Shown piece by piece: positions 1 to 58,345 of a stretch of 58,345 bases of DNA. The position numbers were made by a program, and so were the translations under genes. This DNA comes from Rhizobiaceae bacterium (GTDB lineage: Bacteria > Pseudomonadota > Alphaproteobacteria > Rhizobiales > Rhizobiaceae). Within the stretch, counting starts at the first letter, position 1, and every line of letters begins with the position of its first letter. The notes under the pieces were generated by a model. It was not told the origin of the DNA. It worked only from the letters and a program-made list of their open reading frames with translations, and did not search any database. Location: contig JACVCH010000024.1 in assembly GCA_016742175.1 (NCBI GenBank), forward strand, positions 1-58,345, read 5' to 3'.

Positions 1-519
1 GTTCTGATCCGCTCCTATGCGTGGATCGTGCTTCTCGAGCGCAACGGCCTCGTCAACGGGGCGCTGACGGGAAGCGGGCTGACCGAAACGCCGCTGCGCC
101 TCCTCTACACCAACTTCGCCGTGCTCGTTGCCATGACGCACGTCATGCTGCCCTTCATGATCCTGCCGATCGCCACCGCCCTGCGCAGCCTGCCCGCAGA
201 CCTGCCAAAGGCCGCCCTTAATTTGGGCGCAAGCCATTTGCGGGTGTTCTTCGCCATCACCCTGCCGCTGAGCCTTCCCGGCGTCTTTGCCGGGTGTCTC
301 ATCGTCTTCGTCATGTCGCTCGGCTTCTACGTCACGCCCGCCCTTCTCGGCGGCCCGCGGACGCTGATGATCGCGACGCTGATCGGGCAGCAGGCGCTGG
401 AACTCCTGAACTGGCCGTTCGCCGGCGCGCTGTCGCTCGTCCTTCTCGTCCTGTCGCTGGGCGTGACGATCGCCTTCAAGCGCCTCCTCAAGCTCGATCG
501 GGTGGTTGCCCATGACTAG
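1..519 (+). CDS. ABC transporter permease, PotB-type (5'-truncated by window edge)
   Basis: This is the C-terminal 172 residues of an inner-membrane permease of the spermidine/putrescine-type ABC importer family; the reading frame is already open at base 1, so the start lies outside the window. Several hydrophobic segments are visible, and an EAA-type cytoplasmic loop (ALNLGASHLRVFFAITLPLS, contacting the ATPase) sits about two thirds along. The stop codon overlaps the ATG of the next permease (ATGACTAG), as expected for translationally coupled PotB/PotC-like partners. The ATPase and binding protein are presumably upstream. The exact substrate (polyamine, amino acid or other small cation) cannot be read from the permease. 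Confidence 0.9.
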   Translation, partial: VLIRSYAWIVLLERNGLVNGALTGSGLTETPLRLLYTNFAVLVAMTHVMLPFMILPIATALRSLPADLPKAALNLGASHLRVFFAITLPLSLPGVFAGCLIVFVMSLGFYVTPALLGGPRTLMIATLIGQQALELLNWPFAGALSLVLLVLSLGVTIAFKRLLKLDRVVAHD

Positions 520-1312
520 CGCTGCATCGGGGCGGCTCGGACGCTGGACCCTCTACGGATTGGGAACGCTCATCCTGATTTTCCTCGTCCTTCCGACGCT
601 GATCGTCATCCCGATGTCGTTCAGTCCGGGAAACTATCTTGAGTTCCCGCCGCAGGGCTTCTCCACGCGCTGGTACGTCGCCTACTTCACCGACAGCAGT
701 TGGATCGACGCGACGCTCTTCTCCCTGCAGATCGCGGCGATGACCACGGTTCTCAGCGCCGTCATCGGCACGATGGGCTCCTTCGCGCTGGTGCGCGGCG
801 ACGTTCCGGCGCAGGACACGTTGACGGCGATCCTTCTCGCCCCGCTCATCGTTCCGCACGTGATCGTCGCGATCGCCGTCTATTTCCAGTTCGCACCGCT
901 CGGCCTGGTCGGCACCCGTCTCGGCTTCGTCCTGATCCATACCGCGCTCGCCGTGCCCTATGTCGTCCTCGTCGTGACGGCCGCCCTGCAGCGCGTGCCG
1001 CCCTCCTACGAGATGGCCGCCCTCAATCTCGGCGCGTCGCGCCTGCGCGCGTTCAGCGCCGTCACGCTGCCGCTGATCGCCCCCGCCATAGCGGCCGGTT
1101 CGATCTTCGCCTTCCTCGCCTCCTTCGATGAGACGGTCGTCGCCTTCTTCATCTCCGGCGTCGAGCACAAGACGATCACGCGCAAGATGATGGAGGACAT
1201 CGAGTTCAACCTCTCGCCCGTCATCGCGGCCGCGTCGACCATCTTCGTCGTCGTCACTGTTCTCGTGATGGCGATCGGCAACAGGACCAAGGACGGCTCC
1301 GCCCTGCGGTGA
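512..1312 (+). CDS. ABC transporter permease, PotC-type
   Basis: Second inner-membrane permease of the same importer, 266 residues. I start it at ATG 512, which overlaps the stop of the previous gene by 8 bases; a TTG two codons upstream is also open. A membrane-spanning N-terminus (residues about 12-35) is followed by further hydrophobic segments and an EAA loop (ALNLGASRLRAFSAVTLPL) near residue 170. It would pair with the preceding PotB-like subunit to form the translocation pore. Only a bidirectional hairpin follows, so this is the last gene of its operon. Family assignment is firm; substrate is not. Confidence 0.92.
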   Translation: MTSAASGRLGRWTLYGLGTLILIFLVLPTLIVIPMSFSPGNYLEFPPQGFSTRWYVAYFTDSSWIDATLFSLQIAAMTTVLSAVIGTMGSFALVRGDVPAQDTLTAILLAPLIVPHVIVAIAVYFQFAPLGLVGTRLGFVLIHTALAVPYVVLVVTAALQRVPPSYEMAALNLGASRLRAFSAVTLPLIAPAIAAGSIFAFLASFDETVVAFFISGVEHKTITRKMMEDIEFNLSPVIAAASTIFVVVTVLVMAIGNRTKDGSALR

Positions 1313-1360
1313 AGCCGAGGACCGCCAGTGCCACAACTGAATCGGTAGCCCCGAAACGAC

Positions 1361-1388
1361 AAAAGCCGCGGACGAGCCGCGGCTTTTT
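1361..1388. terminator. Bidirectional rho-independent terminator
   Basis: An 11-bp stem (AAAAGCCGCGG / CCGCGGCTTTT) with a 5-base loop is flanked by A-runs on one side and T-runs on the other. It can end the permease operon on the plus strand and the tRNA-Gly transcript on the minus strand. Confidence 0.85.
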
Positions 1389-1401
1389 GGCATGTGATAA
1401 A

Positions 1402-1476
1402 TGGAGCGGGTGAAGCGATTCGAACGCTCGACCCCAACCTTGGCAAGGTTGTGCTCTACCCCTGAGCTACACCCGC
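1402..1476 (-). tRNA. tRNA-Gly (GCC)
   Basis: Read on the minus strand, the acceptor stem GCGGGTG pairs with CACCCGC, followed by discriminator T and an encoded CCA. The D-arm (AGCTCAGGGGTAGAGC), anticodon stem-loop with TTGCCAA (anticodon GCC) and T-arm (GTTCGAATC) are all in place. It is 75 nt including CCA. The hairpin at 1361-1388 lies just downstream as its terminator. Confidence 0.97.
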
Positions 1477-1617
1477 TCGCACCCGGCATCGCCGGGAACG
1501 GGGCTTATATGGCCGAACTCGATTGTGATTGCAACAGGGAAATATCGCCGAACCAGCTTTCGCAACGGAGCCTCGGCGACTATGACGACCTGCCCAGATC
1601 ACCTCATGCGAGCGCCC

Positions 1618-2127
1618 ATGACCAAGACCGCCGACGACCTCTTTGCCATGCTGGCCGAACTCGATATCGAGGTTACGACCGTCGAGCATCCGCCGCTCTT
1701 CACCGTCGGGGAATCGCAGTCGCTGCGCGGACAGATTCCGGGCGGGCACACGAAGAACCTCTTTCTCAAGGACAAGAAGGACCGGTTCTTTCTCCTGACG
1801 GTCGAGGAGGACGCAGAGGTCGACCTGAAGCAGGTCCACCACGTCATCGGTGCATCGTCCCGCGTCTCGTTCGGCAAGCCGGAGAAGTTGATGGAGTATC
1901 TCGGCGTCATCCCCGGCGCGGTGACAGCCTTCGGCGCGATCAACGATGCGGGCGGCGCGGTCACCTTCGTCCTCGATGCCGCCCTGATGGCGCACGAGAC
2001 GATCAACGCCCATCCGCTCGTCAACACGGCCACCACTTCGATCCGCGCGGATGATCTCGTCACGTTCCTGCGCGCGACCGGACATGAGCCGCTGATCTTG
2101 AATGTTTCGGCGGTTTCGCCACATTGA
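1618..2127 (+). CDS. YbaK/ProX-type prolyl-tRNA editing (deacylase) protein
   Basis: Freestanding YbaK-fold protein, 169 residues from ATG 1618, close to the usual length of ProX/PrdX proteins, which hydrolyse mischarged Ala- or Cys-tRNA(Pro) in the cytoplasm. Recognisable family sequence includes the HPPLFTVGES segment near residue 22, the GGHTKNLFLKDKK stretch (conserved lysine of the YbaK site) near residue 42, and a Gly-rich GAVTAFGAIND segment. An upstream in-frame ATG at 1582 with GGAG in front would add 12 residues and is a real alternative. It stands alone between tRNA-Gly and ybbN. Which aminoacyl-tRNA it edits cannot be told from sequence. Confidence 0.87.
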   Translation: MTKTADDLFAMLAELDIEVTTVEHPPLFTVGESQSLRGQIPGGHTKNLFLKDKKDRFFLLTVEEDAEVDLKQVHHVIGASSRVSFGKPEKLMEYLGVIPGAVTAFGAINDAGGAVTFVLDAALMAHETINAHPLVNTATTSIRADDLVTFLRATGHEPLILNVSAVSPH

Positions 2128-2169
2128 CGGCACGCCGCCGCGCCCGCTTTTCTTGAAAGGACAGTTCCC

Positions 2170-3126
2170 ATGCACCGCGATCCCGCCCAGCCCGCCTTCG
2201 CCGCCTCGATGGAAGGGGGCGCCGGCCTCGTCGGCTCCCAAGCCGCGCCGGCGGACGGGTTGATCAAGGACACGACGACCGCAAGCTTCGGCACCGACGT
2301 CGTGCAGGAATCGCGCAAGCAGCCCGTTCTCGTCGATTTCTGGGCGCCGTGGTGCGGTCCGTGCAAGCAGCTCCAGCCGGCGCTCGAAAAGGTCGTTGCG
2401 GCGGCAAAGGGGCGGGTCAAGCTCGTCAAGATGAACATCGACGAGCATCCCTCCATCGCCGGGCAGCTCGGCATCCAGTCGATCCCCGCAGTCATCGCCT
2501 TCAAGGACGGCCAGCCGGTGGACGGCTTCATGGGCGCGGTGCCGGAAAGCAAGATCGTCGAGTTCATCGACAAGGTGGCCGGCCCGGGCAATGCCGGTGC
2601 TGCGATCGAGGACGCGCTGGCGGCGGCCGGCGAGGCACGCGCGGCGGGCGATCTGCAGGGTGCGGTCGGCATCTATTCGGCCGTCCTCGCCGAGGAGCCC
2701 GGCCATCCGCAGGCGAGCGCCGCGCTCGCGACGCTCCTTCTCGACGCGGGTCAGAAGGACGATGCCCTCTCGGTGCTCGAGCAGGTGCCCGCCGACAAGG
2801 CGACCCATGCCGACATGGTGGCAGTGAAGGCGCGGCTCGACCTCGACAGCCAGGTCGCCGGCCTCGGCGATCCGGCCGCGCTCGAACAGCGGCTCACTGC
2901 TGACCCTGGCGACCACGAGGCACGCTTCGACCTCGCCTTGATCCAGAACGCGCGGGGCGATCGGGCGGCGGCCGTCGATTCGCTCCTCGCCATCGTCAAG
3001 GCCGACCGTGAATGGCGCGAGGACGGCGCGCGCGCGCAGCTTCTCAAGTTCTTCGAGGCTTGGGGCATGGCCGATCCGGCGACGCTTTCCGCGCGGCGCA
3101 AGCTTTCCTCCGTGCTCTTCTCCTGA
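2170..3126 (+). CDS. ybbN: YbbN/CnoX-type thioredoxin-domain co-chaperone
   Basis: 318 residues: a thioredoxin fold (about residues 30-140) followed by a TPR-like alpha-helical half. The active-site motif WCGPCK is intact at residues 61-66, so unlike E. coli YbbN (SxxC) both redox cysteines are present, as is common in alphaproteobacterial members. Known homologues hold and protect clients from oxidation and hand them to DnaK/GroEL. The start ATG 2170 follows GAAAGGACAG. The Lon-N-domain gene and Trm112 gene follow on the same strand, a neighbourhood I recognise from other Rhizobiales and which suggests a protein-quality theme. Confidence 0.9.
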   Translation: MHRDPAQPAFAASMEGGAGLVGSQAAPADGLIKDTTTASFGTDVVQESRKQPVLVDFWAPWCGPCKQLQPALEKVVAAAKGRVKLVKMNIDEHPSIAGQLGIQSIPAVIAFKDGQPVDGFMGAVPESKIVEFIDKVAGPGNAGAAIEDALAAAGEARAAGDLQGAVGIYSAVLAEEPGHPQASAALATLLLDAGQKDDALSVLEQVPADKATHADMVAVKARLDLDSQVAGLGDPAALEQRLTADPGDHEARFDLALIQNARGDRAAAVDSLLAIVKADREWREDGARAQLLKFFEAWGMADPATLSARRKLSSVLFS

Positions 3127-3198
3127 GCCTCCCGCCCTTGAGGTTCACGGCCGCTGCACCACATAAACCCGTAACCCGCAGCGGTTTCGGGGCAATGG

Positions 3199-3882
3199 AT
3201 GGAGCAGGCCGTGCAGGCGGGTAACGCACGCTATCGCAGCGCAAAGGACATTCCGGACCTCGTGCCGGTCTTTCCGCTGTCCGGTGCGCTGCTCCTGCCC
3301 GGCGGGCGCATGCCGCTCAACATCTTCGAGCCGCGCTATCTGGCGATGATCGACGCGATCCTGTCGAAGGGCCGCGTCATCGGCATGATCCAGCCGGCGC
3401 TGGACGGCGCCGTGCGCGACGACGGCGAGCCGGAACTGTGCGACGTCGGCTGCCTCGGCCGGCTGACCTCTTTCACCGAGACCGGCGACGGGCGCTACCT
3501 GATCTCGATCCAGGGCGTCTGCCGCTTTCGGCTCGACCACGAAGCGCATGTCAAGTCGGCCTACCGCCAGTGCCGCATCCTGCCCTTCGTCACCGATCTC
3601 GACGAGGCGTCGGACACGAGCGAACTCGACCGGCCGGCACTCCTGCGTGCCTTCCAGTCCTATCTTCAGGCGAACGACCTCGAGGCCGACTGGGATTCGA
3701 TCCGCCGGGCCGAGAACCGCTCGCTGGTCAATGCGCTGTCGATGATGGCGCCCTATGGCGCGGCCGAAAAGCAGGCGCTGCTCGAGGCGCCGGACTTGAA
3801 GACCCGCGCCGAGACGCTGATCGCGATCACCGAAATGGCGCTCGCCCGCGATGGGGATCTGGGCGGCGGCAGCCTGCAATGA
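3199..3882 (+). CDS. LON peptidase substrate-binding (Lon-N) domain protein
   Basis: 227-residue stand-alone Lon N-terminal domain without the AAA+ or protease parts. The characteristic opening [22 protein letters not shown] occupies about residues 20-40, followed by [12 protein letters not shown]; the C-terminal half is the expected helical bundle. In Lon this domain recognises substrates; the role of the free-standing form is not established. ATG 3199 has no clear Shine-Dalgarno sequence, and an out-of-frame ATG sits 4 bases earlier. It overlaps the Trm112 gene by 4 bases (ATGA), so the two are translationally coupled. Confidence 0.9.
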
Positions 3883-4091
3883 CCATCCCCGTGCCGGTCA
3901 AGACGCGCGCGACCGATCCGAAGCTCCTGGAGCTTCTCGTCTGCCCGCTGACCAAGGGCAGCCTGACCTATGACGAGGCGCGGCAGGAGCTCGTCTCGCG
4001 CTATGCGCGGCTTGCCTATCCCATCCGCGACGGCATCGCGGTCATGCTGCCTTCCGAGGCGCGGACGCTGGACGACGACGAACAACGCTGA
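3879..4091 (+). CDS. Trm112/YcaR family protein
   Basis: 70-residue member of the Trm112 family. The family hallmark [14 protein letters not shown] lies at residues 17-30, and the second half [21 protein letters not shown] matches the usual end of bacterial YcaR-like proteins. Eukaryotic and archaeal Trm112 activate methyltransferases; the bacterial short form is much less understood. Only one of the zinc-type cysteines (C24) is present, typical for bacterial members. It overlaps the Lon-N gene by 4 bases. Confidence 0.88.
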
Positions 4092-4131
4092 TTCGCCCGA
4101 AGGGGTCGAAATCGGCCGGCAAAGGGTCTAT

Positions 4132-4563
4132 ATGGCGCCCATGGGCCGCATCTATAAAACGCGCGCCTGGCACGATCAGCTCTCGCCGTCGCTGGAAGAG
4201 TTCGAACTGCTGGCGCTGGAAACCTACGCACATTTGCCGGAAACCTTCAGGCAATTGACGGGCGAGATCGTCATTCTCATTGCCGAATTCCCGACCGACG
4301 AGATCATGGACGATCTGGCGCTCGAAACGCCGTTCGACCTGCTAGGCCTCTTCGAGGGCAAAGGCATCGCCGAGCGCTGGAACCCGCAATCGGGCGACGG
4401 TCCCAACCGCATCACCCTCTATCGCCGCGCCATTCTCGACTACTGGTCCGAGAACGAGGAAACGCTGGGCGACATCGTCAGCCACGTCCTGATCCACGAG
4501 ATCGGCCACCATTTCGGCCTGTCGGACGACGACATGGAAAAGATCGAGGAAAACGCGGACTAG
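4132..4563 (+). CDS. Zincin-like metallopeptidase family protein
   Basis: 143 residues from ATG 4132 (ATG 4141 is equally possible). It carries an HExxH zinc-protease motif, HEIGHHFGLSDDDM, near residue 125, with an aspartate cluster that supplies the third ligand in this family of short bacterial zincins. No signal peptide, so cytoplasmic. The in-vivo substrate is unknown for this family. The last 4 bases overlap the stop of the convergent small membrane-protein gene. Confidence 0.87.
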   Translation: MAPMGRIYKTRAWHDQLSPSLEEFELLALETYAHLPETFRQLTGEIVILIAEFPTDEIMDDLALETPFDLLGLFEGKGIAERWNPQSGDGPNRITLYRRAILDYWSENEETLGDIVSHVLIHEIGHHFGLSDDDMEKIEENAD

Positions 4564-4880
4564 TTTCCGACGGCCAAGGACGGTCTTGGAACGGCGGCCT
4601 TGCGCGGCCGGTCGACAGGCATCGCCGCTGGCGCTACGGGCTTCGGCCCCTGCTTGACGGATTGCTTCGGCACCGCCGCGCGCTGAACCTTTACCGGCGG
4701 TGGCCGCACGGCCTTCTTCTCTGCCGGTCTTTCGATCTTCACCGGCGGCTTCAGCCCGGCATCGTGCAGCCGTCGCGCCGCGTCGTCGCCCAACCAGAGA
4801 TACGCGCCGCCCGCCAGCGCTGCAGTGAGCGCGCCGGTGACGATCCATTTTCCGCTCTTCGATTTCCTGCGCCGTGCCAT
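4560..4880 (-). CDS. Small membrane-anchored Lys/Pro-rich protein
   Basis: 106 residues from ATG 4880. A very basic N-terminus (MARRRKSKSGK) leads into one transmembrane segment (about residues 12-31), then a low-complexity tail rich in Pro, Lys, Arg and Val (PVKIERPAEKKAVRPPPVKV and similar) to the end. This topology fits a cytoplasm-in anchor with an extended basic periplasmic tail. I do not recognise a family. The gene lies 48 bases downstream of the 3' end of the first CCUCCUCCC-loop RNA on the same strand and meets the zincin gene head-on. Confidence 0.65.
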   Translation of the reverse strand: MARRRKSKSGKWIVTGALTAALAGGAYLWLGDDAARRLHDAGLKPPVKIERPAEKKAVRPPPVKVQRAAVPKQSVKQGPKPVAPAAMPVDRPRKAAVPRPSLAVGN

Positions 4881-4927
4881 GCGGTCATTGTCGCCGCCGA
4901 CCCTTAAGAGCCGGTTAGAGCAGGCAC

Positions 4928-5034
4928 AAAAAAGGCCCGCCGGGGGAGGAGGTCCGGCGGGCCGATTTCTCGCGACGCGGGAGGAGGTGCGTCGCGCAGG
5001 TCGGGGGATCGGGGAGGAGGTCGATCCCGTCGAC
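4928..5034 (-). ncRNA. Alpha-r14/cuckoo-type small RNA, copy 1 (three CCUCCUCCC hairpins)
   Basis: On the minus strand three successive hairpins each display the same 10-nt loop ACCUCCUCCC: stem GGGATCG/CGATCCC (5005-5028), stem CGCGACGC/GCGTCGCG (4971-4996) and stem GGCCCGCCGG/CCGGCGGGCC (4934-4963). The last is directly followed by six U, so it is also the terminator. The loop is complementary to Shine-Dalgarno sequences. This architecture is that of the alphaproteobacterial alpha-r14 (Sinorhizobium NfeR1-like) and cuckoo RNAs. The 5' end near 5034 is inferred from the promoter; stems and loops are read directly. No protein-coding frame fits. Confidence 0.88.
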
Positions 5035-5040
5035 ACCCAA

Positions 5041-5095
5041 TATCTAGGTATTCTGATTTATTTCGGCAATCGAAAAAATCGCATGGAAGCCATGC
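5041..5095 (-). promoter_or_regulatory. Promoter and upstream palindrome of small RNA copy 1
   Basis: Minus strand: -35 TTGCCG (5064-5069), 17-bp spacer, -10 TAGATA (5041-5046). Eleven bases upstream of the -35 lies the palindrome GCATGG-N3-CCATGC (5081-5095). The second small RNA has the same palindrome at exactly the same distance, which argues for a shared regulator. Confidence 0.7.
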
Positions 5096-5130
5096 AAAAA
5101 CATCCGCGACAATCTGTCAGAGGTGAAATC

Positions 5131-5367
5131 TCACGCGCCGAGGCGCGATTCGTCGACGGCCTGGACGAACATCGAGCGCGCGAGCTGCGGCGAGGTTTCG
5201 CCCCTCACGGCGCTGCGGCAGGCGCGGTTGGCGGCGTGGTACCACTTGCCCCGGGTTGCCGGCCAGGCTTCGGCCAGCGTCTGGGCCGCCTGCATGGCGT
5301 CCCGGATTTCGAGCACGCGGTCGCCGGCGCGAAGCACCACCGGTTCTGGAAACTGAACATCCGCCAT
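5131..5367 (-). CDS. DUF982 domain protein
   Basis: 78 residues matching the alphaproteobacterial DUF982 pattern: a beta-strand start, IRDAMQAAQTLAEAWPATRG around residues 21-40, then AANRACRSAVRG and a final AR-x3-VQAVDES segment. Function unknown; the family is expanded in rhizobia. ATG 5367 has a strong Shine-Dalgarno sequence (GAGGAGG) at 4 bases, which could pair with the CCUCCUCCC loops of the small RNA encoded just downstream. A weak stress-type promoter match (GGAAC-N16-AATT, 5405-5429) lies upstream. Confidence 0.85.
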   Translation of the reverse strand: MADVQFPEPVVLRAGDRVLEIRDAMQAAQTLAEAWPATRGKWYHAANRACRSAVRGETSPQLARSMFVQAVDESRLGA

Positions 5368-5458
5368 GACGCCTCCTCGCGTGTTTCACGCTTTATGACA
5401 GCCAAATTCTTTCCGTGAAATTAAGTTCCCGTCAAGATGGCGAAAGATTGACGAAATC

Positions 5459-6742
5459 TTAAAATCCGCTCACCCGCGGTGCCCAGGTGGCCAATGCGGG
5501 CACGAATGTGATCAGCAGGAGGACGATCAAATGCGTCAGCAGAAACGGCGGCATTTCGCGCACCAGCCGGCTGACCTTCAGGTCGACGGCCGATGACACG
5601 ACGAACAGGAGGCTTCCCACCGGCGGCGTGATCAGGCCAATCGTCAGGTTCAGGATGACGACGATGGCGAAATGGGTCGGGTCGATGCCGAGTGTCGTCG
5701 CGATCGGCGCCAGGATCGGCACGAGCACCATCACGCCGGGCAGCGGGTCCATGAACAGGCCGAACGCCAGCAGCAGCACGTTGACGGCAAGCAGGAAGAC
5801 GATCGGCGACAGTTCCATCGCGATGATCGCGGCGGCGAGCGTCTGCGGCACGCTCTGGATGATCAGCACCCAGGCGAAAGCCCGCGCGGCCGCCAGGATC
5901 AGGAGGACGGACACGCTGACCAGCGCGGCGCGCAGGATGATTTCCGGCAAGGCGCGGATCTTCAGTGTGCGGTAGACGAACATGCCGCAGAGCAGCGCAT
6001 AGAAGACCGCGACGACCGAGGCTTCCGTCGGCGTGAAGACGCCGAAGCGGATACCGCCGATGATGATGACGATCAGGAGCAGGGCAGGGATGGCGTGGAT
6101 GGTCGTGCGGATCATGTCGCGCACCGGCGGGCGCGGCTCGTCGCTCTTGTAGCCGCGCTTGCGGCTGATGACGAAATTGGTCGCGCAGAGCGCCAGAGCG
6201 ATGATGAGGCCGGGCACGATGCCGGCGACGAAAAGCCCGCCCACCGACACTTCCTGCACCTGCAGCGCATAGATGATCATGATGATCGAGGGCGGGATGA
6301 TCGGGCCCATCACCGCGGAGGAGGCGGTCAGCGCGCCGGCATAGGCCTTGTCGTAGCCGCTGCGTTCCATCATCCGCGTCATCATCGCGCCGGGTCCGGC
6401 GGCGTCGGCCAGTGCCGAGCCGGAAATGCCGGAGAACATTGCCGAGGAGATCACATTGGCATAGCCGAGCCCGCCGCGCAGATGGCCGACGAACTGGGCC
6501 GCGAAGCGCAGGAGAACCATCGTCATCGCGCCGCCGGTCATCAGTTCGGCCGCCAGCACGAAGAAGGGTACCGCCATCAGCGGGAAGGAATCGAGCCCCG
6601 AGAACATCTCCTTGACGATGACGAGCATCGGATAGGTCGAGCCGAAGGCGACCGCCAGGAAGGCCGAGATCGCCAGCACGAAGGCGATCGGAAAACCGAG
6701 GACGAGGAGGATCAGGAAGGAGGAGAAGAGGATCGTTGTCAT
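5459..6742 (-). CDS. dctM: TRAP transporter large permease (DctM)
   Basis: 427-residue, almost wholly hydrophobic inner-membrane protein with about 12 membrane segments, the transport subunit of a tripartite ATP-independent periplasmic importer. Typical DctM stretches are visible: FPIAFVLAISAFLAV near residue 16, AGPGAMMTRMMERSGY near residue 120, and PIIPPSIIMIIYAL. It is the last gene of the dctP-dctQ-dctM operon, starting 6 bases after the dctQ stop. The solute is not predictable from this subunit. Confidence 0.95.
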   Translation of the reverse strand: MTTILFSSFLILLVLGFPIAFVLAISAFLAVAFGSTYPMLVIVKEMFSGLDSFPLMAVPFFVLAAELMTGGAMTMVLLRFAAQFVGHLRGGLGYANVISSAMFSGISGSALADAAGPGAMMTRMMERSGYDKAYAGALTASSAVMGPIIPPSIIMIIYALQVQEVSVGGLFVAGIVPGLIIALALCATNFVISRKRGYKSDEPRPPVRDMIRTTIHAIPALLLIVIIIGGIRFGVFTPTEASVVAVFYALLCGMFVYRTLKIRALPEIILRAALVSVSVLLILAAARAFAWVLIIQSVPQTLAAAIIAMELSPIVFLLAVNVLLLAFGLFMDPLPGVMVLVPILAPIATTLGIDPTHFAIVVILNLTIGLITPPVGSLLFVVSSAVDLKVSRLVREMPPFLLTHLIVLLLITFVPALATWAPRVSGF

Positions 6743-6748
6743 CGGGTC

Positions 6749-7261
6749 TCAGCCGCCGGCCGCCGAATTTTCGTCGACGCCGGCGATGCGGTCGAACGAA
6801 TTGTCGCCGATGAAGCGGCGGGCGATGAGCAAAAGATGGACGGTCATCAGCGCGAAGCCGATCGGCATCGCCGCATAGATGGCCGAAAAGGGGATGCGCG
6901 TCGCCGGCGTCATCTGGAAGCGCATGCGCAACGCATAGGAATAGCCGACCCAGATCATCACCGCGAAGAAGATCAAAAGGCCAAGCACGATGACGCCGCG
7001 CAAGGCGCGTTGCGGCCTGTCGGGCATGGCGTCGTGGAGGTTGGTGATGGCGACGAGGCCGCCGGTGCGCAAGGCGAGGCCAGCGCCGAGAAACGTCATC
7101 CACACCATCAGATAGCGCGCGACTTCCTCGGCCCAGACGATGGAGAAGTTGGTCGTGTAGCGCAGCGAGACATTGGCGAAGACGATCCCCGACATGGCGG
7201 CGAGGATCAGGACGAGCGCCCATTTGTTCGCTTCGACGAAGAGGGTTTCGGCGGTTCGCAT
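6749..7261 (-). CDS. dctQ: TRAP transporter small permease (DctQ)
   Basis: 170 residues with four predicted membrane helices, the small membrane subunit that joins DctM in TRAP importers. The conserved stretch SIVWAEEVARYLMVWMTFLG (about residues 39-58) is diagnostic of the DctQ family. It lies between dctP and dctM on the same strand; the 61-bp dctP-dctQ gap contains a strong hairpin without a clear T-run, which may reduce permease expression relative to the binding protein. Confidence 0.93.
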   Translation of the reverse strand: MRTAETLFVEANKWALVLILAAMSGIVFANVSLRYTTNFSIVWAEEVARYLMVWMTFLGAGLALRTGGLVAITNLHDAMPDRPQRALRGVIVLGLLIFFAVMIWVGYSYALRMRFQMTPATRIPFSAIYAAMPIGFALMTVHLLLIARRFIGDNSFDRIAGVDENSAAGG

Positions 7262-7282
7262 GCGCTTCCTTCCGGGCAGCGA

Positions 7283-7309
7283 GAAAGGGCCGGCGAAACC
7301 GGCCCTTTC
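7283..7309 (-). terminator. Intercistronic hairpin between dctP and dctQ
   Basis: Perfect 11-bp stem GAAAGGGCCGG / CCGGCCCTTTC with loop of 5 bases. It sits just after the dctP stop and before dctQ. It may stabilise dctP mRNA or partly terminate transcription; there is no long U-tract, so full termination is unlikely. Confidence 0.7.
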
Positions 7310-7322
7310 GGTTCGGCAGGCC

Positions 7323-8312
7323 TTATTCGACGGCGGTGATCTTCTCGATCAGGGCACGGTCGTACTGGCCGTAATACTGCTCGTAGGCGGCGGCGAGAGC
7401 TTCCTGGAACTGCGCCTTCTGCTCGTCGGAGAGTTCGCCAACTTCCATGCCGGCGGCGCGCAATTCTTCGACGCCGCTCGCCTCGACCTCGTCGACGAAG
7501 CCGCGCATGGCGGTCACGGCCTCGGTCGCGCCCTTGGTGAAGGCGGCCTTGTCCTCGTCCGACATGCCGTTCCAGAGGTCCGGCGACACCAGCAGCATGG
7601 CCGGCGAATAGACGTGGCCCGACAGCGTCAAGTGCTTCTGCACTTCGGAAAGCTTGGCCGAGGTGATGACCGAGAGCGGGTTCTCCTGGCCGTCGATCGT
7701 GCCCTGCTGTAGCGCGCCGATCACTTCCGGCCACGCCATCGGGGTCGGGGCGGCGCCCAGCGTCTCGAAGGCGGTGATGTGGACCGGGTTTTCCATCGTG
7801 CGCAGCTTCAGGCCGGCCATGTCGTCCGGGCCGTCGATCGCGCCGCGATTGTTGGTGATGTGGCGGAAGCCCTGCTCGCCCCAGGCGAGCGCGATCATGC
7901 CGGCATCCTCGAATTTGGTCAAAAGCTCGTCCCCGACCTCGCCGTCCATCACGGCGCGGGCGTGTTCGAGATTGCGGAACAGGAAGGGGATGTCGAAGAC
8001 GCCGGCTTCCGGCACGAAATTCGACAGCGTGCCCGAGGAGACGATCGTCGCCTCGACCGTGCCGATCTGCAGGCCCTCGAGCACTTCGCGCTCGCCGCCG
8101 AGGCCGGAGGACGGGAAGTGGGTGAAGGTGTAGCGGCCGTCGGTCTCCGCTTCCACGACCTCCTGCCACTTGTTGGCGGCGACGCCGTAATGCGAATCGA
8201 CGGCGAGCGCGTAGCCGAGCTTGACTTCGGTCTGCGCCAGCGCCGAGCCGGCGAGAAGCGAGCCGGCGAGAAGTGCGGTCAGGCCCGCAAGGCGGGTCTT
8301 GGTCAGGTTCAT
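7323..8312 (-). CDS. dctP: TRAP transporter substrate-binding protein (DctP)
   Basis: 329-residue periplasmic solute receptor from ATG 8312, chosen because GGGAGGA precedes it at good spacing. A signal peptide covers about residues 1-26 (MNLTKTRLAGL..., cleavage after SALA). The DctP core includes FPSSGLGGEREVLEGLQIGT and the ligand-binding arginine region GLKLRTMENPVH near residue 145, followed by GQENPLSVI. It feeds the DctQM permease encoded downstream. TRAP receptors of this subclass usually bind organic acids through that arginine; the exact ligand is not assignable. Confidence 0.94.
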   Translation of the reverse strand: MNLTKTRLAGLTALLAGSLLAGSALAQTEVKLGYALAVDSHYGVAANKWQEVVEAETDGRYTFTHFPSSGLGGEREVLEGLQIGTVEATIVSSGTLSNFVPEAGVFDIPFLFRNLEHARAVMDGEVGDELLTKFEDAGMIALAWGEQGFRHITNNRGAIDGPDDMAGLKLRTMENPVHITAFETLGAAPTPMAWPEVIGALQQGTIDGQENPLSVITSAKLSEVQKHLTLSGHVYSPAMLLVSPDLWNGMSDEDKAAFTKGATEAVTAMRGFVDEVEASGVEELRAAGMEVGELSDEQKAQFQEALAAAYEQYYGQYDRALIEKITAVE

Positions 8313-8465
8313 GTATTCGGTCCTCCCTGTTGGTGGCGCGGCCGTCCGGGCCGCGTCGTTTCTGACATCCGTGCCGCGCGACAAACCTCCCCGCGCGGCC
8401 CCATATTCGCTCTAGCTGCCGGCGCGGCGAGCTTCAAAAGGAAAGTCGCCGGTTGCAAGCCTGGG

Positions 8466-10310
8466 TCAATCGATCTCCGGCACCTGCCGCACCGCGCCCT
8501 TGGCCGCACTCGTCGCGAAGGCGGCATAGGCCTTCAGCGCCGGGGTGACGTTGCGCTTGCGCTTCTCGGCCGGCTTCCAGCCGGCCTCGGCCTGCGCCTT
8601 GCGGCGTGCGTCGAGTTCGGCATCGTCGACAGCGAGGTGGATGGTGCGGTTCGGGATGTCGATCTCGATCCGGTCGCCCTCGCGCACCAGGCCGATCGTG
8701 CCGCCCTCGGCCGCTTCCGGCGAGACGTGCCCGATCGAAAGCCCCGACGTTCCGCCCGAAAAGCGGCCGTCGGTCAGAAGCGCGCATGCCTTTCCGAGGC
8801 CCTTCGACTTCAAATAGCTGGTCGGGTAGAGCATTTCCTGCATGCCCGGCCCGCCGCGCGGCCCCTCATAGCGGATCACCACCACGTCACCGGGATTGAT
8901 CTTGTTCGTCAGGATCGCGTTGACCGTGTCGTCCTGGCTTTCGAAGACGCGGGCGGGACCCGAGAATTTCAGGATCGATTCGTCGACGCCCGCCGTCTTC
9001 ACGATGCAGCCGTCGAGCGCGACGTTGCCCTTCAGCACCGCGAGGCCGCCATCCTTAGAGAACGGGTGCTGCGCGTCGCGGATGACGCCCTTTTCACGGT
9101 CGATGTCGAGTTCGTTCCAGCGCGCGCTCTGGCTGAACGCAACCTGCGTCGGCACGCCGCCGGGCGCGGCGGAGAAGAGCTCGAGCGCGGCCGGATTGTC
9201 GGTCACCGCGATGTCCCAGCGATCGATCGCGTCGCCAAGTGTGGCCTCGTGGACGGTCGGCAGGTCGCGCCGGATCAATCCCGCGCGGTCGAGTTCGCCG
9301 AGGATCGCCATGATGCCGCCGGCGCGGTGGACGTCCTCCATGTGCACGTCCGACTTCGCCGGCGCGACCTTCGACAGGCACGGCACCTTGCGCGACAGCC
9401 GGTCGATGTCGTCCATCGTGAAGTCGATCTCGCCCTCATGCGCGGCGGCGAGGATGTGCAGAACCGTGTTGGTCGAGCCGCCCATGGCGATGTCGAGCGC
9501 CATCGCGTTCTCGAACGCGCCCTTCGAGGCGATGTTGCGCGGCAGCGCGGTCGCGTCATCGCTCTCGTAGTAGCGCTTGGCGAGCCCGACGATGCGCTGG
9601 CCGGCCTCGAGGAACAGCCGCTTGCGGTCGGCATGGGTGGCGAGCGTCGAGCCGTTGCCGGGCAGCGACAGGCCGAGCGCCTCGGTCAGGCAATTCATCG
9701 AGTTCGCGGTGAACATGCCCGAGCACGAGCCGCAGGTCGGGCAGGCCGAGCGCTCGATGACGGCCACGTCCTCATCCGACATCGTGTCGTCGGCAGCGGC
9801 CACCATGGCGTCGACGAGGTCGAGCGCGTGGATCTTGCCGTCCGAGAGCTTCACCTTGCCGGCCTCCATCGGCCCGCCGGAAACGAAGATGGTCGGGATG
9901 TTGAGGCGCAGCGAGGCCATCAGCATGCCGGGCGTGATCTTGTCGCAGTTGGAGATGCAGACCATGGCGTCGGCGCAGTGCGCGTTGACCATGTACTCGA
10001 CCGAATCGGCGATGATCTCGCGGCTCGGCAGCGAATAGAGCATGCCGTCATGGCCCATCGCGATGCCGTCGTCGACGGCGATGGTGTTGAACTCCTTGGC
10101 GACGCCGCCGGCCGCCTCGATCTCGCGCGCGACGAGCTGGCCGAGATCCTTCAGGTGGACGTGGCCCGGCACGAATTGCGTGAACGAGTTGACCACCGCG
10201 ATGATCGGCTTGCCGAAATCGGAATCCTTCATGCCCGTCGCGCGCCACAGGCCGCGCGCGCCGGCCATGTTGCGGCCATGGGTGGTGGTTCTGGAACGGT
10301 AGGGGGGCAT
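8466..10310 (-). CDS. ilvD: Dihydroxy-acid dehydratase
   Basis: 614 residues from ATG 10310 (GAGGAG upstream). Catalyses dehydration of 2,3-dihydroxy-isovalerate and -methylvalerate in valine, isoleucine and CoA biosynthesis in the cytoplasm. Iron-sulfur ligand regions are clear: [10 protein letters not shown] near residue 120 and [18 protein letters not shown] near residue 192; the C-terminal [11 protein letters not shown] near residue 520 is the phosphate/catalytic signature. Length is normal for the long (E. coli IlvD-like) form. It stands alone on the minus strand, about 145 bases downstream of the second small RNA's terminator. Confidence 0.97.
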
Positions 10311-10454
10311 CGGCGTCTCCTCATCGCGCGGCCCGGCAACGAAACATCGCTGCGGCGGCTGCACACGGTCACAATCTTGCGTCGGCGACGTTCATAAAGG
10401 CGAACGCGCGCGAGAGCCACCCCGAACGATGCAGGGCGACGACTGGAATTTGGG

Positions 10455-10567
10455 CAAAAAAGAAGGCCCGTCGGGGGAGGAGGTCCGACGGGCCTGATTT
10501 CGTGCGGTGCGGGAGGAGGTGCACCGCAGTCATTGTCTCGGGCCAGGGAGGAGGTTGGCCGTCGACA
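10455..10567 (-). ncRNA. Alpha-r14/cuckoo-type small RNA, copy 2 (three CCUCCUCCC hairpins)
   Basis: Same plan as the copy at 4928-5034. Minus-strand hairpins with loop ACCUCCUCCC have stems GGCCA/TGGCC (10541-10560), TGCGGTGC/GCACCGCA (10503-10528) and AGGCCCGTCGG/CCGACGGGCCT (10464-10495); the last is followed by UUCUUUUUU and serves as terminator. The stems differ in sequence from copy 1 while the loops are identical, so base pairing is conserved by compensatory change. This is strong evidence for a structured RNA. The 5' end near 10567 is inferred from the promoter. Confidence 0.88.
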
Positions 10568-10572
10568 ATCCG

Positions 10573-10627
10573 AAGATAGGAGCCCACCTCGGATGGTGCA
10601 ATGCAACAAATTGCATGGCAGCCATGC
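10573..10627 (-). promoter_or_regulatory. Promoter and upstream palindrome of small RNA copy 2
   Basis: Minus strand: -35 TTGCAC (10596-10601), 17-bp spacer, -10 TATCTT (10573-10578). The palindrome GCATGG-N3-CCATGC (10613-10627) lies 11 bases upstream of the -35, as in copy 1. Between palindrome and -35 both copies keep RATTT-N-TT. Confidence 0.7.
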
Positions 10628-11014
10628 ATTTGCGCCTGCGTCATTCTGGCATCCGTCTCAACACATTGGAAACGCTCACTACCTTTGGGTAGGCCTAGAC
10701 CGCGCGACAACTGCGAATGAACCATCTCGAGAGCCAACGCTCTCGCCAGGTGCGTTCGCAACGGCAGTGCAGCATAGGGCGGTTCCTCCGACAGACGATG
10801 AAATTCCGCAGGAACATTGACCGGCGCTCGGCGGTTAGTCCGTCGAAGCAGGCATGGCGCGTGTCAATCGGGCATGACGGTCAAGGGGAACGAGGCGATT
10901 TTCCCGATTTCCCGCCTCGGCCAACGAAACGGCAGACGAGCCTCTAACCCGTCCGCGCCATGCCTGTGCCACCCATCGCCGCGCCCCCGCGCGCGGAACC
11001 ACGAAAGGCAGCGG
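10628..11014. other. Intergenic region before the molybdenum hydroxylase operon
   Basis: 387 bases without a convincing gene. It must carry the promoter of the operon at 11015, and its left end lies just upstream of the small RNA's palindrome. A GGAAC-N17-GGTT string (from 10812, plus strand) resembles a stress promoter but sits about 180 bases from the start codon. Open frames here lack a ribosome-binding site and family resemblance. Confidence 0.5.
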
Positions 11015-11515
11015 ATGCAACCGTTACGACTGACCGTCAACGGCACGCCCCATGATCTCGCAATCGATCCTCGGGTGAGCCTCCTCGACCTCCTGCGCGA
11101 AAACCTTTCCATGACCGGCTCGAAGAAGGGCTGCGACCACGGCCAGTGCGGCGCCTGCACGGTGATCGTCAACGGGCGGCGGATCAATTCGTGCCTGTCG
11201 CTCGCCGTCGCCCATGACGGCGACGAGGTGACGACCATCGAGGGCATGGCGGACGGCGAGGCGCTGTCGCCGCTGCAGGCCGCGTTCGTCAAGCACGACG
11301 CGTTCCAGTGCGGCTACTGCACGCCTGGGCAGATCTGTTCGGCGACCGCGCTTCTCGACGAACTGAAGCGCGGTGAGCCGAGTGTGGTGACGAAGGAGGA
11401 GGTCGAGCTGATCGACGAGGAAATCCGCGAGCGCATGTCGGGCAACCTCTGCCGTTGCGGCGCTTACAACAACATCGTCGATGCGATTCTCGAAGTCGCG
11501 GAGGCGCGGACATGA
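11015..11515 (+). CDS. Molybdenum hydroxylase, [2Fe-2S] subunit (PaoA/YagT-like)
   Basis: 166-residue iron-sulfur subunit of a xanthine dehydrogenase/aldehyde oxidase family enzyme. The N-terminal plant-type ferredoxin cluster is C40, C45, C48 and C60 (GCDHGQCGACTVIVNG...C); the second cluster uses CGYCTPGQI and GNLCRCGAY in the helical domain. It passes electrons from the Mo site to FAD. From this start there is no Tat signal, unlike E. coli PaoA, so the enzyme should be cytoplasmic. ATG 11015 follows AAAGGCAG. It overlaps the FAD gene by ATGA. Confidence 0.94.
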   Translation: MQPLRLTVNGTPHDLAIDPRVSLLDLLRENLSMTGSKKGCDHGQCGACTVIVNGRRINSCLSLAVAHDGDEVTTIEGMADGEALSPLQAAFVKHDAFQCGYCTPGQICSATALLDELKRGEPSVVTKEEVELIDEEIRERMSGNLCRCGAYNNIVDAILEVAEART

Positions 11516-12501
11516 CGCCGTTCAGCTATTCCCGCGTTGCCGACGACAAGGCGGCCGTCGCGGCTGTCAGTGGAGAAAATGCCAAGTTTCTCGGCGGCGG
11601 CACCAATCTCGTCGATCTGATGAAGCACGAGATCGAGCGGCCAGAGACGCTGGTCGATGTCTCGCGCCTGCCGCATGAGGAAATCGAGAAGACCAAGGAC
11701 GGGATTCGCATCGGCGCGGCGGTGACCAACAGCGCGCTCGCGGCCGACCCGGTGGTGCGCGAAAAGTACCCGCTGCTCTCGACCGCGCTTCTGTCCGGCG
11801 CGACGCAGCAATTGCGCAACCGGGCTACGACCGGCGGCAATTTCCTCCAGCGCACGCGCTGCCAGTATTTCTACGACACACAGCGTGCCTGCAACAAACG
11901 CGAGCCGGGCTCGGGCTGCGACGCGATCGGCGGCCTCAACCGCTTCCACGCAATCCTCGGGGCGAGCGAGAACTGCATCGCCGTCCATCCGTCCGACATG
12001 GCGGTGGCGATGGTGACGCTCGGCGCGGACATCGAGACCGTTCTTCCGCAGGGTGGCGTGCGGACGATCCCGGCCGACGCCCTGCACCGCCTGCCGGGCG
12101 ATACGCCTCATATCGACCACCAGCTCGCGCAGGGCGAGTTGATCACGCATGTCGTGCTGCACAAGGCGCCCGAATTCCAGATGTACCGCAAGGTGCGCGA
12201 CCGTTCGTCCTACGCTTTTGCCGTGGTCTCCATCGGCATCGCCTTCGATCTGCTCGAAGGCCATTTCCTGAAGATCAGGATCGGGCTCGGCGGCGTCGCG
12301 CACAAGCCCTGGCGGGCCGCGCGAGCAGAGGAGGTGCTGGAGGGCAAGGCGCCGTCGCGGGCGCTTTTCGAGAAGGCGGCGGACGCCGAACTCGCCGAGG
12401 CGAAAGGGCAGGGCGACAATGATTTCAAGATTCCGCTGATGCGCCGGCTGATCGTCGCCAGCCTCATGGAAATGACCGAAAAGCAGGAGAAGGCGGCATG
12501 A
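11512..12501 (+). CDS. Molybdenum hydroxylase, FAD-binding subunit (PaoB/YagS-like)
   Basis: 329-residue medium subunit. The FAD pyrophosphate-binding loop FLGGGTNLVDLMKHEI is near residues 24-39 and TTGGNFLQ near residue 105. It keeps the extra cysteine-rich loop (RTRCQYFYDTQRACNKREPG, then SGC) that binds an additional [4Fe-4S] cluster in PaoB-type enzymes, so it belongs to the YagTSR/PaoABC group and not to classical xanthine dehydrogenase. It overlaps both neighbours by 4 bases. Confidence 0.93.
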   Translation: MTPFSYSRVADDKAAVAAVSGENAKFLGGGTNLVDLMKHEIERPETLVDVSRLPHEEIEKTKDGIRIGAAVTNSALAADPVVREKYPLLSTALLSGATQQLRNRATTGGNFLQRTRCQYFYDTQRACNKREPGSGCDAIGGLNRFHAILGASENCIAVHPSDMAVAMVTLGADIETVLPQGGVRTIPADALHRLPGDTPHIDHQLAQGELITHVVLHKAPEFQMYRKVRDRSSYAFAVVSIGIAFDLLEGHFLKIRIGLGGVAHKPWRAARAEEVLEGKAPSRALFEKAADAELAEAKGQGDNDFKIPLMRRLIVASLMEMTEKQEKAA

Positions 12502-14723
12502 GCGAGCACGAGTTCAAGGGCCTCATCGGCCAGCCGCTCGACCGCGTCGAAGGTCCGCTCAAGGTTTCGGGCCGCGCGACCTATGCCGCTGACTGGCGCG
12601 GGGACAAGCCGCACCTGATCGGCTTCATCGTGGAATCGCCGGTCGCCAAGGGCCGGATCACTTCGATCGACACCAGGGCGGCCGAAGCGTGCGAAGGGGT
12701 GAAGGCCGTCGTGACGCATGAGAATGCGCCGAAGCAGATCCCGTTCGGCGAGCGCGCCAAGGGCGGGCGGTTTGCCCAGTCGCACGCGATGATGCGGACG
12801 AACGAGGTGCGCCATCTCGGCTATCCCGTCGCGCTGGTCGTCGCCGACACGCTGGAACAGGCGCGCCATGCGGCCTCGCTGGTCAAGGTGGAGATCGCGG
12901 CCGAAGAGGGCGTCTTCGATCCCGAGACGCACGAGGACGAGGCGGTGAAGCCGGACGAACTCGACGGCTCGCCCGAAGTCGACACCGAGACCGGCGATTT
13001 CGAGGCGGAATACGAAAAGGCCGCGCACCGGGTGGAAGGCGAGTTCCATACGCCGCACCAGCACGCGGCGGCGATGGAGCCGCATGCGACGGTGGCCGAA
13101 TGGGACGGCGACAAGCTGACCGTCCACATGTCGATCCAGATCCTCGGCGACGGGCGCAAGGCCTTCGCCAACACGTTCGACATCGACCCGCAGGACGTGC
13201 GGATCGTCTCGCCCTATATCGGCGGCGGCTTTGGCTCGAAGCTCGGCGTCCACAACGAGGCGATCCTCGCCGCGCATGGCGCGAAGCTGACGGGAAGGCC
13301 GGTTAGGATCGCGCAGCATCGCCGCAACGTCTTTTCCAACGGCCCGAACCGGCCTCCGCATCGCCAGCGGCTGAAACTCGGCGCCGACGCAAATGGCAAG
13401 ATCGTCGCGATCGACCACGACGTGCTCTCGATCATGGCGCGCGACTATCCCTTCGCCGAGGCAGCCGCCTCGCCAACGCGGGGCAGCTATGCGACCAAGG
13501 CGATGCGCACGAAGCACCGTGTCGTCGAGGGTGACATTCCGAAGGCGGATTCGATGCGCGCGCCGGGCGAAGCGGTCGGGACGCTGACCTTCGAGAGCAT
13601 GATTGACGAGCTGGCGCATTCCTGCGGCGTCGATCCGGTCGAGTTCCGGGTGCGCAACGAGCCGGAAAAGGACCCGCATTCGGGCAAGCCCTTTTCGACG
13701 CGCAAGATGCGCCGGTGCCTGCAGGAAGGCGCGGAGAAATTCGGCTGGAAGGGCCCGGTCTCGCGCCGCGAAGGTGACTGGCTGATCGGCCACGGCATGG
13801 CGGCGGCGATCCGCCCGAACCTGATGCAGAAGGCCGAGGCCGAAATCGAGCTTTCGACCGATGGTCATGTGACCGTGCGGCTCGACATGACCGATATCGG
13901 GACGGGCACCTATACGATCCTGACGCAGATCGCCGCCGAGACGATGGGCGTTGCGCCGGAGTATGTGACGGTGAAGCTCGGAGATACCGACTTTCCCGAG
14001 ACCTGCGGCTCGGGCGGCTCGTTCGGTGCGGGTTCGACCGGCACCGCGGTCTTCGAAGCCGCCAAGGCGCTGAAGGAGGATCTTCTCAAGCGCGCGGCCA
14101 AGGCCGACAGCGAGTGGAAGGGTGCGAATTCGAAGGAGCTGCGGATCGACGGCGCCAACATCGCACTCGGCAATCGCTCGCTGCCGATCGCGCAACTGGG
14201 CGACGGGTCTGGCGGAATTTCCGCCAAGGGCGCAGCGAAACCCGGCAAGGAATACAAGACGATGGCGCAGTATTCCTACGGGGCGCAGTTCGCCGAGGTG
14301 GCCGTCGATGCCGTGACCGGCGAAATCCGGCTGCGGCGGCTGACGGGCGTTTTCGACGCGGGGCGCATCCTCAACGAAAAGACCGCCCGCTCGCAGCTCA
14401 TGGGCGGCATGATCTTCGGCATCGGCGCGGCGCTGATGGAGGAAAGCCTGATGGATTTGCGCTATGGCGCGTTCATGAACCGCGATCTCGCCGAGTACCA
14501 CATCGCGGTCAATCGCGACGTGCCGCGGCTCGACGTGCACATGATCGAGGGCTTCGACGAGAACTCGAATCCGCTCGGCTCCAAGGGCATCGGCGAACTC
14601 GGCATCTGCGGCGCTGGACCGGCGATCGCCAATGCCGTCTTCGCGGCGACCGGCCATCGCGTCCGCAAATATCCGATTCACATGGAGGACCTGATGGACG
14701 CCCTGCCGCCGATTGGCGGCTGA
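12498..14723 (+). CDS. Molybdenum hydroxylase, molybdopterin-binding subunit (PaoC/YagR-like)
   Basis: 741-residue catalytic subunit, close to E. coli PaoC in length. Molybdopterin contacts GGGFGSKLG near residue 242 and GSGGSFGAGSTG near residue 510 are present, as is the C-terminal KGIGELGICGAGPAIANAV segment whose glutamate is the active-site base. PaoABC enzymes oxidise a broad range of aldehydes to acids; whether this one prefers aromatic aldehydes is inference. No chaperone (PaoD/XdhC) gene is adjacent, so the insertion factor must be elsewhere. Confidence 0.94.
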   Translation: MSEHEFKGLIGQPLDRVEGPLKVSGRATYAADWRGDKPHLIGFIVESPVAKGRITSIDTRAAEACEGVKAVVTHENAPKQIPFGERAKGGRFAQSHAMMRTNEVRHLGYPVALVVADTLEQARHAASLVKVEIAAEEGVFDPETHEDEAVKPDELDGSPEVDTETGDFEAEYEKAAHRVEGEFHTPHQHAAAMEPHATVAEWDGDKLTVHMSIQILGDGRKAFANTFDIDPQDVRIVSPYIGGGFGSKLGVHNEAILAAHGAKLTGRPVRIAQHRRNVFSNGPNRPPHRQRLKLGADANGKIVAIDHDVLSIMARDYPFAEAAASPTRGSYATKAMRTKHRVVEGDIPKADSMRAPGEAVGTLTFESMIDELAHSCGVDPVEFRVRNEPEKDPHSGKPFSTRKMRRCLQEGAEKFGWKGPVSRREGDWLIGHGMAAAIRPNLMQKAEAEIELSTDGHVTVRLDMTDIGTGTYTILTQIAAETMGVAPEYVTVKLGDTDFPETCGSGGSFGAGSTGTAVFEAAKALKEDLLKRAAKADSEWKGANSKELRIDGANIALGNRSLPIAQLGDGSGGISAKGAAKPGKEYKTMAQYSYGAQFAEVAVDAVTGEIRLRRLTGVFDAGRILNEKTARSQLMGGMIFGIGAALMEESLMDLRYGAFMNRDLAEYHIAVNRDVPRLDVHMIEGFDENSNPLGSKGIGELGICGAGPAIANAVFAATGHRVRKYPIHMEDLMDALPPIGG

Positions 14724-14746
14724 CCGGCATATCCGAACCGACTGTT

Positions 14747-14777
14747 GCAAAGGCGTCCCATGCGGGGCGCCTTTTGC
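14747..14777 (+). terminator. Rho-independent terminator of the Mo-hydroxylase operon
   Basis: Stem GCAAAGGCG-t-CCC / GGGG-CGCCTTTTGC around a 4-base loop with a short T-run, 24 bases after the large-subunit stop. Confidence 0.75.
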
Positions 14778-14892
14778 GCGCGAAGGGCTGACATTCGCGT
14801 GAAATTGCGGCCCTGCGGGTTGCTGGCGGGATCATTCCGCCTATAGCTGAGTTTGAAGGCGACTAACATATGTTAAAAAGAGAGTGCCCGGC

Positions 14893-15060
14893 ATGCTGGA
14901 CACCCCCAAGCGCAATCAGGAACAGGAAGCGGTCGGCGAACTTCGCGTCGTGATGACCGAAGTCGAGCAGGAAGCCGTTCCGGCCTCCCTCACCGCCCTT
15001 GCCGAACAACTGGGCGACGCCGTCGCGGCCCGGATGGTCGACGACGTCGAACCGGCTTAA
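14893..15060 (+). CDS. NepR-like anti-sigma peptide (55 aa)
   Basis: 55 codons from ATG 14893, preceded by AAAGAGAG at 9 bases. The pattern LR-x2-M-x2-V-x2-E-x-VP-x2-L-x2-L-x2-QL (residues 18-40, LRVVMTEVEQEAVPASLT...) runs in register with the core of NepR, the anti-sigma factor that sequesters EcfG in the alphaproteobacterial general stress response. The usual tyrosine is methionine and the usual Pro in E-P-V-P is Ala, so this would be a divergent paralogue. No phyR or ecfG is adjacent. A 12-bp palindrome TAACATATGTTA (14864-14875) overlaps its leader. It is convergent with, and overlaps by 4 bases, a gene that has a stress promoter. Confidence 0.6.
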   Translation: MLDTPKRNQEQEAVGELRVVMTEVEQEAVPASLTALAEQLGDAVAARMVDDVEPA

Positions 15061-15464
15061 GCCGGGTCGCCGAAGCGGCCGCGGGCAAGGCCGGCGGCGA
15101 GCGCCTGCTCGGCACGCTCGTCCGGCAGGGCCTCGTCCGAATCCTGATAGGGATTGTCGTCCTCTTCCTCGAGCGATTCCAGCGGCCGGCCGCCATCGTC
15201 GATGTCGAGCGCGTCGAGCGGGATTTCCTCGTTGGCGTTGGCCGGCGTCAGCCCGTCCGGCAGTCCCGTCGAGGCGCCGATGGCCTCGATCGCCGAATTG
15301 AGGAGGCTGCGCGCTTCGTCCAGGAGGCTGGCGCGGTCGTCGCCGCCGGATGCCGAAAGCGGGAAAATTATGCGGACTTCCGCGCCATCCTCGTCCCTCA
15401 GGCTGACTTCCGCCGCGCCGCGGTCGGTGGCGGCGCGCGAGACGCGGATATCGTCGATCTTCAT
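15057..15464 (-). CDS. Acidic protein under a general-stress promoter
   Basis: 135 residues from ATG 15464 with AAGGAG in front. The first third (KIDDIRVSRAATDRGAAEVS) looks like a small beta-rich domain; the centre is helical; residues about 90-125 are strongly acidic (DALDIDDGG, LESLEEEDDN, DSDEALPDE). No signal peptide or membrane segment, and no family that I recognise. A perfect GGAAC-N16-CGTT promoter lies 27-51 bases upstream, so it is very likely induced by the EcfG-type stress sigma factor. Confidence 0.8.
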   Translation of the reverse strand: MKIDDIRVSRAATDRGAAEVSLRDEDGAEVRIIFPLSASGGDDRASLLDEARSLLNSAIEAIGASTGLPDGLTPANANEEIPLDALDIDDGGRPLESLEEEDDNPYQDSDEALPDERAEQALAAGLARGRFGDPA

Positions 15465-15490
15465 GGTCGTTCTCCTTGAGCTCAAGGGAA

Positions 15491-15515
15491 AACGTCCGGT
15501 CTGAAGGCCAGTTCC
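15491..15515 (-). promoter_or_regulatory. General-stress (EcfG/RpoE2-type) promoter, perfect consensus
   Basis: On the minus strand GGAAC (15511-15515), 16 bases, CGTT (15491-15494). This equals the published GGAAC-N16/17-CGTT consensus of the alphaproteobacterial general stress sigma factor. It lies in the 64-bp gap between the reductase gene and the acidic-protein gene and points at the latter. Confidence 0.8.
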
Positions 15516-15528
15516 GGAATGAAAGTGG

Positions 15529-16353
15529 TCAGCCGACGAAGGCGCGCTCGACGACGAAATCGGCCGGCTTGTTGTTGGAGCCTTCTTCCAGACCGTGCGC
15601 CTCGACCAGCGCCTTGACGTCCTTCAGCATCGCCATCGAACCGCAGATCATGACGCGATCGGTGGAGCGGTCGAACGGAGCACAGCCGACGATGCGGAAG
15701 AGGTCGCCATTCTCGATCAGCGTCGTGATGCGACCCATTTGCGGCGAGGTCTCGCGCGTGGTGGTCGCGACATATCTGACGCGGCCAGCGGTCAGTTCGC
15801 CGATCAGCGGATCATCTTGCAGCGAGGCGACGATCTGGTCGCCATAGGCGAGGTCCGCGACGTCGCGGCAGGTGTTGGTGACGACGATCTCGTCGAACTT
15901 CTCATAGGTTTCCGGATCGCGCAGCAGGCTCGCCCAAGGCGCAAAGCCGGTGCCGGTCGCGACCATCCAGAGGCGCTTTGCGGGCGTCAGCGCGTCGAGC
16001 ACCAGCGTGCCCGTCGGCTTCTGCTTCATCAGCACAGTGTCACCGGGCTGGATCTTCTGCAGGTGCTGGGTCAGCGGGCCGTCGGCGACCTTGATCGAAT
16101 AGAACTCGACCTCCTCATCCCAGGCAGGGCTGGCGATCGAATAGGCGCGAAAGACCGGGCGCTCGGCGTTCGGCAGGCCGATCATGACGAACTCGCCGGA
16201 GCGGAAGCGGAAGGCGGCCGGCCGCGTGATGCGGAAGGAGAACAGGCTGTCGGTGTAGTGCGTCACCGAGACGACGCGCTCGGCATAGGTGTTCGCCGGG
16301 ATCGGGAATTCGGGAGCGTCGTCGGTCGTCACGGCAAGTGCGGCGGTCTGCAT
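15529..16353 (-). CDS. fpr: Ferredoxin--NADP+ reductase, bacterial type
   Basis: 274 residues from ATG 16353 (AAGG six bases upstream). FAD-binding RAYSIASP is near residue 72, the NADP site GTGFAPWASLLRDP near residue 130, the CGSMAMLKD segment near residue 232, and the protein ends VERAFVG, the C-terminal hallmark of subclass-A proteobacterial FPRs. It moves electrons between NADPH and ferredoxin/flavodoxin, often in oxidative stress and biosynthesis. The 255-bp upstream region holds a mosaic palindromic repeat and an inverted repeat GGAAT-N3-ATTCC (16484-16496) that could be an operator. Confidence 0.95.
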   Translation of the reverse strand: MQTAALAVTTDDAPEFPIPANTYAERVVSVTHYTDSLFSFRITRPAAFRFRSGEFVMIGLPNAERPVFRAYSIASPAWDEEVEFYSIKVADGPLTQHLQKIQPGDTVLMKQKPTGTLVLDALTPAKRLWMVATGTGFAPWASLLRDPETYEKFDEIVVTNTCRDVADLAYGDQIVASLQDDPLIGELTAGRVRYVATTTRETSPQMGRITTLIENGDLFRIVGCAPFDRSTDRVMICGSMAMLKDVKALVEAHGLEEGSNNKPADFVVERAFVG

Positions 16354-16380
16354 GATCATCCTTGAGGCTGGTTCGACTTG

Positions 16381-16430
16381 GCGCATGCCGCACTCCCGAA
16401 ACCGGTTCCCACTTTCGGGCGACATGCGCT
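16381..16430. repeat. Nested palindromic intergenic repeat (rhizobial mosaic type)
   Basis: Outer arms GCGCATG (16381-16387) / CATGCGC (16423-16429) enclose inner arms CCCGAAA (16395-16401) / TTTCGGG (16413-16419). This CCCGAAA-ccggt-TTTCGGG core with ATGCG flanks resembles the dispersed intergenic palindromes of rhizobial chromosomes (RIME-like). Only one copy is in the window. Confidence 0.65.
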
Positions 16431-16608
16431 GCGCTCGGGCGGCTTCGCGGGCAAACGCGTGGCGGGCGCGGACGGTTGACGTTGGAATAGCATTCCGGCC
16501 GATGAGGGGTCAATCGGCCGGAAAGGATCGCTTTGCCGCGGATCGCGCAAAGCGCGACCCGTTTGTTTCGCCAAACGGGCGCGGCTTGGAAACCGGCCCG
16601 AATCGGGA

Positions 16609-17715
16609 TCAGGCGGCGCGGAACTTCGCGACGATGGTGTCGCCCATCTCGGTGGTCGAGACGGTCTTCATGCCGTCCGACGCGATGTCCTTCGTGCGGA
16701 TGCCGTCGTCGAGCACCGCCGAGATCGCGGCTTCCAGGCGGTCGGCCTCGGCGATCATCTCGAAGGAATAGCGAAGGCACATGGCGAAGGAGGCGATCAT
16801 GGCGATCGGGTTGGCGATGCCCTGGCCGGCGATGTCCGGCGCCGAGCCGTGGACGGGCTCGTAGAGCGCCTTGCGCTTGCCGGTCTTGGCGTCCGGCGCG
16901 CCGAGCGAGGCGGACGGCAGCATGCCGAGCGAACCGGTCAGCATGGCGGCGACGTCGGACAGCATGTCGCCGAAGAGGTTGTCGGTGACGATGACGTCGA
17001 ACTGCTTGGGCCAGCGGACGAGCTGCATGCCGCCGGCGTCAGCCAGCATGTGGGTGAGCTTGACGTCGGAATATTTCGCCTTGTGGGTTGCCGTGACGAC
17101 CTCGTTCCAAAGGACGCCCGACTTCATCACGTTGCGCTTTTCCATCGAGCAGACTTCGTTGCGGCGCGTGCGCGCCAGCTCGAAGGCGACGCCCGAGATG
17201 CGCTCGATTTCGAACGTGTCGTAGACCTGCGTGTCGATGGCGCGCTTCTGGCCGTTGCCGAGATCCGTGATCGTCTTCGGCTCGCCGAAATAGACGCCGC
17301 CGGTCAGTTCGCGGATGATCAGGATGTCGAGGCCTTCGACCACTTCGGGCTTCAGCGACGAGGATTGCGCCAGCGCCGGATAGCAGATTGCCGGGCGCAG
17401 GTTCGCGAAGAGCTGCATGTCCTTGCGCAGGCGCAGGAGGCCGGCCTCGGGGCGCACCTCGTAGGGCACGCCATCCCATTTCGGCCCACCGACGGCGCCG
17501 AACAGCACCGCATCGGCCGCCATCGCCTTTGCCATGTCGGCCTCGGAGATCGACTGGCCGTGCGCGTCGTAGGCGCCGCCGCCGACGAGGCCTTCCTCGA
17601 TCTCGAAGCCGGCGTTCATCTCGTCGTTCATGACCGCGATCAGCTTGCGGACCTCGGCCATGGCCTCGGGGCCGATGCCGTCGCCGGGGAGAAGAAGAAG
17701 CTTGCGCGATGCCAT
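16609..17715 (-). CDS. leuB: 3-isopropylmalate dehydrogenase
   Basis: 368 residues from ATG 17715 (GGAGACCC upstream). NAD-dependent oxidative decarboxylation step of leucine synthesis, cytoplasmic. N-terminal [17 protein letters not shown] and the decarboxylating-dehydrogenase signature [20 protein letters not shown] (near residue 250) are intact; the substrate-specificity region [12 protein letters not shown] near residue 140 is typical of LeuB. It lies downstream of fbp and leuD on the same strand but in separate transcription units judged by the 124-bp and longer gaps. Confidence 0.97.
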
Positions 17716-17839
17716 GAAGGGTCTCCGAACTTTGCGGGCCGCATGGATGACCATGCGACAGGTTTTCGTCGATGACGCTGATATTGCGCCAGAACCGCCG
17801 CGTCCAGCCTTTCCGTCAGCCAGGCGCTGGTCCAGAGGG

Positions 17840-18889
17840 TCAGGCGCGCGGCGCGACGGGAGCGGGGGCCGGCACTTCTTCCGTCTCGCGGTGGTAGGCG
17901 ACGACGCGCTCGACTTCGTCCGGATCGCCGAGCACCACGCCGACGCGCTGGTGCAGCGCCGTCGCGTCGATGTCCATGATCCGGGTGCGCCCGTCATAGG
18001 CGGCGCCGCCGGCCTGCTCGATCAGGAAGGACATCGGGTTCGCCTCGTACATCAGGCGCAATTTGCCGGGCATCTCGGGCTTACGGGCATCCCACGGATA
18101 CATGAAGATGCCGCCGCGCTTCAGGATCCGGTGGACGTCGGCCACCATGGAGGCAGTCCAGCGCATGTTGAAGTTCTTGCCCCGCGCGCCGTCCTTGCCG
18201 GCGAGGCACTCGTCGACATAGCGGCGCATGGGCGGGGCCCAGTGGCGATAGTTCGACATGTTGATGGCGAATTCGGCATAGCCCTTCGGCAGCTTGATGT
18301 TGCCCTGCGTCATGCGCCAGGAGCCCATGTCGCGGTCGAGCGCGAATTCGTAGACGCCGGTGCCGACGGTCAGGACGAGCAGGGTCTGCGGGCCGTAGAT
18401 GGCGTAGCCGGCGGCAACCTGCGTCGCGCCCTTTTGCAGGAAATCGTGCTCGTCGATCTCGCGGCCTTCCGCACCCGCCGGGGCCTTCAGCACCGAGAAG
18501 ATGGTGCCGACCGAAATGTCGACGTCGATGTTGGACGAGCCGTCGATCGGATCGAAGAGCAGGAGATATTCGCCGCGCGGGAAACGGTTCGGGATCGCAT
18601 AGATCGATTCCATCTCCTCCGACGCCATGGCGGCGAGGTGGCCGCCCCATTCATTGGCCTCGAGCAGGATTTCGTTGGCGATGACGTCGAGCTTCTTCTG
18701 GACCTCGCCCTGCACGTTCTCGCTGCCGAGGTCGCCCAGCATGCCGCCGAGCGCGCCCTTGTTGACCGAATGGCTGATCGCCTTGCAGGCGCGGGCGACG
18801 ATCTCGATCAGGAGGCGAAGCTGGCCGGGCAGCGCGTCCTGCTGGCGCTGCTGTTCGACGAGAAAGCGGGTCAGGGTCTGGTTCGTCAC
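17840..18889 (-). CDS. fbp: Fructose-1,6-bisphosphatase, class I
   Basis: 349 residues starting at GTG 18889 with GAGGA upstream. Hydrolyses fructose 1,6-bisphosphate in gluconeogenesis and the pentose-phosphate/Calvin routes. The metal and phosphate site [20 protein letters not shown] lies near residue 115; the sugar-binding region [13 protein letters not shown] and KGG-like [20 protein letters not shown] near residue 265 are typical of class I. An Ala/Pro tail of about 12 residues follows. It sits between leuD and leuB, an unusual but plausible order. Confidence 0.95.
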
Positions 18890-18983
18890 GCGTGCGATCC
18901 TCGGATTGGAGAGCTTTCGCGACGGTTTAGCCGTTTTTCGTGGCGGAACAAGGAAATCCGCCTTCAGTGGCGGTTTTCACGGT

Positions 18984-19223
18984 TCAGGCGGGCCGGACGA
19001 TAACCCGCAGGATGCGCCGCACGAAGGGCGCGACGACGAGGACGGCGGGGAAGGCGACGGCCCAGGACGACATCCAGGCGCGGAACCAGAGCGCGGCGAA
19101 GCCGGGCGCATCCACGCCCGCCACCAGCACCGTCGAGATGCCGGTGATGATGAAGGTCATGAAGAAGGTGAGGAACAGGCCGAAGGCGACCGGCTCCAGG
19201 CGCTTGGGGACGAAGGGCTCCAT
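18984..19223 (-). CDS. DUF2798 small membrane protein
   Basis: 79 residues with two hydrophobic segments (about residues 12-35 and 50-70) and the DUF2798 pattern PKRLEPVAFGLFLTFFMTFI ... WMSSWAVAFPAVLVVAPFVRR. Function unknown; members are two-helix inner-membrane proteins. It starts at ATG 19223, nine bases after the leuD stop, so it is probably co-transcribed with leuD. Confidence 0.85.
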   Translation of the reverse strand: MEPFVPKRLEPVAFGLFLTFFMTFIITGISTVLVAGVDAPGFAALWFRAWMSSWAVAFPAVLVVAPFVRRILRVIVRPA

Positions 19224-19231
19224 GCGCGTGG

Positions 19232-19837
19232 TCAGGCCCAGGGACGGGTCCCGGCGTAGCTCTTCTCGAAGCCCTCGATCGACGGCGCCTTTTCCATCGT
19301 CAGGCCGATATCGTCGAGGCCGTTCAAGAGGCAGTGGCGCTTGAAGGCATCGAGGTCGAACTTGATCATGCCGCCGTCGGGGCCGCGGATCTCGCAGACT
19401 TCGAGATCGACGGTCAGCGTCGCGTTGGCGCCGCGCGAGGCGTCGTCGAGGAGCTTGTCCAGGTCCTCCGGGCTGACCGTGATCGGCAGGATGCCGTTCT
19501 TGAAGCAGTTGTTGTAGAAGATGTCGGCGAAGGAGGTCGAGATCACGCAGCGGATGCCGAAATCGAGCAGCGCCCACGGGGCATGCTCGCGCGAGGAGCC
19601 GCAGCCGAAATTGTCGCCCGCGACGAGGATCTGCGCGTTGCGGTAGGCCGGCTTGTTCAGGACGAAGTCCGGGTTCTCAGACCCGTCCTCGTTGAAGCGC
19701 ATCTCGGCGAACAGGCCCGACCCGAGGCCGGTGCGCTTGATCGTCTTCAGGTAATCCTTCGGAATGATCATGTCGGTATCGACATTGACGATGGGGAGCG
19801 GTGCGGCGACGCCAGTCAGCTTCGTGAACTTTTCCAT
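19232..19837 (-). CDS. leuD: 3-isopropylmalate dehydratase small subunit
   Basis: 201 residues; partners LeuC to isomerise isopropylmalate in leucine synthesis. The swivel-domain hallmark [20 protein letters not shown] is near residue 77 and [14 protein letters not shown] near residue 19; [17 protein letters not shown] follows. LeuC is not in the window, as is usual in Rhizobiales where leuC is unlinked. Confidence 0.97.
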
Positions 19838-19908
19838 CTTCCGAAGTCCGTTTCCGTTGCGATTGTTGCGCTTCCTTTACACAAAGCGGGGCGGCAACGC
19901 AAAGCCTC

Positions 19909-21075
19909 TCAGATCACGTTGAGTTCGCGGAACGGGCGGTTTTCGACAATCCGCGAATAGCCGAAGGCGGTGCAGTCGATCGTGCGGTATTCGCCGTGGA
20001 CGATCCATTCGGCAAGCGCCTTGCCGACCGCCGGCGCCTGCTGCAGGCCGTGGCCGGAAAAGCCGTTGGCGAAGAGGAAGTTCGCGACGTGCGGATGCGG
20101 GCCGATGACGGCGTTCTGGTCGAGGCTGTTGTAGTCGTAGTGCCCGGCCCAGGCGCGGCCAGGCTTCAGGGCCTCGAAGGCGGGAATGCGCGTGGCGAGG
20201 ACCGGCCAGATTATCTCCTCGAAGAGTGGCCAGTCGGGCTCGAAATCGGCGGGGTCGGCCGGGCCGTCCGTCGCGGAATCTTCGGCGCCGCCGGTGATGT
20301 AGACCGAGCCTTCCGGCCGGACATAGACGCCGGACGGGTCGACGAGGAGCGGCATATCGTCAAACCGATCCGCGGCCTCGAAGACGAAGACCGAACGCTT
20401 GCGCGGCTCGACGGGGAGCGCGAGGCCGGCGAGCGCCGCAAGATTTCCGGCATTGGGACCGGCGGCGTTGATGACGAGGCCGGTCTCGATGGTGGTGCCG
20501 TCGGCGAGCGTCACGCCGGAGATGCGGTCGCCGCTGCGGACGATGGCGGTGACTTCGCCCTTCACGAGATCGATGTCGCGGGACTTTAGGGCTGCGCGTA
20601 GGAGGCCGAGCAAAGCGTGGGCGTCGAACCAGCCCTCACCGGTCACGCCATAGGCGCCGGCGGCGACGCCGTCCGCCGAGAGCCAGGCGAAGCGGGCTTC
20701 GAGTTCTGCCGCTGACAGGAGCGCGATGTCGGCGCCCTCCGCCATCTGCACGCGATGGTTCGCGGCGAGGATGTCGCGGCCCTCCGCGCTGGCGAGGATG
20801 AGATAGCCCTTTTCGCGAAAGGCGATGTCGGCCGACGTGCCGAACCGGGCCTGAAGCTCGCGGAAGAACCGGAGCGTGAGGCGCGACAGGCGGATGTTTT
20901 CGGGGATCGAGAATTGCTGGCGGATGGAGGCGCAGGAGAGCGTGGTCGCGGCCTGCGCAAAGCTCGTGTCGCGCTCGATGACGGCGATGGTGCCGTGGTA
21001 GCCTTCCTCGCGCAGGAAATAGGCGATGGACGCGCCGACGATCGCGCCTCCGACGATGACGATGTCGCGGTGCAT
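19909..21075 (-). CDS. FAD-dependent amine/amino-acid oxidase (DAO family)
   Basis: 388 residues from ATG 21075. The N-terminal dinucleotide motif IVIVGGAIVGASIAYFL has Ala at the third glycine position, as in dimethylglycine/sarcosine oxidase relatives. TLSCASIRQQFSIPENIRLS near residue 45 and the C-terminal HGLQQAPAVGKALAEWIVHG complete the DAO fold. Likely oxidises a secondary amine or amino acid (FOXRED1/sarcosine-oxidase-like subgroup); substrate unknown. Monocistronic, divergent from the CoA-ester lyase gene. Confidence 0.88.
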   Translation of the reverse strand: MHRDIVIVGGAIVGASIAYFLREEGYHGTIAVIERDTSFAQAATTLSCASIRQQFSIPENIRLSRLTLRFFRELQARFGTSADIAFREKGYLILASAEGRDILAANHRVQMAEGADIALLSAAELEARFAWLSADGVAAGAYGVTGEGWFDAHALLGLLRAALKSRDIDLVKGEVTAIVRSGDRISGVTLADGTTIETGLVINAAGPNAGNLAALAGLALPVEPRKRSVFVFEAADRFDDMPLLVDPSGVYVRPEGSVYITGGAEDSATDGPADPADFEPDWPLFEEIIWPVLATRIPAFEALKPGRAWAGHYDYNSLDQNAVIGPHPHVANFLFANGFSGHGLQQAPAVGKALAEWIVHGEYRTIDCTAFGYSRIVENRPFRELNVI

Positions 21076-21202
21076 GAATGGGTTCCCGTTTGGCAGGAAG
21101 GAATCAGGTTCGCACGGTGTGGGCAAGGGTGGTCTGGCGGAATCTGGTGTGGACGCGACTTGCCCTGGTCTTGGCGGAATCTGGGGTTGAGAGGGCGAGG
21201 CA

Positions 21203-21231
21203 TGGACCCCTGTGCTTGTCACAGGGGTCCA
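21203..21231. repeat. Intergenic palindrome (12-bp stem)
   Basis: TGGACCCCTGTG / CACAGGGGTCCA with a 5-base loop, in the 227-bp divergent gap. Next to it, two near-identical 15-base blocks TGGCGGAATCTGG(T/G)GT (about 21134 and 21167) form a direct repeat. No T-run, so it is more like a dispersed repeat than a terminator. Confidence 0.65.
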
Positions 21232-21302
21232 GGCCTCTTCGTTCGATACTGACGCAAGCATCCGACACTTGCAGCCACCGCCTCGCCGGGCCACAAAGCG
21301 GC

Positions 21303-22169
21303 ATGACCATGCGACCCAACCGCCCACGCCGCTCGGTGCTCTATGTGCCTGCCACGAACGCCAAGGCGCTCGCCAAGATCGCGACGCTTGCCTGCGACGC
21401 GGTGGTGATCGACCTCGAGGATGCGGTCGCGCTGTCGCAGAAGGTCGGGGCGCGGGAGGCGGCGTGCCGGTTCATCGCTGAACGGGGCGCAGGCGCGAAG
21501 GAGACGGTGCTGCGGATCAATGCGCTGTCGAGCGAATGGGGGCGGGACGACCTGCGCGCCGCGCGCGAGGCCTCGCCCGATGCGGTGCTGCTGCCGAAGG
21601 TCGACGGGCCGCGCGACATTCTCGACGCCGACAGGCTGCTCGACCGGGGCGACACCGGATGCTGGCTGTGGGCGATGATCGAGACGCCGCGCGCCATGCT
21701 CAATCTCGGCGCCATCGCCGAACTCGGTCGGGACAATGCGGCGCGGCTTGCCTGCCTCGTCGCCGGCACCAACGATCTCGTCAAGGACACCGGTATCCTG
21801 GCGACGCCGGACCGGCGATACCTGACGCCGTGGCTGATGCAGATGGTGCTTGCGGCGCGCGCGGGTGGGCTCGACGTTCTCGACGGCGTCTCGAACGACT
21901 TTCGCGATCTGGACGCGTTCGGCGCCGAGTGCCGCGAGGGCGCGAATATGGGTTTCGACGGCAAGACGCTGATCCATCCCGCGCAGATCGACCCGGCCAA
22001 TGCGGCGTTTTCGCCGAGCGACGAGGCGGTCGCGGAGGCGCATGCCATCCGCGCTGCCTTCGCCCTGCCGGAAAATCGCGACAGGGGCGTCATTTCGCTT
22101 GATGGAAAGATGGTCGAGCGGCTTCATCTGGAACAGGCCGAGCGACTGCTGACGAAAGCTGGACGATAA
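21303..22169 (+). CDS. HpcH/HpaI-type CoA ester lyase (CitE-like)
   Basis: 288 residues from ATG 21303. TIM-barrel lyase of the citrate-lyase beta/malyl-CoA lyase group: RSVLYVPATNAKALAKI near residue 9, Mg-binding VIDLEDAVA near residue 35, the metal glutamate segment MIETPRAMLN near residue 124, and GFDGKTLIHPAQID near residue 216. Candidate reactions are cleavage of (S)-citramalyl-CoA or beta-methylmalyl-CoA, or malyl-CoA thioester hydrolysis; the sequence does not decide. The DUF1737 gene follows after 9 bases, so the two form an operon. Confidence 0.9.
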   Translation: MTMRPNRPRRSVLYVPATNAKALAKIATLACDAVVIDLEDAVALSQKVGAREAACRFIAERGAGAKETVLRINALSSEWGRDDLRAAREASPDAVLLPKVDGPRDILDADRLLDRGDTGCWLWAMIETPRAMLNLGAIAELGRDNAARLACLVAGTNDLVKDTGILATPDRRYLTPWLMQMVLAARAGGLDVLDGVSNDFRDLDAFGAECREGANMGFDGKTLIHPAQIDPANAAFSPSDEAVAEAHAIRAAFALPENRDRGVISLDGKMVERLHLEQAERLLTKAGR

Positions 22170-22178
22170 GGAAAGAAG

Positions 22179-22385
22179 ATGCGGCTTTACCGATTGCTGA
22201 CGGGACCGGACGATTCGAGCTTCTGCCACAAGGTGTCGAACGCGCTCGCCAAGGGCTGGCACCTCTATGGGTCGCCGACCTATGCCTACGATGCGCAAGC
22301 CCAGGCGATGCGCTGCGGGCAGGCGGTGGTCAAGGACGTGCCGGGCGTCGAGTACGATCCGTCAATGAAGCTCGGCGAGCAGTAG
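22179..22385 (+). CDS. DUF1737 protein
   Basis: 68 residues. The DUF1737 pattern YRLLTGPDDSSFCHKVSNAL ... GWHLYGSPTYAYD ... MRCGQAVVKDV is complete. These small proteins are often found next to lyase or methyltransferase genes and may bind them; function is not established. Preceded by AAGGAAAGA at good spacing and overlapping the end of the convergent gene by 24 bases. Confidence 0.88.
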   Translation: MRLYRLLTGPDDSSFCHKVSNALAKGWHLYGSPTYAYDAQAQAMRCGQAVVKDVPGVEYDPSMKLGEQ

Positions 22386-22949
22386 CTCGGAGGTGACTTC
22401 GAGCGCGCGATCCTCGCGTGCGGCGGTGCCGTGCGGCGGAAGGTGGGCGGCGAGGACGCGGTCGCGCTCGGCGATGAGGTGCGCGATCTCGTCCTCATAG
22501 GCGGCGAAGATCGCCGTCAGCCAGCGGTTCACCAGATAGGACGGGCGCGGCATCTGCATGTCGAAGCGGCGGGCGAGCGGGATCGTGCCTTCAGCGTCCA
22601 GCCAGTCGTCGCCGACCACCCACTGGTTGACGGTGAAGATGCGCAGGCGTTTTCCGTAAGCATCGACGCCGATGGCGGCGAGGTGATGGATCGGGCCATC
22701 GATGCCATTGGGGCGCAGGAAGCAGTGGAAATGGCCGTGCTCGGCCGCGCCCTCTTCCGCCGGGTGGCAGTGGTAGAACCATTGCGCGCCCGAGGCGGGG
22801 TCGAAGACGTCGCCTTGCGGATAGTGATCCCAGACAGTCACACCGGCTGCGTCGCGGAAGGTTTCCGTCAGGACATTCTGCCCGCCCTTAGCGAGGATCG
22901 CTTCGCAAAAAGCGATCTCGTCGCGCGCGCGGGCTTTCGCGTCGGCCAT
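22362..22949 (-). CDS. Conserved protein with HxH...EHGHFH histidine cluster
   Basis: 195 residues from ATG 22949, which overlaps the stop of the upstream gene (TGATG); GTG 22952 is an alternative. A dense histidine motif (WFYHCHPAEEG, then AAEHGHFHCFLR, about residues 58-82) suggests a metal site; a long C-terminal helix follows. No signal peptide. I do not recognise a characterised family (possibly the group catalogued as DUF6969, from memory). It is the last gene of the rhodanese/YeeE sulfur locus, and the coupling suggests a related role. Its 3' end overlaps the DUF1737 gene. Confidence 0.75.
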   Translation of the reverse strand: MADAKARARDEIAFCEAILAKGGQNVLTETFRDAAGVTVWDHYPQGDVFDPASGAQWFYHCHPAEEGAAEHGHFHCFLRPNGIDGPIHHLAAIGVDAYGKRLRIFTVNQWVVGDDWLDAEGTIPLARRFDMQMPRPSYLVNRWLTAIFAAYEDEIAHLIAERDRVLAAHLPPHGTAAREDRALEVTSELLLAELH

Positions 22950-23362
22950 CACTCCACCACGAGGTCAGGCGCTTCCGCGTTCGGGTCCGGCAGGGGCGTC
23001 GGCGGCGGAGGCGGGGGCGCGAGTTGGGATGCTTCTGCCGGTGGTGCGGCGGGTGGCGGAGGTGGTGCGCGCAGGGCTTGCGGGGCGGCGGCCGCGCATG
23101 GTGCGGCAGCGGCGCAGGGTGCTTGCGCGGGTGGGGGCGGAGGAGCGGCCAGCGGCGCGCCGGCAGCGCAAGGGGCTGCCGCTGCACATGGAGCTGCCGC
23201 CGCGCAGGGCGCTGCGGCGGCGCATGGGGCGGCACCGGATTGCGCCTGCCCGGCGACGGGTGCCGCTGCTCGTTGCACTGGGTGATTGACGTGATCGACG
23301 GCGATCGCCGCGGTGGCGGCGGCGAGGGCGGCGCCGAAGAGGACGGTGTTGTGGGCGCTCAT
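22949..23362 (-). CDS. Cysteine-hexamer-repeat (PCAAAA)n membrane-anchored protein
   Basis: 137 residues. A short hydrophobic N-terminus (about residues 6-22) is followed by a low-complexity region in which PCAAAA hexamers place cysteines at residues 47, 53, 59, 65, 83 and 89; the 65-to-83 gap is exactly three hexamers, so all six are in register. Pro-rich linkers (PPPPP, APPPPPAAPP) and an acidic end follow. ATG 23362 overlaps the stop of the YeeE gene by 4 bases (ATGA), and its own stop overlaps the next start. Function unknown; position after a sulfur permease and a rhodanese suggests the cysteines carry sulfur or metal. Confidence 0.75.
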   Translation of the reverse strand: MSAHNTVLFGAALAAATAAIAVDHVNHPVQRAAAPVAGQAQSGAAPCAAAAPCAAAAPCAAAAPCAAGAPLAAPPPPPAQAPCAAAAPCAAAAPQALRAPPPPPAAPPAEASQLAPPPPPPTPLPDPNAEAPDLVVE

Positions 23363-24573
23363 TTCCTGGCGAATCCGTCGAGGCCGAAGAGGGGACGGGC
23401 CCAGACGCCCACCCATGAGCCGGCGAAGGCGGCGGCGAACCAGAGCCAGCCATGCAGGCTGCCCGAGGCGATGCCGGAAAAGAGTGCGCCGATGTTGCAT
23501 CCGAAGGAGAGCCGCGCGCCATAGCCCATCAGGATGCCGCCGATCGCGGCCGCCAGCATGGACAGGAACGGCACGGCGACCTTGGGCGCGAACTTGCCGG
23601 CGAGGCTGGCGGCAAGGCCGGCGCCGAGGATGATGCCGAAATTCATCACCGAGACGGTGTCGGCGAGGACGGAGGACGAGAGCGCGCGCTGCGGTCCCGG
23701 CCAGTTCCAGAACTCCCACGTCTCGACCGGGATGCCGGCGACCTGCGCGGCCTTTGCGCCCCAAAGGCCGAAGCCGAAGGTGACGGACCAGGGGTGGCCG
23801 GCGAGAAGCAGCGTCGCAATGTTGAGGAGCGCGAGCAGGATTCCGGCGCCGACGAGCGGCCAAGGGCCGGAGAGAATCCACGTCCAACCGGGCCGGGCCG
23901 GGGCGGGCTCGGCTTCGAGATTGCCGTGGACGCGGCGCTCGATCAGGGCGGTGACCAGCGCGACGAGGCCGAGTGCGGCGAGGGTCGCGAGGATCGCCGA
24001 GCCGATGCCGATCTCGTTGCCGAGGCTGATGGCGGGCATCGACGGCAGGCCGAGCCACCACGGCAAATGCGCGGTGCCGATGACGGCGCCGACGATGAAG
24101 AAGGCGAGGGTGACGAGCATGCGCGAGGACCCGCCGCCGACGGTGAAGAGCGTGCCCGAGCCGCAACCGCCGCCAAGCTGCATGCCGAGGCCGAAGATCG
24201 CGGCGCCGACGAGGACGGAGATTCCGACCGGCGCGGTCGCGGGCGCCAGCGCCTGTCCGCCAAGACTGCCGGCGGCCAGAAGCGGGATCATCGCGACTGC
24301 CGCGACGGCGATCATCAGCATTTGCGCGCGCATGCCGCGTCCGCGCTTTTCGACCACCATGCGCCGCCAGCCGCCCGTAAACCCGAACGAGGCGTGGTAG
24401 AGCGTCGCGCCGAGAAGGCCGCCGAGGACGAAGAGCGAAGCTTGGCGCAGATCGACCAGCCAGGCGATCAGCAGGAAGCCGGCGACGAGCGCGGTCGCCG
24501 CGACGAGCATTGGCGCGCGGTCGGGAATGGCGGGTGGCAGGTAGTTCGGGCGGGGAAAGGCGGCGTCGGTCAT
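23359..24573 (-). CDS. YeeE/YedE (TsuA-type) sulfur-compound permease
   Basis: 404-residue inner-membrane protein from ATG 24573. Two homologous halves each contain the family cysteine motif: GGGCGSGTLFTVGGG near residue 135 and LSFGCNIGALFSGIASGS near residue 360. In TsuA such cysteines relay thiosulfate through the membrane. Length and about 10 membrane segments fit the full-length family. It lies downstream of the exported rhodanese, separated by a terminator-like hairpin, and is coupled to the cysteine-repeat gene. Thiosulfate or another sulfane-sulfur compound is the likely substrate. Confidence 0.9.
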   Translation of the reverse strand: MTDAAFPRPNYLPPAIPDRAPMLVAATALVAGFLLIAWLVDLRQASLFVLGGLLGATLYHASFGFTGGWRRMVVEKRGRGMRAQMLMIAVAAVAMIPLLAAGSLGGQALAPATAPVGISVLVGAAIFGLGMQLGGGCGSGTLFTVGGGSSRMLVTLAFFIVGAVIGTAHLPWWLGLPSMPAISLGNEIGIGSAILATLAALGLVALVTALIERRVHGNLEAEPAPARPGWTWILSGPWPLVGAGILLALLNIATLLLAGHPWSVTFGFGLWGAKAAQVAGIPVETWEFWNWPGPQRALSSSVLADTVSVMNFGIILGAGLAASLAGKFAPKVAVPFLSMLAAAIGGILMGYGARLSFGCNIGALFSGIASGSLHGWLWFAAAFAGSWVGVWARPLFGLDGFARK

Positions 24574-24594
24574 GATGTCCGGTTGGTCTCGGTC

Positions 24595-24628
24595 AAAAAG
24601 CGAATGCCCGGCGGGGCCGGACATTCGC
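24595..24628 (-). terminator. Hairpin with U-run between rhodanese and permease genes
   Basis: Minus-strand stem GCGAATG-t-CCGGC / GCCGG-g-CATTCGC followed by UUUUU. It would end or attenuate the rhodanese transcript before the YeeE gene. Confidence 0.75.
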
Positions 24629-24683
24629 AATATCTTGGGAGATTAGCGTCGTTTTCCGGCGGCGTCGCCGGGAAATGATTAGC

Positions 24684-25604
24684 TCAGGTGCCCGACTTGT
24701 TCTCGACCGGGCGGCTTTCGTCGACGGTCCATTCGGCCATCGAGCCGTCATACATGGCGGTCTGCTTGTTGCCGAGGACTTCGGACAGGCCGAACCAGGC
24801 GATAGAGGCCCAGTGGCCGGTGTTGCAGAAGGCGATGTTCTCCTGGTCCTTGGCGAGGCCGACGGCGGTCGAGAGGGCCTCGACGGTCTCGGGCTTGGCG
24901 AAGGTGGCATATTCGGCGCTGTAGAGCTTTGAATGTTCGATGTTGACCGCGCCGGGGATTGTGCCTTCGGTGCGCACGACCGGGCTCTTCGACTTGCCTT
25001 CGTACTGCTCGGCCGGGCGGCCGTCGACGAGGGTCACGCCGGCGTCGAGTGCGGCCTGCACTTCCTCGGTCGTCGCGAGGATGTCGTCATTGATCTCGGC
25101 GGTGAACTCGGCCGCTTCGGGCGTTGCCGCTTCCGCGACGCGCGGCAGGCCGGCGGCGTCGTACTGGCGCCAGCCGCCGTCGAGGATCGAGACGGCGTCG
25201 TGGCCGAGATGCTTGAAGGTCCAGTAGATTCGGGTCGCGCCGCCGAACTCGGACGAATCCGTGCCCCAGGGCACGATGACGACATGGTCGTCATTGTCGA
25301 TGCCGAGCGAGCCGATCAGCTTGGTGATCTGGTCGAGCGGCGGCAACTGGCCCGGCACGCCGTCGACTTCGGTGCGCCAGCCGGCCGAGGCATAGGGCGC
25401 GACGACGGCGTTCTCGATATAGGGCGTCTCGCCGAGATCGGTGCCTTCGATTTCGTCGCGGATGTCGAGCACGACGACGTTCTCGCCGTTGGCATTGGTC
25501 TTCAGCCATTCGGCGGTGACGAGCGGGGTCACCTCCGGGGCTTGCGCGAAGGCGGGCGCTGCGGCGCCGAGTGCGAGGGTCATGGCCAGGGCTGCGATGC
25601 GCAT
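24684..25604 (-). CDS. Exported rhodanese (thiosulfate sulfurtransferase), two-domain
   Basis: 306 residues from ATG 25604 with AGGAGAG upstream. A signal peptide (about residues 1-20, AFAQA cleavage) sends it to the periplasm. The first rhodanese-like domain (VVVLDIRDEIEGTDLGETPY) lacks a cysteine and is inactive; the second keeps the active-site loop FCNTGHWASIAWFGL near residue 260. Likely transfers or releases sulfane sulfur outside the cytoplasm, feeding the YeeE-type permease encoded downstream. Confidence 0.92.
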   Translation of the reverse strand: MRIAALAMTLALGAAAPAFAQAPEVTPLVTAEWLKTNANGENVVVLDIRDEIEGTDLGETPYIENAVVAPYASAGWRTEVDGVPGQLPPLDQITKLIGSLGIDNDDHVVIVPWGTDSSEFGGATRIYWTFKHLGHDAVSILDGGWRQYDAAGLPRVAEAATPEAAEFTAEINDDILATTEEVQAALDAGVTLVDGRPAEQYEGKSKSPVVRTEGTIPGAVNIEHSKLYSAEYATFAKPETVEALSTAVGLAKDQENIAFCNTGHWASIAWFGLSEVLGNKQTAMYDGSMAEWTVDESRPVENKSGT

Positions 25605-25757
25605 TGCCGTCTCTCCTGAGAAGGGGGAAATTCTGCACCCAATATAGTGGAGCGGAAGGCCCGGAGAGGGGTATGCAACGTTCATTCTGTCGCTTAGGCG
25701 TAGAATTTCAGTCCTGCAAGAACTCCGAAACGAGAACCATTTTCCACGGACGATGAA

Positions 25758-26786
25758 TCAGCGCGGCGGGGCGGAGCTTTCGCGGGCGACCAGTTGGACC
25801 GGGAGCACGTCCGAGGCACCGGTCGCGCTGCCGTTCTCGCGGCCCTCCGTAATGAGGGCAAGAAGCTTGCGCGCCGCCGTCTCGCCGATCAGCGCGCGGG
25901 GCTGGGCAATGGTGGTGAGCGAGGGGACGAAATGGGCGGCGATCTCGATGTCGTCAAAGCCGACGACCGAGACTTCGTCCGGCACGCGCACGCCCTTGTG
26001 GTGCAGTTCGCCGATGAAGCCGCAGGCCATTGCGTCGGAGGCGCAGAAGACAGCCGTCGGGCGGTCGTTCAGGGCCAGCCAGGCATGGGCGGCGGCGGCG
26101 CCGGAGGCGAGCGAAAAGTCGCCGTCGAAGAACCAGTCCGGCCGGATCGCAAGTCCGAGTTCGGCGAGCGCGGCACGTGCGCCTTTCGCCCGCGTGATGG
26201 TCAGAATGTTGTCGGGCGGGCCCATCAGATGGCCGATGCGCGTATGGCCGAGATCGGCCAGGTGGCGGATGGCGAGCTTTGCGCCTTCCTCATTGTCGAT
26301 GGTGACGGTCGGGCGCGGGTCGGTGTCGAGCCATTCGCAGGCGAAGACGATGGGCGGGTGGTGGTTCGGCGTGTCGCCGGCCGACAGGACGTCTTCGGGC
26401 AAATTGGCGTCGAGCACGATCAGCCCGTCGGCGCGGTTGTTGTGGAGATAGTCGAGAATGCGGTGCTCGGCGTTCGGCGCCTGGCGCGTGTCGGCGATCA
26501 GGACGTTGTAGCCCGACGTCGCCATGGCGAAGGTGATGCCCGACAGGATCTGCGAGAAGAACGGATTGGCGAGGTTGGGCACCAGCACGACGATGCCGCC
26601 CGCCTGCCGGCGGCGCAGGTTGCGCGCGGCGTGGTTGACGCGATAGCCGGTTTCCTCGATCGCCTTCAGGACGATCGCGCGGGTGTCGGCCGAGACGCGG
26701 TCGGGTGCGGACAGCGCACGGCTGACGGTAGCCGTTGACACGCCGGCGGCAGCCGCCACGTCCCTGATTTTGGGAAACCCCTTCAT
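25758..26786 (-). CDS. LacI-family transcriptional regulator
   Basis: 342 residues from ATG 26786 (GGGAGA just upstream; ATG 26804 would add six residues). N-terminal LacI helix-turn-helix IRDVAAAAGVSTATVSRALS with hinge helix (NHAARNLRRRQAGG) is followed by a periplasmic-binding-protein-like sensor domain. It is divergent from the sugar/polyol operon at 26997, and the shared gap holds two LacI-type palindromes, so it almost certainly represses that operon and itself. The effector would be the operon's sugar or its product. Confidence 0.92.
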   Translation of the reverse strand: MKGFPKIRDVAAAAGVSTATVSRALSAPDRVSADTRAIVLKAIEETGYRVNHAARNLRRRQAGGIVVLVPNLANPFFSQILSGITFAMATSGYNVLIADTRQAPNAEHRILDYLHNNRADGLIVLDANLPEDVLSAGDTPNHHPPIVFACEWLDTDPRPTVTIDNEEGAKLAIRHLADLGHTRIGHLMGPPDNILTITRAKGARAALAELGLAIRPDWFFDGDFSLASGAAAAHAWLALNDRPTAVFCASDAMACGFIGELHHKGVRVPDEVSVVGFDDIEIAAHFVPSLTTIAQPRALIGETAARKLLALITEGRENGSATGASDVLPVQLVARESSAPPR

Positions 26787-26874
26787 CTTCTCTCCCGCCC
26801 TCATGTGAAAGGGCTTGTGCAAGGCTTCGCCGCGCTTGGCAATCGGCGATTTCGGCGGCGCGACGAAAGCTGCT

Positions 26875-26920
26875 TGTAATCCATTACATTCTCTGTTTTA
26901 GTTTCATGCAATCGATTACA
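26875..26920. promoter_or_regulatory. Twin LacI-type operators
   Basis: Two 14-bp near-palindromes, TGTAATCCATTACA (26875-26888) and TGCAATCGATTACA (26907-26920), sit 32 bp apart centre to centre, close to three helical turns. They lie in the divergent gap between the LacI gene and its target operon, placed for cooperative binding. Confidence 0.8.
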
Positions 26921-26996
26921 TCGCTGCAACGCAGCAGTTTTGCGCTGCAATTGCGAAAATCGGCAGACGGGCGTGGAGGCGTCCGGGAGGAGAGGC

Positions 26997-28055
26997 ATGA
27001 AGACGATCAAGGGCCCAGCGCTCTTTCTGGCGCAGTTCGCAGGCGACGAAGCGCCGTTCAATTCCTGGGATTCGATCACCAAATGGGCGGCCGACACCGG
27101 CTATGCCGGCGTGCAGGTTCCAAGCTGGGACGCGCGCCTGATCGATCTCGACAAGGCAGCGTCCTCCAAGGACTATTGCGACGAGTTCGCGGGCAAGGCG
27201 CGCGAGAATGGCGTCGAGGTGACCGAACTTTCGACGCATCTGCAGGGCCAGCTCGTCGCCGTCCACCCGGCCTATGACGAGGGGTTCGACGGCTTCACCG
27301 TTCGGGCGATGCGTGGCAACCCCAAGGCGCGGCAGGAATGGGCGGTCGATCAGGTGAAGAAGGCGCTGACGGCGTCGAAGCATCTCGGCATCGGCGCGAT
27401 GGCGTCGTTCTCCGGCGCGCTCGCCTGGCCCTACATGTATCCGTGGCCGCAGCGCCCGGCGGGTCTGATCGAGACGGCGTTCGACGAACTCGCGCGGCGC
27501 TGGAAGCCGATCCTCGACCATGCCGACGAATGCGGCGTCGACGTCTGCTATGAGATTCATCCGGGCGAGGATTTGTTCGACGGCACGACCTTCGAGATGT
27601 TTTTGGAGCGCGTCGGCAACCATGCCCGCGCGAACATGCTCTACGACCCGTCGCACTATGTCCTTCAGTGCCTCGACTATCTCGACAGTATCGACATCTA
27701 TGCCGAGCGCATCCGCATGTTCCACGTGAAGGATGCGGAGTTCAATCCGACCGGCCGACAGGGCGTCTATTCGGGCTTTCAGCCCTGGGTGAACCGCGCC
27801 GGCCGCTTCCGCTCGCTCGGCGACGGGCAGGTCGATTTCGGCGCGGTGTTCTCCAAGCTGACGGCGAATGATTTCGACGGCTGGGCGGTGGTCGAATGGG
27901 AATGCTGCCTCAAGCACCCCGAGGACGGCGCGCGCGAGGGCGCGGAGTTCGTCAAGAGCCACATCATACGCGTGACGGAAAAGGCGTTCGACGATTTCGC
28001 CGATGGCGGCACCGACGAAGCCGCCAACCGGCGCATGCTGGGGCTCGGCGCATAA
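26997..28055 (+). CDS. Sugar phosphate isomerase/epimerase family TIM-barrel enzyme
   Basis: 352 residues of the xylose-isomerase-like TIM barrel (AP-endonuclease 2 superfamily). Metal-ligand segments are visible: YEIHPGEDLFDG near residue 183, DPSHYVLQCLD near residue 216, FHVKDAEF near residue 242 and VVEWECCLKHPEDG near residue 298. First gene of the LacI-controlled operon, with strong ribosome-binding site GGGAGGAGAGG. Paired with a Gfo/Idh/MocA dehydrogenase it probably isomerises or dehydrates a keto-sugar or inosose; the exact substrate is open. Confidence 0.88.
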   Translation: MKTIKGPALFLAQFAGDEAPFNSWDSITKWAADTGYAGVQVPSWDARLIDLDKAASSKDYCDEFAGKARENGVEVTELSTHLQGQLVAVHPAYDEGFDGFTVRAMRGNPKARQEWAVDQVKKALTASKHLGIGAMASFSGALAWPYMYPWPQRPAGLIETAFDELARRWKPILDHADECGVDVCYEIHPGEDLFDGTTFEMFLERVGNHARANMLYDPSHYVLQCLDYLDSIDIYAERIRMFHVKDAEFNPTGRQGVYSGFQPWVNRAGRFRSLGDGQVDFGAVFSKLTANDFDGWAVVEWECCLKHPEDGAREGAEFVKSHIIRVTEKAFDDFADGGTDEAANRRMLGLGA

Positions 28056-29224
28056 TGGCGATCACGGGAACCTCGGAGAAACGCGCAGGCCCGATCCGGC
28101 TCGGCATGGTGGGTGGCGGTAAGGACGCGTTCATCGGCGCGGTGCACCGCATTGCCGCGCGCATCGACGGCGAGTTCCAGCTCGTCGCCGGCGCGCTCTC
28201 GTCTACGCCGCAGCGGGCGCTGGAATCCGGCCGCGCGCTCGGGCTCGACGACAAGCGCATCTATGGCTCGTTCCGCGACATGGCCTCGCGCGAGGCGCGG
28301 CGCAAGGACGGCATCGAGGCCGTCGCCATCGTCACGCCGAACCACATGCATTTCCCGATCGCGCGCGAATTCCTGAAGCGCGGCATCCACGTCATCTGCG
28401 ACAAGCCGCTGACCTCGACGCTGGCGGATGCGAAGAAGCTCGCCAGGCTTGCGGGCGAAAGCGATGCGCTGTTCGTGCTGACGCACAACTATACCGGCTA
28501 CCCAATGGTGCGGCAGGCGCGCGAGATGATCGCCAATGGCGACCTCGGCACGATCCGCGTGGTGCAGGCCGAATATGCGCAGGACTGGCTGACGGAAGCC
28601 GCCGAGGAAACTGGCTCCAAGCAGGCGGCGTGGCGCACCGATCCGGCGCAGTCCGGCGCGGGCGGTTCGATCGGCGACATCGGGACCCATGCCTACAATC
28701 TCCTGTCCTTCGTGACCGGTTTGAAGACCGAGGAACTCGCGGCCGAACTGCACCGCTTCGTGCCGGGCCGGCGGGTCGACGACAATGCGCATATCATGCT
28801 GCGCTTTGCGGGCGGCGCGCGCGGGATGCTCTGGTCGAGCCAGGTCGCGCCGGGCTGCGAGAACGGGCTGAAGCTGCGCGTCTTCGGCGACAAGGGCGGC
28901 ATCGAATGGTGCCAGGAGGAGCCGAACAAGCTCTGGTTCACGCCCTTCGGTGAACCGAAGCGCCTCATCACCCGAAACGGCGCCGGTGCCGGGGCGGCGG
29001 CGGCGCGCGTCAGCCGGATTCCGCCTGGCCACCCGGAAGGCTATCTCGAGGGCTTCGCCAACATCTATGCAGAGGCCGCCCGCGCGATCCGCGCAAAGCA
29101 GGCCGGGGAGGCCGTGCCGGCGGACGTGGTCTACCCGACCGTCGAGGACGGCGTCGAGGGTCTGAAATTCATCGACGCCTGCGTTCGTTCGTCGGCAAAG
29201 AACGGGAGCTTCGTCAAGCTGTGA
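28055..29224 (+). CDS. Gfo/Idh/MocA family NAD(P)-dependent oxidoreductase
   Basis: 389 residues. Rossmann start IRLGMVGGGKDAFIGAVHR near residue 14, the cofactor/substrate lysine motif CDKPLTSTLADA near residue 113, and the catalytic GSIGDIGTHAYNLLSF near residue 205. This family oxidises sugars or cyclitols at a secondary hydroxyl. Its start overlaps the upstream stop (TAATG), and its stop overlaps the next GTG start, so translation is coupled along the operon. Confidence 0.9.
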   Translation: MAITGTSEKRAGPIRLGMVGGGKDAFIGAVHRIAARIDGEFQLVAGALSSTPQRALESGRALGLDDKRIYGSFRDMASREARRKDGIEAVAIVTPNHMHFPIAREFLKRGIHVICDKPLTSTLADAKKLARLAGESDALFVLTHNYTGYPMVRQAREMIANGDLGTIRVVQAEYAQDWLTEAAEETGSKQAAWRTDPAQSGAGGSIGDIGTHAYNLLSFVTGLKTEELAAELHRFVPGRRVDDNAHIMLRFAGGARGMLWSSQVAPGCENGLKLRVFGDKGGIEWCQEEPNKLWFTPFGEPKRLITRNGAGAGAAAARVSRIPPGHPEGYLEGFANIYAEAARAIRAKQAGEAVPADVVYPTVEDGVEGLKFIDACVRSSAKNGSFVKL

Positions 29225-30723
29225 GCGGGTCCGCCATCCTCGAAGCGCGCGACGTTTCACGGTCCTTCGGGCCGATCGAGGTGCTGCATGAGGTGGGCAT
29301 CTCGCTCCATGCCGGCGAGGTTCATGCGCTGATCGGCGAGAACGGTGCCGGCAAGTCGACGATGATGAAGATCCTGTCGGGCTATCTGGCGCCGACCAAG
29401 GGCGAACTGCTGCTCGACGGCAAGCCGGTCGCCTTTTCGTCGTCCGAAGACGCCGAAGACCAGGGCGTCATCCTCATCCACCAGGAATTCAACCTCGCCG
29501 AGCAACTGAGCGTCGAGGAGAACATCTTTCTCGGTCGGGAACTGAAGCGCGGCTTCTTTCTCGACAAGAAGGCGATGCGGGCGGAAGCTTCAAGGCTTCT
29601 GTCCGAACTGGAGACGCGGGTAAGCCCCAATGCCCGCGTCTCCGACATCTCCGTCTCCGACAAGCAGATGGTGGAGATTGCCAAGGCCCTGTCGCGCAAT
29701 GCCCGCGTTCTGATCATGGACGAGCCGACGGCGGTGCTGACCAATCGCGAGGCGGCGGTGCTGTTTCGCCAGATCGAGCGGCTGAAGGCGGCCGGCACGG
29801 CCATCCTCTACACGTCGCACAAACTCGACGAGGTGGCGAAGATCGCCGACCGGATCACCGTCTTCCGCGACGGCGCGCGGGTCGCGGTGGCGGGCGCCGG
29901 CGAGATGAGCGAGGACCAGATGGCACAGGCCATGGTGGGCCGCGAACTCTCCAACCTCTTCCCGCCGAAGGCGATTTCGCCCAGCGGCGACGTGGTGCTG
30001 TCGGTGAAGAATTTCTCCGTCGAGGACATCGTCCACGACGCCTCGTTCGACTTGAAGCGTGGCGAGATACTCGGCTTTGCCGGGCTCGTCGGCGCGGGGC
30101 GGACGGAATTGATGGAAGGGCTGATCGGCGTGCGCGGGGCGCAGGGCGGGGTGGAGGTCGACGGCAAGGATGTCGCGCTCGGTTCGGTCAAGGACGCGCG
30201 GCGGGCAGGGATCGTCTACCTGACCGAGGATCGCAAGGGCCGCGGCCTCGTCCTGACGCAGCGCATGCGCGAAAACCTGACGCTGCTCGCGCTCGACCGG
30301 TTCGGGCGCTATACGATCGACGCCAAGGCCGAGGACGCGGCGCTGACCAAGGCGATCGCGGAGTTCGACGTGCGCGCGCCCTCGCGCGACATCCGCGTCG
30401 GCAACCTTTCGGGCGGCAACCAGCAGAAGCTGCTCCTGGCCAAGACCATGCTCGCCGAGCCGGACATCGTCATCATCGACGAGCCGACGCGCGGCATCGA
30501 CATCGGCACCAAGCAGCAGATCTACGACTTCATCCAGAAGCTCGCCGCCTCGGGCAAGAGCGTGATCGTCATCTCGTCGGAGATGGCCGAGATCATCGGG
30601 CTCTCGCACCGGGTGGTCGTGATGCGCTCGGGCCGCATCACCGGCGTGCTCCAGGCGAAGGAAATCAACGAGGACCAGATCGTGCGCCACGCGATGGGTC
30701 TTGAAGGCAGGGCCGCAGCATGA
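29221..30723 (+). CDS. Sugar ABC importer ATP-binding protein (RbsA/MglA-type)
   Basis: 500 residues, GTG start 29221 overlapping the dehydrogenase stop. Two fused nucleotide-binding domains: the first has Walker A GENGAGKSTMMK (about residue 40) and Walker B VLIMDEPTAVLT; the second has a degenerate Walker A (GFAGLVGAGRTELMEG), a clear LSGGNQQK signature near residue 398 and IIDEPTRGIDIGTKQQ. This is the arrangement of carbohydrate-uptake-2 (ribose/xylose/inositol) importers. Confidence 0.95.
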   Translation: MSGSAILEARDVSRSFGPIEVLHEVGISLHAGEVHALIGENGAGKSTMMKILSGYLAPTKGELLLDGKPVAFSSSEDAEDQGVILIHQEFNLAEQLSVEENIFLGRELKRGFFLDKKAMRAEASRLLSELETRVSPNARVSDISVSDKQMVEIAKALSRNARVLIMDEPTAVLTNREAAVLFRQIERLKAAGTAILYTSHKLDEVAKIADRITVFRDGARVAVAGAGEMSEDQMAQAMVGRELSNLFPPKAISPSGDVVLSVKNFSVEDIVHDASFDLKRGEILGFAGLVGAGRTELMEGLIGVRGAQGGVEVDGKDVALGSVKDARRAGIVYLTEDRKGRGLVLTQRMRENLTLLALDRFGRYTIDAKAEDAALTKAIAEFDVRAPSRDIRVGNLSGGNQQKLLLAKTMLAEPDIVIIDEPTRGIDIGTKQQIYDFIQKLAASGKSVIVISSEMAEIIGLSHRVVVMRSGRITGVLQAKEINEDQIVRHAMGLEGRAAA

Positions 30724-31724
30724 CCAGCGAAACCGCATCCGCCGCACCCGCCCGCTCGGGCTTCCGCATCGACTTCCACATCTGGGGGCCGGTGATCGCG
30801 CTGATCGCGCTCGTCGCGCTCGGCGCGTTCCTGAACCCGAACTTCCTGTCCTACGGCAACGTCACCAACGTGCTGGCGCGCTCGGCCTTCATCGGCATCA
30901 TCGCGGTCGGCATGACCTTCGTCATCACGTCGGGCGGGCTCGACCTTTCGGTCGGCTCCATGGCGGCGTTCATCGCCGGCGTCATGATCCTGATCATGAA
31001 CGCGCTGGTGCCGTCGATGGGCGTCGGCTGGGGCGTCATCCTGATCGGCATGGCGGCGGCGCTCGCCGTCGGGCTCATCGCCGGGCTCGTCAACGGGCTG
31101 TTGATCACGCAGGCGCGGATCGAGGCCTTCATCGTCACGCTCGGGACGATGGGCATCTTCCGCTCGCTGATCACCTGGCTTGCAGATGGCGGCACGCTTT
31201 CGCTGAATTTCGAGGTCCGCGAACTCTACCGTCCCGTCTATTATGACGGGCTGCTCGGCGTCGCCTGGCCGATCATCGTCTTCGCGCTGGTCGCCATCAT
31301 AGGCGAGACGATCATGCGCAAGACGCCGTTCGGCCGGCACTGCGCGGCGATCGGCTCCAACGAGCAGGTGGCGCGCTATTCGGCGGTCCATGTCGACCGC
31401 GTGCGGCTGATGACCTATGTGCTGCTCGGCATCCTGGTCGGCATCGCCACCATCATGTACGTGCCCCGGCTCGGGTCGGCGTCGAGCTCGACGGGCGTAC
31501 TGTGGGAACTGGAAGCCATCGCGGCCGTCATCATCGGCGGTACCGTGCTCAAGGGCGGCTTCGGCCGTGTGTGGGGCACCGTCGTCGGCGTCCTCATCCT
31601 CAGCCTGATCGACAACATCCTCAATCTCGCGAACCTGGTCAGCCCCTATCTCAACGGGGCGATCCAGGGCGTGATCATCATTTTGGCCGTCGTCCTGCAA
31701 CGCCAGCGCAAGGCGGAACGGTGA
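30720..31724 (+). CDS. Sugar ABC importer permease (RbsC-type)
   Basis: 334-residue inner-membrane protein with about ten hydrophobic segments. Family stretches include IAVGMTFVITSGGLDLSVGS near residue 60, GLVNGLLITQARIEAFIVTL near residue 115, and GGTVLKGGFGRVWGTVVGVL near residue 275. Overlaps the ATPase gene by ATGA. It forms the homodimeric channel of the same importer. Confidence 0.95.
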   Translation: MTSETASAAPARSGFRIDFHIWGPVIALIALVALGAFLNPNFLSYGNVTNVLARSAFIGIIAVGMTFVITSGGLDLSVGSMAAFIAGVMILIMNALVPSMGVGWGVILIGMAAALAVGLIAGLVNGLLITQARIEAFIVTLGTMGIFRSLITWLADGGTLSLNFEVRELYRPVYYDGLLGVAWPIIVFALVAIIGETIMRKTPFGRHCAAIGSNEQVARYSAVHVDRVRLMTYVLLGILVGIATIMYVPRLGSASSSTGVLWELEAIAAVIIGGTVLKGGFGRVWGTVVGVLILSLIDNILNLANLVSPYLNGAIQGVIIILAVVLQRQRKAER

Positions 31725-31768
31725 CGGGCAAATCCGCTCCACAGCGAGCTAACCAAGGGAGAGAGACC

Positions 31769-32722
31769 ATGAAACTGAAAGCATTGGCCGGCGTATTGGC
31801 GCTCGGCGTCGCATTTGCCACCCCGCTCTACGCGCAGGATGCCGAGACGGCCGTGATCGGCGTTTCGATCCCGGCGGCGACGCATGGCTGGGCCGGCGGC
31901 ATGAACTTCCACGCCCAGGCGACCATCGATTCGCTGGAAGAGCGCTACGAGAATCTCGATTTCGTCCTGTCCACGGCCTCCGATCCGGGCCAGCAGGTCT
32001 CCGACATCGAGGACATGATGGCGACGCGCAACATCGACGCGCTGGTCGTCCTACCGTTCGAATCCGAGCCGCTGACCGGCCCCGTCGCGCGGGTCAAGGA
32101 AGCCGGCAAGTGGGTCACCGTCGTCGACCGCGGCCTTTCCCAGGAAAACATCGAAAACCTCTACGTCGCCGGCGACAATCCGGGCTTCGGCCGCGTTGCA
32201 GGCGAGTTCTTCAAGGAAAAGCTGCCCGAGGGCGGCAACATCATCGTGCTGCGCGGCATCCCGACCACGATCGACAATGAGCGCGTCGAGGCCTTCGAGG
32301 CCGCCATCGAGGGCTCGGGCATCGAGATCGTCGGCATGGAGCACGGCAACTGGAACCGCGACGACGCCTTCGAGGTGACGCAGGACCTCCTGTCGCGCAA
32401 TTCGGACGTCGTGGCCGTCTGGGCTTCGGACGACGACATGGCCGTCGGCGCCATCGAGGCGATCAACCAGGCGGGCCGTGAAGGCGAGATGTGGGTGCTC
32501 GGCGGCGCCGGCATGAAGGAGATGATCCAGCGCGTGATGGACGGCGACGAGATGGTTCCGGCCAACGTCACCTATCCGCCGGCGATGATCGGCACGGCGA
32601 TCGAGCTCACCGCGCTCAACTTCGTCTCCAACGCGCCGGTATCGGGCGATTTCATCATAGGCTCGGTGCTGATCACGCAGGAGAATGCCGAGAACTACTA
32701 CTTCCCGGATTCGCCCTTCTAA
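31769..32722 (+). CDS. Sugar ABC importer substrate-binding protein (RbsB-type)
   Basis: 317-residue periplasmic binding protein with signal peptide (about residues 1-23, cleavage after LYAQ). The type-I fold begins VIGVSIPAATHGWAGGMNFH; the hinge and ligand segments VVDRGLSQENIENLYVAGDN and VWASDDDMAVGAIEAINQAG are typical. AAGGGAGAGAG precedes ATG 31769. It closes the LacI-controlled operon and is followed by a good terminator. Confidence 0.94.
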   Translation: MKLKALAGVLALGVAFATPLYAQDAETAVIGVSIPAATHGWAGGMNFHAQATIDSLEERYENLDFVLSTASDPGQQVSDIEDMMATRNIDALVVLPFESEPLTGPVARVKEAGKWVTVVDRGLSQENIENLYVAGDNPGFGRVAGEFFKEKLPEGGNIIVLRGIPTTIDNERVEAFEAAIEGSGIEIVGMEHGNWNRDDAFEVTQDLLSRNSDVVAVWASDDDMAVGAIEAINQAGREGEMWVLGGAGMKEMIQRVMDGDEMVPANVTYPPAMIGTAIELTALNFVSNAPVSGDFIIGSVLITQENAENYYFPDSPF

Positions 32723-32742
32723 CGGTTCGGCGGCGGACCAGA

Positions 32743-32773
32743 AGCGGCCTCGCGCGAGCGGGGCCGCTTTTTT
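32743..32773 (+). terminator. Rho-independent terminator of the sugar operon
   Basis: Stem AAGCGGCC / GGCCGCTT followed by six T, 20 bases after the binding-protein stop. Confidence 0.85.
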
Positions 32774-32785
32774 CGTGCGGCACGC

Positions 32786-32911
32786 TCAGTTGATGCGCAG
32801 CAAAGGCGAGAAGGTCGTCACGATCCAGATCCCTGCGCCGCAGGCTACGAGCAGGAAAGTCAGCATCGGCACCGGTGCGAAATCGCGTGGTGCCTTCGGC
32901 ATGTCGTCCAT
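32786..32911 (-). CDS. Small single-span membrane protein (41 aa)
   Basis: 41 codons from ATG 32911, preceded by AAGGGGG six bases upstream, an unusually strong ribosome-binding site. The N-terminal MDDMPKAPRDFAPVP is followed by one membrane segment (about residues 16-36, MLTFLLVACGAGIWIVTTF) and a short basic end. No family recognised. A TTAA-N7-TTAA sequence, the CtrA-binding pattern, lies 43 bases upstream. The stop is 13 bases beyond the sugar-operon terminator of the other strand. Confidence 0.6.
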   Translation of the reverse strand: MDDMPKAPRDFAPVPMLTFLLVACGAGIWIVTTFSPLLRIN

Positions 32912-32954
32912 GGCAAGCCCCCTTGAATCCCCCGTCGAGCGTCGACCCACATGG

Positions 32955-32969
32955 TTAACGAAACGTTAA
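32955..32969 (-). promoter_or_regulatory. Candidate CtrA box
   Basis: TTAACGAAACGTTAA fits TTAA-N7-TTAA exactly and is also a 6-3-6 inverted repeat. It lies upstream of the 41-aa gene, and about 155 bases upstream of the divergent DASS gene. Confidence 0.45.
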
Positions 32970-33124
32970 GGGATATCCGCGATCCGGTCACGTCGGCGTG
33001 ACTCATGGACGCAAGGGGCGCCAATCGGCACCACGGGAGCGTGCAGTCCACAGCCGCGGGTTGATCCTGCGACCCCGCCCTGTATAGGAGCGCGCATCCC
33101 AAGAAGCCAGAAAGGTGCCAAAGC

Positions 33125-34621
33125 GTGGGCGACATGTCGAGCCAGAACGAGCGATTTCCGCTGAAGCCGGTGCCCATCCTTGCCGGGCTTCTCCTCTTCT
33201 TCCTCCTGCTTTTCCTTCCCGCTCCCGAAGGTCTTTCGGCCGAGGGGTGGCGCGTCGTCGCGGTGGCGAGCCTGATGATCGTGTGGTGGATCACCGAGGC
33301 GATCCCGGTGCCGGCGACCGCGCTCGTGCCGATCGCGCTGTTCCCGGTCACCGGCGCGACCACGGGCGGCGCGGCGACCGCGCCCTATGGCGACCCGATC
33401 ATCTTCCTGTTCATGGGCGGCTTCATCCTGGCGCTCGCCATGGAGCGGTGGAACCTCCACCGCCGCATCGCGCTCAACATCGTCGCGCGCACCGGCACGC
33501 AGCAGGGCCGCATCGTCGCCGGCTTCATGCTCGCCACCGCCTTCGTATCGATGTGGGTGTCGAACACGGCGACCGTCGTCATGATGCTGCCGGTGGCGCT
33601 CTCCGTCGTCGGCCTGCTCGCGGACGACGCCGGCGAGGCGAAGTCGAAATTCCCGCTCGCGCTCCTTCTCGGCGTCGCCTATGCGGCTTCGATCGGCGGC
33701 GTCGCGACGCTGATCGGCACGCCGCCCAACGCGCTTCTCGCCGGCGCGCTCAACCAGACCTATGGCTACGACATCGGCTTCGGCCGCTGGATGATCATCG
33801 GCGTTCCGGTCGCGGTGGTAATGCTGGCCGCAGCATGGCTGTTCCTGACCAAGGTCACGATCCGGCTCGACAAGGGCGAGGTCGAAGGCGCGGCGGAGCT
33901 GTTCCGCTCCGAGATCGGCAAGCTCGGCGCGTGGTCGGTGCCGGAAATCCGTGTGGCGATCGTCTTCCTCGTCACCGCCTTCGCCTGGGTGTTCCGCACC
34001 ATCCTCGACGACTACATCCCCGGGCTCAACGACACATCGATCGCGATCCTCGCGGCGCTGGTGCTGTTCGTGCTGCCGGCCGGCGACGGCAAGGGCGGCG
34101 CGCTGATCGAGTGGAAGCACGCGCTGCGCCTCCCCTGGGGCGTGCTGGTGCTGTTCGGCGGGGGACTGAGCCTTGCCGCGGCGGTCGTCTCGACCGGGCT
34201 CGACCAGTGGATCGGCGGCCAGGTCGGCACCATCGCCGGCGTGCTGCCGCTGATCGGCATCGTGGTACTGGTGTCGGGCGTGATCCTGCTCCTGACGGAG
34301 TTCACCTCGAACACGGCGACGGCGGCGACCTTCCTGCCGCTCGTGGCCGCGCTCGCCATTTCGCTCGGCGAGAACCCGCTGATGCTCGCGGTGCCGGCGG
34401 CGCTCGCCGCATCGATGGCGTTCATGCTGCCGGTGGCGACGCCGCCCAACGCGCTCGTCTTCGGCTCGGGCCACGTGACGATCCCACAGATGGCGACACA
34501 GGGCCTTTGGCTGAACCTTGCCGCCATCGTCGTGATCTCGACGCTTGGCTATGCGGTGTTGACGAGTTTCTTCGGCGTCGATGTCGGCTCGATACCCGAC
34601 TGGGCTGCGCGCGCAGAGTAG
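33125..34621 (+). CDS. DASS (SLC13) family sodium:anion symporter
   Basis: 498-residue inner-membrane carrier of the divalent anion:sodium symporter family. Both SNT substrate/sodium motifs are intact: VSNTATVVMMLP near residue 142 and TSNTATAATFLP near residue 395, each followed by its partner loop (IGTPPNAL near residue 197; TPPNALVFG near residue 440). Substrates of the family are C4-dicarboxylates, citrate or sulfate; not decidable here. GTG 33125 is favoured by AAAGGTG; ATG 33134 is possible. Monocistronic. Confidence 0.92.
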   Translation: MGDMSSQNERFPLKPVPILAGLLLFFLLLFLPAPEGLSAEGWRVVAVASLMIVWWITEAIPVPATALVPIALFPVTGATTGGAATAPYGDPIIFLFMGGFILALAMERWNLHRRIALNIVARTGTQQGRIVAGFMLATAFVSMWVSNTATVVMMLPVALSVVGLLADDAGEAKSKFPLALLLGVAYAASIGGVATLIGTPPNALLAGALNQTYGYDIGFGRWMIIGVPVAVVMLAAAWLFLTKVTIRLDKGEVEGAAELFRSEIGKLGAWSVPEIRVAIVFLVTAFAWVFRTILDDYIPGLNDTSIAILAALVLFVLPAGDGKGGALIEWKHALRLPWGVLVLFGGGLSLAAAVVSTGLDQWIGGQVGTIAGVLPLIGIVVLVSGVILLLTEFTSNTATAATFLPLVAALAISLGENPLMLAVPAALAASMAFMLPVATPPNALVFGSGHVTIPQMATQGLWLNLAAIVVISTLGYAVLTSFFGVDVGSIPDWAARAE

Positions 34622-34626
34622 CAAAC

Positions 34627-34660
34627 AAAAAGGCGCCCGGCAGCGATGCCGGGCCTTCTT
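34627..34660. terminator. Bidirectional terminator
   Basis: Stem CCCGGC / GCCGGG extended by AGG/CCT, with A-run left and CTTCTT right, between the convergent DASS and acyl-CoA dehydrogenase genes. Confidence 0.75.
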
Positions 34661-34671
34661 CATTCGTCGGC

Positions 34672-35877
34672 TCAGGCTTCGACCGGCCAGCGCCAGAAAT
34701 CCGCGCCTTCGTCTGTCAGGTGCCGGTTCAGCACCATCTTGTGGACCTCGTCCGCGCCGTCGACGAGACGGGCCTGACGTGCGTAGCGGTAGATCCACTC
34801 GATCGCGGTGTCCTTGGAATAGCCGCGCGCGCCGTTGATCTGCAGCGCCGTGTCGGCGGCTTGGTGAAGGACGTTGGCGACCTGGATCTTGGCCATCGAC
34901 ACTTCCTTGCGGGCAAACGAGCCCTGGTCGAGCGCCCAGGCCGCCTTCATCACGAGAAGCCGCGCGATCTCGATCTTCATGGCCAAGTCGCCCAGCATCA
35001 ACTGCACGCTTTCGCGGTCGGCGAGGCGCTGGCCGAAGCCTTCGCGGCGGCCGGCATATTCGGTCGCGATCTCGACGCAGCGCTTCGACAGGCCGAGCCA
35101 GCGCATGCAGTGCGTCAGCCGTGCCGGCCCGAGGCGGATCTGCGTGACCTTCAGCCCGTCGCCCTCGTTCAGCATGACATCGCGGGCCGGGATTTCGAGG
35201 CCGTCGAAGGTGAGTTCGCAATGGCCGCCATGTTCCTCGGGGCCCATGATGTCGATGCGGCGATCGATCCGCCAGCCGGGCTGGTCGCGGTCGAACAGGA
35301 AGGCGGTCAGGCCCTTGCGCGGATCGTCCGAGGTGCGCGCCAGCACGATGAAGTGCTGCGCCTCCTCGGCGCCCGTGATGAACCATTTGCGGCCCGAGAT
35401 CACATAGGTGTCGCCGCGCCTTTCGGCCCTGGTCTGCATCATCGACGGATCGGAACCCGAACCCGGTGCCGGCTCGGTCATGGCGAAGGCGGAGCGCACC
35501 TTGCCCTCGACGATAGGCTGTAGCCAGCGCTTCTTCTGGTAGGGCGTGCCGACGGCTTCGAGCACCATCATGTTGCCGTCGTCCGGCGCGGCGGAATTGA
35601 AGACGGCGGGGCCGAAGATCGAGCGGTTCATCGCCTCGTAGCAGACCGCCATGCCCATGCGGCCGAGCTCCTGCCCGCCCGTCTCCTTCTTCAACTGCAG
35701 GCACCAGAGCCCTTCGGCCTTCGCCTTTTCGCGCACTGCGTCGAGCACGTCGATGCGGATGTTCTCATGCGCGTCGTAATTTGCGCGATCCGCCTCGAGC
35801 GGCAGGACATGCGCGTCGACGAAGGCTGCGATGCGGCGGCGATAGTCCTCGATACGGGGGGAGATCGTGAAATCCAT
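34672..35877 (-). CDS. Acyl-CoA dehydrogenase family protein (ACAD10/11-like)
   Basis: 401-residue flavoenzyme. FAD/substrate regions AFAMTEPAPGSGSDPSMMQT near residue 131 and GRKWFITGAEEAQHFIVLAR near residue 158 are intact; the C-terminal region has ARLVDGADEVHKMVLNRHL where classical short/medium-chain enzymes have a catalytic Glu in YEG. Asp at this place is typical of the ACAD10/11 (FadE36) group, which acts on atypical or 4-hydroxy acyl-CoA. AAGGA precedes ATG 35877. Divergent from a TetR gene that probably controls it. Confidence 0.9.
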   Translation of the reverse strand: MDFTISPRIEDYRRRIAAFVDAHVLPLEADRANYDAHENIRIDVLDAVREKAKAEGLWCLQLKKETGGQELGRMGMAVCYEAMNRSIFGPAVFNSAAPDDGNMMVLEAVGTPYQKKRWLQPIVEGKVRSAFAMTEPAPGSGSDPSMMQTRAERRGDTYVISGRKWFITGAEEAQHFIVLARTSDDPRKGLTAFLFDRDQPGWRIDRRIDIMGPEEHGGHCELTFDGLEIPARDVMLNEGDGLKVTQIRLGPARLTHCMRWLGLSKRCVEIATEYAGRREGFGQRLADRESVQLMLGDLAMKIEIARLLVMKAAWALDQGSFARKEVSMAKIQVANVLHQAADTALQINGARGYSKDTAIEWIYRYARQARLVDGADEVHKMVLNRHLTDEGADFWRWPVEA

Positions 35878-35902
35878 CGGAAAACGTCCTTGAAAAAACG
35901 AG

Positions 35903-35912
35903 CGAGCGCTCG
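35903..35912. promoter_or_regulatory. TetR-type operator
   Basis: Perfect palindrome CGAGCGCTCG within AACGAG-CGAGCGCTCG-ATTT, 25 bases in front of the dehydrogenase start in the divergent gap. GAGCGCTC-centred boxes are common for TetR/AcrR regulators of acyl-CoA metabolism. Confidence 0.65.
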
Positions 35913-36009
35913 ATTTATTATCGCAATCGTGCGAGATTGGCAATGCGGGCCGACCCGCGCCATCGGCGCGGTCGATCCCGCTGGTCGAAACCGTCTGGAA
36001 GGGCTGGCC

Positions 36010-36699
36010 GTGTCGCCGGAAAAACGCCTGGCACCTTATGGCGACTATTCGCTCCAAGCCGCCGCCGAACGCATCCTCACGCGCCACCGCGACCATATCC
36101 GCACGCAAAAGCCGCATGTCGCCGTCGCGAAGCTTTCGAAGATCCTAGAGGCGACGCTGAAACTATCGAACCGGCAGGGATTCCAGGCGATGTCGCTGCG
36201 CGATCTGGCCGAAGCGGCCGGGCTTTCGATGGGCGGGCTCTATTCCTATTTCGACGGCAAGGAGACGCTGCTGGTCATGATCCTTGGCGAGGTGTCGTCG
36301 GCGGCCGAGACGCTGCTGGAAGCCGCGCCCGACGATGTCCGCGCCGATCCGGTCGCGCATCTCGAATGGCTGATCGCGATGCACGTCCTGTTGAGCGAGG
36401 CGATGCAGCCCTTCTTCGTCTTCGCCTATATGGAGGCGAAATCCTTTCCCGCCCCGGCGCGAAAGCGCGCCATCGCAAGCGAAGCGGCGACGGAGGCGAT
36501 CTTCGCTAGGGTGCTGGCCGAGGGTGTAGCGCGCGGTGTGTTCAAGGTCGACGATCCGGACTTCGCGGCCGCGCTGATCAAGCCGCTTTTGCAGGACTGG
36601 TATGTGAAGCGGCCGAAATACGCCAAGCGAGGCGTGAGCGCGGAGGCCTATGCGGCGGGCGTATCGGATTTCATCCTGAAGGCGCTCGGGGCTCGCTGA
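36010..36699 (+). CDS. TetR/AcrR-family regulator
   Basis: 229 residues from GTG 36010, chosen for GGAAGGG six to nine bases upstream; the open frame extends further but without a site. The helix-turn-helix FQAMSLRDLAEAAGLSMGGLYSYFDGKETLL lies near residues 60-90, after a long N-terminal arm of about 45 residues. The C-terminal ligand domain is typical. Divergent from the acyl-CoA dehydrogenase gene with a palindrome between them; its ligand is probably an acyl-CoA. Confidence 0.88.
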   Translation: MSPEKRLAPYGDYSLQAAAERILTRHRDHIRTQKPHVAVAKLSKILEATLKLSNRQGFQAMSLRDLAEAAGLSMGGLYSYFDGKETLLVMILGEVSSAAETLLEAAPDDVRADPVAHLEWLIAMHVLLSEAMQPFFVFAYMEAKSFPAPARKRAIASEAATEAIFARVLAEGVARGVFKVDDPDFAAALIKPLLQDWYVKRPKYAKRGVSAEAYAAGVSDFILKALGAR

Positions 36700-36741
36700 T
36701 GCAGGAAGGGCGGCGCTTGCGCCGCCGCCCTCTCCTTATCG

Positions 36742-37857
36742 TCAGTTCAGCGACGGATAGTCGACATAGCCCTTCGCGCCGCCGCCATAGAAGGTCTTGC
36801 GGTCGGGCTCGTTCAGCGGCGCGTCCTGCTCGAAGCGCTCGACGAGGTCGGGATTGGCGATGAAGAGGCGGCCGAAGGCGACGAGATCGACGCGGCCCTC
36901 CGCCACGGCCTTTTCGGCCAGTTCGCGGTCGTAGCCATTGTTGCCGACCCATGCGCCGGTCCCGCCGGCATCGCTATAGGCGGCCTTGAACTGTGCCCAG
37001 TCGAAGGGCACGTCGCCCTGGTTGTGGTCGCGCGCCCCGCCCGTCGCGCCCTCGATGACGTGCACATAGGCAAGGCCGTATCGGCCGAGGCCGCTAGCGA
37101 CGTAGTCGAACAACGGCTGCGGCTGCGGGTCCGACGCGTCGTTCGCCGGCGTCACCGGTGAGAGGCGGATGCCGGTGCGGCCGCCGCCGATCGCGGCCGT
37201 GACGGCATCGACGACCTCGAAGAGGAGACGGGCGCGATTCTCGATCGAACCGCCATAGGCGTCGGTGCGCCTGTTGGAGCCGGAGCGCAGGAACTGGTCG
37301 ATGAGATAGCCATTGGCGGCATGGATTTCGACGCCGTCGAAGCCGGCCTCCTCGACGGCGGCCGTCGCCGCTTTCGCATAGGCGGCGACGATGCCGGGCA
37401 GTTCTTCCGTTTCGAGTGCGCGGGGCTCGGACGTATCGGCGAAGCCGCCCGAGCCGTCCTCGGCCACGAGATAGGTCTTGGCGTTGGCCCGGATCGCGGA
37501 CGGCGCGACCGGCTTTTCGCCGCCGGGCTGCAGCGTCGAATGGCTGATGCGGCCGACATGCCAAAGCTGGACGACGATCTTGCCGCCCTCGGCATGGACG
37601 GCGTCGGTCACCTTCTTCCAGGCGGCGAGTTGGTCCGCGCCGTAAAGGCCCGGCACGTCGGCATAGCCCTGGCCCTGATGGGTGATCGCTGTCGCCTCGG
37701 TGACGAGGAGACCGGCGGAGGCGCGCTGGCGGTAATAGTCGACGGCCATGTCGGTCGGCACGGCATTCGGCGAGCGATTGCGGGTCAGCGGCGCCATGAC
37801 GATGCGGTTGGCGACGTCGATGTCGCCGACGCGAACGGGGTCGAAGAGTTTCGACAT
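36742..37857 (-). CDS. Old yellow enzyme family alkene reductase (NemA-like)
   Basis: 371-residue FMN-dependent NAD(P)H ene-reductase. MAPLTRNRSPNAVPTDMAVD near residue 22, HVGRISHSTLQPGG near residue 100, and the catalytic His/Asn region HAANGYLIDQFLRSGSNRRT near residue 180 are all as in NemA/PETN reductase. It reduces electrophilic alkenes, N-ethylmaleimide, quinones or nitroesters. It follows the ArsR gene by 26 bases and is likely co-transcribed with it under its control. AAGGA precedes ATG 37857. Confidence 0.94.
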   Translation of the reverse strand: MSKLFDPVRVGDIDVANRIVMAPLTRNRSPNAVPTDMAVDYYRQRASAGLLVTEATAITHQGQGYADVPGLYGADQLAAWKKVTDAVHAEGGKIVVQLWHVGRISHSTLQPGGEKPVAPSAIRANAKTYLVAEDGSGGFADTSEPRALETEELPGIVAAYAKAATAAVEEAGFDGVEIHAANGYLIDQFLRSGSNRRTDAYGGSIENRARLLFEVVDAVTAAIGGGRTGIRLSPVTPANDASDPQPQPLFDYVASGLGRYGLAYVHVIEGATGGARDHNQGDVPFDWAQFKAAYSDAGGTGAWVGNNGYDRELAEKAVAEGRVDLVAFGRLFIANPDLVERFEQDAPLNEPDRKTFYGGGAKGYVDYPSLN

Positions 37858-37883
37858 GAAGTCCTTCTTTCTGCTGGGGAGGT

Positions 37884-38177
37884 TCAAAGATTGGCGAGCG
37901 TGGCGCGAAAGGCGGCGATCGCGGCCTCGTCGCGCTTGTAGAAAACCCACTGGCCAACGCGGCGCGGCGTCACCAGCCCCGCCTTGGAGAGGGCCGCGAG
38001 ATGGGCGGAGACCGAGGATTGGGACAGGCCGCAGCGCGCGAACTGGCCGGCGCAGACGCCCATTTCCAGCGGGTGGTCCTGACCGGCAAAGTGCTTTTCC
38101 GGCTCCTTCAGCCAGGCGAGCATGTCGCGCCGGACCGGATGGGAAAGGGCCTTCAGGATCAAATCGTCATTGGACAT
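37884..38177 (-). CDS. ArsR-type repressor of the alkene reductase
   Basis: 97 residues from ATG 38177. Winged helix with recognition helix LSQSSVSAHLAALSKAGLV near residue 51 and wing RRVGQWVFYKRDE. Two cysteines (C42 and C49, GVCAGQFARCG) just before the recognition helix could sense electrophiles, which fits control of an old yellow enzyme. An earlier in-frame ATG at 38192 is possible, but a perfect inverted repeat at 38191-38210 covers it, suggesting the start lies after the operator. Confidence 0.88.
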   Translation of the reverse strand: MSNDDLILKALSHPVRRDMLAWLKEPEKHFAGQDHPLEMGVCAGQFARCGLSQSSVSAHLAALSKAGLVTPRRVGQWVFYKRDEAAIAAFRATLANL

Positions 38178-38190
38178 CGGCTTCACGCAC

Positions 38191-38210
38191 ATATCGGGTT
38201 CATCCGATAT
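38191..38210. promoter_or_regulatory. ArsR-type operator
   Basis: Perfect 7-6-7 inverted repeat ATATCGG-N6-CCGATAT, 13 bases in front of the ArsR start and in the divergent gap to the TauE/SafE-type gene. Expected to mediate autoregulation. Confidence 0.75.
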
Positions 38211-38314
38211 ATGGATCGGCGATTGGCGAATTGAAGGGCTGGACCAAGCAATTTCGTTCACATGGAAAGAATTTGCGTTGCAGTCCGCGACGGCGAGGCG
38301 TAGCCAACGCGGCC

Positions 38315-39061
38315 ATGAGCCTGATGCCCGAACTCGCCATCGCCTTCCTCTGCCTTGCCGCCGGCGGCGTCCTCAAGGGCGCGACGGGCGCCGGCGCGCC
38401 GGTGCTCGCCGTCCCCGCACTTGCCATGATGTTCGACGTCCGCGTCGCGGTGGTGACGATGCTGGTGCCGAACCTTCTCACCAATGTCTGGCAGGCCTGG
38501 CAGTTTCGCGGCGATCGGCTTCCCAACCGCTTCGTCGTGGCCTTCTCGCTGGCCGGCGCGGCAGGCGTGATCGGTGGGACCGTGATGCTGGCGGCGTTCT
38601 CGCCGCGCGTGCTGCTGCTGATCGTGGCGATCGCGGTGCTGCTCTATATCGGCGCGCGGCTGGCGCGGCCCGACCTCCTGCTCGGCCGCGAGCTTGCGAC
38701 GCGGCTGGCGATCCCTGCCGGCGCGGTCGCGGGGGTGCTGCAGGGCTCGGGCGGGCTCTCGGCGCCGGTGTCGCTGACCTTCCTCAACGCCATGGGGCTG
38801 ACGCGCACGCATTTCATCTCGACCGTGTCGATCTTCTTCGCCGTGATGACGGCCGCGCAGGTGCCGATGATGGGCGCGCTCGGGCTCCTGACCTTTCAGG
38901 GGCTGGCGCTTTCCTTCCTGGCGATGTTCCCGATCCTCGCCTTCATGCCGGTCGGCGCGGCGCTGGCGAAGCGGTTTTCGAAGGAGGCCTTCGACCGGGC
39001 GATCCTCGCGCTCTTGACCGTTCTCGCCGTCAAGCTGATCTACGATTTCGCGGTCGGCTGA
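38315..39061 (+). CDS. TauE/SafE family membrane transporter
   Basis: 248-residue inner-membrane protein from ATG 38315 with about eight hydrophobic segments. Family features are the repeat starts GGVLKGATGAGAPVLAVPAL near residue 18 and GVLQGSGGLSAPVSLTFLNA near residue 145. The family exports or imports sulfite, sulfoacetate or other organosulfonates; the substrate here is unknown. Divergent from the arsR-OYE operon. A stress-type promoter for the next gene begins 3 bases after its stop. Confidence 0.9.
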   Translation: MSLMPELAIAFLCLAAGGVLKGATGAGAPVLAVPALAMMFDVRVAVVTMLVPNLLTNVWQAWQFRGDRLPNRFVVAFSLAGAAGVIGGTVMLAAFSPRVLLLIVAIAVLLYIGARLARPDLLLGRELATRLAIPAGAVAGVLQGSGGLSAPVSLTFLNAMGLTRTHFISTVSIFFAVMTAAQVPMMGALGLLTFQGLALSFLAMFPILAFMPVGAALAKRFSKEAFDRAILALLTVLAVKLIYDFAVG

Positions 39062-39063
39062 CG

Positions 39064-39089
39064 GGAACGGTTGGAGCTGCGGGCGGGTT
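39064..39089 (+). promoter_or_regulatory. Candidate general-stress promoter (GGAAC-N17-GGTT)
   Basis: GGAAC (39064-39068), 17 bases, GGTT (39086-39089), 21 bases in front of the start of a 54-aa gene. One mismatch from CGTT. Confidence 0.5.
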
Positions 39090-39110
39090 GAGAGAGCAAG
39101 GAGACCCGCC

Positions 39111-39275
39111 ATGCCCCTGACCGACGCCGACCCGCGCCAGCCGAACGAGCCCGGCCGCGACCTGCCGCCGACGCCCGCCCCGCCTCCCATCGACGAGCCG
39201 GAGCCCGACCGCCTGCCGGACGAGACGCCCAACCCGAACCCGGACGAACAGAACGACCCGCCGCTTCATGTCTGA
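39111..39275 (+). CDS. Small Pro/Asp-rich protein (54 aa)
   Basis: 54 codons from ATG 39111 with a perfect AAGGAG at 7 bases. Nearly half of the residues are Pro, Asp or Glu (PLTDADPRQPNEPGRDLPPT ... DEPEPDRLPDETPNPNPDEQ), so it is disordered and acidic. No family recognised. A candidate general-stress promoter is directly upstream, and the 3-methyladenine glycosylase gene overlaps its last 8 bases, giving a two-gene stress/DNA-repair operon. Confidence 0.7.
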   Translation: MPLTDADPRQPNEPGRDLPPTPAPPPIDEPEPDRLPDETPNPNPDEQNDPPLHV

Positions 39276-39819
39276 CGGCATCGCGGCGACGTTCTTCGAC
39301 AGGCATCCGGTGGAGGTCGCGCGCGACCTGATCGGCATGGAACTCGTTGCGGGCGATGCCAGCGGGCTGATCGTCGAGACGGAGGCCTACGCCCATGACG
39401 ATCCCGCCTCGCACAGCTTTCGCGGGCCGACGCCGCGCAATGCGCCGATGTTCGGCGTTCCGGGAACGGCCTATGTCTACCGCTCCTATGGGTTGCACTG
39501 GTGCCTCAACGTGGTCTGCACACCGGGCAGCGCCGTGCTGTTGCGGGCGCTTGAGCCTTTGACGGGTATCGAAGCGATGCGCGCGCGGCGCGGGCTGGAA
39601 GCGGAGCGGTTGTTGTGCGCGGGGCCGGGACGGCTGGCGCAGGCGCTCGGCGTCGACATCGGCTGGAACGGGAATCCGCTTCATGGCGCGCTGGCGCGCA
39701 GGAGCCGGCCCGAACTGGTCGCGGGCCGGCGGATCGGCATTTCCAAGGCGGTGGATCTCGGGTGGCGCTTCGGCGCGGCGGGATCGCCTTATCTCAGCCG
39801 GTCGTTCCCGAAATTCTAA
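39268..39819 (+). CDS. DNA-3-methyladenine glycosylase (AAG/MPG family)
   Basis: 183 residues. Base-excision repair enzyme that removes alkylated purines. Catalytic glutamate region GLIVETEAYAHDDPASHSFR near residue 33, FRGPTPRNAPMFGVPGTAYV near residue 51, and YGLHWCLNVVC near residue 74 identify the family. ATG 39268 overlaps the upstream small gene. Its stop overlaps that of the convergent DUF2188 gene. Confidence 0.94.
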   Translation: MSDGIAATFFDRHPVEVARDLIGMELVAGDASGLIVETEAYAHDDPASHSFRGPTPRNAPMFGVPGTAYVYRSYGLHWCLNVVCTPGSAVLLRALEPLTGIEAMRARRGLEAERLLCAGPGRLAQALGVDIGWNGNPLHGALARRSRPELVAGRRIGISKAVDLGWRFGAAGSPYLSRSFPKF

Positions 39820-40061
39820 TCGCCGTCCTTGACCTCGACCTCGGGCCGGTCGCCGCCGCTCGCCTGTTCTTCGTGCCAGACGCCGTCGCGATCCTGGTAT
39901 TCGATGGCCTCGTCGTCGCCGCCGGGCTGCTGTTCGGCGGCGGCCCGATCAGCCGCGGCCTTGGCGGCGTCGTGGGTGCGGAAGGTCTCGGAGAAGACGT
40001 CGCCGAGCTTGTAGGCCCAGCCGCCGTCATGCTCCACCACTTCGTAGACGAGCCTCGTCAC
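39816..40061 (-). CDS. DUF2188 domain protein
   Basis: 81 residues from GTG 40061, overlapping the stop of the upstream 52-aa gene (GTGA). DUF2188 pattern: VVEHDGGWAYKLGDVFSETF, then THDAAKAAADRAAAEQ and the strand IEYQDRDGVWHEE. Function unknown; members are frequent in alphaproteobacterial stress regulons. Shares the stress-type promoter at 40269-40294 through the upstream gene. Confidence 0.82.
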   Translation of the reverse strand: MTRLVYEVVEHDGGWAYKLGDVFSETFRTHDAAKAAADRAAAEQQPGGDDEAIEYQDRDGVWHEEQASGGDRPEVEVKDGD

Positions 40062-40216
40062 GACCTGTCCCCGGCGGCGCGAGGCCGGCGGGCGCCGCGC
40101 ACGGGGCGGTCACGCATGTCGGACAGGAGTTCCCGCGAGCTGCCCTCGCCGTCGAGCGGGACATACATGCGGTAAAGCGTATAGGCGCCGAGCGCCATGA
40201 GCATCATTCGGATCAT
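40058..40216 (-). CDS. Small basic protein with N-terminal hydrophobic segment (52 aa)
   Basis: 52 codons from ATG 40216 with GGAGAGA upstream. A short hydrophobic segment (MIRMMLMALGAYTLYRMYV) precedes a basic C-terminus (RDRPVRGARRPRAAGDRS). No family recognised. First gene of a two-gene unit with DUF2188, behind a candidate stress promoter. Confidence 0.65.
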   Translation of the reverse strand: MIRMMLMALGAYTLYRMYVPLDGEGSSRELLSDMRDRPVRGARRPRAAGDRS

Positions 40217-40268
40217 CGGGACAGTCTCTCCTTCGGGGCAGGCACGCGCAGCGCGCGATCTGCCAGAC

Positions 40269-40294
40269 AACAGCCAGACCCGGCCAGTTGTTCC
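40269..40294 (-). promoter_or_regulatory. Candidate general-stress promoter (GGAAC-N17-TGTT)
   Basis: Minus strand GGAAC (40290-40294), 17 bases, TGTT (40269-40272), about 50 bases in front of the 52-aa gene and inside the 94-bp gap after TIGR02588. Confidence 0.6.
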
Positions 40295-40310
40295 CCTTCG
40301 TCCAGACGGA

Positions 40311-40706
40311 TCAGGGATCGGTGTAGGAACGGACGGAGAGTTCGAGGCCCGACGGCTCTGCATCGAAGAGAAGCGCACCCTTGCGCGTCGAGCCGGCGGG
40401 CACGTAGTCGAAGGTGACGTCGCTCTCCTCGCCGCCCTCGGCGGTGCCCCTGAGCGTGACGTCGGCGGCGGTCTTGTCGCCGGCATTGCGAAGCGTCACG
40501 CCCACGTGCCAGGCGCCGTCTGCGGCGATGACTTCGTCGACGACCGTCTCGAAGATCGGCGGGCCGTCGGTTTCGGACAATGCGGTGATCGAGAGGTAGC
40601 CGATCAGCGCGACGAGGCCGAGCGCGGAGGCGGCGCCGATGATCCACTCGACCGGGTGCGGGTCGCGGTTGACGGGGTAGCGTTCGGTCTCGTCGTCTTC
40701 GCTCAT
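40311..40706 (-). CDS. TIGR02588 family protein
   Basis: 131 residues. After a charged N-terminus, one membrane segment (about residues 19-42, HPVEWIIGAASALGLVALIG) anchors a beta-rich extracytoplasmic domain (GVTLRNAGDKTAADVTLRGT, then SDVTFDYVPAGSTRKGALL). Matches my memory of TIGR02588, a family always found next to TIGR02587. Function unknown. Starts 7 bases after the TIGR02587 stop. Confidence 0.83.
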   Translation of the reverse strand: MSEDDETERYPVNRDPHPVEWIIGAASALGLVALIGYLSITALSETDGPPIFETVVDEVIAADGAWHVGVTLRNAGDKTAADVTLRGTAEGGEESDVTFDYVPAGSTRKGALLFDAEPSGLELSVRSYTDP

Positions 40707-40713
40707 TTGCGTC

Positions 40714-41547
40714 TCACAGGATCAGCCGCGCGGCAGCGGCGCCGACGGCGGCCGGGAAGGCCAGCACGACCACGGCCATGACGACCATCTCGAAGGCGAG
40801 GCCGTCGGTGCGGCCGAACACCCAGAGCAGGAACAGCGCGATCAGCGCCGCGATCGCATAGCCGGGCAGGGTAAAGCGCAGGAGCGCGCTCCACCACGGT
40901 GTGTCCTCCGACAATTCGCTGCCTCCCTTGAACTCGACGGCGAAGACGAAGCCATGCATCGCCGCGACCGAGATCGCGACGAGCAGGATCGCGTGCCATT
41001 CGCTCATCTGGTAGGAAATCAGGATCATCTCCTCGGTCGGCGCCAGGTTGAAGCCGAGGAAGAGCGCGCCCACCGCCATCAGGAAGAGTTCGCCCGCATA
41101 GGTCTCCTCGCGGTCGCCGAGTGCGTCGTCGTCGCTGCTGTGCAACTGGCTGCGCGCGAGCAGCGCGCCGATGGCGGCCGGCACCGACTGGATCGCGATC
41201 TTGCCGGCGATCTCGTCGCCGGACATGCCGGGCGCAAGGACGCCGAGCGTCGTCAGGACGATGAGGCTGGTCACAGCGGCGATGCCGAAGGCGAAGAACG
41301 CGTCCATGGCCGATTCCCGGATCGTCCGGCGATCTTCCAGCCCGATGATGTGCGAGAGACCGACGAGGAGCGGCACGGCGACGGCAAGAAGGATCGCCAG
41401 CCGCCACGCCTCCATCGTGTAGGCGAGCTGCCACATTTCCATCGTCATCAGCATGGGCAGCGAAAAGACCAGGGCGCCGCCGATGGCGCGGCCCGTATCG
41501 CGCAGGATACCGGGGTTTGGGTGGGTGTCGCCGTTGCTGTCCGTCAT
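40714..41547 (-). CDS. TIGR02587 family membrane protein
   Basis: 277-residue integral membrane protein with about seven segments. The N-terminal GRAIGGALVFSLPMLMTMEM and the central APTEEMILISYQMSEWHAIL (near residue 168) are the recognisable stretches. Forms a conserved pair with TIGR02588. A candidate stress promoter (GGAAC-N16-GGTT) lies about 160 bases upstream, overlapping the start of rlpA on the other strand. Function unknown; the embedding in stress genes suggests a membrane-stress role. Confidence 0.83.
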   Translation of the reverse strand: MTDSNGDTHPNPGILRDTGRAIGGALVFSLPMLMTMEMWQLAYTMEAWRLAILLAVAVPLLVGLSHIIGLEDRRTIRESAMDAFFAFGIAAVTSLIVLTTLGVLAPGMSGDEIAGKIAIQSVPAAIGALLARSQLHSSDDDALGDREETYAGELFLMAVGALFLGFNLAPTEEMILISYQMSEWHAILLVAISVAAMHGFVFAVEFKGGSELSEDTPWWSALLRFTLPGYAIAALIALFLLWVFGRTDGLAFEMVVMAVVVLAFPAAVGAAAARLIL

Positions 41548-41703
41548 GGGCGGATCAGGCCAAACTGTCGCAACGGAAGCTGCGGGCGCGCGTGACCGCT
41601 CGCCCGGAAATGGCCTTGGAATCGCCCCGGGAGCCGCAAGCTGTCGTCAAATCCGGCCGTCAGTTCACACCCCCGTGAAAAACGCATCGGTAAAGAACCG
41701 ATT

Positions 41704-41728
41704 AACCGGGGTCTTCAAGAAATGTTCC
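41704..41728 (-). promoter_or_regulatory. Candidate general-stress promoter (GGAAC-N16-GGTT)
   Basis: Minus strand GGAAC (41724-41728), 16 bases, GGTT (41704-41707), pointing at TIGR02587-TIGR02588. One mismatch from CGTT and a long leader (about 150 bases). Confidence 0.45.
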
Positions 41729-42111
41729 ATTCCAAGGCGGCACGAGCCGTGCTGACTGCCTCGATCCTCGCGCTGGGCGCAGGACTTCCCGCACATGCAA
41801 ACGATGACAAGATCGAGGCATTGCAGACGATCACCGGCTCGGCTTCCTGGTATGGCGGCCAGTTTCACGGGCGCAAGACCGCCAATGGCGAGCGCTACGA
41901 CATGAACGAACTCACCGCCGCGCACAAGACGCTGCCCTTCGGCACCAAGGTGCGCGTGACCAACGAGCGCAATGGCAGGGCCGTCGTGGTGCGGATCAAC
42001 GATCGCGGGCCGTTCGTCGGCAAGCGCGTGATCGACCTGTCGCGCGGGGCGGCTCAGGCGGTCGGCATGATCAGCCAGGGCGTCGCCCAGGTGAAGCTCG
42101 AAGTCCTCTAG
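41722..42111 (+). CDS. RlpA family septal-ring lytic transglycosylase-like protein
   Basis: 129 residues. Signal peptide about residues 1-26 (cleavage after AHA), then a double-psi beta-barrel: [20 protein letters not shown] near residue 39, [20 protein letters not shown] near residue 72 and [20 protein letters not shown] near residue 92. RlpA cleaves denuded glycan strands at division sites; this short form has no SPOR domain. No lipoprotein cysteine is seen. Convergent with the exported 137-aa gene. Confidence 0.92.
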
Positions 42112-42113
42112 GA

Positions 42114-42527
42114 CTACTGCACCTCGTTCGAGGCGAGCTGCAGCGTACCATCGTCCTCCGGCGTCTCGAACATGCGCTGGACGGTGGTCATGACCAGCCA
42201 TTCGGCATAGCCGACGGCGGCGAAATTCTGTTCGCTGGCCGCGGCGAAGTCGATCTCCTCGCTCGCATCGGGCAGGAAGTTGGCGCCGACCACGCGCACG
42301 TCGCGGCGGGCGTCGGGGATTTCCTGCGCGGTGGTGGAGATCTGGACCACTTCGCGGACCGGCTGCGGCGCAGCGGGGACCGCGAGCGATGCGGCCGAAG
42401 CATCGGGGCGCATCGTGGGGATGGGGCCGAGATCAGGAAGGACGACCGCGCCGGCAATTGCGGGCAACGCGATAGCGGAAGCCAGGGCGAGGGCTGCGAG
42501 TTTCGCGAGGCGGGTCTTGGTGGTCAT
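42114..42527 (-). CDS. Exported protein under a perfect general-stress promoter
   Basis: 137 residues from ATG 42527. Signal peptide about residues 1-27 (LAALALASAIALPAIAGA), then a Pro/Ala-rich stretch and a compact region with IPDARRDVRVVGANFLPDA near residue 70 and the acidic/aromatic end WLVMTTVQRMFETPEDDG. No family recognised. The promoter GGAAC-N16-CGTT lies 57-81 bases upstream, so it is a strong candidate member of the general stress regulon, acting in the periplasm. Confidence 0.78.
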   Translation of the reverse strand: MTTKTRLAKLAALALASAIALPAIAGAVVLPDLGPIPTMRPDASAASLAVPAAPQPVREVVQISTTAQEIPDARRDVRVVGANFLPDASEEIDFAAASEQNFAAVGYAEWLVMTTVQRMFETPEDDGTLQLASNEVQ

Positions 42528-42583
42528 CGGTTCGGCTTTCCAATCGCGGCGCTGCCATCTGGCAGTCATCTTCTGGCCGGGAA

Positions 42584-42608
42584 AACGCCCGACCCATCGC
42601 GCGGTTCC
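42584..42608 (-). promoter_or_regulatory. General-stress (EcfG/RpoE2-type) promoter, perfect consensus
   Basis: Minus strand GGAAC (42604-42608), 16 bases, CGTT (42584-42587). It is in the 121-bp gap between aacS and the exported-protein gene, pointing at the latter. Confidence 0.8.
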
Positions 42609-42648
42609 GAAGAACTCACAAAGAATTTCGCCCTGACGCATTTCCAGT

Positions 42649-44649
42649 TCAGCCGGCCTTGCGCGCTGCCTCGCCATGGGCGCGGGCTTCGTCGACATAG
42701 AAGTCGAGGCATTCGGGATTGGCCATCGTCTCGCGCGAGATGATCTTCTCGATCGCGTGGCCGAGGAAGAGGCGGCGGATCGGCACTTCCTGCTTCTTGC
42801 CCGACAGGGTGCGCGGGATGGCGGGCGCCTCGACGATGCGGTCGGGCACGAAGCGGGGCGACACCGCCTGGCGGATCGCGCCCTTGATCCGCGCCGCGTC
42901 GACCGTCTCGCCCGGACGCGGTACGACAAAGAGCAGCATCTCGCTCGGTCGGCCGAGATATTCGAGGTCGATCAGCATGGAATCGAGGATTTCGGGCAGG
43001 TCCTCGACGGCGGAATAGATCTCGCTGGTGCCGATGCGAAGGCCGTGCCGGTTGATGGTCGCGTCGGAGCGGCCGTAGATGACGCAGCTTCCGTCCTCGC
43101 CGATCGACAGCCAGTCGCCGTGACGCCAGATGCCGGGGAACATGTCGAAATAGGAATCGAGGTAGCGCTTGCCGTCCGGGTCGCCCCAGAGGAACACCGG
43201 CATGGACGGGAAGGGCCGCGCGCAGACGAGGTCGCCGACCTCGCCGATGAGGCTTTCGCCGTTCTCGTTCCAGGCTTCGACGCGCGCGCCGAGCTGGCGG
43301 CACTGCATCCGGCCCGGCACCAGCGGCAGTTCGCGGTTGCCGGCGATCCAGAGGCCGCAAATGTCGGTGCCGCCGGAAATGTTCGACCACCAGATGCCTG
43401 GCCGTCCCATCCGCGCGAAGGCGTCCGTGCCCCAGTTCTGCACCGCTTCGGGCAGCGGCGAGCCGGTGGAGCCGAGCGCGCGCACGGCGGAAAGGTCGCC
43501 TTGAGCGCCCGGGTCGACGCCCGCCTTCATGCAATTGCCGAAATAGGCCGCGCCGGCGCCGAACATGGTCACGCGATTGCCGGCGACGAAGCGCCAGAGC
43601 GTGCCCCAGTCGGGCGCGTCCTTCGGGCCGCTCGGCGATCCGTCGAAAAGGCAGATCGTGGTGCCGCCGAGAAGGCCGTTGACCTGGCAGTTCCACATGA
43701 TCCAGCCGGTGCTGGAATACCAGTGGAAGCGCTCACCGAGCGAATTCGGCGCGTAGCTCGGGCCGATGTCGAGATGCTTGAGCGCAGCGTAGACGGCGAG
43801 CACGATGCCGCCATGGCTGTGGACCAGCGCCTTCGGCTTGCCGGTCGTGCCGGACGAATAGACGATCCAGAGCGGATGGTCGAAGGGCAGGAATTCCGGC
43901 GCGAAGGATGCGGTGCCGGCATCATTGCGGGCGAGCGCGTCGTCCAGCGACAGGTCGAAGGCCAGTTTCGCCGCCGCGTGGCCGATTTGCTTCAGGATCA
44001 GCTTCGGCCGGCTCGGCAGCGCCGCGCGGATTTCCTCGATCTCGTTCGAACGGTCCAGCGCGCGGCCGGCATAGAAGACGCCGTCGGCGGCGATCAGCAC
44101 CTTCGGTTCGATCTGCTGGAAACGATCGATCACCGCGCGCGTGCCCATGTCGGGCGCGCAGACGCTCCAGATCGCGCCGATGGAGGCGGTCGCCAGGAAG
44201 GCGACAACGGTATCGGGAATGTTGGGCAGGTAGGCGGCGACGCGGTCGCCCTTGCCGACGCCCATGTCGCGCAGGGTTGCCGCGAGCGAGGCGGTTCGCC
44301 GCTTCAGCTCCGCCCAAGACAGTTCGGCGCGGTTGCCGCGCTCGTCCTCGGCGACGATCGCCGGCTGGCCGGCGGCGTCTGCCGCGTCCGCATGGCGGAA
44401 GACCTGGTGCGCGTAGTTGAGCGTCGCGCCCGGGAACCAGACGGCGCCGGGCATCCGGTCCTCGGCGAGGACGGCTGAATGCGGCGTCGGGGAGTGGACG
44501 CCGTCATGCTCCCAGATCGACTGCCAGAAGGCGTCGAGGTCGTTCGTCGACCATTCCCACATCGCCTGATGGTCGGCAAAGGTCAGGCCGCGCGTCTCCT
44601 CCAACCAGTCGCGATAGATGGCCATCAGCGGTCGAAATGGTGCCGTCAC
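42649..44649 (-). CDS. aacS: Acetoacetyl-CoA synthetase
   Basis: 666-residue ANL-superfamily ligase, GTG start 44649 with GGGAGGA upstream. Activates acetoacetate to acetoacetyl-CoA, linking ketone bodies or poly-hydroxybutyrate turnover to central metabolism. The AMP-binding P-loop IVYSSGTTGKPKALVHSHGG is near residue 270; N-terminal WFPGATLNYAHQVF and C-terminal SGKKQEVPIRRLFLG (catalytic lysine region) match AacS and not acetyl-CoA synthetase. Length is normal for the family. Monocistronic. Confidence 0.94.
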   Translation of the reverse strand: MTAPFRPLMAIYRDWLEETRGLTFADHQAMWEWSTNDLDAFWQSIWEHDGVHSPTPHSAVLAEDRMPGAVWFPGATLNYAHQVFRHADAADAAGQPAIVAEDERGNRAELSWAELKRRTASLAATLRDMGVGKGDRVAAYLPNIPDTVVAFLATASIGAIWSVCAPDMGTRAVIDRFQQIEPKVLIAADGVFYAGRALDRSNEIEEIRAALPSRPKLILKQIGHAAAKLAFDLSLDDALARNDAGTASFAPEFLPFDHPLWIVYSSGTTGKPKALVHSHGGIVLAVYAALKHLDIGPSYAPNSLGERFHWYSSTGWIMWNCQVNGLLGGTTICLFDGSPSGPKDAPDWGTLWRFVAGNRVTMFGAGAAYFGNCMKAGVDPGAQGDLSAVRALGSTGSPLPEAVQNWGTDAFARMGRPGIWWSNISGGTDICGLWIAGNRELPLVPGRMQCRQLGARVEAWNENGESLIGEVGDLVCARPFPSMPVFLWGDPDGKRYLDSYFDMFPGIWRHGDWLSIGEDGSCVIYGRSDATINRHGLRIGTSEIYSAVEDLPEILDSMLIDLEYLGRPSEMLLFVVPRPGETVDAARIKGAIRQAVSPRFVPDRIVEAPAIPRTLSGKKQEVPIRRLFLGHAIEKIISRETMANPECLDFYVDEARAHGEAARKAG

Positions 44650-44745
44650 GATCGTCCTCCCTGAACGGGGCGGAGCTTACGAAGGCGACCTGGATTTTGC
44701 CAGAGCCCCGGGCGAAGGACGCGCCTGAAAATTAGCAATCCGGCG

Positions 44746-44770
44746 GGAACGATTGCAGCGCTCGAACATT
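44746..44770 (+). promoter_or_regulatory. Weak general-stress promoter match (GGAAC-N16-CATT)
   Basis: GGAAC (44746-44750), 16 bases, CATT (44767-44770), about 70 bases in front of the sigma-factor gene. It fits the relaxed GGAAC-N18/19-TT form and could give autoregulation. Confidence 0.35.
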
Positions 44771-44839
44771 CCTGCCCGTGGGTTCCGCTCGCGCGCGGGA
44801 CTCTTTACGGAAATGCTTTCGATCAGACGGAGCCAGCGA

Positions 44840-45439
44840 ATGCCGACAGCGGTTGGTGGACTTGACCGATCGTCGGATGCGTCACGCTCGGACCAGTCAC
44901 GCAGCGAGGTCGTGAACCTCATCCCGGCGCTGCGCGCCTTCGCTCGCACCTTCCATCGCGACGTCGGCGATGCAGACGACCTGGTCCAGGAAACGCTGAC
45001 CAAGGCGATCGCCAACATCCACCAGTTCCAGCCGGGCACGGCGATGAAATCGTGGCTGTTCACGATCATGCGCAACAGCTTCTATACCAAGATCCGCAAG
45101 ACCAGCCGCGAGGCGCCGGCACTCGCTGACGACGCCGCCGGCCGGCCGGTCGTGCTCGCCACGCAGGAATGGTCTGCGCGCGGGCACGAGATCCGCGAGG
45201 CGCTGGGACGGCTGCCGGAGCAGCAGCGCGAGGTGATCATGCTGATCGGCGTGCTCGGCGTCTCCTACGAGGAGGCCGCCGAGATCTGCGGCTGCGCGAT
45301 GGGGACGATCAAGAGCCGTCTCAATCGGGCGCGTGCGCGCCTGCTCGACGAGATCGGGGAGACGGATGCGCGCGCATCGGTGGAGGCGGATACCTATCTC
45401 CCCTCGACCAGCGCGGCCAAGGCGCCGACCTACGGCTGA
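44840..45439 (+). CDS. ECF sigma factor, EcfG-like
   Basis: 199 residues from ATG 44840, chosen for GGAG at 7 bases (ATG 44813 possible). Sigma region 2 reads DVGDADDLVQETLTKAIANI and GTAMKSWLFTIMRNSFYTKI (about residues 48-90), very like the EcfG/SigT stress sigma factors; region 4 is LPEQQREVIMLIGVLGVSYEEAAEICGC... with SRLNRARARL. Unlike canonical ecfG it is not next to nepR or phyR, so it may be a paralogue. Several GGAAC-N16/17-NGTT promoters lie within 6 kb on either side. Confidence 0.87.
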   Translation: MPTAVGGLDRSSDASRSDQSRSEVVNLIPALRAFARTFHRDVGDADDLVQETLTKAIANIHQFQPGTAMKSWLFTIMRNSFYTKIRKTSREAPALADDAAGRPVVLATQEWSARGHEIREALGRLPEQQREVIMLIGVLGVSYEEAAEICGCAMGTIKSRLNRARARLLDEIGETDARASVEADTYLPSTSAAKAPTYG

Positions 45440-45454
45440 AGATTAAAAGCCGGC

Positions 45455-46252
45455 TTACTTCAGGCTGGGCGCGGCGGCAGCAGCGGCCTCTTGCGCGCGC
45501 GGGGCCCCCGTCTTGCGGCCGGGGGCGACCGATTCGAGCCCGAGATAGGCCGGATTGAACTCGGCGACCTCCGCCAGGCCCTGCCAGTCGAGAATCTCGA
45601 TGCGATAGTTGAGCCAAGCGATGACCCCGTCGCGCCGCAATTCCTTGAGGACCCGGTTGACGTGAACCGGCGACATGCCCAGCACGTCGGCGAGTTCGTT
45701 CTGCGTCAACGGCAGATGGAAAGCCGAAGCCTCGCTGCGCCCGACTGCGGCAAGGCGCACCATCAGTTCGCAAAAGAGATGCGCCATCTGGCCCTTGGCC
45801 GAGCGGCGGCCCATGGACACCAGCCATTCGCGCTGGATCGCGGCCTCGATCGAGGTCTCGGTCCACAGGAGGAACGTCGCCGCGCGGTCGGCCTCGCAGA
45901 CGCGTCGCAACTGCTCGTGCTCGATCGTGACGGCCCGGCAGGCGGTCACTGCGACGACGCCGAAGTCCCGGCGCGGCACGAGAAAGCTGGAGAGGTCGAG
46001 AAAGTCGCCGGGAACCAGAAGCGTGGTGATCTGGCGACGGCCGGTGGACAGGAGCTTGTAGCGGGCGGCGAGCCCGTCCGTCAGAAGCGTCACGTTGGCC
46101 GAGCGGTCGCCCTCGCGCGTCAGGTCCTGATCCTGGCTGAACTGACGATCGCGCAATCCCAATTGCGCGAGGCCGGTAACCGGCTGGCCGTCATGGCCGC
46201 GCCGGGCCAATTTCAAAAGAAAAGCATCGAGCAAAATGAGACCCGGCCGCAC
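45455..46252 (-). CDS. Crp/Fnr-family transcriptional regulator
   Basis: 265 residues from GTG 46252 (AGGAG at 9 bases). Cyclic-nucleotide-binding-type beta-barrel (about residues 30-145) with no FNR cysteine cluster, then a Crp-type winged helix: LPLTQNELADVLGMSPVHVNRVLKELRRDG near residue 180. An Ala-rich tail ends the protein. Part of the rhizobial group of short-signal Crp-like proteins of unknown ligand. Divergent from a second Crp-like gene across 287 bp; convergent with the sigma-factor gene. Confidence 0.9.
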   Translation of the reverse strand: MRPGLILLDAFLLKLARRGHDGQPVTGLAQLGLRDRQFSQDQDLTREGDRSANVTLLTDGLAARYKLLSTGRRQITTLLVPGDFLDLSSFLVPRRDFGVVAVTACRAVTIEHEQLRRVCEADRAATFLLWTETSIEAAIQREWLVSMGRRSAKGQMAHLFCELMVRLAAVGRSEASAFHLPLTQNELADVLGMSPVHVNRVLKELRRDGVIAWLNYRIEILDWQGLAEVAEFNPAYLGLESVAPGRKTGAPRAQEAAAAAAPSLK

Positions 46253-46539
46253 AGAATCAAGGCTCCTGCGACGTGATTGCGCAGGAAAAGCCTTTCCGCT
46301 TTAGCGAAGTCTGATAGGCCCGGCTTTTACATTTGTTAGTCAATACTCAACTATTAGGCAGTTTCCCAAACATAGGCTAAAGTCGTACAGATGAGTGGCG
46401 CGTCAGACACAGCGCCGACCACTGTGCCGCCCAGAAAATTGGCGCTTACGGCGAAATCATCCCGTTGTCCGCAAACGAACTTTTTCGTTGCGGCGACGTT
46501 TTAGCATCTTGCGATACACGAGCCATTCGGAGACCGACC

Positions 46540-47295
46540 ATGGACGCGCTGATCCGCAAGCTCGAACATTTCACGCAGTTCACCGACGAGGAGCGGCAGG
46601 CGCTTGCGAGCTTGTCCGACCTGCCGGTCGTCGTCGGCCCGCGCCAGGACATCATCCGCGAGGGCGACAACCCGACCGGGGTCAACCTCATCGTCGAGGG
46701 CTATGCGATCCGCTACAAGGCGCTTCCCGACGGGCGGCGGCAGATTCTCGGCTATTTCGTCTCCGGTGACATCTGCGATCTGCGCGTCTTCGTCTTGAAG
46801 CGCATGGACCATTCGATTGCCGCGCTGACGCCGGTCGCGGTGCGGGTCATCTCCGAAAAGCGCATCCTCGAGATGACCGACCGCTATCCGCGGATCATGC
46901 GGGCGCTGTGGTGGACGACGCTGGTGGAGGAATCGATCAGCCGCGAATGGCTCCTGAGCATGGGGCAGCGCACCGCGGCCGAGCGCATCGCGCATCTCTT
47001 CTGCGAGATCTACTACCGGGCGCGCATCGTCGACCTCGTCGAGGGGCACCGCGTGGCGCTGCCGCTGCGCCAGACGGACCTCGCCGAGATGACCGGGCTG
47101 TCGGTCGTCCACGTCAACCGGGTGCTGCAGGACCTGCGCAAGCAGGGGCTCATCACCTTCGACGGGCAGGTGCTGACGATCCTCAGCCCCGAAAAACTCG
47201 AGGCGTTCGCACTGTTCGACCCGCTTTATCTCCACATGGACGAGGGCAAGGGGACCGTCACGCGGACGGCGCCCGTCACGGCCCGCGCGGGGTAG
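46540..47295 (+). CDS. Crp/Fnr-family transcriptional regulator (second)
   Basis: 251 residues from ATG 46540 (CGGAG upstream). Same architecture as its divergent neighbour, with which it shares IREWLLSMGxRxA and VHVNRVLxDLR-type stretches: sensor barrel REGDNPTGVNLIVEGYAIRYKALPDGRRQI, then DNA-binding helix LRQTDLAEMTGLSVVHVNRVLQDLRKQGLI near residue 185. No FNR cysteines. The next gene's stress promoter begins 22 bases after its stop. Confidence 0.9.
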   Translation: MDALIRKLEHFTQFTDEERQALASLSDLPVVVGPRQDIIREGDNPTGVNLIVEGYAIRYKALPDGRRQILGYFVSGDICDLRVFVLKRMDHSIAALTPVAVRVISEKRILEMTDRYPRIMRALWWTTLVEESISREWLLSMGQRTAAERIAHLFCEIYYRARIVDLVEGHRVALPLRQTDLAEMTGLSVVHVNRVLQDLRKQGLITFDGQVLTILSPEKLEAFALFDPLYLHMDEGKGTVTRTAPVTARAG

Positions 47296-47316
47296 TGGCG
47301 ATTTTGTGGCCGTCAC

Positions 47317-47341
47317 GGAACGAAGGTCACATTCGCGTGTT
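47317..47341 (+). promoter_or_regulatory. Candidate general-stress promoter (GGAAC-N16-TGTT)
   Basis: GGAAC (47317-47321), 16 bases, TGTT (47338-47341), 36 bases in front of the 24-aa gene; one mismatch from CGTT. Confidence 0.65.
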
Positions 47342-47376
47342 GTTTCCGCAGCAACTGAAATGCCTGGGAGTTCAAC

Positions 47377-47451
47377 ATGCACGGCATCATCTACCTCGTC
47401 GGCCTCGTCGTGGTCGTTCTGTTTCTTCTGTCCCTTCTCGGCCTGCGCTAA
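47377..47451 (+). CDS. Tiny transmembrane peptide (24 aa)
   Basis: 24 codons from ATG 47377 with GGGAG upstream. The whole peptide after MHG is one membrane helix (IIYLVGLVVVVLFLLSLLGL) ending in a single arginine. The clean ribosome-binding site, stop and position 21 bases before a membrane-protein gene, behind a stress promoter, make it a credible gene. Possibly a regulator or partner of the downstream membrane protein. Confidence 0.62.
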   Translation: MHGIIYLVGLVVVVLFLLSLLGLR

Positions 47452-47472
47452 GCGCCCACTCGGAGACGTTCC

Positions 47473-48375
47473 ATGAATCCTGACTACGGCGCGGCGCCGA
47501 CGCCGCCCGTCGGTGCGACCGCAATCGCGACCGGCGACGAGAAGTCCTATGTCGACTGGGCCGCGATCATCGGCGGCACGGTCCTTGCCTCGGCCATTTC
47601 CTTCGTCCTGCTCGCCTTCGGCTCGGCCCTCGGCCTGACCTTCAGCTCGGCCTATGAGGGCTCGGGCATGTCGCTGGTCGGTTTCGCCATCGCCGCCGCG
47701 CTGTGGCTCCTATGGGTGCAGGTCTCGTCCTTCATGGCGGGCGGCTACCTGACGGGGCGCCTTCGCCGCCGCAACTATGACGCGACCGAGGACGAGTCCG
47801 ACATTCGCGACGGTTCGCACGGCCTGCTTGTCTGGGCGCTCGGCGTGCTCGTCGGTGCTGTCCTGGCCTTCTTCAGTGCATCGGCCGTTCTGGGCTCCGC
47901 AACCAACGCCGTCGGCAATGCCGTCGGCGGTGCGGCTTCCGGGGCTGCGACGCTGGTCGAGGAGATCGATCCGAACGCACTTCTGACCGACCGCCTCCTG
48001 CGTCCGGGCACCGCCACCGACACCGCCAATGAAGAGCTGCGCTCTGAGGTCGGCCGCATCCTCGTCACCGCCGTCACCGAAGGCGAACTGGCCGAAGCTG
48101 ACCGGGCCTATCTCGCCAGCGTCGTCGCCGCCCGCACGGGCGTCGAGGAAGCCGAGGCGCAGGCCCGCGTCGACGAGGTCTGGGCCCAGGCGCAGGAACT
48201 CGAAGCGACGGCCCGCGAGACCGCCGACCAGGCCCGCCGCGTCGGCATGATCGCCGCCTTCATCACCGCCGCATCGCTGCTGATCTCCGCCGTCGCCGCC
48301 TATTTCGGCGCCGTCATGGGTGGCAATCACCGCGACAAGCACACCGTGATTCAAGGCTGGGTCCGTCCCTGGTAA
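47473..48375 (+). CDS. Uncharacterised multi-span membrane protein, stress cluster
   Basis: 300 residues. N-terminal hydrophobic pair beginning VDWAAIIGGTVLASAISFVL (about residues 28-75), then SSFMAGGYLTGRLRRRNYDA and more segments near residues 115-160; a helical extramembrane region with a cluster of Glu/Ala heptads (VEEAEAQARVDEVWAQAQEL) near residue 220 precedes a final membrane segment and the end IQGWVRPW. Rhizobial homologues are often labelled PhnA-like without experimental basis. Likely co-transcribed with the 24-aa peptide from the stress promoter. Confidence 0.8.
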   Translation: MNPDYGAAPTPPVGATAIATGDEKSYVDWAAIIGGTVLASAISFVLLAFGSALGLTFSSAYEGSGMSLVGFAIAAALWLLWVQVSSFMAGGYLTGRLRRRNYDATEDESDIRDGSHGLLVWALGVLVGAVLAFFSASAVLGSATNAVGNAVGGAASGAATLVEEIDPNALLTDRLLRPGTATDTANEELRSEVGRILVTAVTEGELAEADRAYLASVVAARTGVEEAEAQARVDEVWAQAQELEATARETADQARRVGMIAAFITAASLLISAVAAYFGAVMGGNHRDKHTVIQGWVRPW

Positions 48376-48399
48376 GGGGCGCATCCGCTTTGTGACAGG

Positions 48400-48430
48400 A
48401 CGCCGTCCCGGTCCGCCGGGGCGGCGTTTT
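48400..48430 (+). terminator. Rho-independent terminator
   Basis: Stem ACGCCG-t-CCCGG / CCGGG-g-CGGCGT with a 4-base loop and TTTT, 24 bases after the membrane-protein stop. Confidence 0.75.
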
Positions 48431-48874
48431 CTATTCCACGAAGCCGATAAGCCGCCCGGCGAAGAGCACGCCGAGCCAAAGTGTCATGGAAAGCGTCGCC
48501 AATCCCCGCCGTGCTTGCGGCGCACGCAGGACGGCGAATAGCGCAGCGTTGAGGCCGGCGATGAACAGCAGCGCCATCTTGGTGCGAAAGGCGGGGTTCG
48601 TCGCATAGCTCGTCGCCTGGATCGCGAACATCGGCAGGCCGGTCAGCACCGCGCCGCCGAAGCCGGTCACGGCGAGGCGGCGGAAGATCCGCGTCGCAGC
48701 GGCTTCGGGAAGGCCGGCGAACGCTCCGAGGATGCGCAGGTCGAGGAGCAGGACCGAGACGATCAGCGTTCCGATCGACAGGACGTGCAGGCCGTTGACG
48801 ACCGGATAGGCGTAGAACGACACCTTGAGCGCCTCGATCGGCGCCAGCGTCTCCAGTGCGGCGAGGAACTCCAC
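48431..48874 (-). CDS. Small integral membrane protein (DUF6644-like)
   Basis: 147 residues, GTG start 48874, four predicted membrane helices. Characteristic stretches are YAYPVVNGLHVLSIGTLIVS near residue 21 and LAVTGFGGAVLTGLPMFAIQ near residue 67; the histidine in NGLHVLSIG could be a ligand. It follows the exported DUF6152-like gene by 3 bases, a pairing I recall from other proteobacteria. Function unknown. Confidence 0.72.
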   Translation of the reverse strand: MEFLAALETLAPIEALKVSFYAYPVVNGLHVLSIGTLIVSVLLLDLRILGAFAGLPEAAATRIFRRLAVTGFGGAVLTGLPMFAIQATSYATNPAFRTKMALLFIAGLNAALFAVLRAPQARRGLATLSMTLWLGVLFAGRLIGFVE

Positions 48875-48877
48875 CCG

Positions 48878-49264
48878 TCAGGCCGGCGGCAGCCTGCGCG
48901 GATAGACGTCGTAGGTCTCGTCGCCGACGACGACGCGCACAGCCTTGAAGACGCGCTCATCGGCGTCGCGCGAGCGGTGGCCGACCACGGTCGCCTCCTC
49001 GCCGGTCGCCACGGCGTCTTCGCTGAAGCCCGCGCGCTCTGTTGCGGCAGGCGGCGCGAGTTCGACCGTCCAGACCTCTCCCTCGACTTCGAGCTCGAGG
49101 CGCGCATGCGGGTTGCCGACGAAGACGGAGCGCACCGTGCCCGTCAGTTCGGAAAACTCCTCCTCGGCCCATGCCCAGCCATGGTGGGCGAGCGCGGGGA
49201 CGGCGACGGTCGCGGCGAAGATCATGCCGGCGAGCGCGGCCCTGATTGCGGCGGAACGTTGCAT
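48878..49264 (-). CDS. Exported DUF6152-like protein
   Basis: 128 residues from ATG 49264, with an extended ribosome-binding site AAGGAGGAGGA. Signal peptide about residues 1-26 (cleavage after ALA), mature start HHGWAWAEEEFSELTGTVRS, then a small beta barrel (VGNPHARLELEVEGEVWTVE; FKAVRVVVGDETYDVYP). The two N-terminal histidines of the mature protein are a feature of this family and might bind metal. Operon with the downstream DUF6644-like gene. Confidence 0.75.
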   Translation of the reverse strand: MQRSAAIRAALAGMIFAATVAVPALAHHGWAWAEEEFSELTGTVRSVFVGNPHARLELEVEGEVWTVELAPPAATERAGFSEDAVATGEEATVVGHRSRDADERVFKAVRVVVGDETYDVYPRRLPPA

Positions 49265-49586
49265 CTCTGTCCTCCTCCTTCGGGTGGCGGTTGCGGCCAT
49301 GCTAGCCCAGATTGAGGGCTGGTCCATGGGTTGTGCATCACGATGGAGAGAGCGCTTGCCTTGACTCCGCCGCGTTTTTGCGGTCAAAGGCCGCCAGTTT
49401 CCGCGACGAGTGACAACTCCGAGCAGCCGACCGGGGCGCTTTTCATCCTTTGAAAAGGCCGATCCCGGAGGTCAACACCCGGCAGCGCAGGGCGCCCCCG
49501 GGTGTCGTTCTGCTTTGGGCTGTTGGGTTTCGGTGCGGCACGCATTACCTCTCGCGCGACGACGCACGAGACATGAAGGACGACGG
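49265..49586. other. Intergenic region upstream of ffh
   Basis: 322 bases holding divergent promoters. A hairpin ACACCCGG / CCGGGTGT (49475-49505) lies in the presumed ffh leader, and a smaller one TTGA-N2-CCGC / GCGG-N-TCAA near 49365. I looked for the 4.5S RNA core (GGAAGGAAGCAGC-like) and found none. Confidence 0.5.
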
Positions 49587-51143
49587 ATGTTCGAATCGCT
49601 TCAGGAGCGCCTTGGCTCCATCCTGAACGGCCTGACGGGCCGCGGTGCGCTTTCCGAGGCGGATGTCTCGGCGGCGCTGCGCGAGGTTCGCCGTGCGCTG
49701 ATCGAGGCCGACGTCGCGCTCGAGGTCGTCCGCTCCTTCACCGACAAGGTTCGCGCCAAGGCCGTCGGCGCCGACATCCTGAAGTCGATCAAGCCCGGCC
49801 AGATGGTCGTCAAGATCGTCCATGACGAGCTGGTCGAGATGCTGGGCGCGGAAGGCGCGACCATCGATCTCAACGCGCCGACGCCGGTCGTCGTGATGAT
49901 GGTCGGCCTGCAGGGCTCGGGCAAGACGACGACCTCGGCCAAGATCGCCAAGCGGCTGACGGCGCGCCAGGGCAAGAAGATCCTGATGGCCTCGCTCGAC
50001 ACGCGCCGCCCGGCCGCGCAGGAGCAGTTGCGCCAGCTCGGCGAGCAGACGCAGGTTGCCACACTGCCGATCGTCGCCGGCCAGTCGCCGGTCGATATCG
50101 CCCGGCGCGCGGTACAGGCGGCCAAGCTCGGCGGCCATGACGTCGTCATCCTCGACACGGCCGGCCGCACCCATATCGACGAGCCGCTGATGGCGGAGAT
50201 GGCCGAGATCAAGGCCGTCGCCAAGCCGCACGAAATCCTGCTGGTCGCGGATTCGCTGACCGGCCAGGACGCGGTGAACCTCGCGCAGAATTTCGACGCC
50301 AGAGTCGGTATCACCGGCCTCGTCCTGACCCGCATGGACGGCGACGGGCGCGGCGGCGCCGCGCTTTCCATGCGCGCCGTCACCGGCAAGCCTATCAAGC
50401 TGATCGGCACCGGCGAAAAGATGGATGCGCTGGAGGAGTTCTATCCCAAGCGCATCGCCGACCGCATCCTCGGCATGGGCGACATCGTCTCGCTCGTCGA
50501 GCGCGCATCCGAGACCATCGACGCCGAAAAGGCGCAGGCGATGGCCAGGAAGATGCAGGCCGGCAAGTTCGATCTCGACGACCTCGCCGACCAGCTTCGC
50601 CAGATGCAGAAGATGGGCGGCATGGGCGGGATCATGGGCATGATGCCCGGCATGGGCAAGATGAAGGACCAGATCGCGACCGCCGGTTTCGACGACAAGA
50701 CCTTCGCCCGCCAGATCGCCATCATCCAGTCGATGACCAAGGCCGAGCGTGGCAATCCGGACCTGTTGAAGCACTCGCGCAAGAAGCGCATCGCCGCCGG
50801 CTCGGGCACCGACGCTGCGGCGATCAACAAGCTCTTGAAGATGCACCGCCAGATGGCCGACATGATGAAAGCCATGGGCGGCAAGGGCAAGGGCGGCGGC
50901 ATGATGCGCGGCCTGATGGGCGGCATGGCCTCCAAGATGGGCCTTGGCGGCATGGGCGGTCTCGGTGGCTTGGGGGGCGGCATCCCCGATCTTTCCAAGA
51001 TGGACCCCAAGCAGCTCGAAGCCCTGCAGAAGCAGGTTCAGGCCTCCGGCCTCGGCAAGGGCATGCCCGGTGGTCTGCCGGGATTGGGCGGCGGCGGATT
51101 GCCTGGATTGGGCGGCCTTCCCGGCCTGCCGAAGAAGAAGTGA
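49587..51143 (+). CDS. ffh: Signal recognition particle protein Ffh
   Basis: 518 residues. GTPase that binds signal sequences and 4.5S RNA for co-translational membrane targeting. G1 loop GLQGSGKTTTSAKIAKRL near residue 108, DTRRPAAQEQL near residue 140, DTAGRTHIDE near residue 190 and TRMDGDGRGGAALSMR near residue 250 define the NG domain; the Met-rich M domain (MGGMGGIMGMMPGMGKMKDQ) follows near residue 345. A Gly/Leu/Pro-rich tail extends it beyond the E. coli length, as is usual in alphaproteobacteria. Confidence 0.97.
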   Translation: MFESLQERLGSILNGLTGRGALSEADVSAALREVRRALIEADVALEVVRSFTDKVRAKAVGADILKSIKPGQMVVKIVHDELVEMLGAEGATIDLNAPTPVVVMMVGLQGSGKTTTSAKIAKRLTARQGKKILMASLDTRRPAAQEQLRQLGEQTQVATLPIVAGQSPVDIARRAVQAAKLGGHDVVILDTAGRTHIDEPLMAEMAEIKAVAKPHEILLVADSLTGQDAVNLAQNFDARVGITGLVLTRMDGDGRGGAALSMRAVTGKPIKLIGTGEKMDALEEFYPKRIADRILGMGDIVSLVERASETIDAEKAQAMARKMQAGKFDLDDLADQLRQMQKMGGMGGIMGMMPGMGKMKDQIATAGFDDKTFARQIAIIQSMTKAERGNPDLLKHSRKKRIAAGSGTDAAAINKLLKMHRQMADMMKAMGGKGKGGGMMRGLMGGMASKMGLGGMGGLGGLGGGIPDLSKMDPKQLEALQKQVQASGLGKGMPGGLPGLGGGGLPGLGGLPGLPKKK

Positions 51144-51150
51144 GGAGACG

Positions 51151-51468
51151 ATGATGCAGGACGACACCCAACGCGCGCGCGACCTCCTCGCCGGCTACCG
51201 CGCCTCGATCGACAATATCGACGCGGCGCTGATCCACATGCTTGCAGAGCGCTTCCGCTGCACACAGGCGGTCGGCAAGCTGAAGGCCGAGCACGGCCTG
51301 CCGCCGGCCGACCCGGCGCGCGAGAAGACCCAGATCGAACGGCTGCGCCGGCTTGCCGACGATGCCAATCTCGACCCCGATTTCGCGGAGAAGTTTTTGA
51401 ACTTCATCGTCCGCGAAGTCATCCGCCATCACGAGGCGATCGCCTCTGAGAAACACGAAAACGCATAG
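51151..51468 (+). CDS. Chorismate mutase (AroQ type)
   Basis: 105 residues from ATG 51151 (TGAGGAGACG upstream), 7 bases after ffh. All-helical AroQ domain: [20 protein letters not shown] near residue 17, [20 protein letters not shown] near residue 40 and [17 protein letters not shown] at the end. Converts chorismate to prephenate. Length fits a monofunctional enzyme. The ffh-chorismate mutase-rpsP order is common in Rhizobiales. Confidence 0.93.
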
Positions 51469-51493
51469 ATTCAACTTTTCCAGGAGAACTGAA

Positions 51494-51922
51494 ATGGCAT
51501 TGAAAATCCGCCTCGCCCGCGCCGGCTCCAAGAAGCGCCCCTACTATCACGTCGTCATCGCCGACGTCCGCTCGCCGCGCGACGGCCGCTTCATCGAGCA
51601 GGTCGGCTCGTGGAACCCGACGCTGCCGAAGGATGCGGAGCGCGTGAAGCTCAACAATGAGCGTATCCAGCATTGGCTCGACCACGGCGCCCAGCCGACC
51701 GACCGCGTGCTGCGCTTCCTCGACCAGGCCGGCATTGTCAAGCGCGAAGCGCGCAACAACCCGAAGAAGGCCGAGCCGGGCCAGAAGGCCCAGGAGCGCG
51801 TCGCCGCGCAGAAGAAGGCCGAGGACGACGCCGCCGCCAAGAAGGCCGCCGACGAGGCTGCTGCAGCCGAGGCCGCCAAGGCGCCGGCCGCCGAGGAAGC
51901 TTCGGAAGAAGCCGCTTCGTAA
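51494..51922 (+). CDS. rpsP: 30S ribosomal protein S16
   Basis: 142 residues: the S16 core ([40 protein letters not shown]) fills about residues 1-80, and a long Ala/Lys/Glu-rich tail ([20 protein letters not shown] and similar) the rest. The tail is typical of Rhizobiales S16, about 50 residues longer than the E. coli protein. AGGAG precedes the ATG. A strong terminator follows; rimM/trmD are not in the window part downstream. Confidence 0.97.
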
Positions 51923-51948
51923 GCTTTCGATTCAGCGAACTTCAAGAG

Positions 51949-51977
51949 CCCCGCCGGTCCTGCCGGCGGGGTTTTTG
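51949..51977 (+). terminator. Rho-independent terminator after rpsP
   Basis: Perfect stem CCCCGCCGG / CCGGCGGGG, 5-base loop, TTTTTG tail. Confidence 0.9.
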
Positions 51978-52075
51978 TTTGCGTGCCTGCCGTGAATTTT
52001 TTCGAAATTGCCGCAGCGATGCCTGTCGGCTACGCCTGTCGTCGTTCGTCTTTTCATCAAGCGCGAGGCCAGGAC

Positions 52076-52459
52076 ATGCTCTACGCCATTCTTTGCTACA
52101 ACCACGAAGACACGGTCGGCCAGTGGACCAAGGAGGAGGACGACGCCGTCATGGCGCGCCTCGACGCCGTGCTCCAGCCGGTCGAGCGGTCCGGCAAGCT
52201 CGGTCCGGTCGCGCGCCTTTTGCCGACCACGGCCGCCACCACGCTGCGCAAGGCAGGCGGCGAACCGCTCGTCATCGACGGGCCTTTCGCCGAGACGAAA
52301 GAGCAGTTCCTCGGCTTCTATCTCGTCGATTTCGACGATCTCGATCAGGCGCTGGCCTTCTCGAAGGATCTGGCCGAAGCCAATCCCGGCGGCGGCTCCT
52401 ATGAAATCCGCCCGGTCGGCTACATGCGCGACCGCGACAGGGAAAAACACGCTTCATGA
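52076..52459 (+). CDS. YciI/DGPF-domain protein
   Basis: 127 residues from ATG 52076. The DGPF signature appears as VIDGPFAETKEQFLGFYLVD near residue 60, after LYAILCYNHEDTVGQWTKEE. DGPF/YciI proteins are encoded next to ECF42-type sigma factors and are thought to be part of that system. It overlaps the sigma gene by 4 bases (ATGA). Confidence 0.92.
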   Translation: MLYAILCYNHEDTVGQWTKEEDDAVMARLDAVLQPVERSGKLGPVARLLPTTAATTLRKAGGEPLVIDGPFAETKEQFLGFYLVDFDDLDQALAFSKDLAEANPGGGSYEIRPVGYMRDRDREKHAS

Positions 52460-53703
52460 CCGACGCCCGCGCCCTTGAAACGCTGATTTCCGCCGCCCGC
52501 CCGCAGGCGGTCGGTGCGCTCTTGCGCTACTTCCGCGACCTCGAGCGCGCGGAGGAGGCGTTTCAGGAGGCGTGCCTGAGGGCGCTGAAGAACTGGCCGA
52601 AGAACGGCGCGCCACGCGATCCGGCCGCCTGGCTGATCTTCGTCGGGCGCAATGTCGGCATCGACGCGGTGCGGCGCGACAAGCGCCTCGTCGCGCTGCC
52701 GGACGAGCCCGCGCTGTCGGACCTCGACGATGTCGAGACGCCGCTCGCCGAACGTCTCGACGGCGCCGACTATCGCGACGACATCCTGCGCCTGCTCTTC
52801 GTGTGCTCCGACCCGGCGCTGCCGGCCGAGCACCAGGTGGCGCTGGCGCTGCGCATCGTCTCCGGTTTGACCGTGCCGCAGATCGCGCGCGCCTTTCTCG
52901 TCTCGGAAACGGCGATGGAGCAGCGGATTACCCGCGCAAAAGCGAAGATCGCGGCATCCGGCCGCCAGTTCGAAACGCCGGACGCCATTGCGCGGTCGAG
53001 CCGCGTCGGTGCGGTGGCGGCGATGATCTATCTCGTCTTCAACGAAGGCTATTCATCGCGTCCGGAAGCGGGGCAGGCGGCGACAGTGCTGTGCGAGGAG
53101 GCGATCCGGCTCGGCCGGCTGCTCCTGCGGATTTTCCCGACCGAGCCCGAAATCATGGGCCTGCTCGCGCTGATGTTGCTGCAAAGCTCGCGCATGGCCG
53201 CGCGCGTCGATGCGCAAGGCGAGATCATCCTTCTCGACGACCAGGACCGCTCGCGCTGGAATGCCAAGACGATCGGCGAGGGGCTGGCGCTGGTCGACAA
53301 GGCGTTCCGCCACCGCCAGCCCGGCAGCTACCAGATCCAGGCCGCGATCGCCGCGCTTCACGCCCGCGCGAAAACGGCGGCCGAGACCGACTGGACGGAA
53401 ATCGAACTTCTCTACCGCATGCTGGAGCGGATCGAGCCGTCTCCAATCGTCACGCTCAACCGCGCCGTGGCGCTGGCAAAGGTGCAGGGCGCGCAGGCCG
53501 CGCTCGACCTGATCGAGCCGCTCGGTGACCGGCTTTCCGGCTACTTCAACTATCACGGCCTGCGCGGCGGGCTGCTGCTCGAACTCGAACGCTGCCGCGA
53601 GGCGCGCGAGGCGTTCGACCGCGCCATCGCGCTCGCGCGCAACCCGGCCGAAGCCGCCCACATCCGCCGCCATCTCGACCGGATGCAGGCGAAGACCAAC
53701 TAG
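52456..53703 (+). CDS. ECF42-type RNA polymerase sigma factor with C-terminal extension
   Basis: 415 residues, twice the size of a normal ECF. Sigma region 2 (RAEEAFQEACLRALKNWPKN, DPAAWLIFVGRNVGIDAVRR) fills about residues 30-80; region 4 (LPAEHQVALALRIVSGLTVP, SETAMEQRITRAKAKI) about 118-165; a TPR-like helical domain starting AMIYLVFNEGYSSRPEA continues to the end. This layout plus the adjacent DGPF gene is diagnostic of ECF42; the C-terminal domain is reported to be needed for activity. No anti-sigma gene is seen. Confidence 0.93.
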   Translation: MTDARALETLISAARPQAVGALLRYFRDLERAEEAFQEACLRALKNWPKNGAPRDPAAWLIFVGRNVGIDAVRRDKRLVALPDEPALSDLDDVETPLAERLDGADYRDDILRLLFVCSDPALPAEHQVALALRIVSGLTVPQIARAFLVSETAMEQRITRAKAKIAASGRQFETPDAIARSSRVGAVAAMIYLVFNEGYSSRPEAGQAATVLCEEAIRLGRLLLRIFPTEPEIMGLLALMLLQSSRMAARVDAQGEIILLDDQDRSRWNAKTIGEGLALVDKAFRHRQPGSYQIQAAIAALHARAKTAAETDWTEIELLYRMLERIEPSPIVTLNRAVALAKVQGAQAALDLIEPLGDRLSGYFNYHGLRGGLLLELERCREAREAFDRAIALARNPAEAAHIRRHLDRMQAKTN

Positions 53704-53775
53704 TTTTCCGCCTGCGGGCTGTCGGTTCGCGGACCTGCGGATCGTCCTTGGAAAGACATCACGAAGGAGATCACC

Positions 53776-54252
53776 ATGACCGCCGAACCCAAGGCCGAAA
53801 CCGAACACGAGCTCGTCCTCACCCGCCTTCTCGACGCCCCGCGCGACACGCTCTACCGCTGCTGGACCGACGCCGAGCTCCTGCCGAAATGGTTCGTACC
53901 GGCGCCGTGGACGATCGCGAAGACCGAGGTCGATCCGCGTCCCGGCGGCCGGTCCTTCATCGTCATGCGCGATCCGGACGGCAACGAATATCCCAATGAC
54001 GGCGTCTATCTGGAGGTCGTGCCGAACGAGAAGATCGTCTTCACCGACGCCTACACGGCGGGCTGGGTGCCGTCGCAAAAGCCGTTCTTCACCGGGATCG
54101 TCACCTTCGCCGACGAGGGCGGCAAGACGCGCTACACGGCGCGGGCGCGCCACTGGCGGGCGGAAGACAAGGAAGCCCACGAGAAGATGGGCTTCCACGA
54201 AGGCTGGGGCGTTTGCGCGGATCAGCTCGAGGCGCTGGCGAAGACACTTTGA
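53776..54252 (+). CDS. SRPBCC/AHSA1-like protein
   Basis: 158 residues of the START/AHSA1-type helix-grip fold: LVLTRLLDAPRDTLYRCWTD near residue 15, LLPKWFVPAPWTIAKTEVDP near residue 35, and the final helix GWGVCADQLEALAKTL. These proteins bind hydrophobic ligands; the role here is unknown. AHSA1 genes are common partners of ECF42/DGPF loci. AAGGAG precedes ATG 53776, 72 bases after the sigma gene. Confidence 0.9.
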   Translation: MTAEPKAETEHELVLTRLLDAPRDTLYRCWTDAELLPKWFVPAPWTIAKTEVDPRPGGRSFIVMRDPDGNEYPNDGVYLEVVPNEKIVFTDAYTAGWVPSQKPFFTGIVTFADEGGKTRYTARARHWRAEDKEAHEKMGFHEGWGVCADQLEALAKTL

Positions 54253-54253
54253 C

Positions 54254-55867
54254 CTAAAGCAGCCACTCGATGTCGAAGCGCTTCAGGACGCCGATGACGA
54301 GCCGGTCGCGCAGCCCCATGCCGGGCTCGCGCCGGAGCGGGGCCGGTAGGTCGGGACGCTTCCAGACCAGTCCGCGATGCTCGGACAGCGCCACCTCATA
54401 GGCGTTCTCCGGCACCACGTCGTCGAAGGCGTCGGCGACGAGGCCGGCCAGAAGCGGCGATTCGATGACGATTCCCATCTCGGTGTTGAGGTCGATCGAC
54501 CTCGGGTCGAAGTTGAACGAACCGACGAAGAGGCGTTCGCGGTCGACCGCGAAGGTCTTGGCGTGCAGCGTCGAGGCGCCGGCGCGCAGGGCCGAGGCCG
54601 AGCCGCTGCCCGAGCCGCGCAGCCGGCTCGACACGCCGAGGCGTCGGCCCTTGCGGCGCTCGCGGCGGGACGGCGCCTGCCGCGCGCCGTCGCACATCTC
54701 GAAAAGTCGGACGCCGGCGCGCAGCAATTGCCGCCGATAGGGCGCGTAGCCCGCATGGACCGCGCCGACATCGGTCGCTTCATAGGCGTTGGTCAGGATC
54801 GCGACGTCGACGCCGCGCGCCCGCAGCGCCCGAAGATTGGCGACGCCGCGCTTTCCGGGCACGAAATAGCCGGCGATGATGGCCAGTTCGCGCTTCGGCG
54901 TGCCGATGGCGTTTTCGAGGAGGCCGGAGAGCCGCGCGTCGCTGCCTTCGCCCTTTTTCAGGTGCCCGAGCGCCTTGCCGGGGTCGTCGTGCAGGAGCGA
55001 CACCTTCGCCCATTCCATCGGCAGCCGCGCCTCGGCGAGCTGGCGCACGATCTCGAGGTCGCGGACGGCCTTCAGGAAGCGCCGCGCGGTGGGGTCGCGC
55101 TCGACGATGGAGCTGCGCCTGCGCAGGCGGCGAAGGCTGCGCGGGCCGACGCGGCGCAGGAGCAGGCGGGCCGGGAAGGAGGAGGCGGCGTTCCAGTAGG
55201 CCTCGAACTGCGTCTCGACTTCGTTCACGACCGGGCCGATGGCGAGCACGTCGAGATCGGCGAAGAGCGGGCCGTCGGCGACGCCGAAATATTCGTCGCC
55301 GATGTTGCGCCCGCCGATCACGGTCGCCTGTCCGTCGACGGTGAAGCTCTTGTTGTGCATGCGCCGGTTGAGGCGCGGGAAGTCGAAGACGTAGCCGAGC
55401 ACCTTCGGCCAGCGGACGGGGAAGGGATTGAAGAGCCGCACCTCGATACGCGGATGGCGGTCGAGCGCGAACAGGACCTGGTCGAGACCGTCGATGCCGT
55501 TGTCGTCGAGGAGGAGCCGCACGCGCACGCCGCGATCGGCGGCGTCGAGCACCTCCTCGAGGAGCATGGTGCCGGTGCGGTCGCCGCGCCAGATGTAGTA
55601 TTGCAGGTCGAGCGTCTTTTCGGCCTGACGCGCGAGCGACATGCGCGTGGCGAACGCCTCCGGCCCGTCGGCGAGGAGGTAGACGCCGGAGAGGCCCGGA
55701 TGGGCTTTGACCGACGGCCGCGTCATGCGCGCGAGCGTCGTCTGGCTGACGTCGGGGGTGGGGCCGGACTTCGGCAGGGTGTGCTGCGGCAGCGTGAAGG
55801 CGCGGCGGATGGCGGCGGCCGTGACGAGGGCGGCGCCCAGGGCCAGCAATTTTCCGCTCGCGCGCAT
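54254..55867 (-). CDS. Phospholipase D family protein (cardiolipin-synthase-like)
   Basis: 537 residues from ATG 55867 (GGAGG upstream). N-terminal hydrophobic anchor (about residues 6-20). Two HKD motifs: MHNKSFTVDGQATVIGGRNI near residue 170 and LHAKTFAVDRERLFVGSFNF near residue 430, each HxKxxxxD complete, so the fold should be active. Similar to cardiolipin synthase C (ClsC/YmdC) in length and layout. It lies opposite to the flanking ECF42-associated genes and has a weak stress-type promoter match of its own. Confidence 0.92.
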   Translation of the reverse strand: MRASGKLLALGAALVTAAAIRRAFTLPQHTLPKSGPTPDVSQTTLARMTRPSVKAHPGLSGVYLLADGPEAFATRMSLARQAEKTLDLQYYIWRGDRTGTMLLEEVLDAADRGVRVRLLLDDNGIDGLDQVLFALDRHPRIEVRLFNPFPVRWPKVLGYVFDFPRLNRRMHNKSFTVDGQATVIGGRNIGDEYFGVADGPLFADLDVLAIGPVVNEVETQFEAYWNAASSFPARLLLRRVGPRSLRRLRRRSSIVERDPTARRFLKAVRDLEIVRQLAEARLPMEWAKVSLLHDDPGKALGHLKKGEGSDARLSGLLENAIGTPKRELAIIAGYFVPGKRGVANLRALRARGVDVAILTNAYEATDVGAVHAGYAPYRRQLLRAGVRLFEMCDGARQAPSRRERRKGRRLGVSSRLRGSGSGSASALRAGASTLHAKTFAVDRERLFVGSFNFDPRSIDLNTEMGIVIESPLLAGLVADAFDDVVPENAYEVALSEHRGLVWKRPDLPAPLRREPGMGLRDRLVIGVLKRFDIEWLL

Positions 55868-55891
55868 TCATTCCTCCGATCGCCGCAGTAC

Positions 55892-55916
55892 AATCGTTCG
55901 GCACGCTTCCGGTTCC
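55892..55916 (-). promoter_or_regulatory. Weak general-stress promoter match (GGAAC-N16-GATT)
   Basis: Minus strand GGAAC (55912-55916), then TT at 18 bases (relaxed GGAAC-N18-TT form), ending 25 bases in front of the phospholipase D start. Confidence 0.3.
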
Positions 55917-56013
55917 GGCCGGTCGGGTGGCGAAATATTTCCCGAAGACAATGTCGGGCGGGCACGCAGCCGTTCGTCATCCTGTCGCAACATGATGAAA
56001 GAGGAGCAAGATC

Positions 56014-56367
56014 ATGAGCTATGTCGACGGATTCCTGCTTTCCGTTCCGAAGTCCAATCTCGAAACCTACAAGGAGCATGCCCGCGTTTCGGCCGATGTC
56101 TGGCTCGAGCACGGCGCCACCGGCTATGTCGAGTGTCTGGCCGACGACGTCCCCTATGGCGAACTCACCTCGTTTCCGCGCGCCGTGCAGGCCAAGGACG
56201 ACGAGATCGTGGTCTTCGCCTGGGCGACCTATCCCGACAAGGCCAGCCGCGACGCGGTGATGAAGAAGGTGTTCGAGGACCCGCGCATGAAGCCGGCCAT
56301 GGAGAACATGCAGTTCGACGGCAAGCGCTTCATCTATGGCGGCTTCGACGCGTTCATCGAACGCTGA
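56014..56367 (+). CDS. DUF1428 family protein (YbaA-like)
   Basis: 117 residues. DUF1428 hallmarks: SYVDGFLLSVPKSNLETYKE at the start, then SADVWLEHGATGYVECLADD, ARAVQA-like FPRAVQAKDDEIVVFAW, and the end FDGKRFIYGGFDAFIE. A small dimeric alpha-beta-barrel fold protein of unknown function. AGAGGAG precedes ATG 56014. It forms a unit with the VOC gene 17 bases downstream and belongs with the DGPF/ECF42 neighbourhood. Confidence 0.92.
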   Translation: MSYVDGFLLSVPKSNLETYKEHARVSADVWLEHGATGYVECLADDVPYGELTSFPRAVQAKDDEIVVFAWATYPDKASRDAVMKKVFEDPRMKPAMENMQFDGKRFIYGGFDAFIER

Positions 56368-56383
56368 ACCGGAGGACGAAACG

Positions 56384-56785
56384 ATGCCGGACTACAATTA
56401 TCCCGGCGTGACGCCGCATCTGATGTCGAAGGATGCGGTCGCCGCCATCGAGTTCTACAAGCGCGCGTTCGGCGCCGAGGAACAGGGCGAGCGGATGCTG
56501 ATGGACGACGGCAAGCGCATCATGCATTGCGAACTGAAGATCAATGGCGGCACGCTGATGATCGCCGACGCGATGCCGGAATACGGCTATCCCTGGGTCG
56601 AGCCGCAAGGCACGACGCTGAACATCATCGTCGACGACGCCCGTGCCGTGTGGGACCGGGCGGTGGCGGCGGGCTGCACGGTGAAGATGCCGCTCGAAGT
56701 CGCCTTCTGGGGCGATCTCTACGGCCAGTTCAACGACCCGTTCGGGCACAACTGGGCCGTGGTGGGGCCGGCGCCGAAGGGGTGA
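56384..56785 (+). CDS. VOC-family (PhnB/glyoxalase-like) protein
   Basis: 133 residues from ATG 56384 (GGAGG at 8 bases). One beta-alpha-beta-beta-beta pair: VTPHLMSKDAVAAIEFYKRA near residue 9, MHCELKINGGTLMIADAMPE near residue 47, and the terminal FWGDLYGQFNDPFGHNWAVV. PhnB-like VOC proteins are frequent in ECF41/42-linked clusters. Enzymatic activity is not predictable. Confidence 0.9.
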   Translation: MPDYNYPGVTPHLMSKDAVAAIEFYKRAFGAEEQGERMLMDDGKRIMHCELKINGGTLMIADAMPEYGYPWVEPQGTTLNIIVDDARAVWDRAVAAGCTVKMPLEVAFWGDLYGQFNDPFGHNWAVVGPAPKG

Positions 56786-56824
56786 CGAAAGGCCATTGGT
56801 CGCGCCCTTCGCAAGACCGCATAC

Positions 56825-56855
56825 GAAAAAGGCCGGGCGCAAACCCGGCCTTTTC
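56825..56855. terminator. Bidirectional terminator between VOC gene and asd
   Basis: Stem AAAAGGCCGGG / CCCGGCCTTTT with a 6-base loop, between convergent genes. Confidence 0.88.
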
Positions 56856-56873
56856 ATTCAGTTCCAGTCGCGA

Positions 56874-57908
56874 TCAGGCCGCCTGCTTCTTCGGCTGGAT
56901 CAGGCCGCGCGCGACGAGCAATTCGGCGATCTGGACCGCGTTCAGCGCGGCGCCCTTCCTCAGATTGTCGGAGACGACCCACATGTTGAGGCCGTTCTCG
57001 ATCGTCTGGTCTTCGCGGATGCGGGAAATGTAGGTCGCGTCCTCGCCGGCCGAATCGAGCGGGGTGACGTAGCCGCCGTCCTCGCGCTTGTCGATGACGA
57101 GGCAGCCGGGGGCGTCGCGCAGGATCTCGCGCGCTTCGTCGGCGGTGATCGGGTTCTCGAATTCGATGTTGACCGCCTCGGAATGGCCGATGAAGACCGG
57201 CACGCGCACGGCGGTGCAGGTGACCTTAATCTTCGGGTCGAGCATCTTCTTGGTCTCGGCCATCACCTTCCATTCTTCCTTGGTCGAGCCGTCATCCATG
57301 AAGACGTCGATGTGGGGGATGACGTTGAAGGCGATGCGCTTGGTGAACTTCTTGGCCTCGACGGGATCGGCGACGAAGACGGCGCGGGTCTGGGTGAAGA
57401 GCTCGTCCATGCCTTCCTTGCCGGCGCCGGAAACCGACTGGTAGGTCGAGACCACGATGCGCTTAATCGTCGCCTTGTCGTGCAGCGGCTTCATCGCCAC
57501 TACGAGCTGGGCCGTCGAGCAGTTGGGGTTGGCGATGATGTTCTTCTTCGCGAAGGCGTCGATCGCGTCCGGGTTCACTTCCGGAACGATCAGCGGCACG
57601 TCCTGGTCGTAGCGGAAGGCCGACGAGTTATCGATGACGACGCAGCCCTGGCGGCCGATCTTCGGCGACCATTCCTTCGACACGTTGCCGCCCGCCGACA
57701 TCAGGCAGATGTCGGTGTCGGAAAAGTCGTATTGCGCAAGGTCGCGCACCTTCAGCGTGCGGTCGCCATAGGAGACTTCCGTGCCCTGGCTGCGGCGCGA
57801 GGCGAGCGCCACGATCTCGTCGGCCGGAAAGCCGCGCTCTTCCAGAATGTTCAGCATTTCGCGCCCGACATTGCCGGTGGCGCCTGCGACTGCGATCTTG
57901 AAACCCAT
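56874..57908 (-). CDS. asd: Aspartate-semialdehyde dehydrogenase
   Basis: 344 residues from ATG 57908 (GAGGAT upstream). NADPH-dependent reduction of aspartyl phosphate on the way to lysine, threonine, methionine and diaminopimelate. Rossmann motif VAGATGNVGREML near residue 7, active-site cysteine in NPNCSTAQLVVAMKPL near residue 130, and QSVSGAGKEGMDELF near residue 157. Essential single-copy gene in most bacteria. Monocistronic. Confidence 0.97.
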   Translation of the reverse strand: MGFKIAVAGATGNVGREMLNILEERGFPADEIVALASRRSQGTEVSYGDRTLKVRDLAQYDFSDTDICLMSAGGNVSKEWSPKIGRQGCVVIDNSSAFRYDQDVPLIVPEVNPDAIDAFAKKNIIANPNCSTAQLVVAMKPLHDKATIKRIVVSTYQSVSGAGKEGMDELFTQTRAVFVADPVEAKKFTKRIAFNVIPHIDVFMDDGSTKEEWKVMAETKKMLDPKIKVTCTAVRVPVFIGHSEAVNIEFENPITADEAREILRDAPGCLVIDKREDGGYVTPLDSAGEDATYISRIREDQTIENGLNMWVVSDNLRKGAALNAVQIAELLVARGLIQPKKQAA

Positions 57909-58016
57909 TTCGTTGATCCTCGATCTCTCCGCGCTTCGACCTTGAGACCGTCCGCCGGCCATGAAGCGGACCCTCTCCCTGGCCAGACCGGGGAGAGAGC
58001 GGACGAGGCCAGGCGA

Positions 58017-58142
58017 TCAGACGGTTTTGGTGGTGGTTTTGGAGAGCTTGGTGGCCAGGGTCGAACGGGCGTGCGCGCGCGCCTCGCCGCGCCCGAAGGC
58101 ACCGAGCGAAGAGGCCATAAATGCCAGGATGAGGCCGCGCAT
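58017..58142 (-). CDS. Possible small ORF upstream of asd (41 aa)
   Basis: 41 codons from ATG 58142, MRGLILAFMASSLGAFGRGE then a basic Thr/Lys-rich end (LATKLSKTTTKTV). The first half could be a short signal or membrane segment. The upstream GGGAAC is a poor ribosome-binding site. Same strand as asd, 108 bases upstream of it. It may be a leader or chance frame. Confidence 0.3.
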   Translation of the reverse strand: MRGLILAFMASSLGAFGRGEARAHARSTLATKLSKTTTKTV

Positions 58143-58196
58143 TTTCGAAGTTCCCGTTCGGCGGGGGTTTTACGCGGTTCTGTGGAGGAGTCAATC

Positions 58197-58345
58197 GGGG
58201 GTAGGAGGGGAGTAAGGGAGTAGGGGAATAGGGGAGTAGGCAATAGAAAAAGTGGCGGGCAAGGCAGGACCGGGCTTGCGTCGGCACACCCACATCCAAA
58301 TACTCCCCTACTCCCCTACTCCCCTACTCCCCTACTCCCCTACTC
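58197..58345. repeat. Octamer minisatellite in inverted halves
   Basis: On the left (58197-58240) imperfect copies of GGGGAGTA run in a row; on the right (58301-58345) about 5.5 perfect copies of TACTCCCC, its reverse complement, run off the window end. About 60 bases separate them, so the two halves could fold back. The array is cut by the window edge and its true length is unknown. Confidence 0.85.

Follow-up and report, generated by a model that had tools for sequence, protein, structure and literature searches.

The window analysed here is the whole stretch of 58,345 nucleotides of contig JACVCH010000024.1 (contig C3 below) from a Rhizobiaceae bacterium, of which 12.7% is intergenic in the gene set of this analysis. 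The initial annotation had pointed out five promoter-like strings of the form GGAAC-N16/17-NGTT, starting at 39064, 40269, 41704, 42584 and 47317, and their coordinates, strands and facing genes are all confirmed. Four of the five are wholly intergenic as described, whereas the string at 41704 overlaps the start of an rlpA-like gene by 7 bases. The first (39064..39089, + strand; GGAAC-N17-GGTT) precedes a proline-rich acidic 54-aa ORF (39111..39275, +) with no Pfam or NCBIfam match, which overlaps a methylpurine-DNA glycosylase gene (39268..39819, +; Pfam PF02245, 2.9e-57). A proline-rich stretch resembling that of the 54-aa ORF lies ahead of a NepR-like stretch in Stappia (L022). The second (40269..40294, − strand; GGAAC-N17-TGTT) faces a 52-aa ORF (40058..40216, −) of no Pfam or NCBIfam family and a DUF2188 protein (39816..40061, −; PF09954, 1.9e-5, 25.2 bits against a cut-off of 22). 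The third (41704..41728, −; GGAAC-N16-GGTT) faces a TIGR02587/DUF2391 membrane protein (40714..41547, −; TIGR02587, 1.9e-81, above cut-off; PF09622, 4.9e-82) and a TIGR02588-like protein (40311..40706, −; 6.5e-20, with 71.3 bits under the curated 95-bit cut-off). The fourth (42584..42608, −) is indeed a perfect GGAAC-N16-CGTT and faces a putative exported 137-aa protein (42114..42527, −) of no Pfam or NCBIfam family, whose signal-like start was judged by eye. The fifth (47317..47341, +; GGAAC-N16-TGTT) precedes a hydrophobic 24-aa ORF (47378..47452, +), conserved in two congeners, and a 300-aa protein (47473..48375, +) with no Pfam or NCBIfam match, called a membrane protein by eye and in the initial annotation.

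An EcfG-like sigma gene (44840..45439, +) lies among these strings, as first described. A sixth site, GGAAC-N16-CATT (44746..44770, +), stands before this gene and had been overlooked. All six sites are kept in both congeners by alignment; at the sites of the 54-aa ORF and of the sigma gene the spacer is altered, but GGAAC and the -10 element (GGTT in the former) are retained.

The window sigma is an ECF factor with regions 2 and 4 (PF04542, PF08281) and is related in sequence to EcfG (ECF15); its closest solved structure is 5uxx_A, an entry that also includes NepR. Phylogenetic trees place it in a clade of 17 rows (support 98/97) with sigmas of Rhizobium etli p42f and the RpoE5-like sigma of Sinorhizobium meliloti, although the place of these two is less sure because their branches are long. 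The R. etli p42f member is presumably PF00052. Neither phyR nor nepR was found beside the window sigma gene. The phyR-nepR-ecfG core sits on contig C32, with eight sites of which six are CGTT, and the stress region in the window is therefore not the general-stress-response core. On its sequence relationships, the window sigma is a non-canonical EcfG of the EcfG2-type subgroup. The initial reading of one stress island around an EcfG-like sigma thus holds insofar as an EcfG-type sigma lies amid conserved sites that face small or uncharacterised genes; the sigma itself is a paralogue of the canonical ecfG on C32. Of the genes faced by the sites, DUF2188 belongs to a family met repeatedly near clade sigmas.

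Could the sites cluster by chance, or through the base composition of a GC-rich genome? GGAAC-N16/17-NGTT matches the window seven times, whereas shuffled sequences give 2.17 and none of 100 shuffles reaches seven. For the strict CGTT form there is no enrichment (two matches against 0.93, with 25 of 100 shuffles reaching two). Across the 4.30-Mb genome, 161 matches compare with 148 for a reversed control pattern, so there is little genome-wide excess, and the resulting density of about 37 per Mb is below the five in 8.3 kb of the cluster; a genome-wide density as high as this had been named as a refutation and was not observed. Windows of 8.3 kb with at least five sites occur only on contigs C32, C14 (nine sites at 142326-153406) and C3, and each of these three regions contains an EcfG-type sigma gene. 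When sites were placed uniformly at random, a cluster of five arose in 3.9% of 5000 trials and one of seven in none, so the count of five in the present cluster is by itself modest. A four-site cluster on C24, with no sigma gene seen and three of its four sites within called genes, also agrees with chance. However, all six sites are conserved in both congeners (assuming that the alignments are correct), and the spacing peaks sharply around homologous sigmas, as described below. Both points disfavour chance, which we regard as very improbable.

The number of GGAAC-Nk-NGTT matches for k from 8 to 26 peaks only at 16/17, around clade and canonical sigmas alike; these counts still include duplicates and two loci (L042 and L045) at the edge of the clade or outside it by tree (the first clade set comprised 33 loci). 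With L042, L045 and five duplicate loci dropped, the first base of the -10 element is C in 85 of 319 sites from 61 clade loci, compared with 252 of 313 from 47 canonical loci, also deduplicated, where sites from related genomes are pooled and are not independent. The 319 clade sites exceed the approximately 41 expected from other spacings, yet 22 other spacings give a first-base distribution that does not differ from theirs (p=0.09). Thirty-four family loci were assigned to the clade by their better match to the window sigma and not by tree. In the canonical set, tblastn links 28 of 28 genome-contig loci to nepR or phyR (some of them only by weak matches), as well as 19 of 20 family loci; for L164, which lies on a short contig, the assignment depends on match only. 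Both neighborhoods were fetched for 21 genomes; two of these lack sites by the clade sigma and were left out, and the other 19 all differ in the same direction, with a pooled odds ratio of about 21. The present genome follows this direction, with two C against 13 other bases near its clade sigma as entered in this comparison and against 12 on recount. Outside the counted sets, the clade sigma of R. etli p42f is surrounded by 11 sites in 15 kb, two of which form one inverted pair, and one of the 11 is CGTT. Thus, around clade sigmas the 16/17 spacing is constrained and the first -10 base is not. The initial annotation had identified the window strings as EcfG promoters: GGAAC and the spacer agree with this, while only one of the five ends in CGTT, and the other first bases at most window sites are typical of the clade.

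A residue basis for the relaxed -10 element was also sought. In a structure of sigma-H, an N contacts a flipped T, according to the available text of the report (PMC6411747), and this residue corresponds by alignment to position 68 of the window sigma. Position 68 is N in 97% of canonical rows and R or S in 76% of clade rows (L091, with a bad reading frame, being left out). No single residue within the clade tracks the C fraction, which speaks against a dedicated regulon, and position 68 is kept as a hint.

The sigma gene's own site has many counterparts: within 400 bases upstream of clade sigma genes, a site occurs at 53 of 61 loci, with CATT at 38 of 61, and the reversed pattern at one of 61. 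In the accessible part of a study of S. meliloti, the rpoE5 transcription start is mapped to the GGAAC-N16-CATT form and RpoE2 activates rpoE5 (PMC6180224). We lean towards regarding the stretch as the neighborhood regulon of a non-canonical, EcfG2-type EcfG that is switched on by canonical EcfG. PhyR would release canonical EcfG from NepR, and canonical EcfG would most likely turn on the window sigma gene through the conserved CATT promoter. The non-canonical sigma would then transcribe the nearby stress genes from GGAAC-N16/17-NGTT, with GTT needed and the preceding C dispensable, and a small NepR-like protein may restrain it.

Alternatively, the sites may be ordinary, weaker targets of canonical EcfG, with the extra sigma riding along in the island and adding little. 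Both Sphingopyxis EcfGs transcribe from TGTT, CATT and GGTT boxes in vitro, CGTT giving the most (PMC7083833), and the consensus given for Methylobacterium EcfGs in the portion of that paper available is C/GGTT (PMC4814048); canonical-type EcfG could therefore read the window sites. One window site is CGTT, and overexpression of S. meliloti RpoE5 raised one gene only, as far as the available text goes (PMC6180224). By contrast, within one and the same set of genomes, about 80% of the sites near canonical EcfG begin the -10 element with C, and near the clade sigma this fraction is at background. For the TIGR02587 gene, a right-strand NGTT or CATT site at most 400 bases upstream is retained in three of 14 genomes scored without a clade sigma, which fits this alternative, but it is more frequent where the sigma is present (11 of 18 genomes; p=0.036). 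Weighing these points, we consider the weaker-target explanation unlikely.

R. etli provides a mixed comparison with the proposed regulon. Its EcfG2, of the same clade as the window sigma by tree, has a stress regulon that is partly separate and a preference for its own promoter, and an EcfG1 motif occurs in one of 19 units dependent on it, according to the available sections of the study (PMC3892343). The gene is plasmid-borne there, and the motif search described in those sections returned no motif for EcfG2 targets (PMC3892343), unlike the candidate NGTT class proposed here. The region upstream of katG, described in the same sections as EcfG2-dependent (PMC3892343) and chosen as a positive control, yielded no GGAAC-N16/17-NGTT site, which counts against the regulon.

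A candidate NepR-like 55-aa protein is encoded at 14893..15060 (+), 30 kb from the sigma gene (profile E 4.4e-6 in its own genome). It is conserved in another genome (G060) and has no Pfam match; no GGAAC promoter was seen ahead of its gene, and no NepR-like copy adjoins the window sigma. A CGTT site beside it (15491-15515) is not claimed, since the stretch fails to align in G060. At E<=1e-5 the NepR-like profile matches 22 of 151 genomes, of which 21 belong to the 33 with a clade sigma (read by score, at least 156 bits), among the matches listed; further clade members may have gone unrecognised in genomes with two weaker sigma matches (for example G018, G071 and G075). When the genomes that gave profile rows (nine of the 21) are removed, 12 of 24 clade-sigma genomes and one of 118 others are matched, again among the matches listed. 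NepR-like proteins thus co-occur with clade sigmas, though not in every member, and their genes are often convergent with the clade sigma gene in other genomes. These small proteins might instead be unrelated helical proteins, the sigma being regulated by transcription only. Of seven compared with Pfam NepR, three match weakly and four not at all, all under cut-off; matches in the PDB do not rise above chance level; and the R. etli and R. tropici stretches yielded no NepR-like hit. These points, with the distance in the window and the lack of a GGAAC promoter seen ahead of the gene, also weaken the NepR-like part of our proposal. Against unrelatedness stand the co-occurrence, a profile-profile match with NepR (93.8%, E 1.7e-7), and the adjacency of 18 of 35 weaker profile hits, among the matches listed, to an EcfG match, where nepR is expected. 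Such an ORF, convergent with rpoE5 as found here, is also noted independently in the text available for S. meliloti (PMC6180224). We think unrelatedness unlikely, if still of some weight, and the window protein may be tied to the window sigma.

In comparison with the canonical EcfG/NepR/PhyR response, the window locus shares an EcfG-type sigma, the GGAAC -35 element and the 16/17 spacer, but its sigma lacks adjacent PhyR and NepR and its clade leaves the first -10 base unconstrained. S. meliloti RpoE5 (strain SM11) belongs to the same clade and likewise has a GGAAC-N16-CATT promoter; the single overexpression target in the available text (PMC6180224), which tells against the regulon, differs from the five further conserved sites by the window sigma. 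Methylobacterium also has several EcfG copies, but these are close kin and are said in the available portion to read similar promoters (PMC4814048). A NepR-like partner is proposed here, whereas none was found near the R. etli gene. More broadly, the non-canonical EcfGs of Hyphomicrobiales could form a separate, layered stress module with a conserved CATT relay promoter on the sigma gene, a relaxed NGTT promoter class for its own regulon and, in many members though not in all, a dedicated NepR-like anti-sigma gene, often convergent with that of the sigma. We hold this tentatively, at somewhat short of even chances, its probability being reduced by the profile-row overlap and by the lack of a NepR-like hit in R. 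etli.

Our literature search, mainly of freely available papers, found no paper stating the NGTT pattern for these sigmas. The start signal of the spare EcfG copies was previously undefined, and the present counts supply a specific pattern that can be tested, together with an order for the relay. The sequence comparisons suggest that the region is a conserved stress island in which a spare EcfG copy has its own, looser start signal. If this is true, the regulons of extra stress sigmas could be predicted for many bacteria of soils and symbioses, and it would hint at why a second EcfG copy is retained in so many genomes.

All five GGAAC-N16/17-NGTT strings reported in the initial annotation (39064, 40269, 41704, 42584 and 47317) were confirmed on re-check of the sequence, and each points toward the gene named as its target. 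Across the genome, this pattern occurs at 161 places versus 148 for the reversed pattern, so there is little overall excess; yet the sites are clustered. A scan of all 161 places found at least five sites within 8.3 kb only on contigs C32, C14 and C3 (the window), and with uniform random placement (5000 trials) five sites were reached in 3.9%, six in 0.28% and seven never. The fourth-ranking cluster, on contig C24, has four sites, three of which fall within called genes; no sigma gene was seen in this cluster.

The three clusters contain the three closest EcfG-type sigma genes of the genome: a search with the window's sigma (44840-45439) returned the window itself, C14:150517 (67% identity) and C32:44570 (48%), followed by five weaker sigma matches. 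The sole Pfam NepR match of the genome is at C32:44436, and the best PhyR sigma-domain match (C32:43948) is in the divergent gene beside it, with an HWE histidine kinase gene nearby. The stress-response core is therefore on C32. The proposed stress cluster thus does have an EcfG-type sigma amid its sites, but is not the general-stress core. CGTT accounts for six of the eight sites on C32 and one of the five in the window, and the first -10 base is C in one of nine on C14. The C14 cluster (142326-153406, loci L010 and L011) is a lower-GC stretch (57-62%) in which few genes are called; it holds a second non-canonical EcfG gene and nine promoter-like sites, together with genes for DUF892, DUF421, DUF305 and PRC-barrel proteins. 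After the sigma gene, the window has two Crp/Fnr-type regulators (45455-47295). A 744-aa ORF lies between the two in Aliihoeflea sp. 2WW (locus L014, 11545-13779) and looks, by eye, similar to one of 759 aa in the neighbourhood of the A. aestuarii sigma.

An 86-row tree places the window's sigma inside a starred group of 33 rows, for which no nepR or phyR neighbours were found by tblastn; of the 29 rows that carry a nepR- or phyR-linked label, 23 make up a separate starred group. A second tree (35 rows) gives a 17-row clade (support 98/97) uniting it with the R. etli p42f and S. meliloti SM11 sigmas, both on long branches. This group is the non-canonical subgroup described in excerpts of PMC3892343. 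Because the p42f record bears newer tags, the gene used here is equated with PF00052 through its match, and is probably that gene.

Near both clade and canonical sigmas, GGAAC-Nk-NGTT stands out solely at k = 16 and 17. In a count that presupposed no first base and included duplicate loci, the -10 words enriched near clade sigmas include GGTT, TGTT, CGTT, AGTT and CATT, with overlapping words such as GTTC enriched too, whereas CGTT far exceeds all other words in canonical neighbourhoods. After removal of duplicates and two doubtful loci, the first -10 base at 61 clade loci was A in 48, C in 85, G in 108 and T in 78 of 319 sites, against C in 252 of 313 at 47 canonical loci. The clade distribution shows no difference from the pattern across 22 other spacings (p = 0.09), which would predict about 41 sites against the 319 counted. 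Within genomes, the C fraction is lower near the clade sigma than near the canonical one in 19 of 19 comparable cases, two further genomes having no site near the clade sigma. In R. etli p42f, outside the counted sets, CGTT makes up one of the 11 sites around its sigma.

The window's sigma gene is itself preceded by GGAAC-N16-CATT (44746-44770). This site and the other five all recur in Aliihoeflea sp. 2WW as well as in a genome of the same genus (G060); in this comparison the spacer is altered and both boxes are retained at the sigma gene and at the proline-rich acidic 54-aa ORF (39111-39275, forward strand). Within 400 bases upstream of the sigma, 53 of the 61 clade loci have a site, 38 in the CATT form, and 40 of the 47 canonical loci have one, 32 with CGTT. 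According to excerpts of PMC6180224, the S. meliloti rpoE5 promoter is GGAAC-N16-CATT and the gene is activated by RpoE2.

Ku, DUF892, BON, CBS, DUF4142, a glycosyltransferase family 20 protein, DUF2188 and TIGR02587 recur near clade sigmas. Several of these are families known for roles in stress survival. Where a clade sigma occurs, 11 of 18 genomes have a right-strand NGTT or CATT site at TIGR02587; where it does not, 3 of 14 do (p = 0.036). In the window, the site at this gene (40714-41547, reverse strand) lies at 41704-41728 and overlaps the start of a divergent rlpA-like gene; the surrounding block is nearly identical across three congeners, which exceeds the need of a promoter alone.

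A family of 50-65-aa proteins with a VP-x-RL core is encoded no more than 1.5 kb from the sigma at 22 of 69 loci, of which two are the same record; in 15 of the 22 its gene is convergent with the sigma, 39-63 bases downstream. Its profile reaches 93.8% in comparison with that of canonical NepR; weak Pfam and PDB scores count against NepR identity. At E<=1e-5, 22 of 151 genomes have a match, 21 of them among the 33 with a clade sigma among the matches listed. Nine of these 21 contributed rows to the profile; without the contributing genomes, matches occur in 12 of 24 with a clade sigma (again among the matches listed) versus 1 of 118. Eighteen of 35 weaker matches adjoin an EcfG match among those listed, where canonical nepR is expected. 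A further point against is that the stretches from R. etli and R. tropici gave no match. The ORF convergent with the C14 sigma matches very weakly. The window holds one candidate by profile match (14893-15060), convergent with a 135-aa gene that bears a CGTT promoter-like site (14893-15464 in all); the stretch of the 135-aa gene has no alignment in G060. Upstream of the sigma of Stappia sp. TSB10P1A (locus L022), at a distance of about 9.4 kb, a single open frame joins a Pro-rich stretch, resembling the window's 54-aa ORF, to a NepR-like one. A NepR-like ORF by rpoE5 was already noted in excerpts of PMC6180224, to which the first sighting therefore belongs.

The CATT promoter in front of the non-canonical sigma gene would be opened by canonical EcfG, a step with experimental support confined to S. 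meliloti. The non-canonical sigma would in turn read NGTT promoters nearby, as suggested by the paired promoter difference and by R. etli, in which each EcfG sigma prefers its own promoter (excerpts of PMC3892343). The putative NepR-like protein, which may brake the sigma, is a lead. The chief counter-results are that a single target was found for S. meliloti RpoE5 (excerpts of PMC6180224), that R. etli katG lacks a site, and that Sphingopyxis EcfGs use non-CGTT boxes in vitro (excerpts of PMC7083833). The most likely arrangement is a relay from canonical EcfG through the non-canonical sigma to nearby NGTT promoters, to which many members would add a NepR-like brake.
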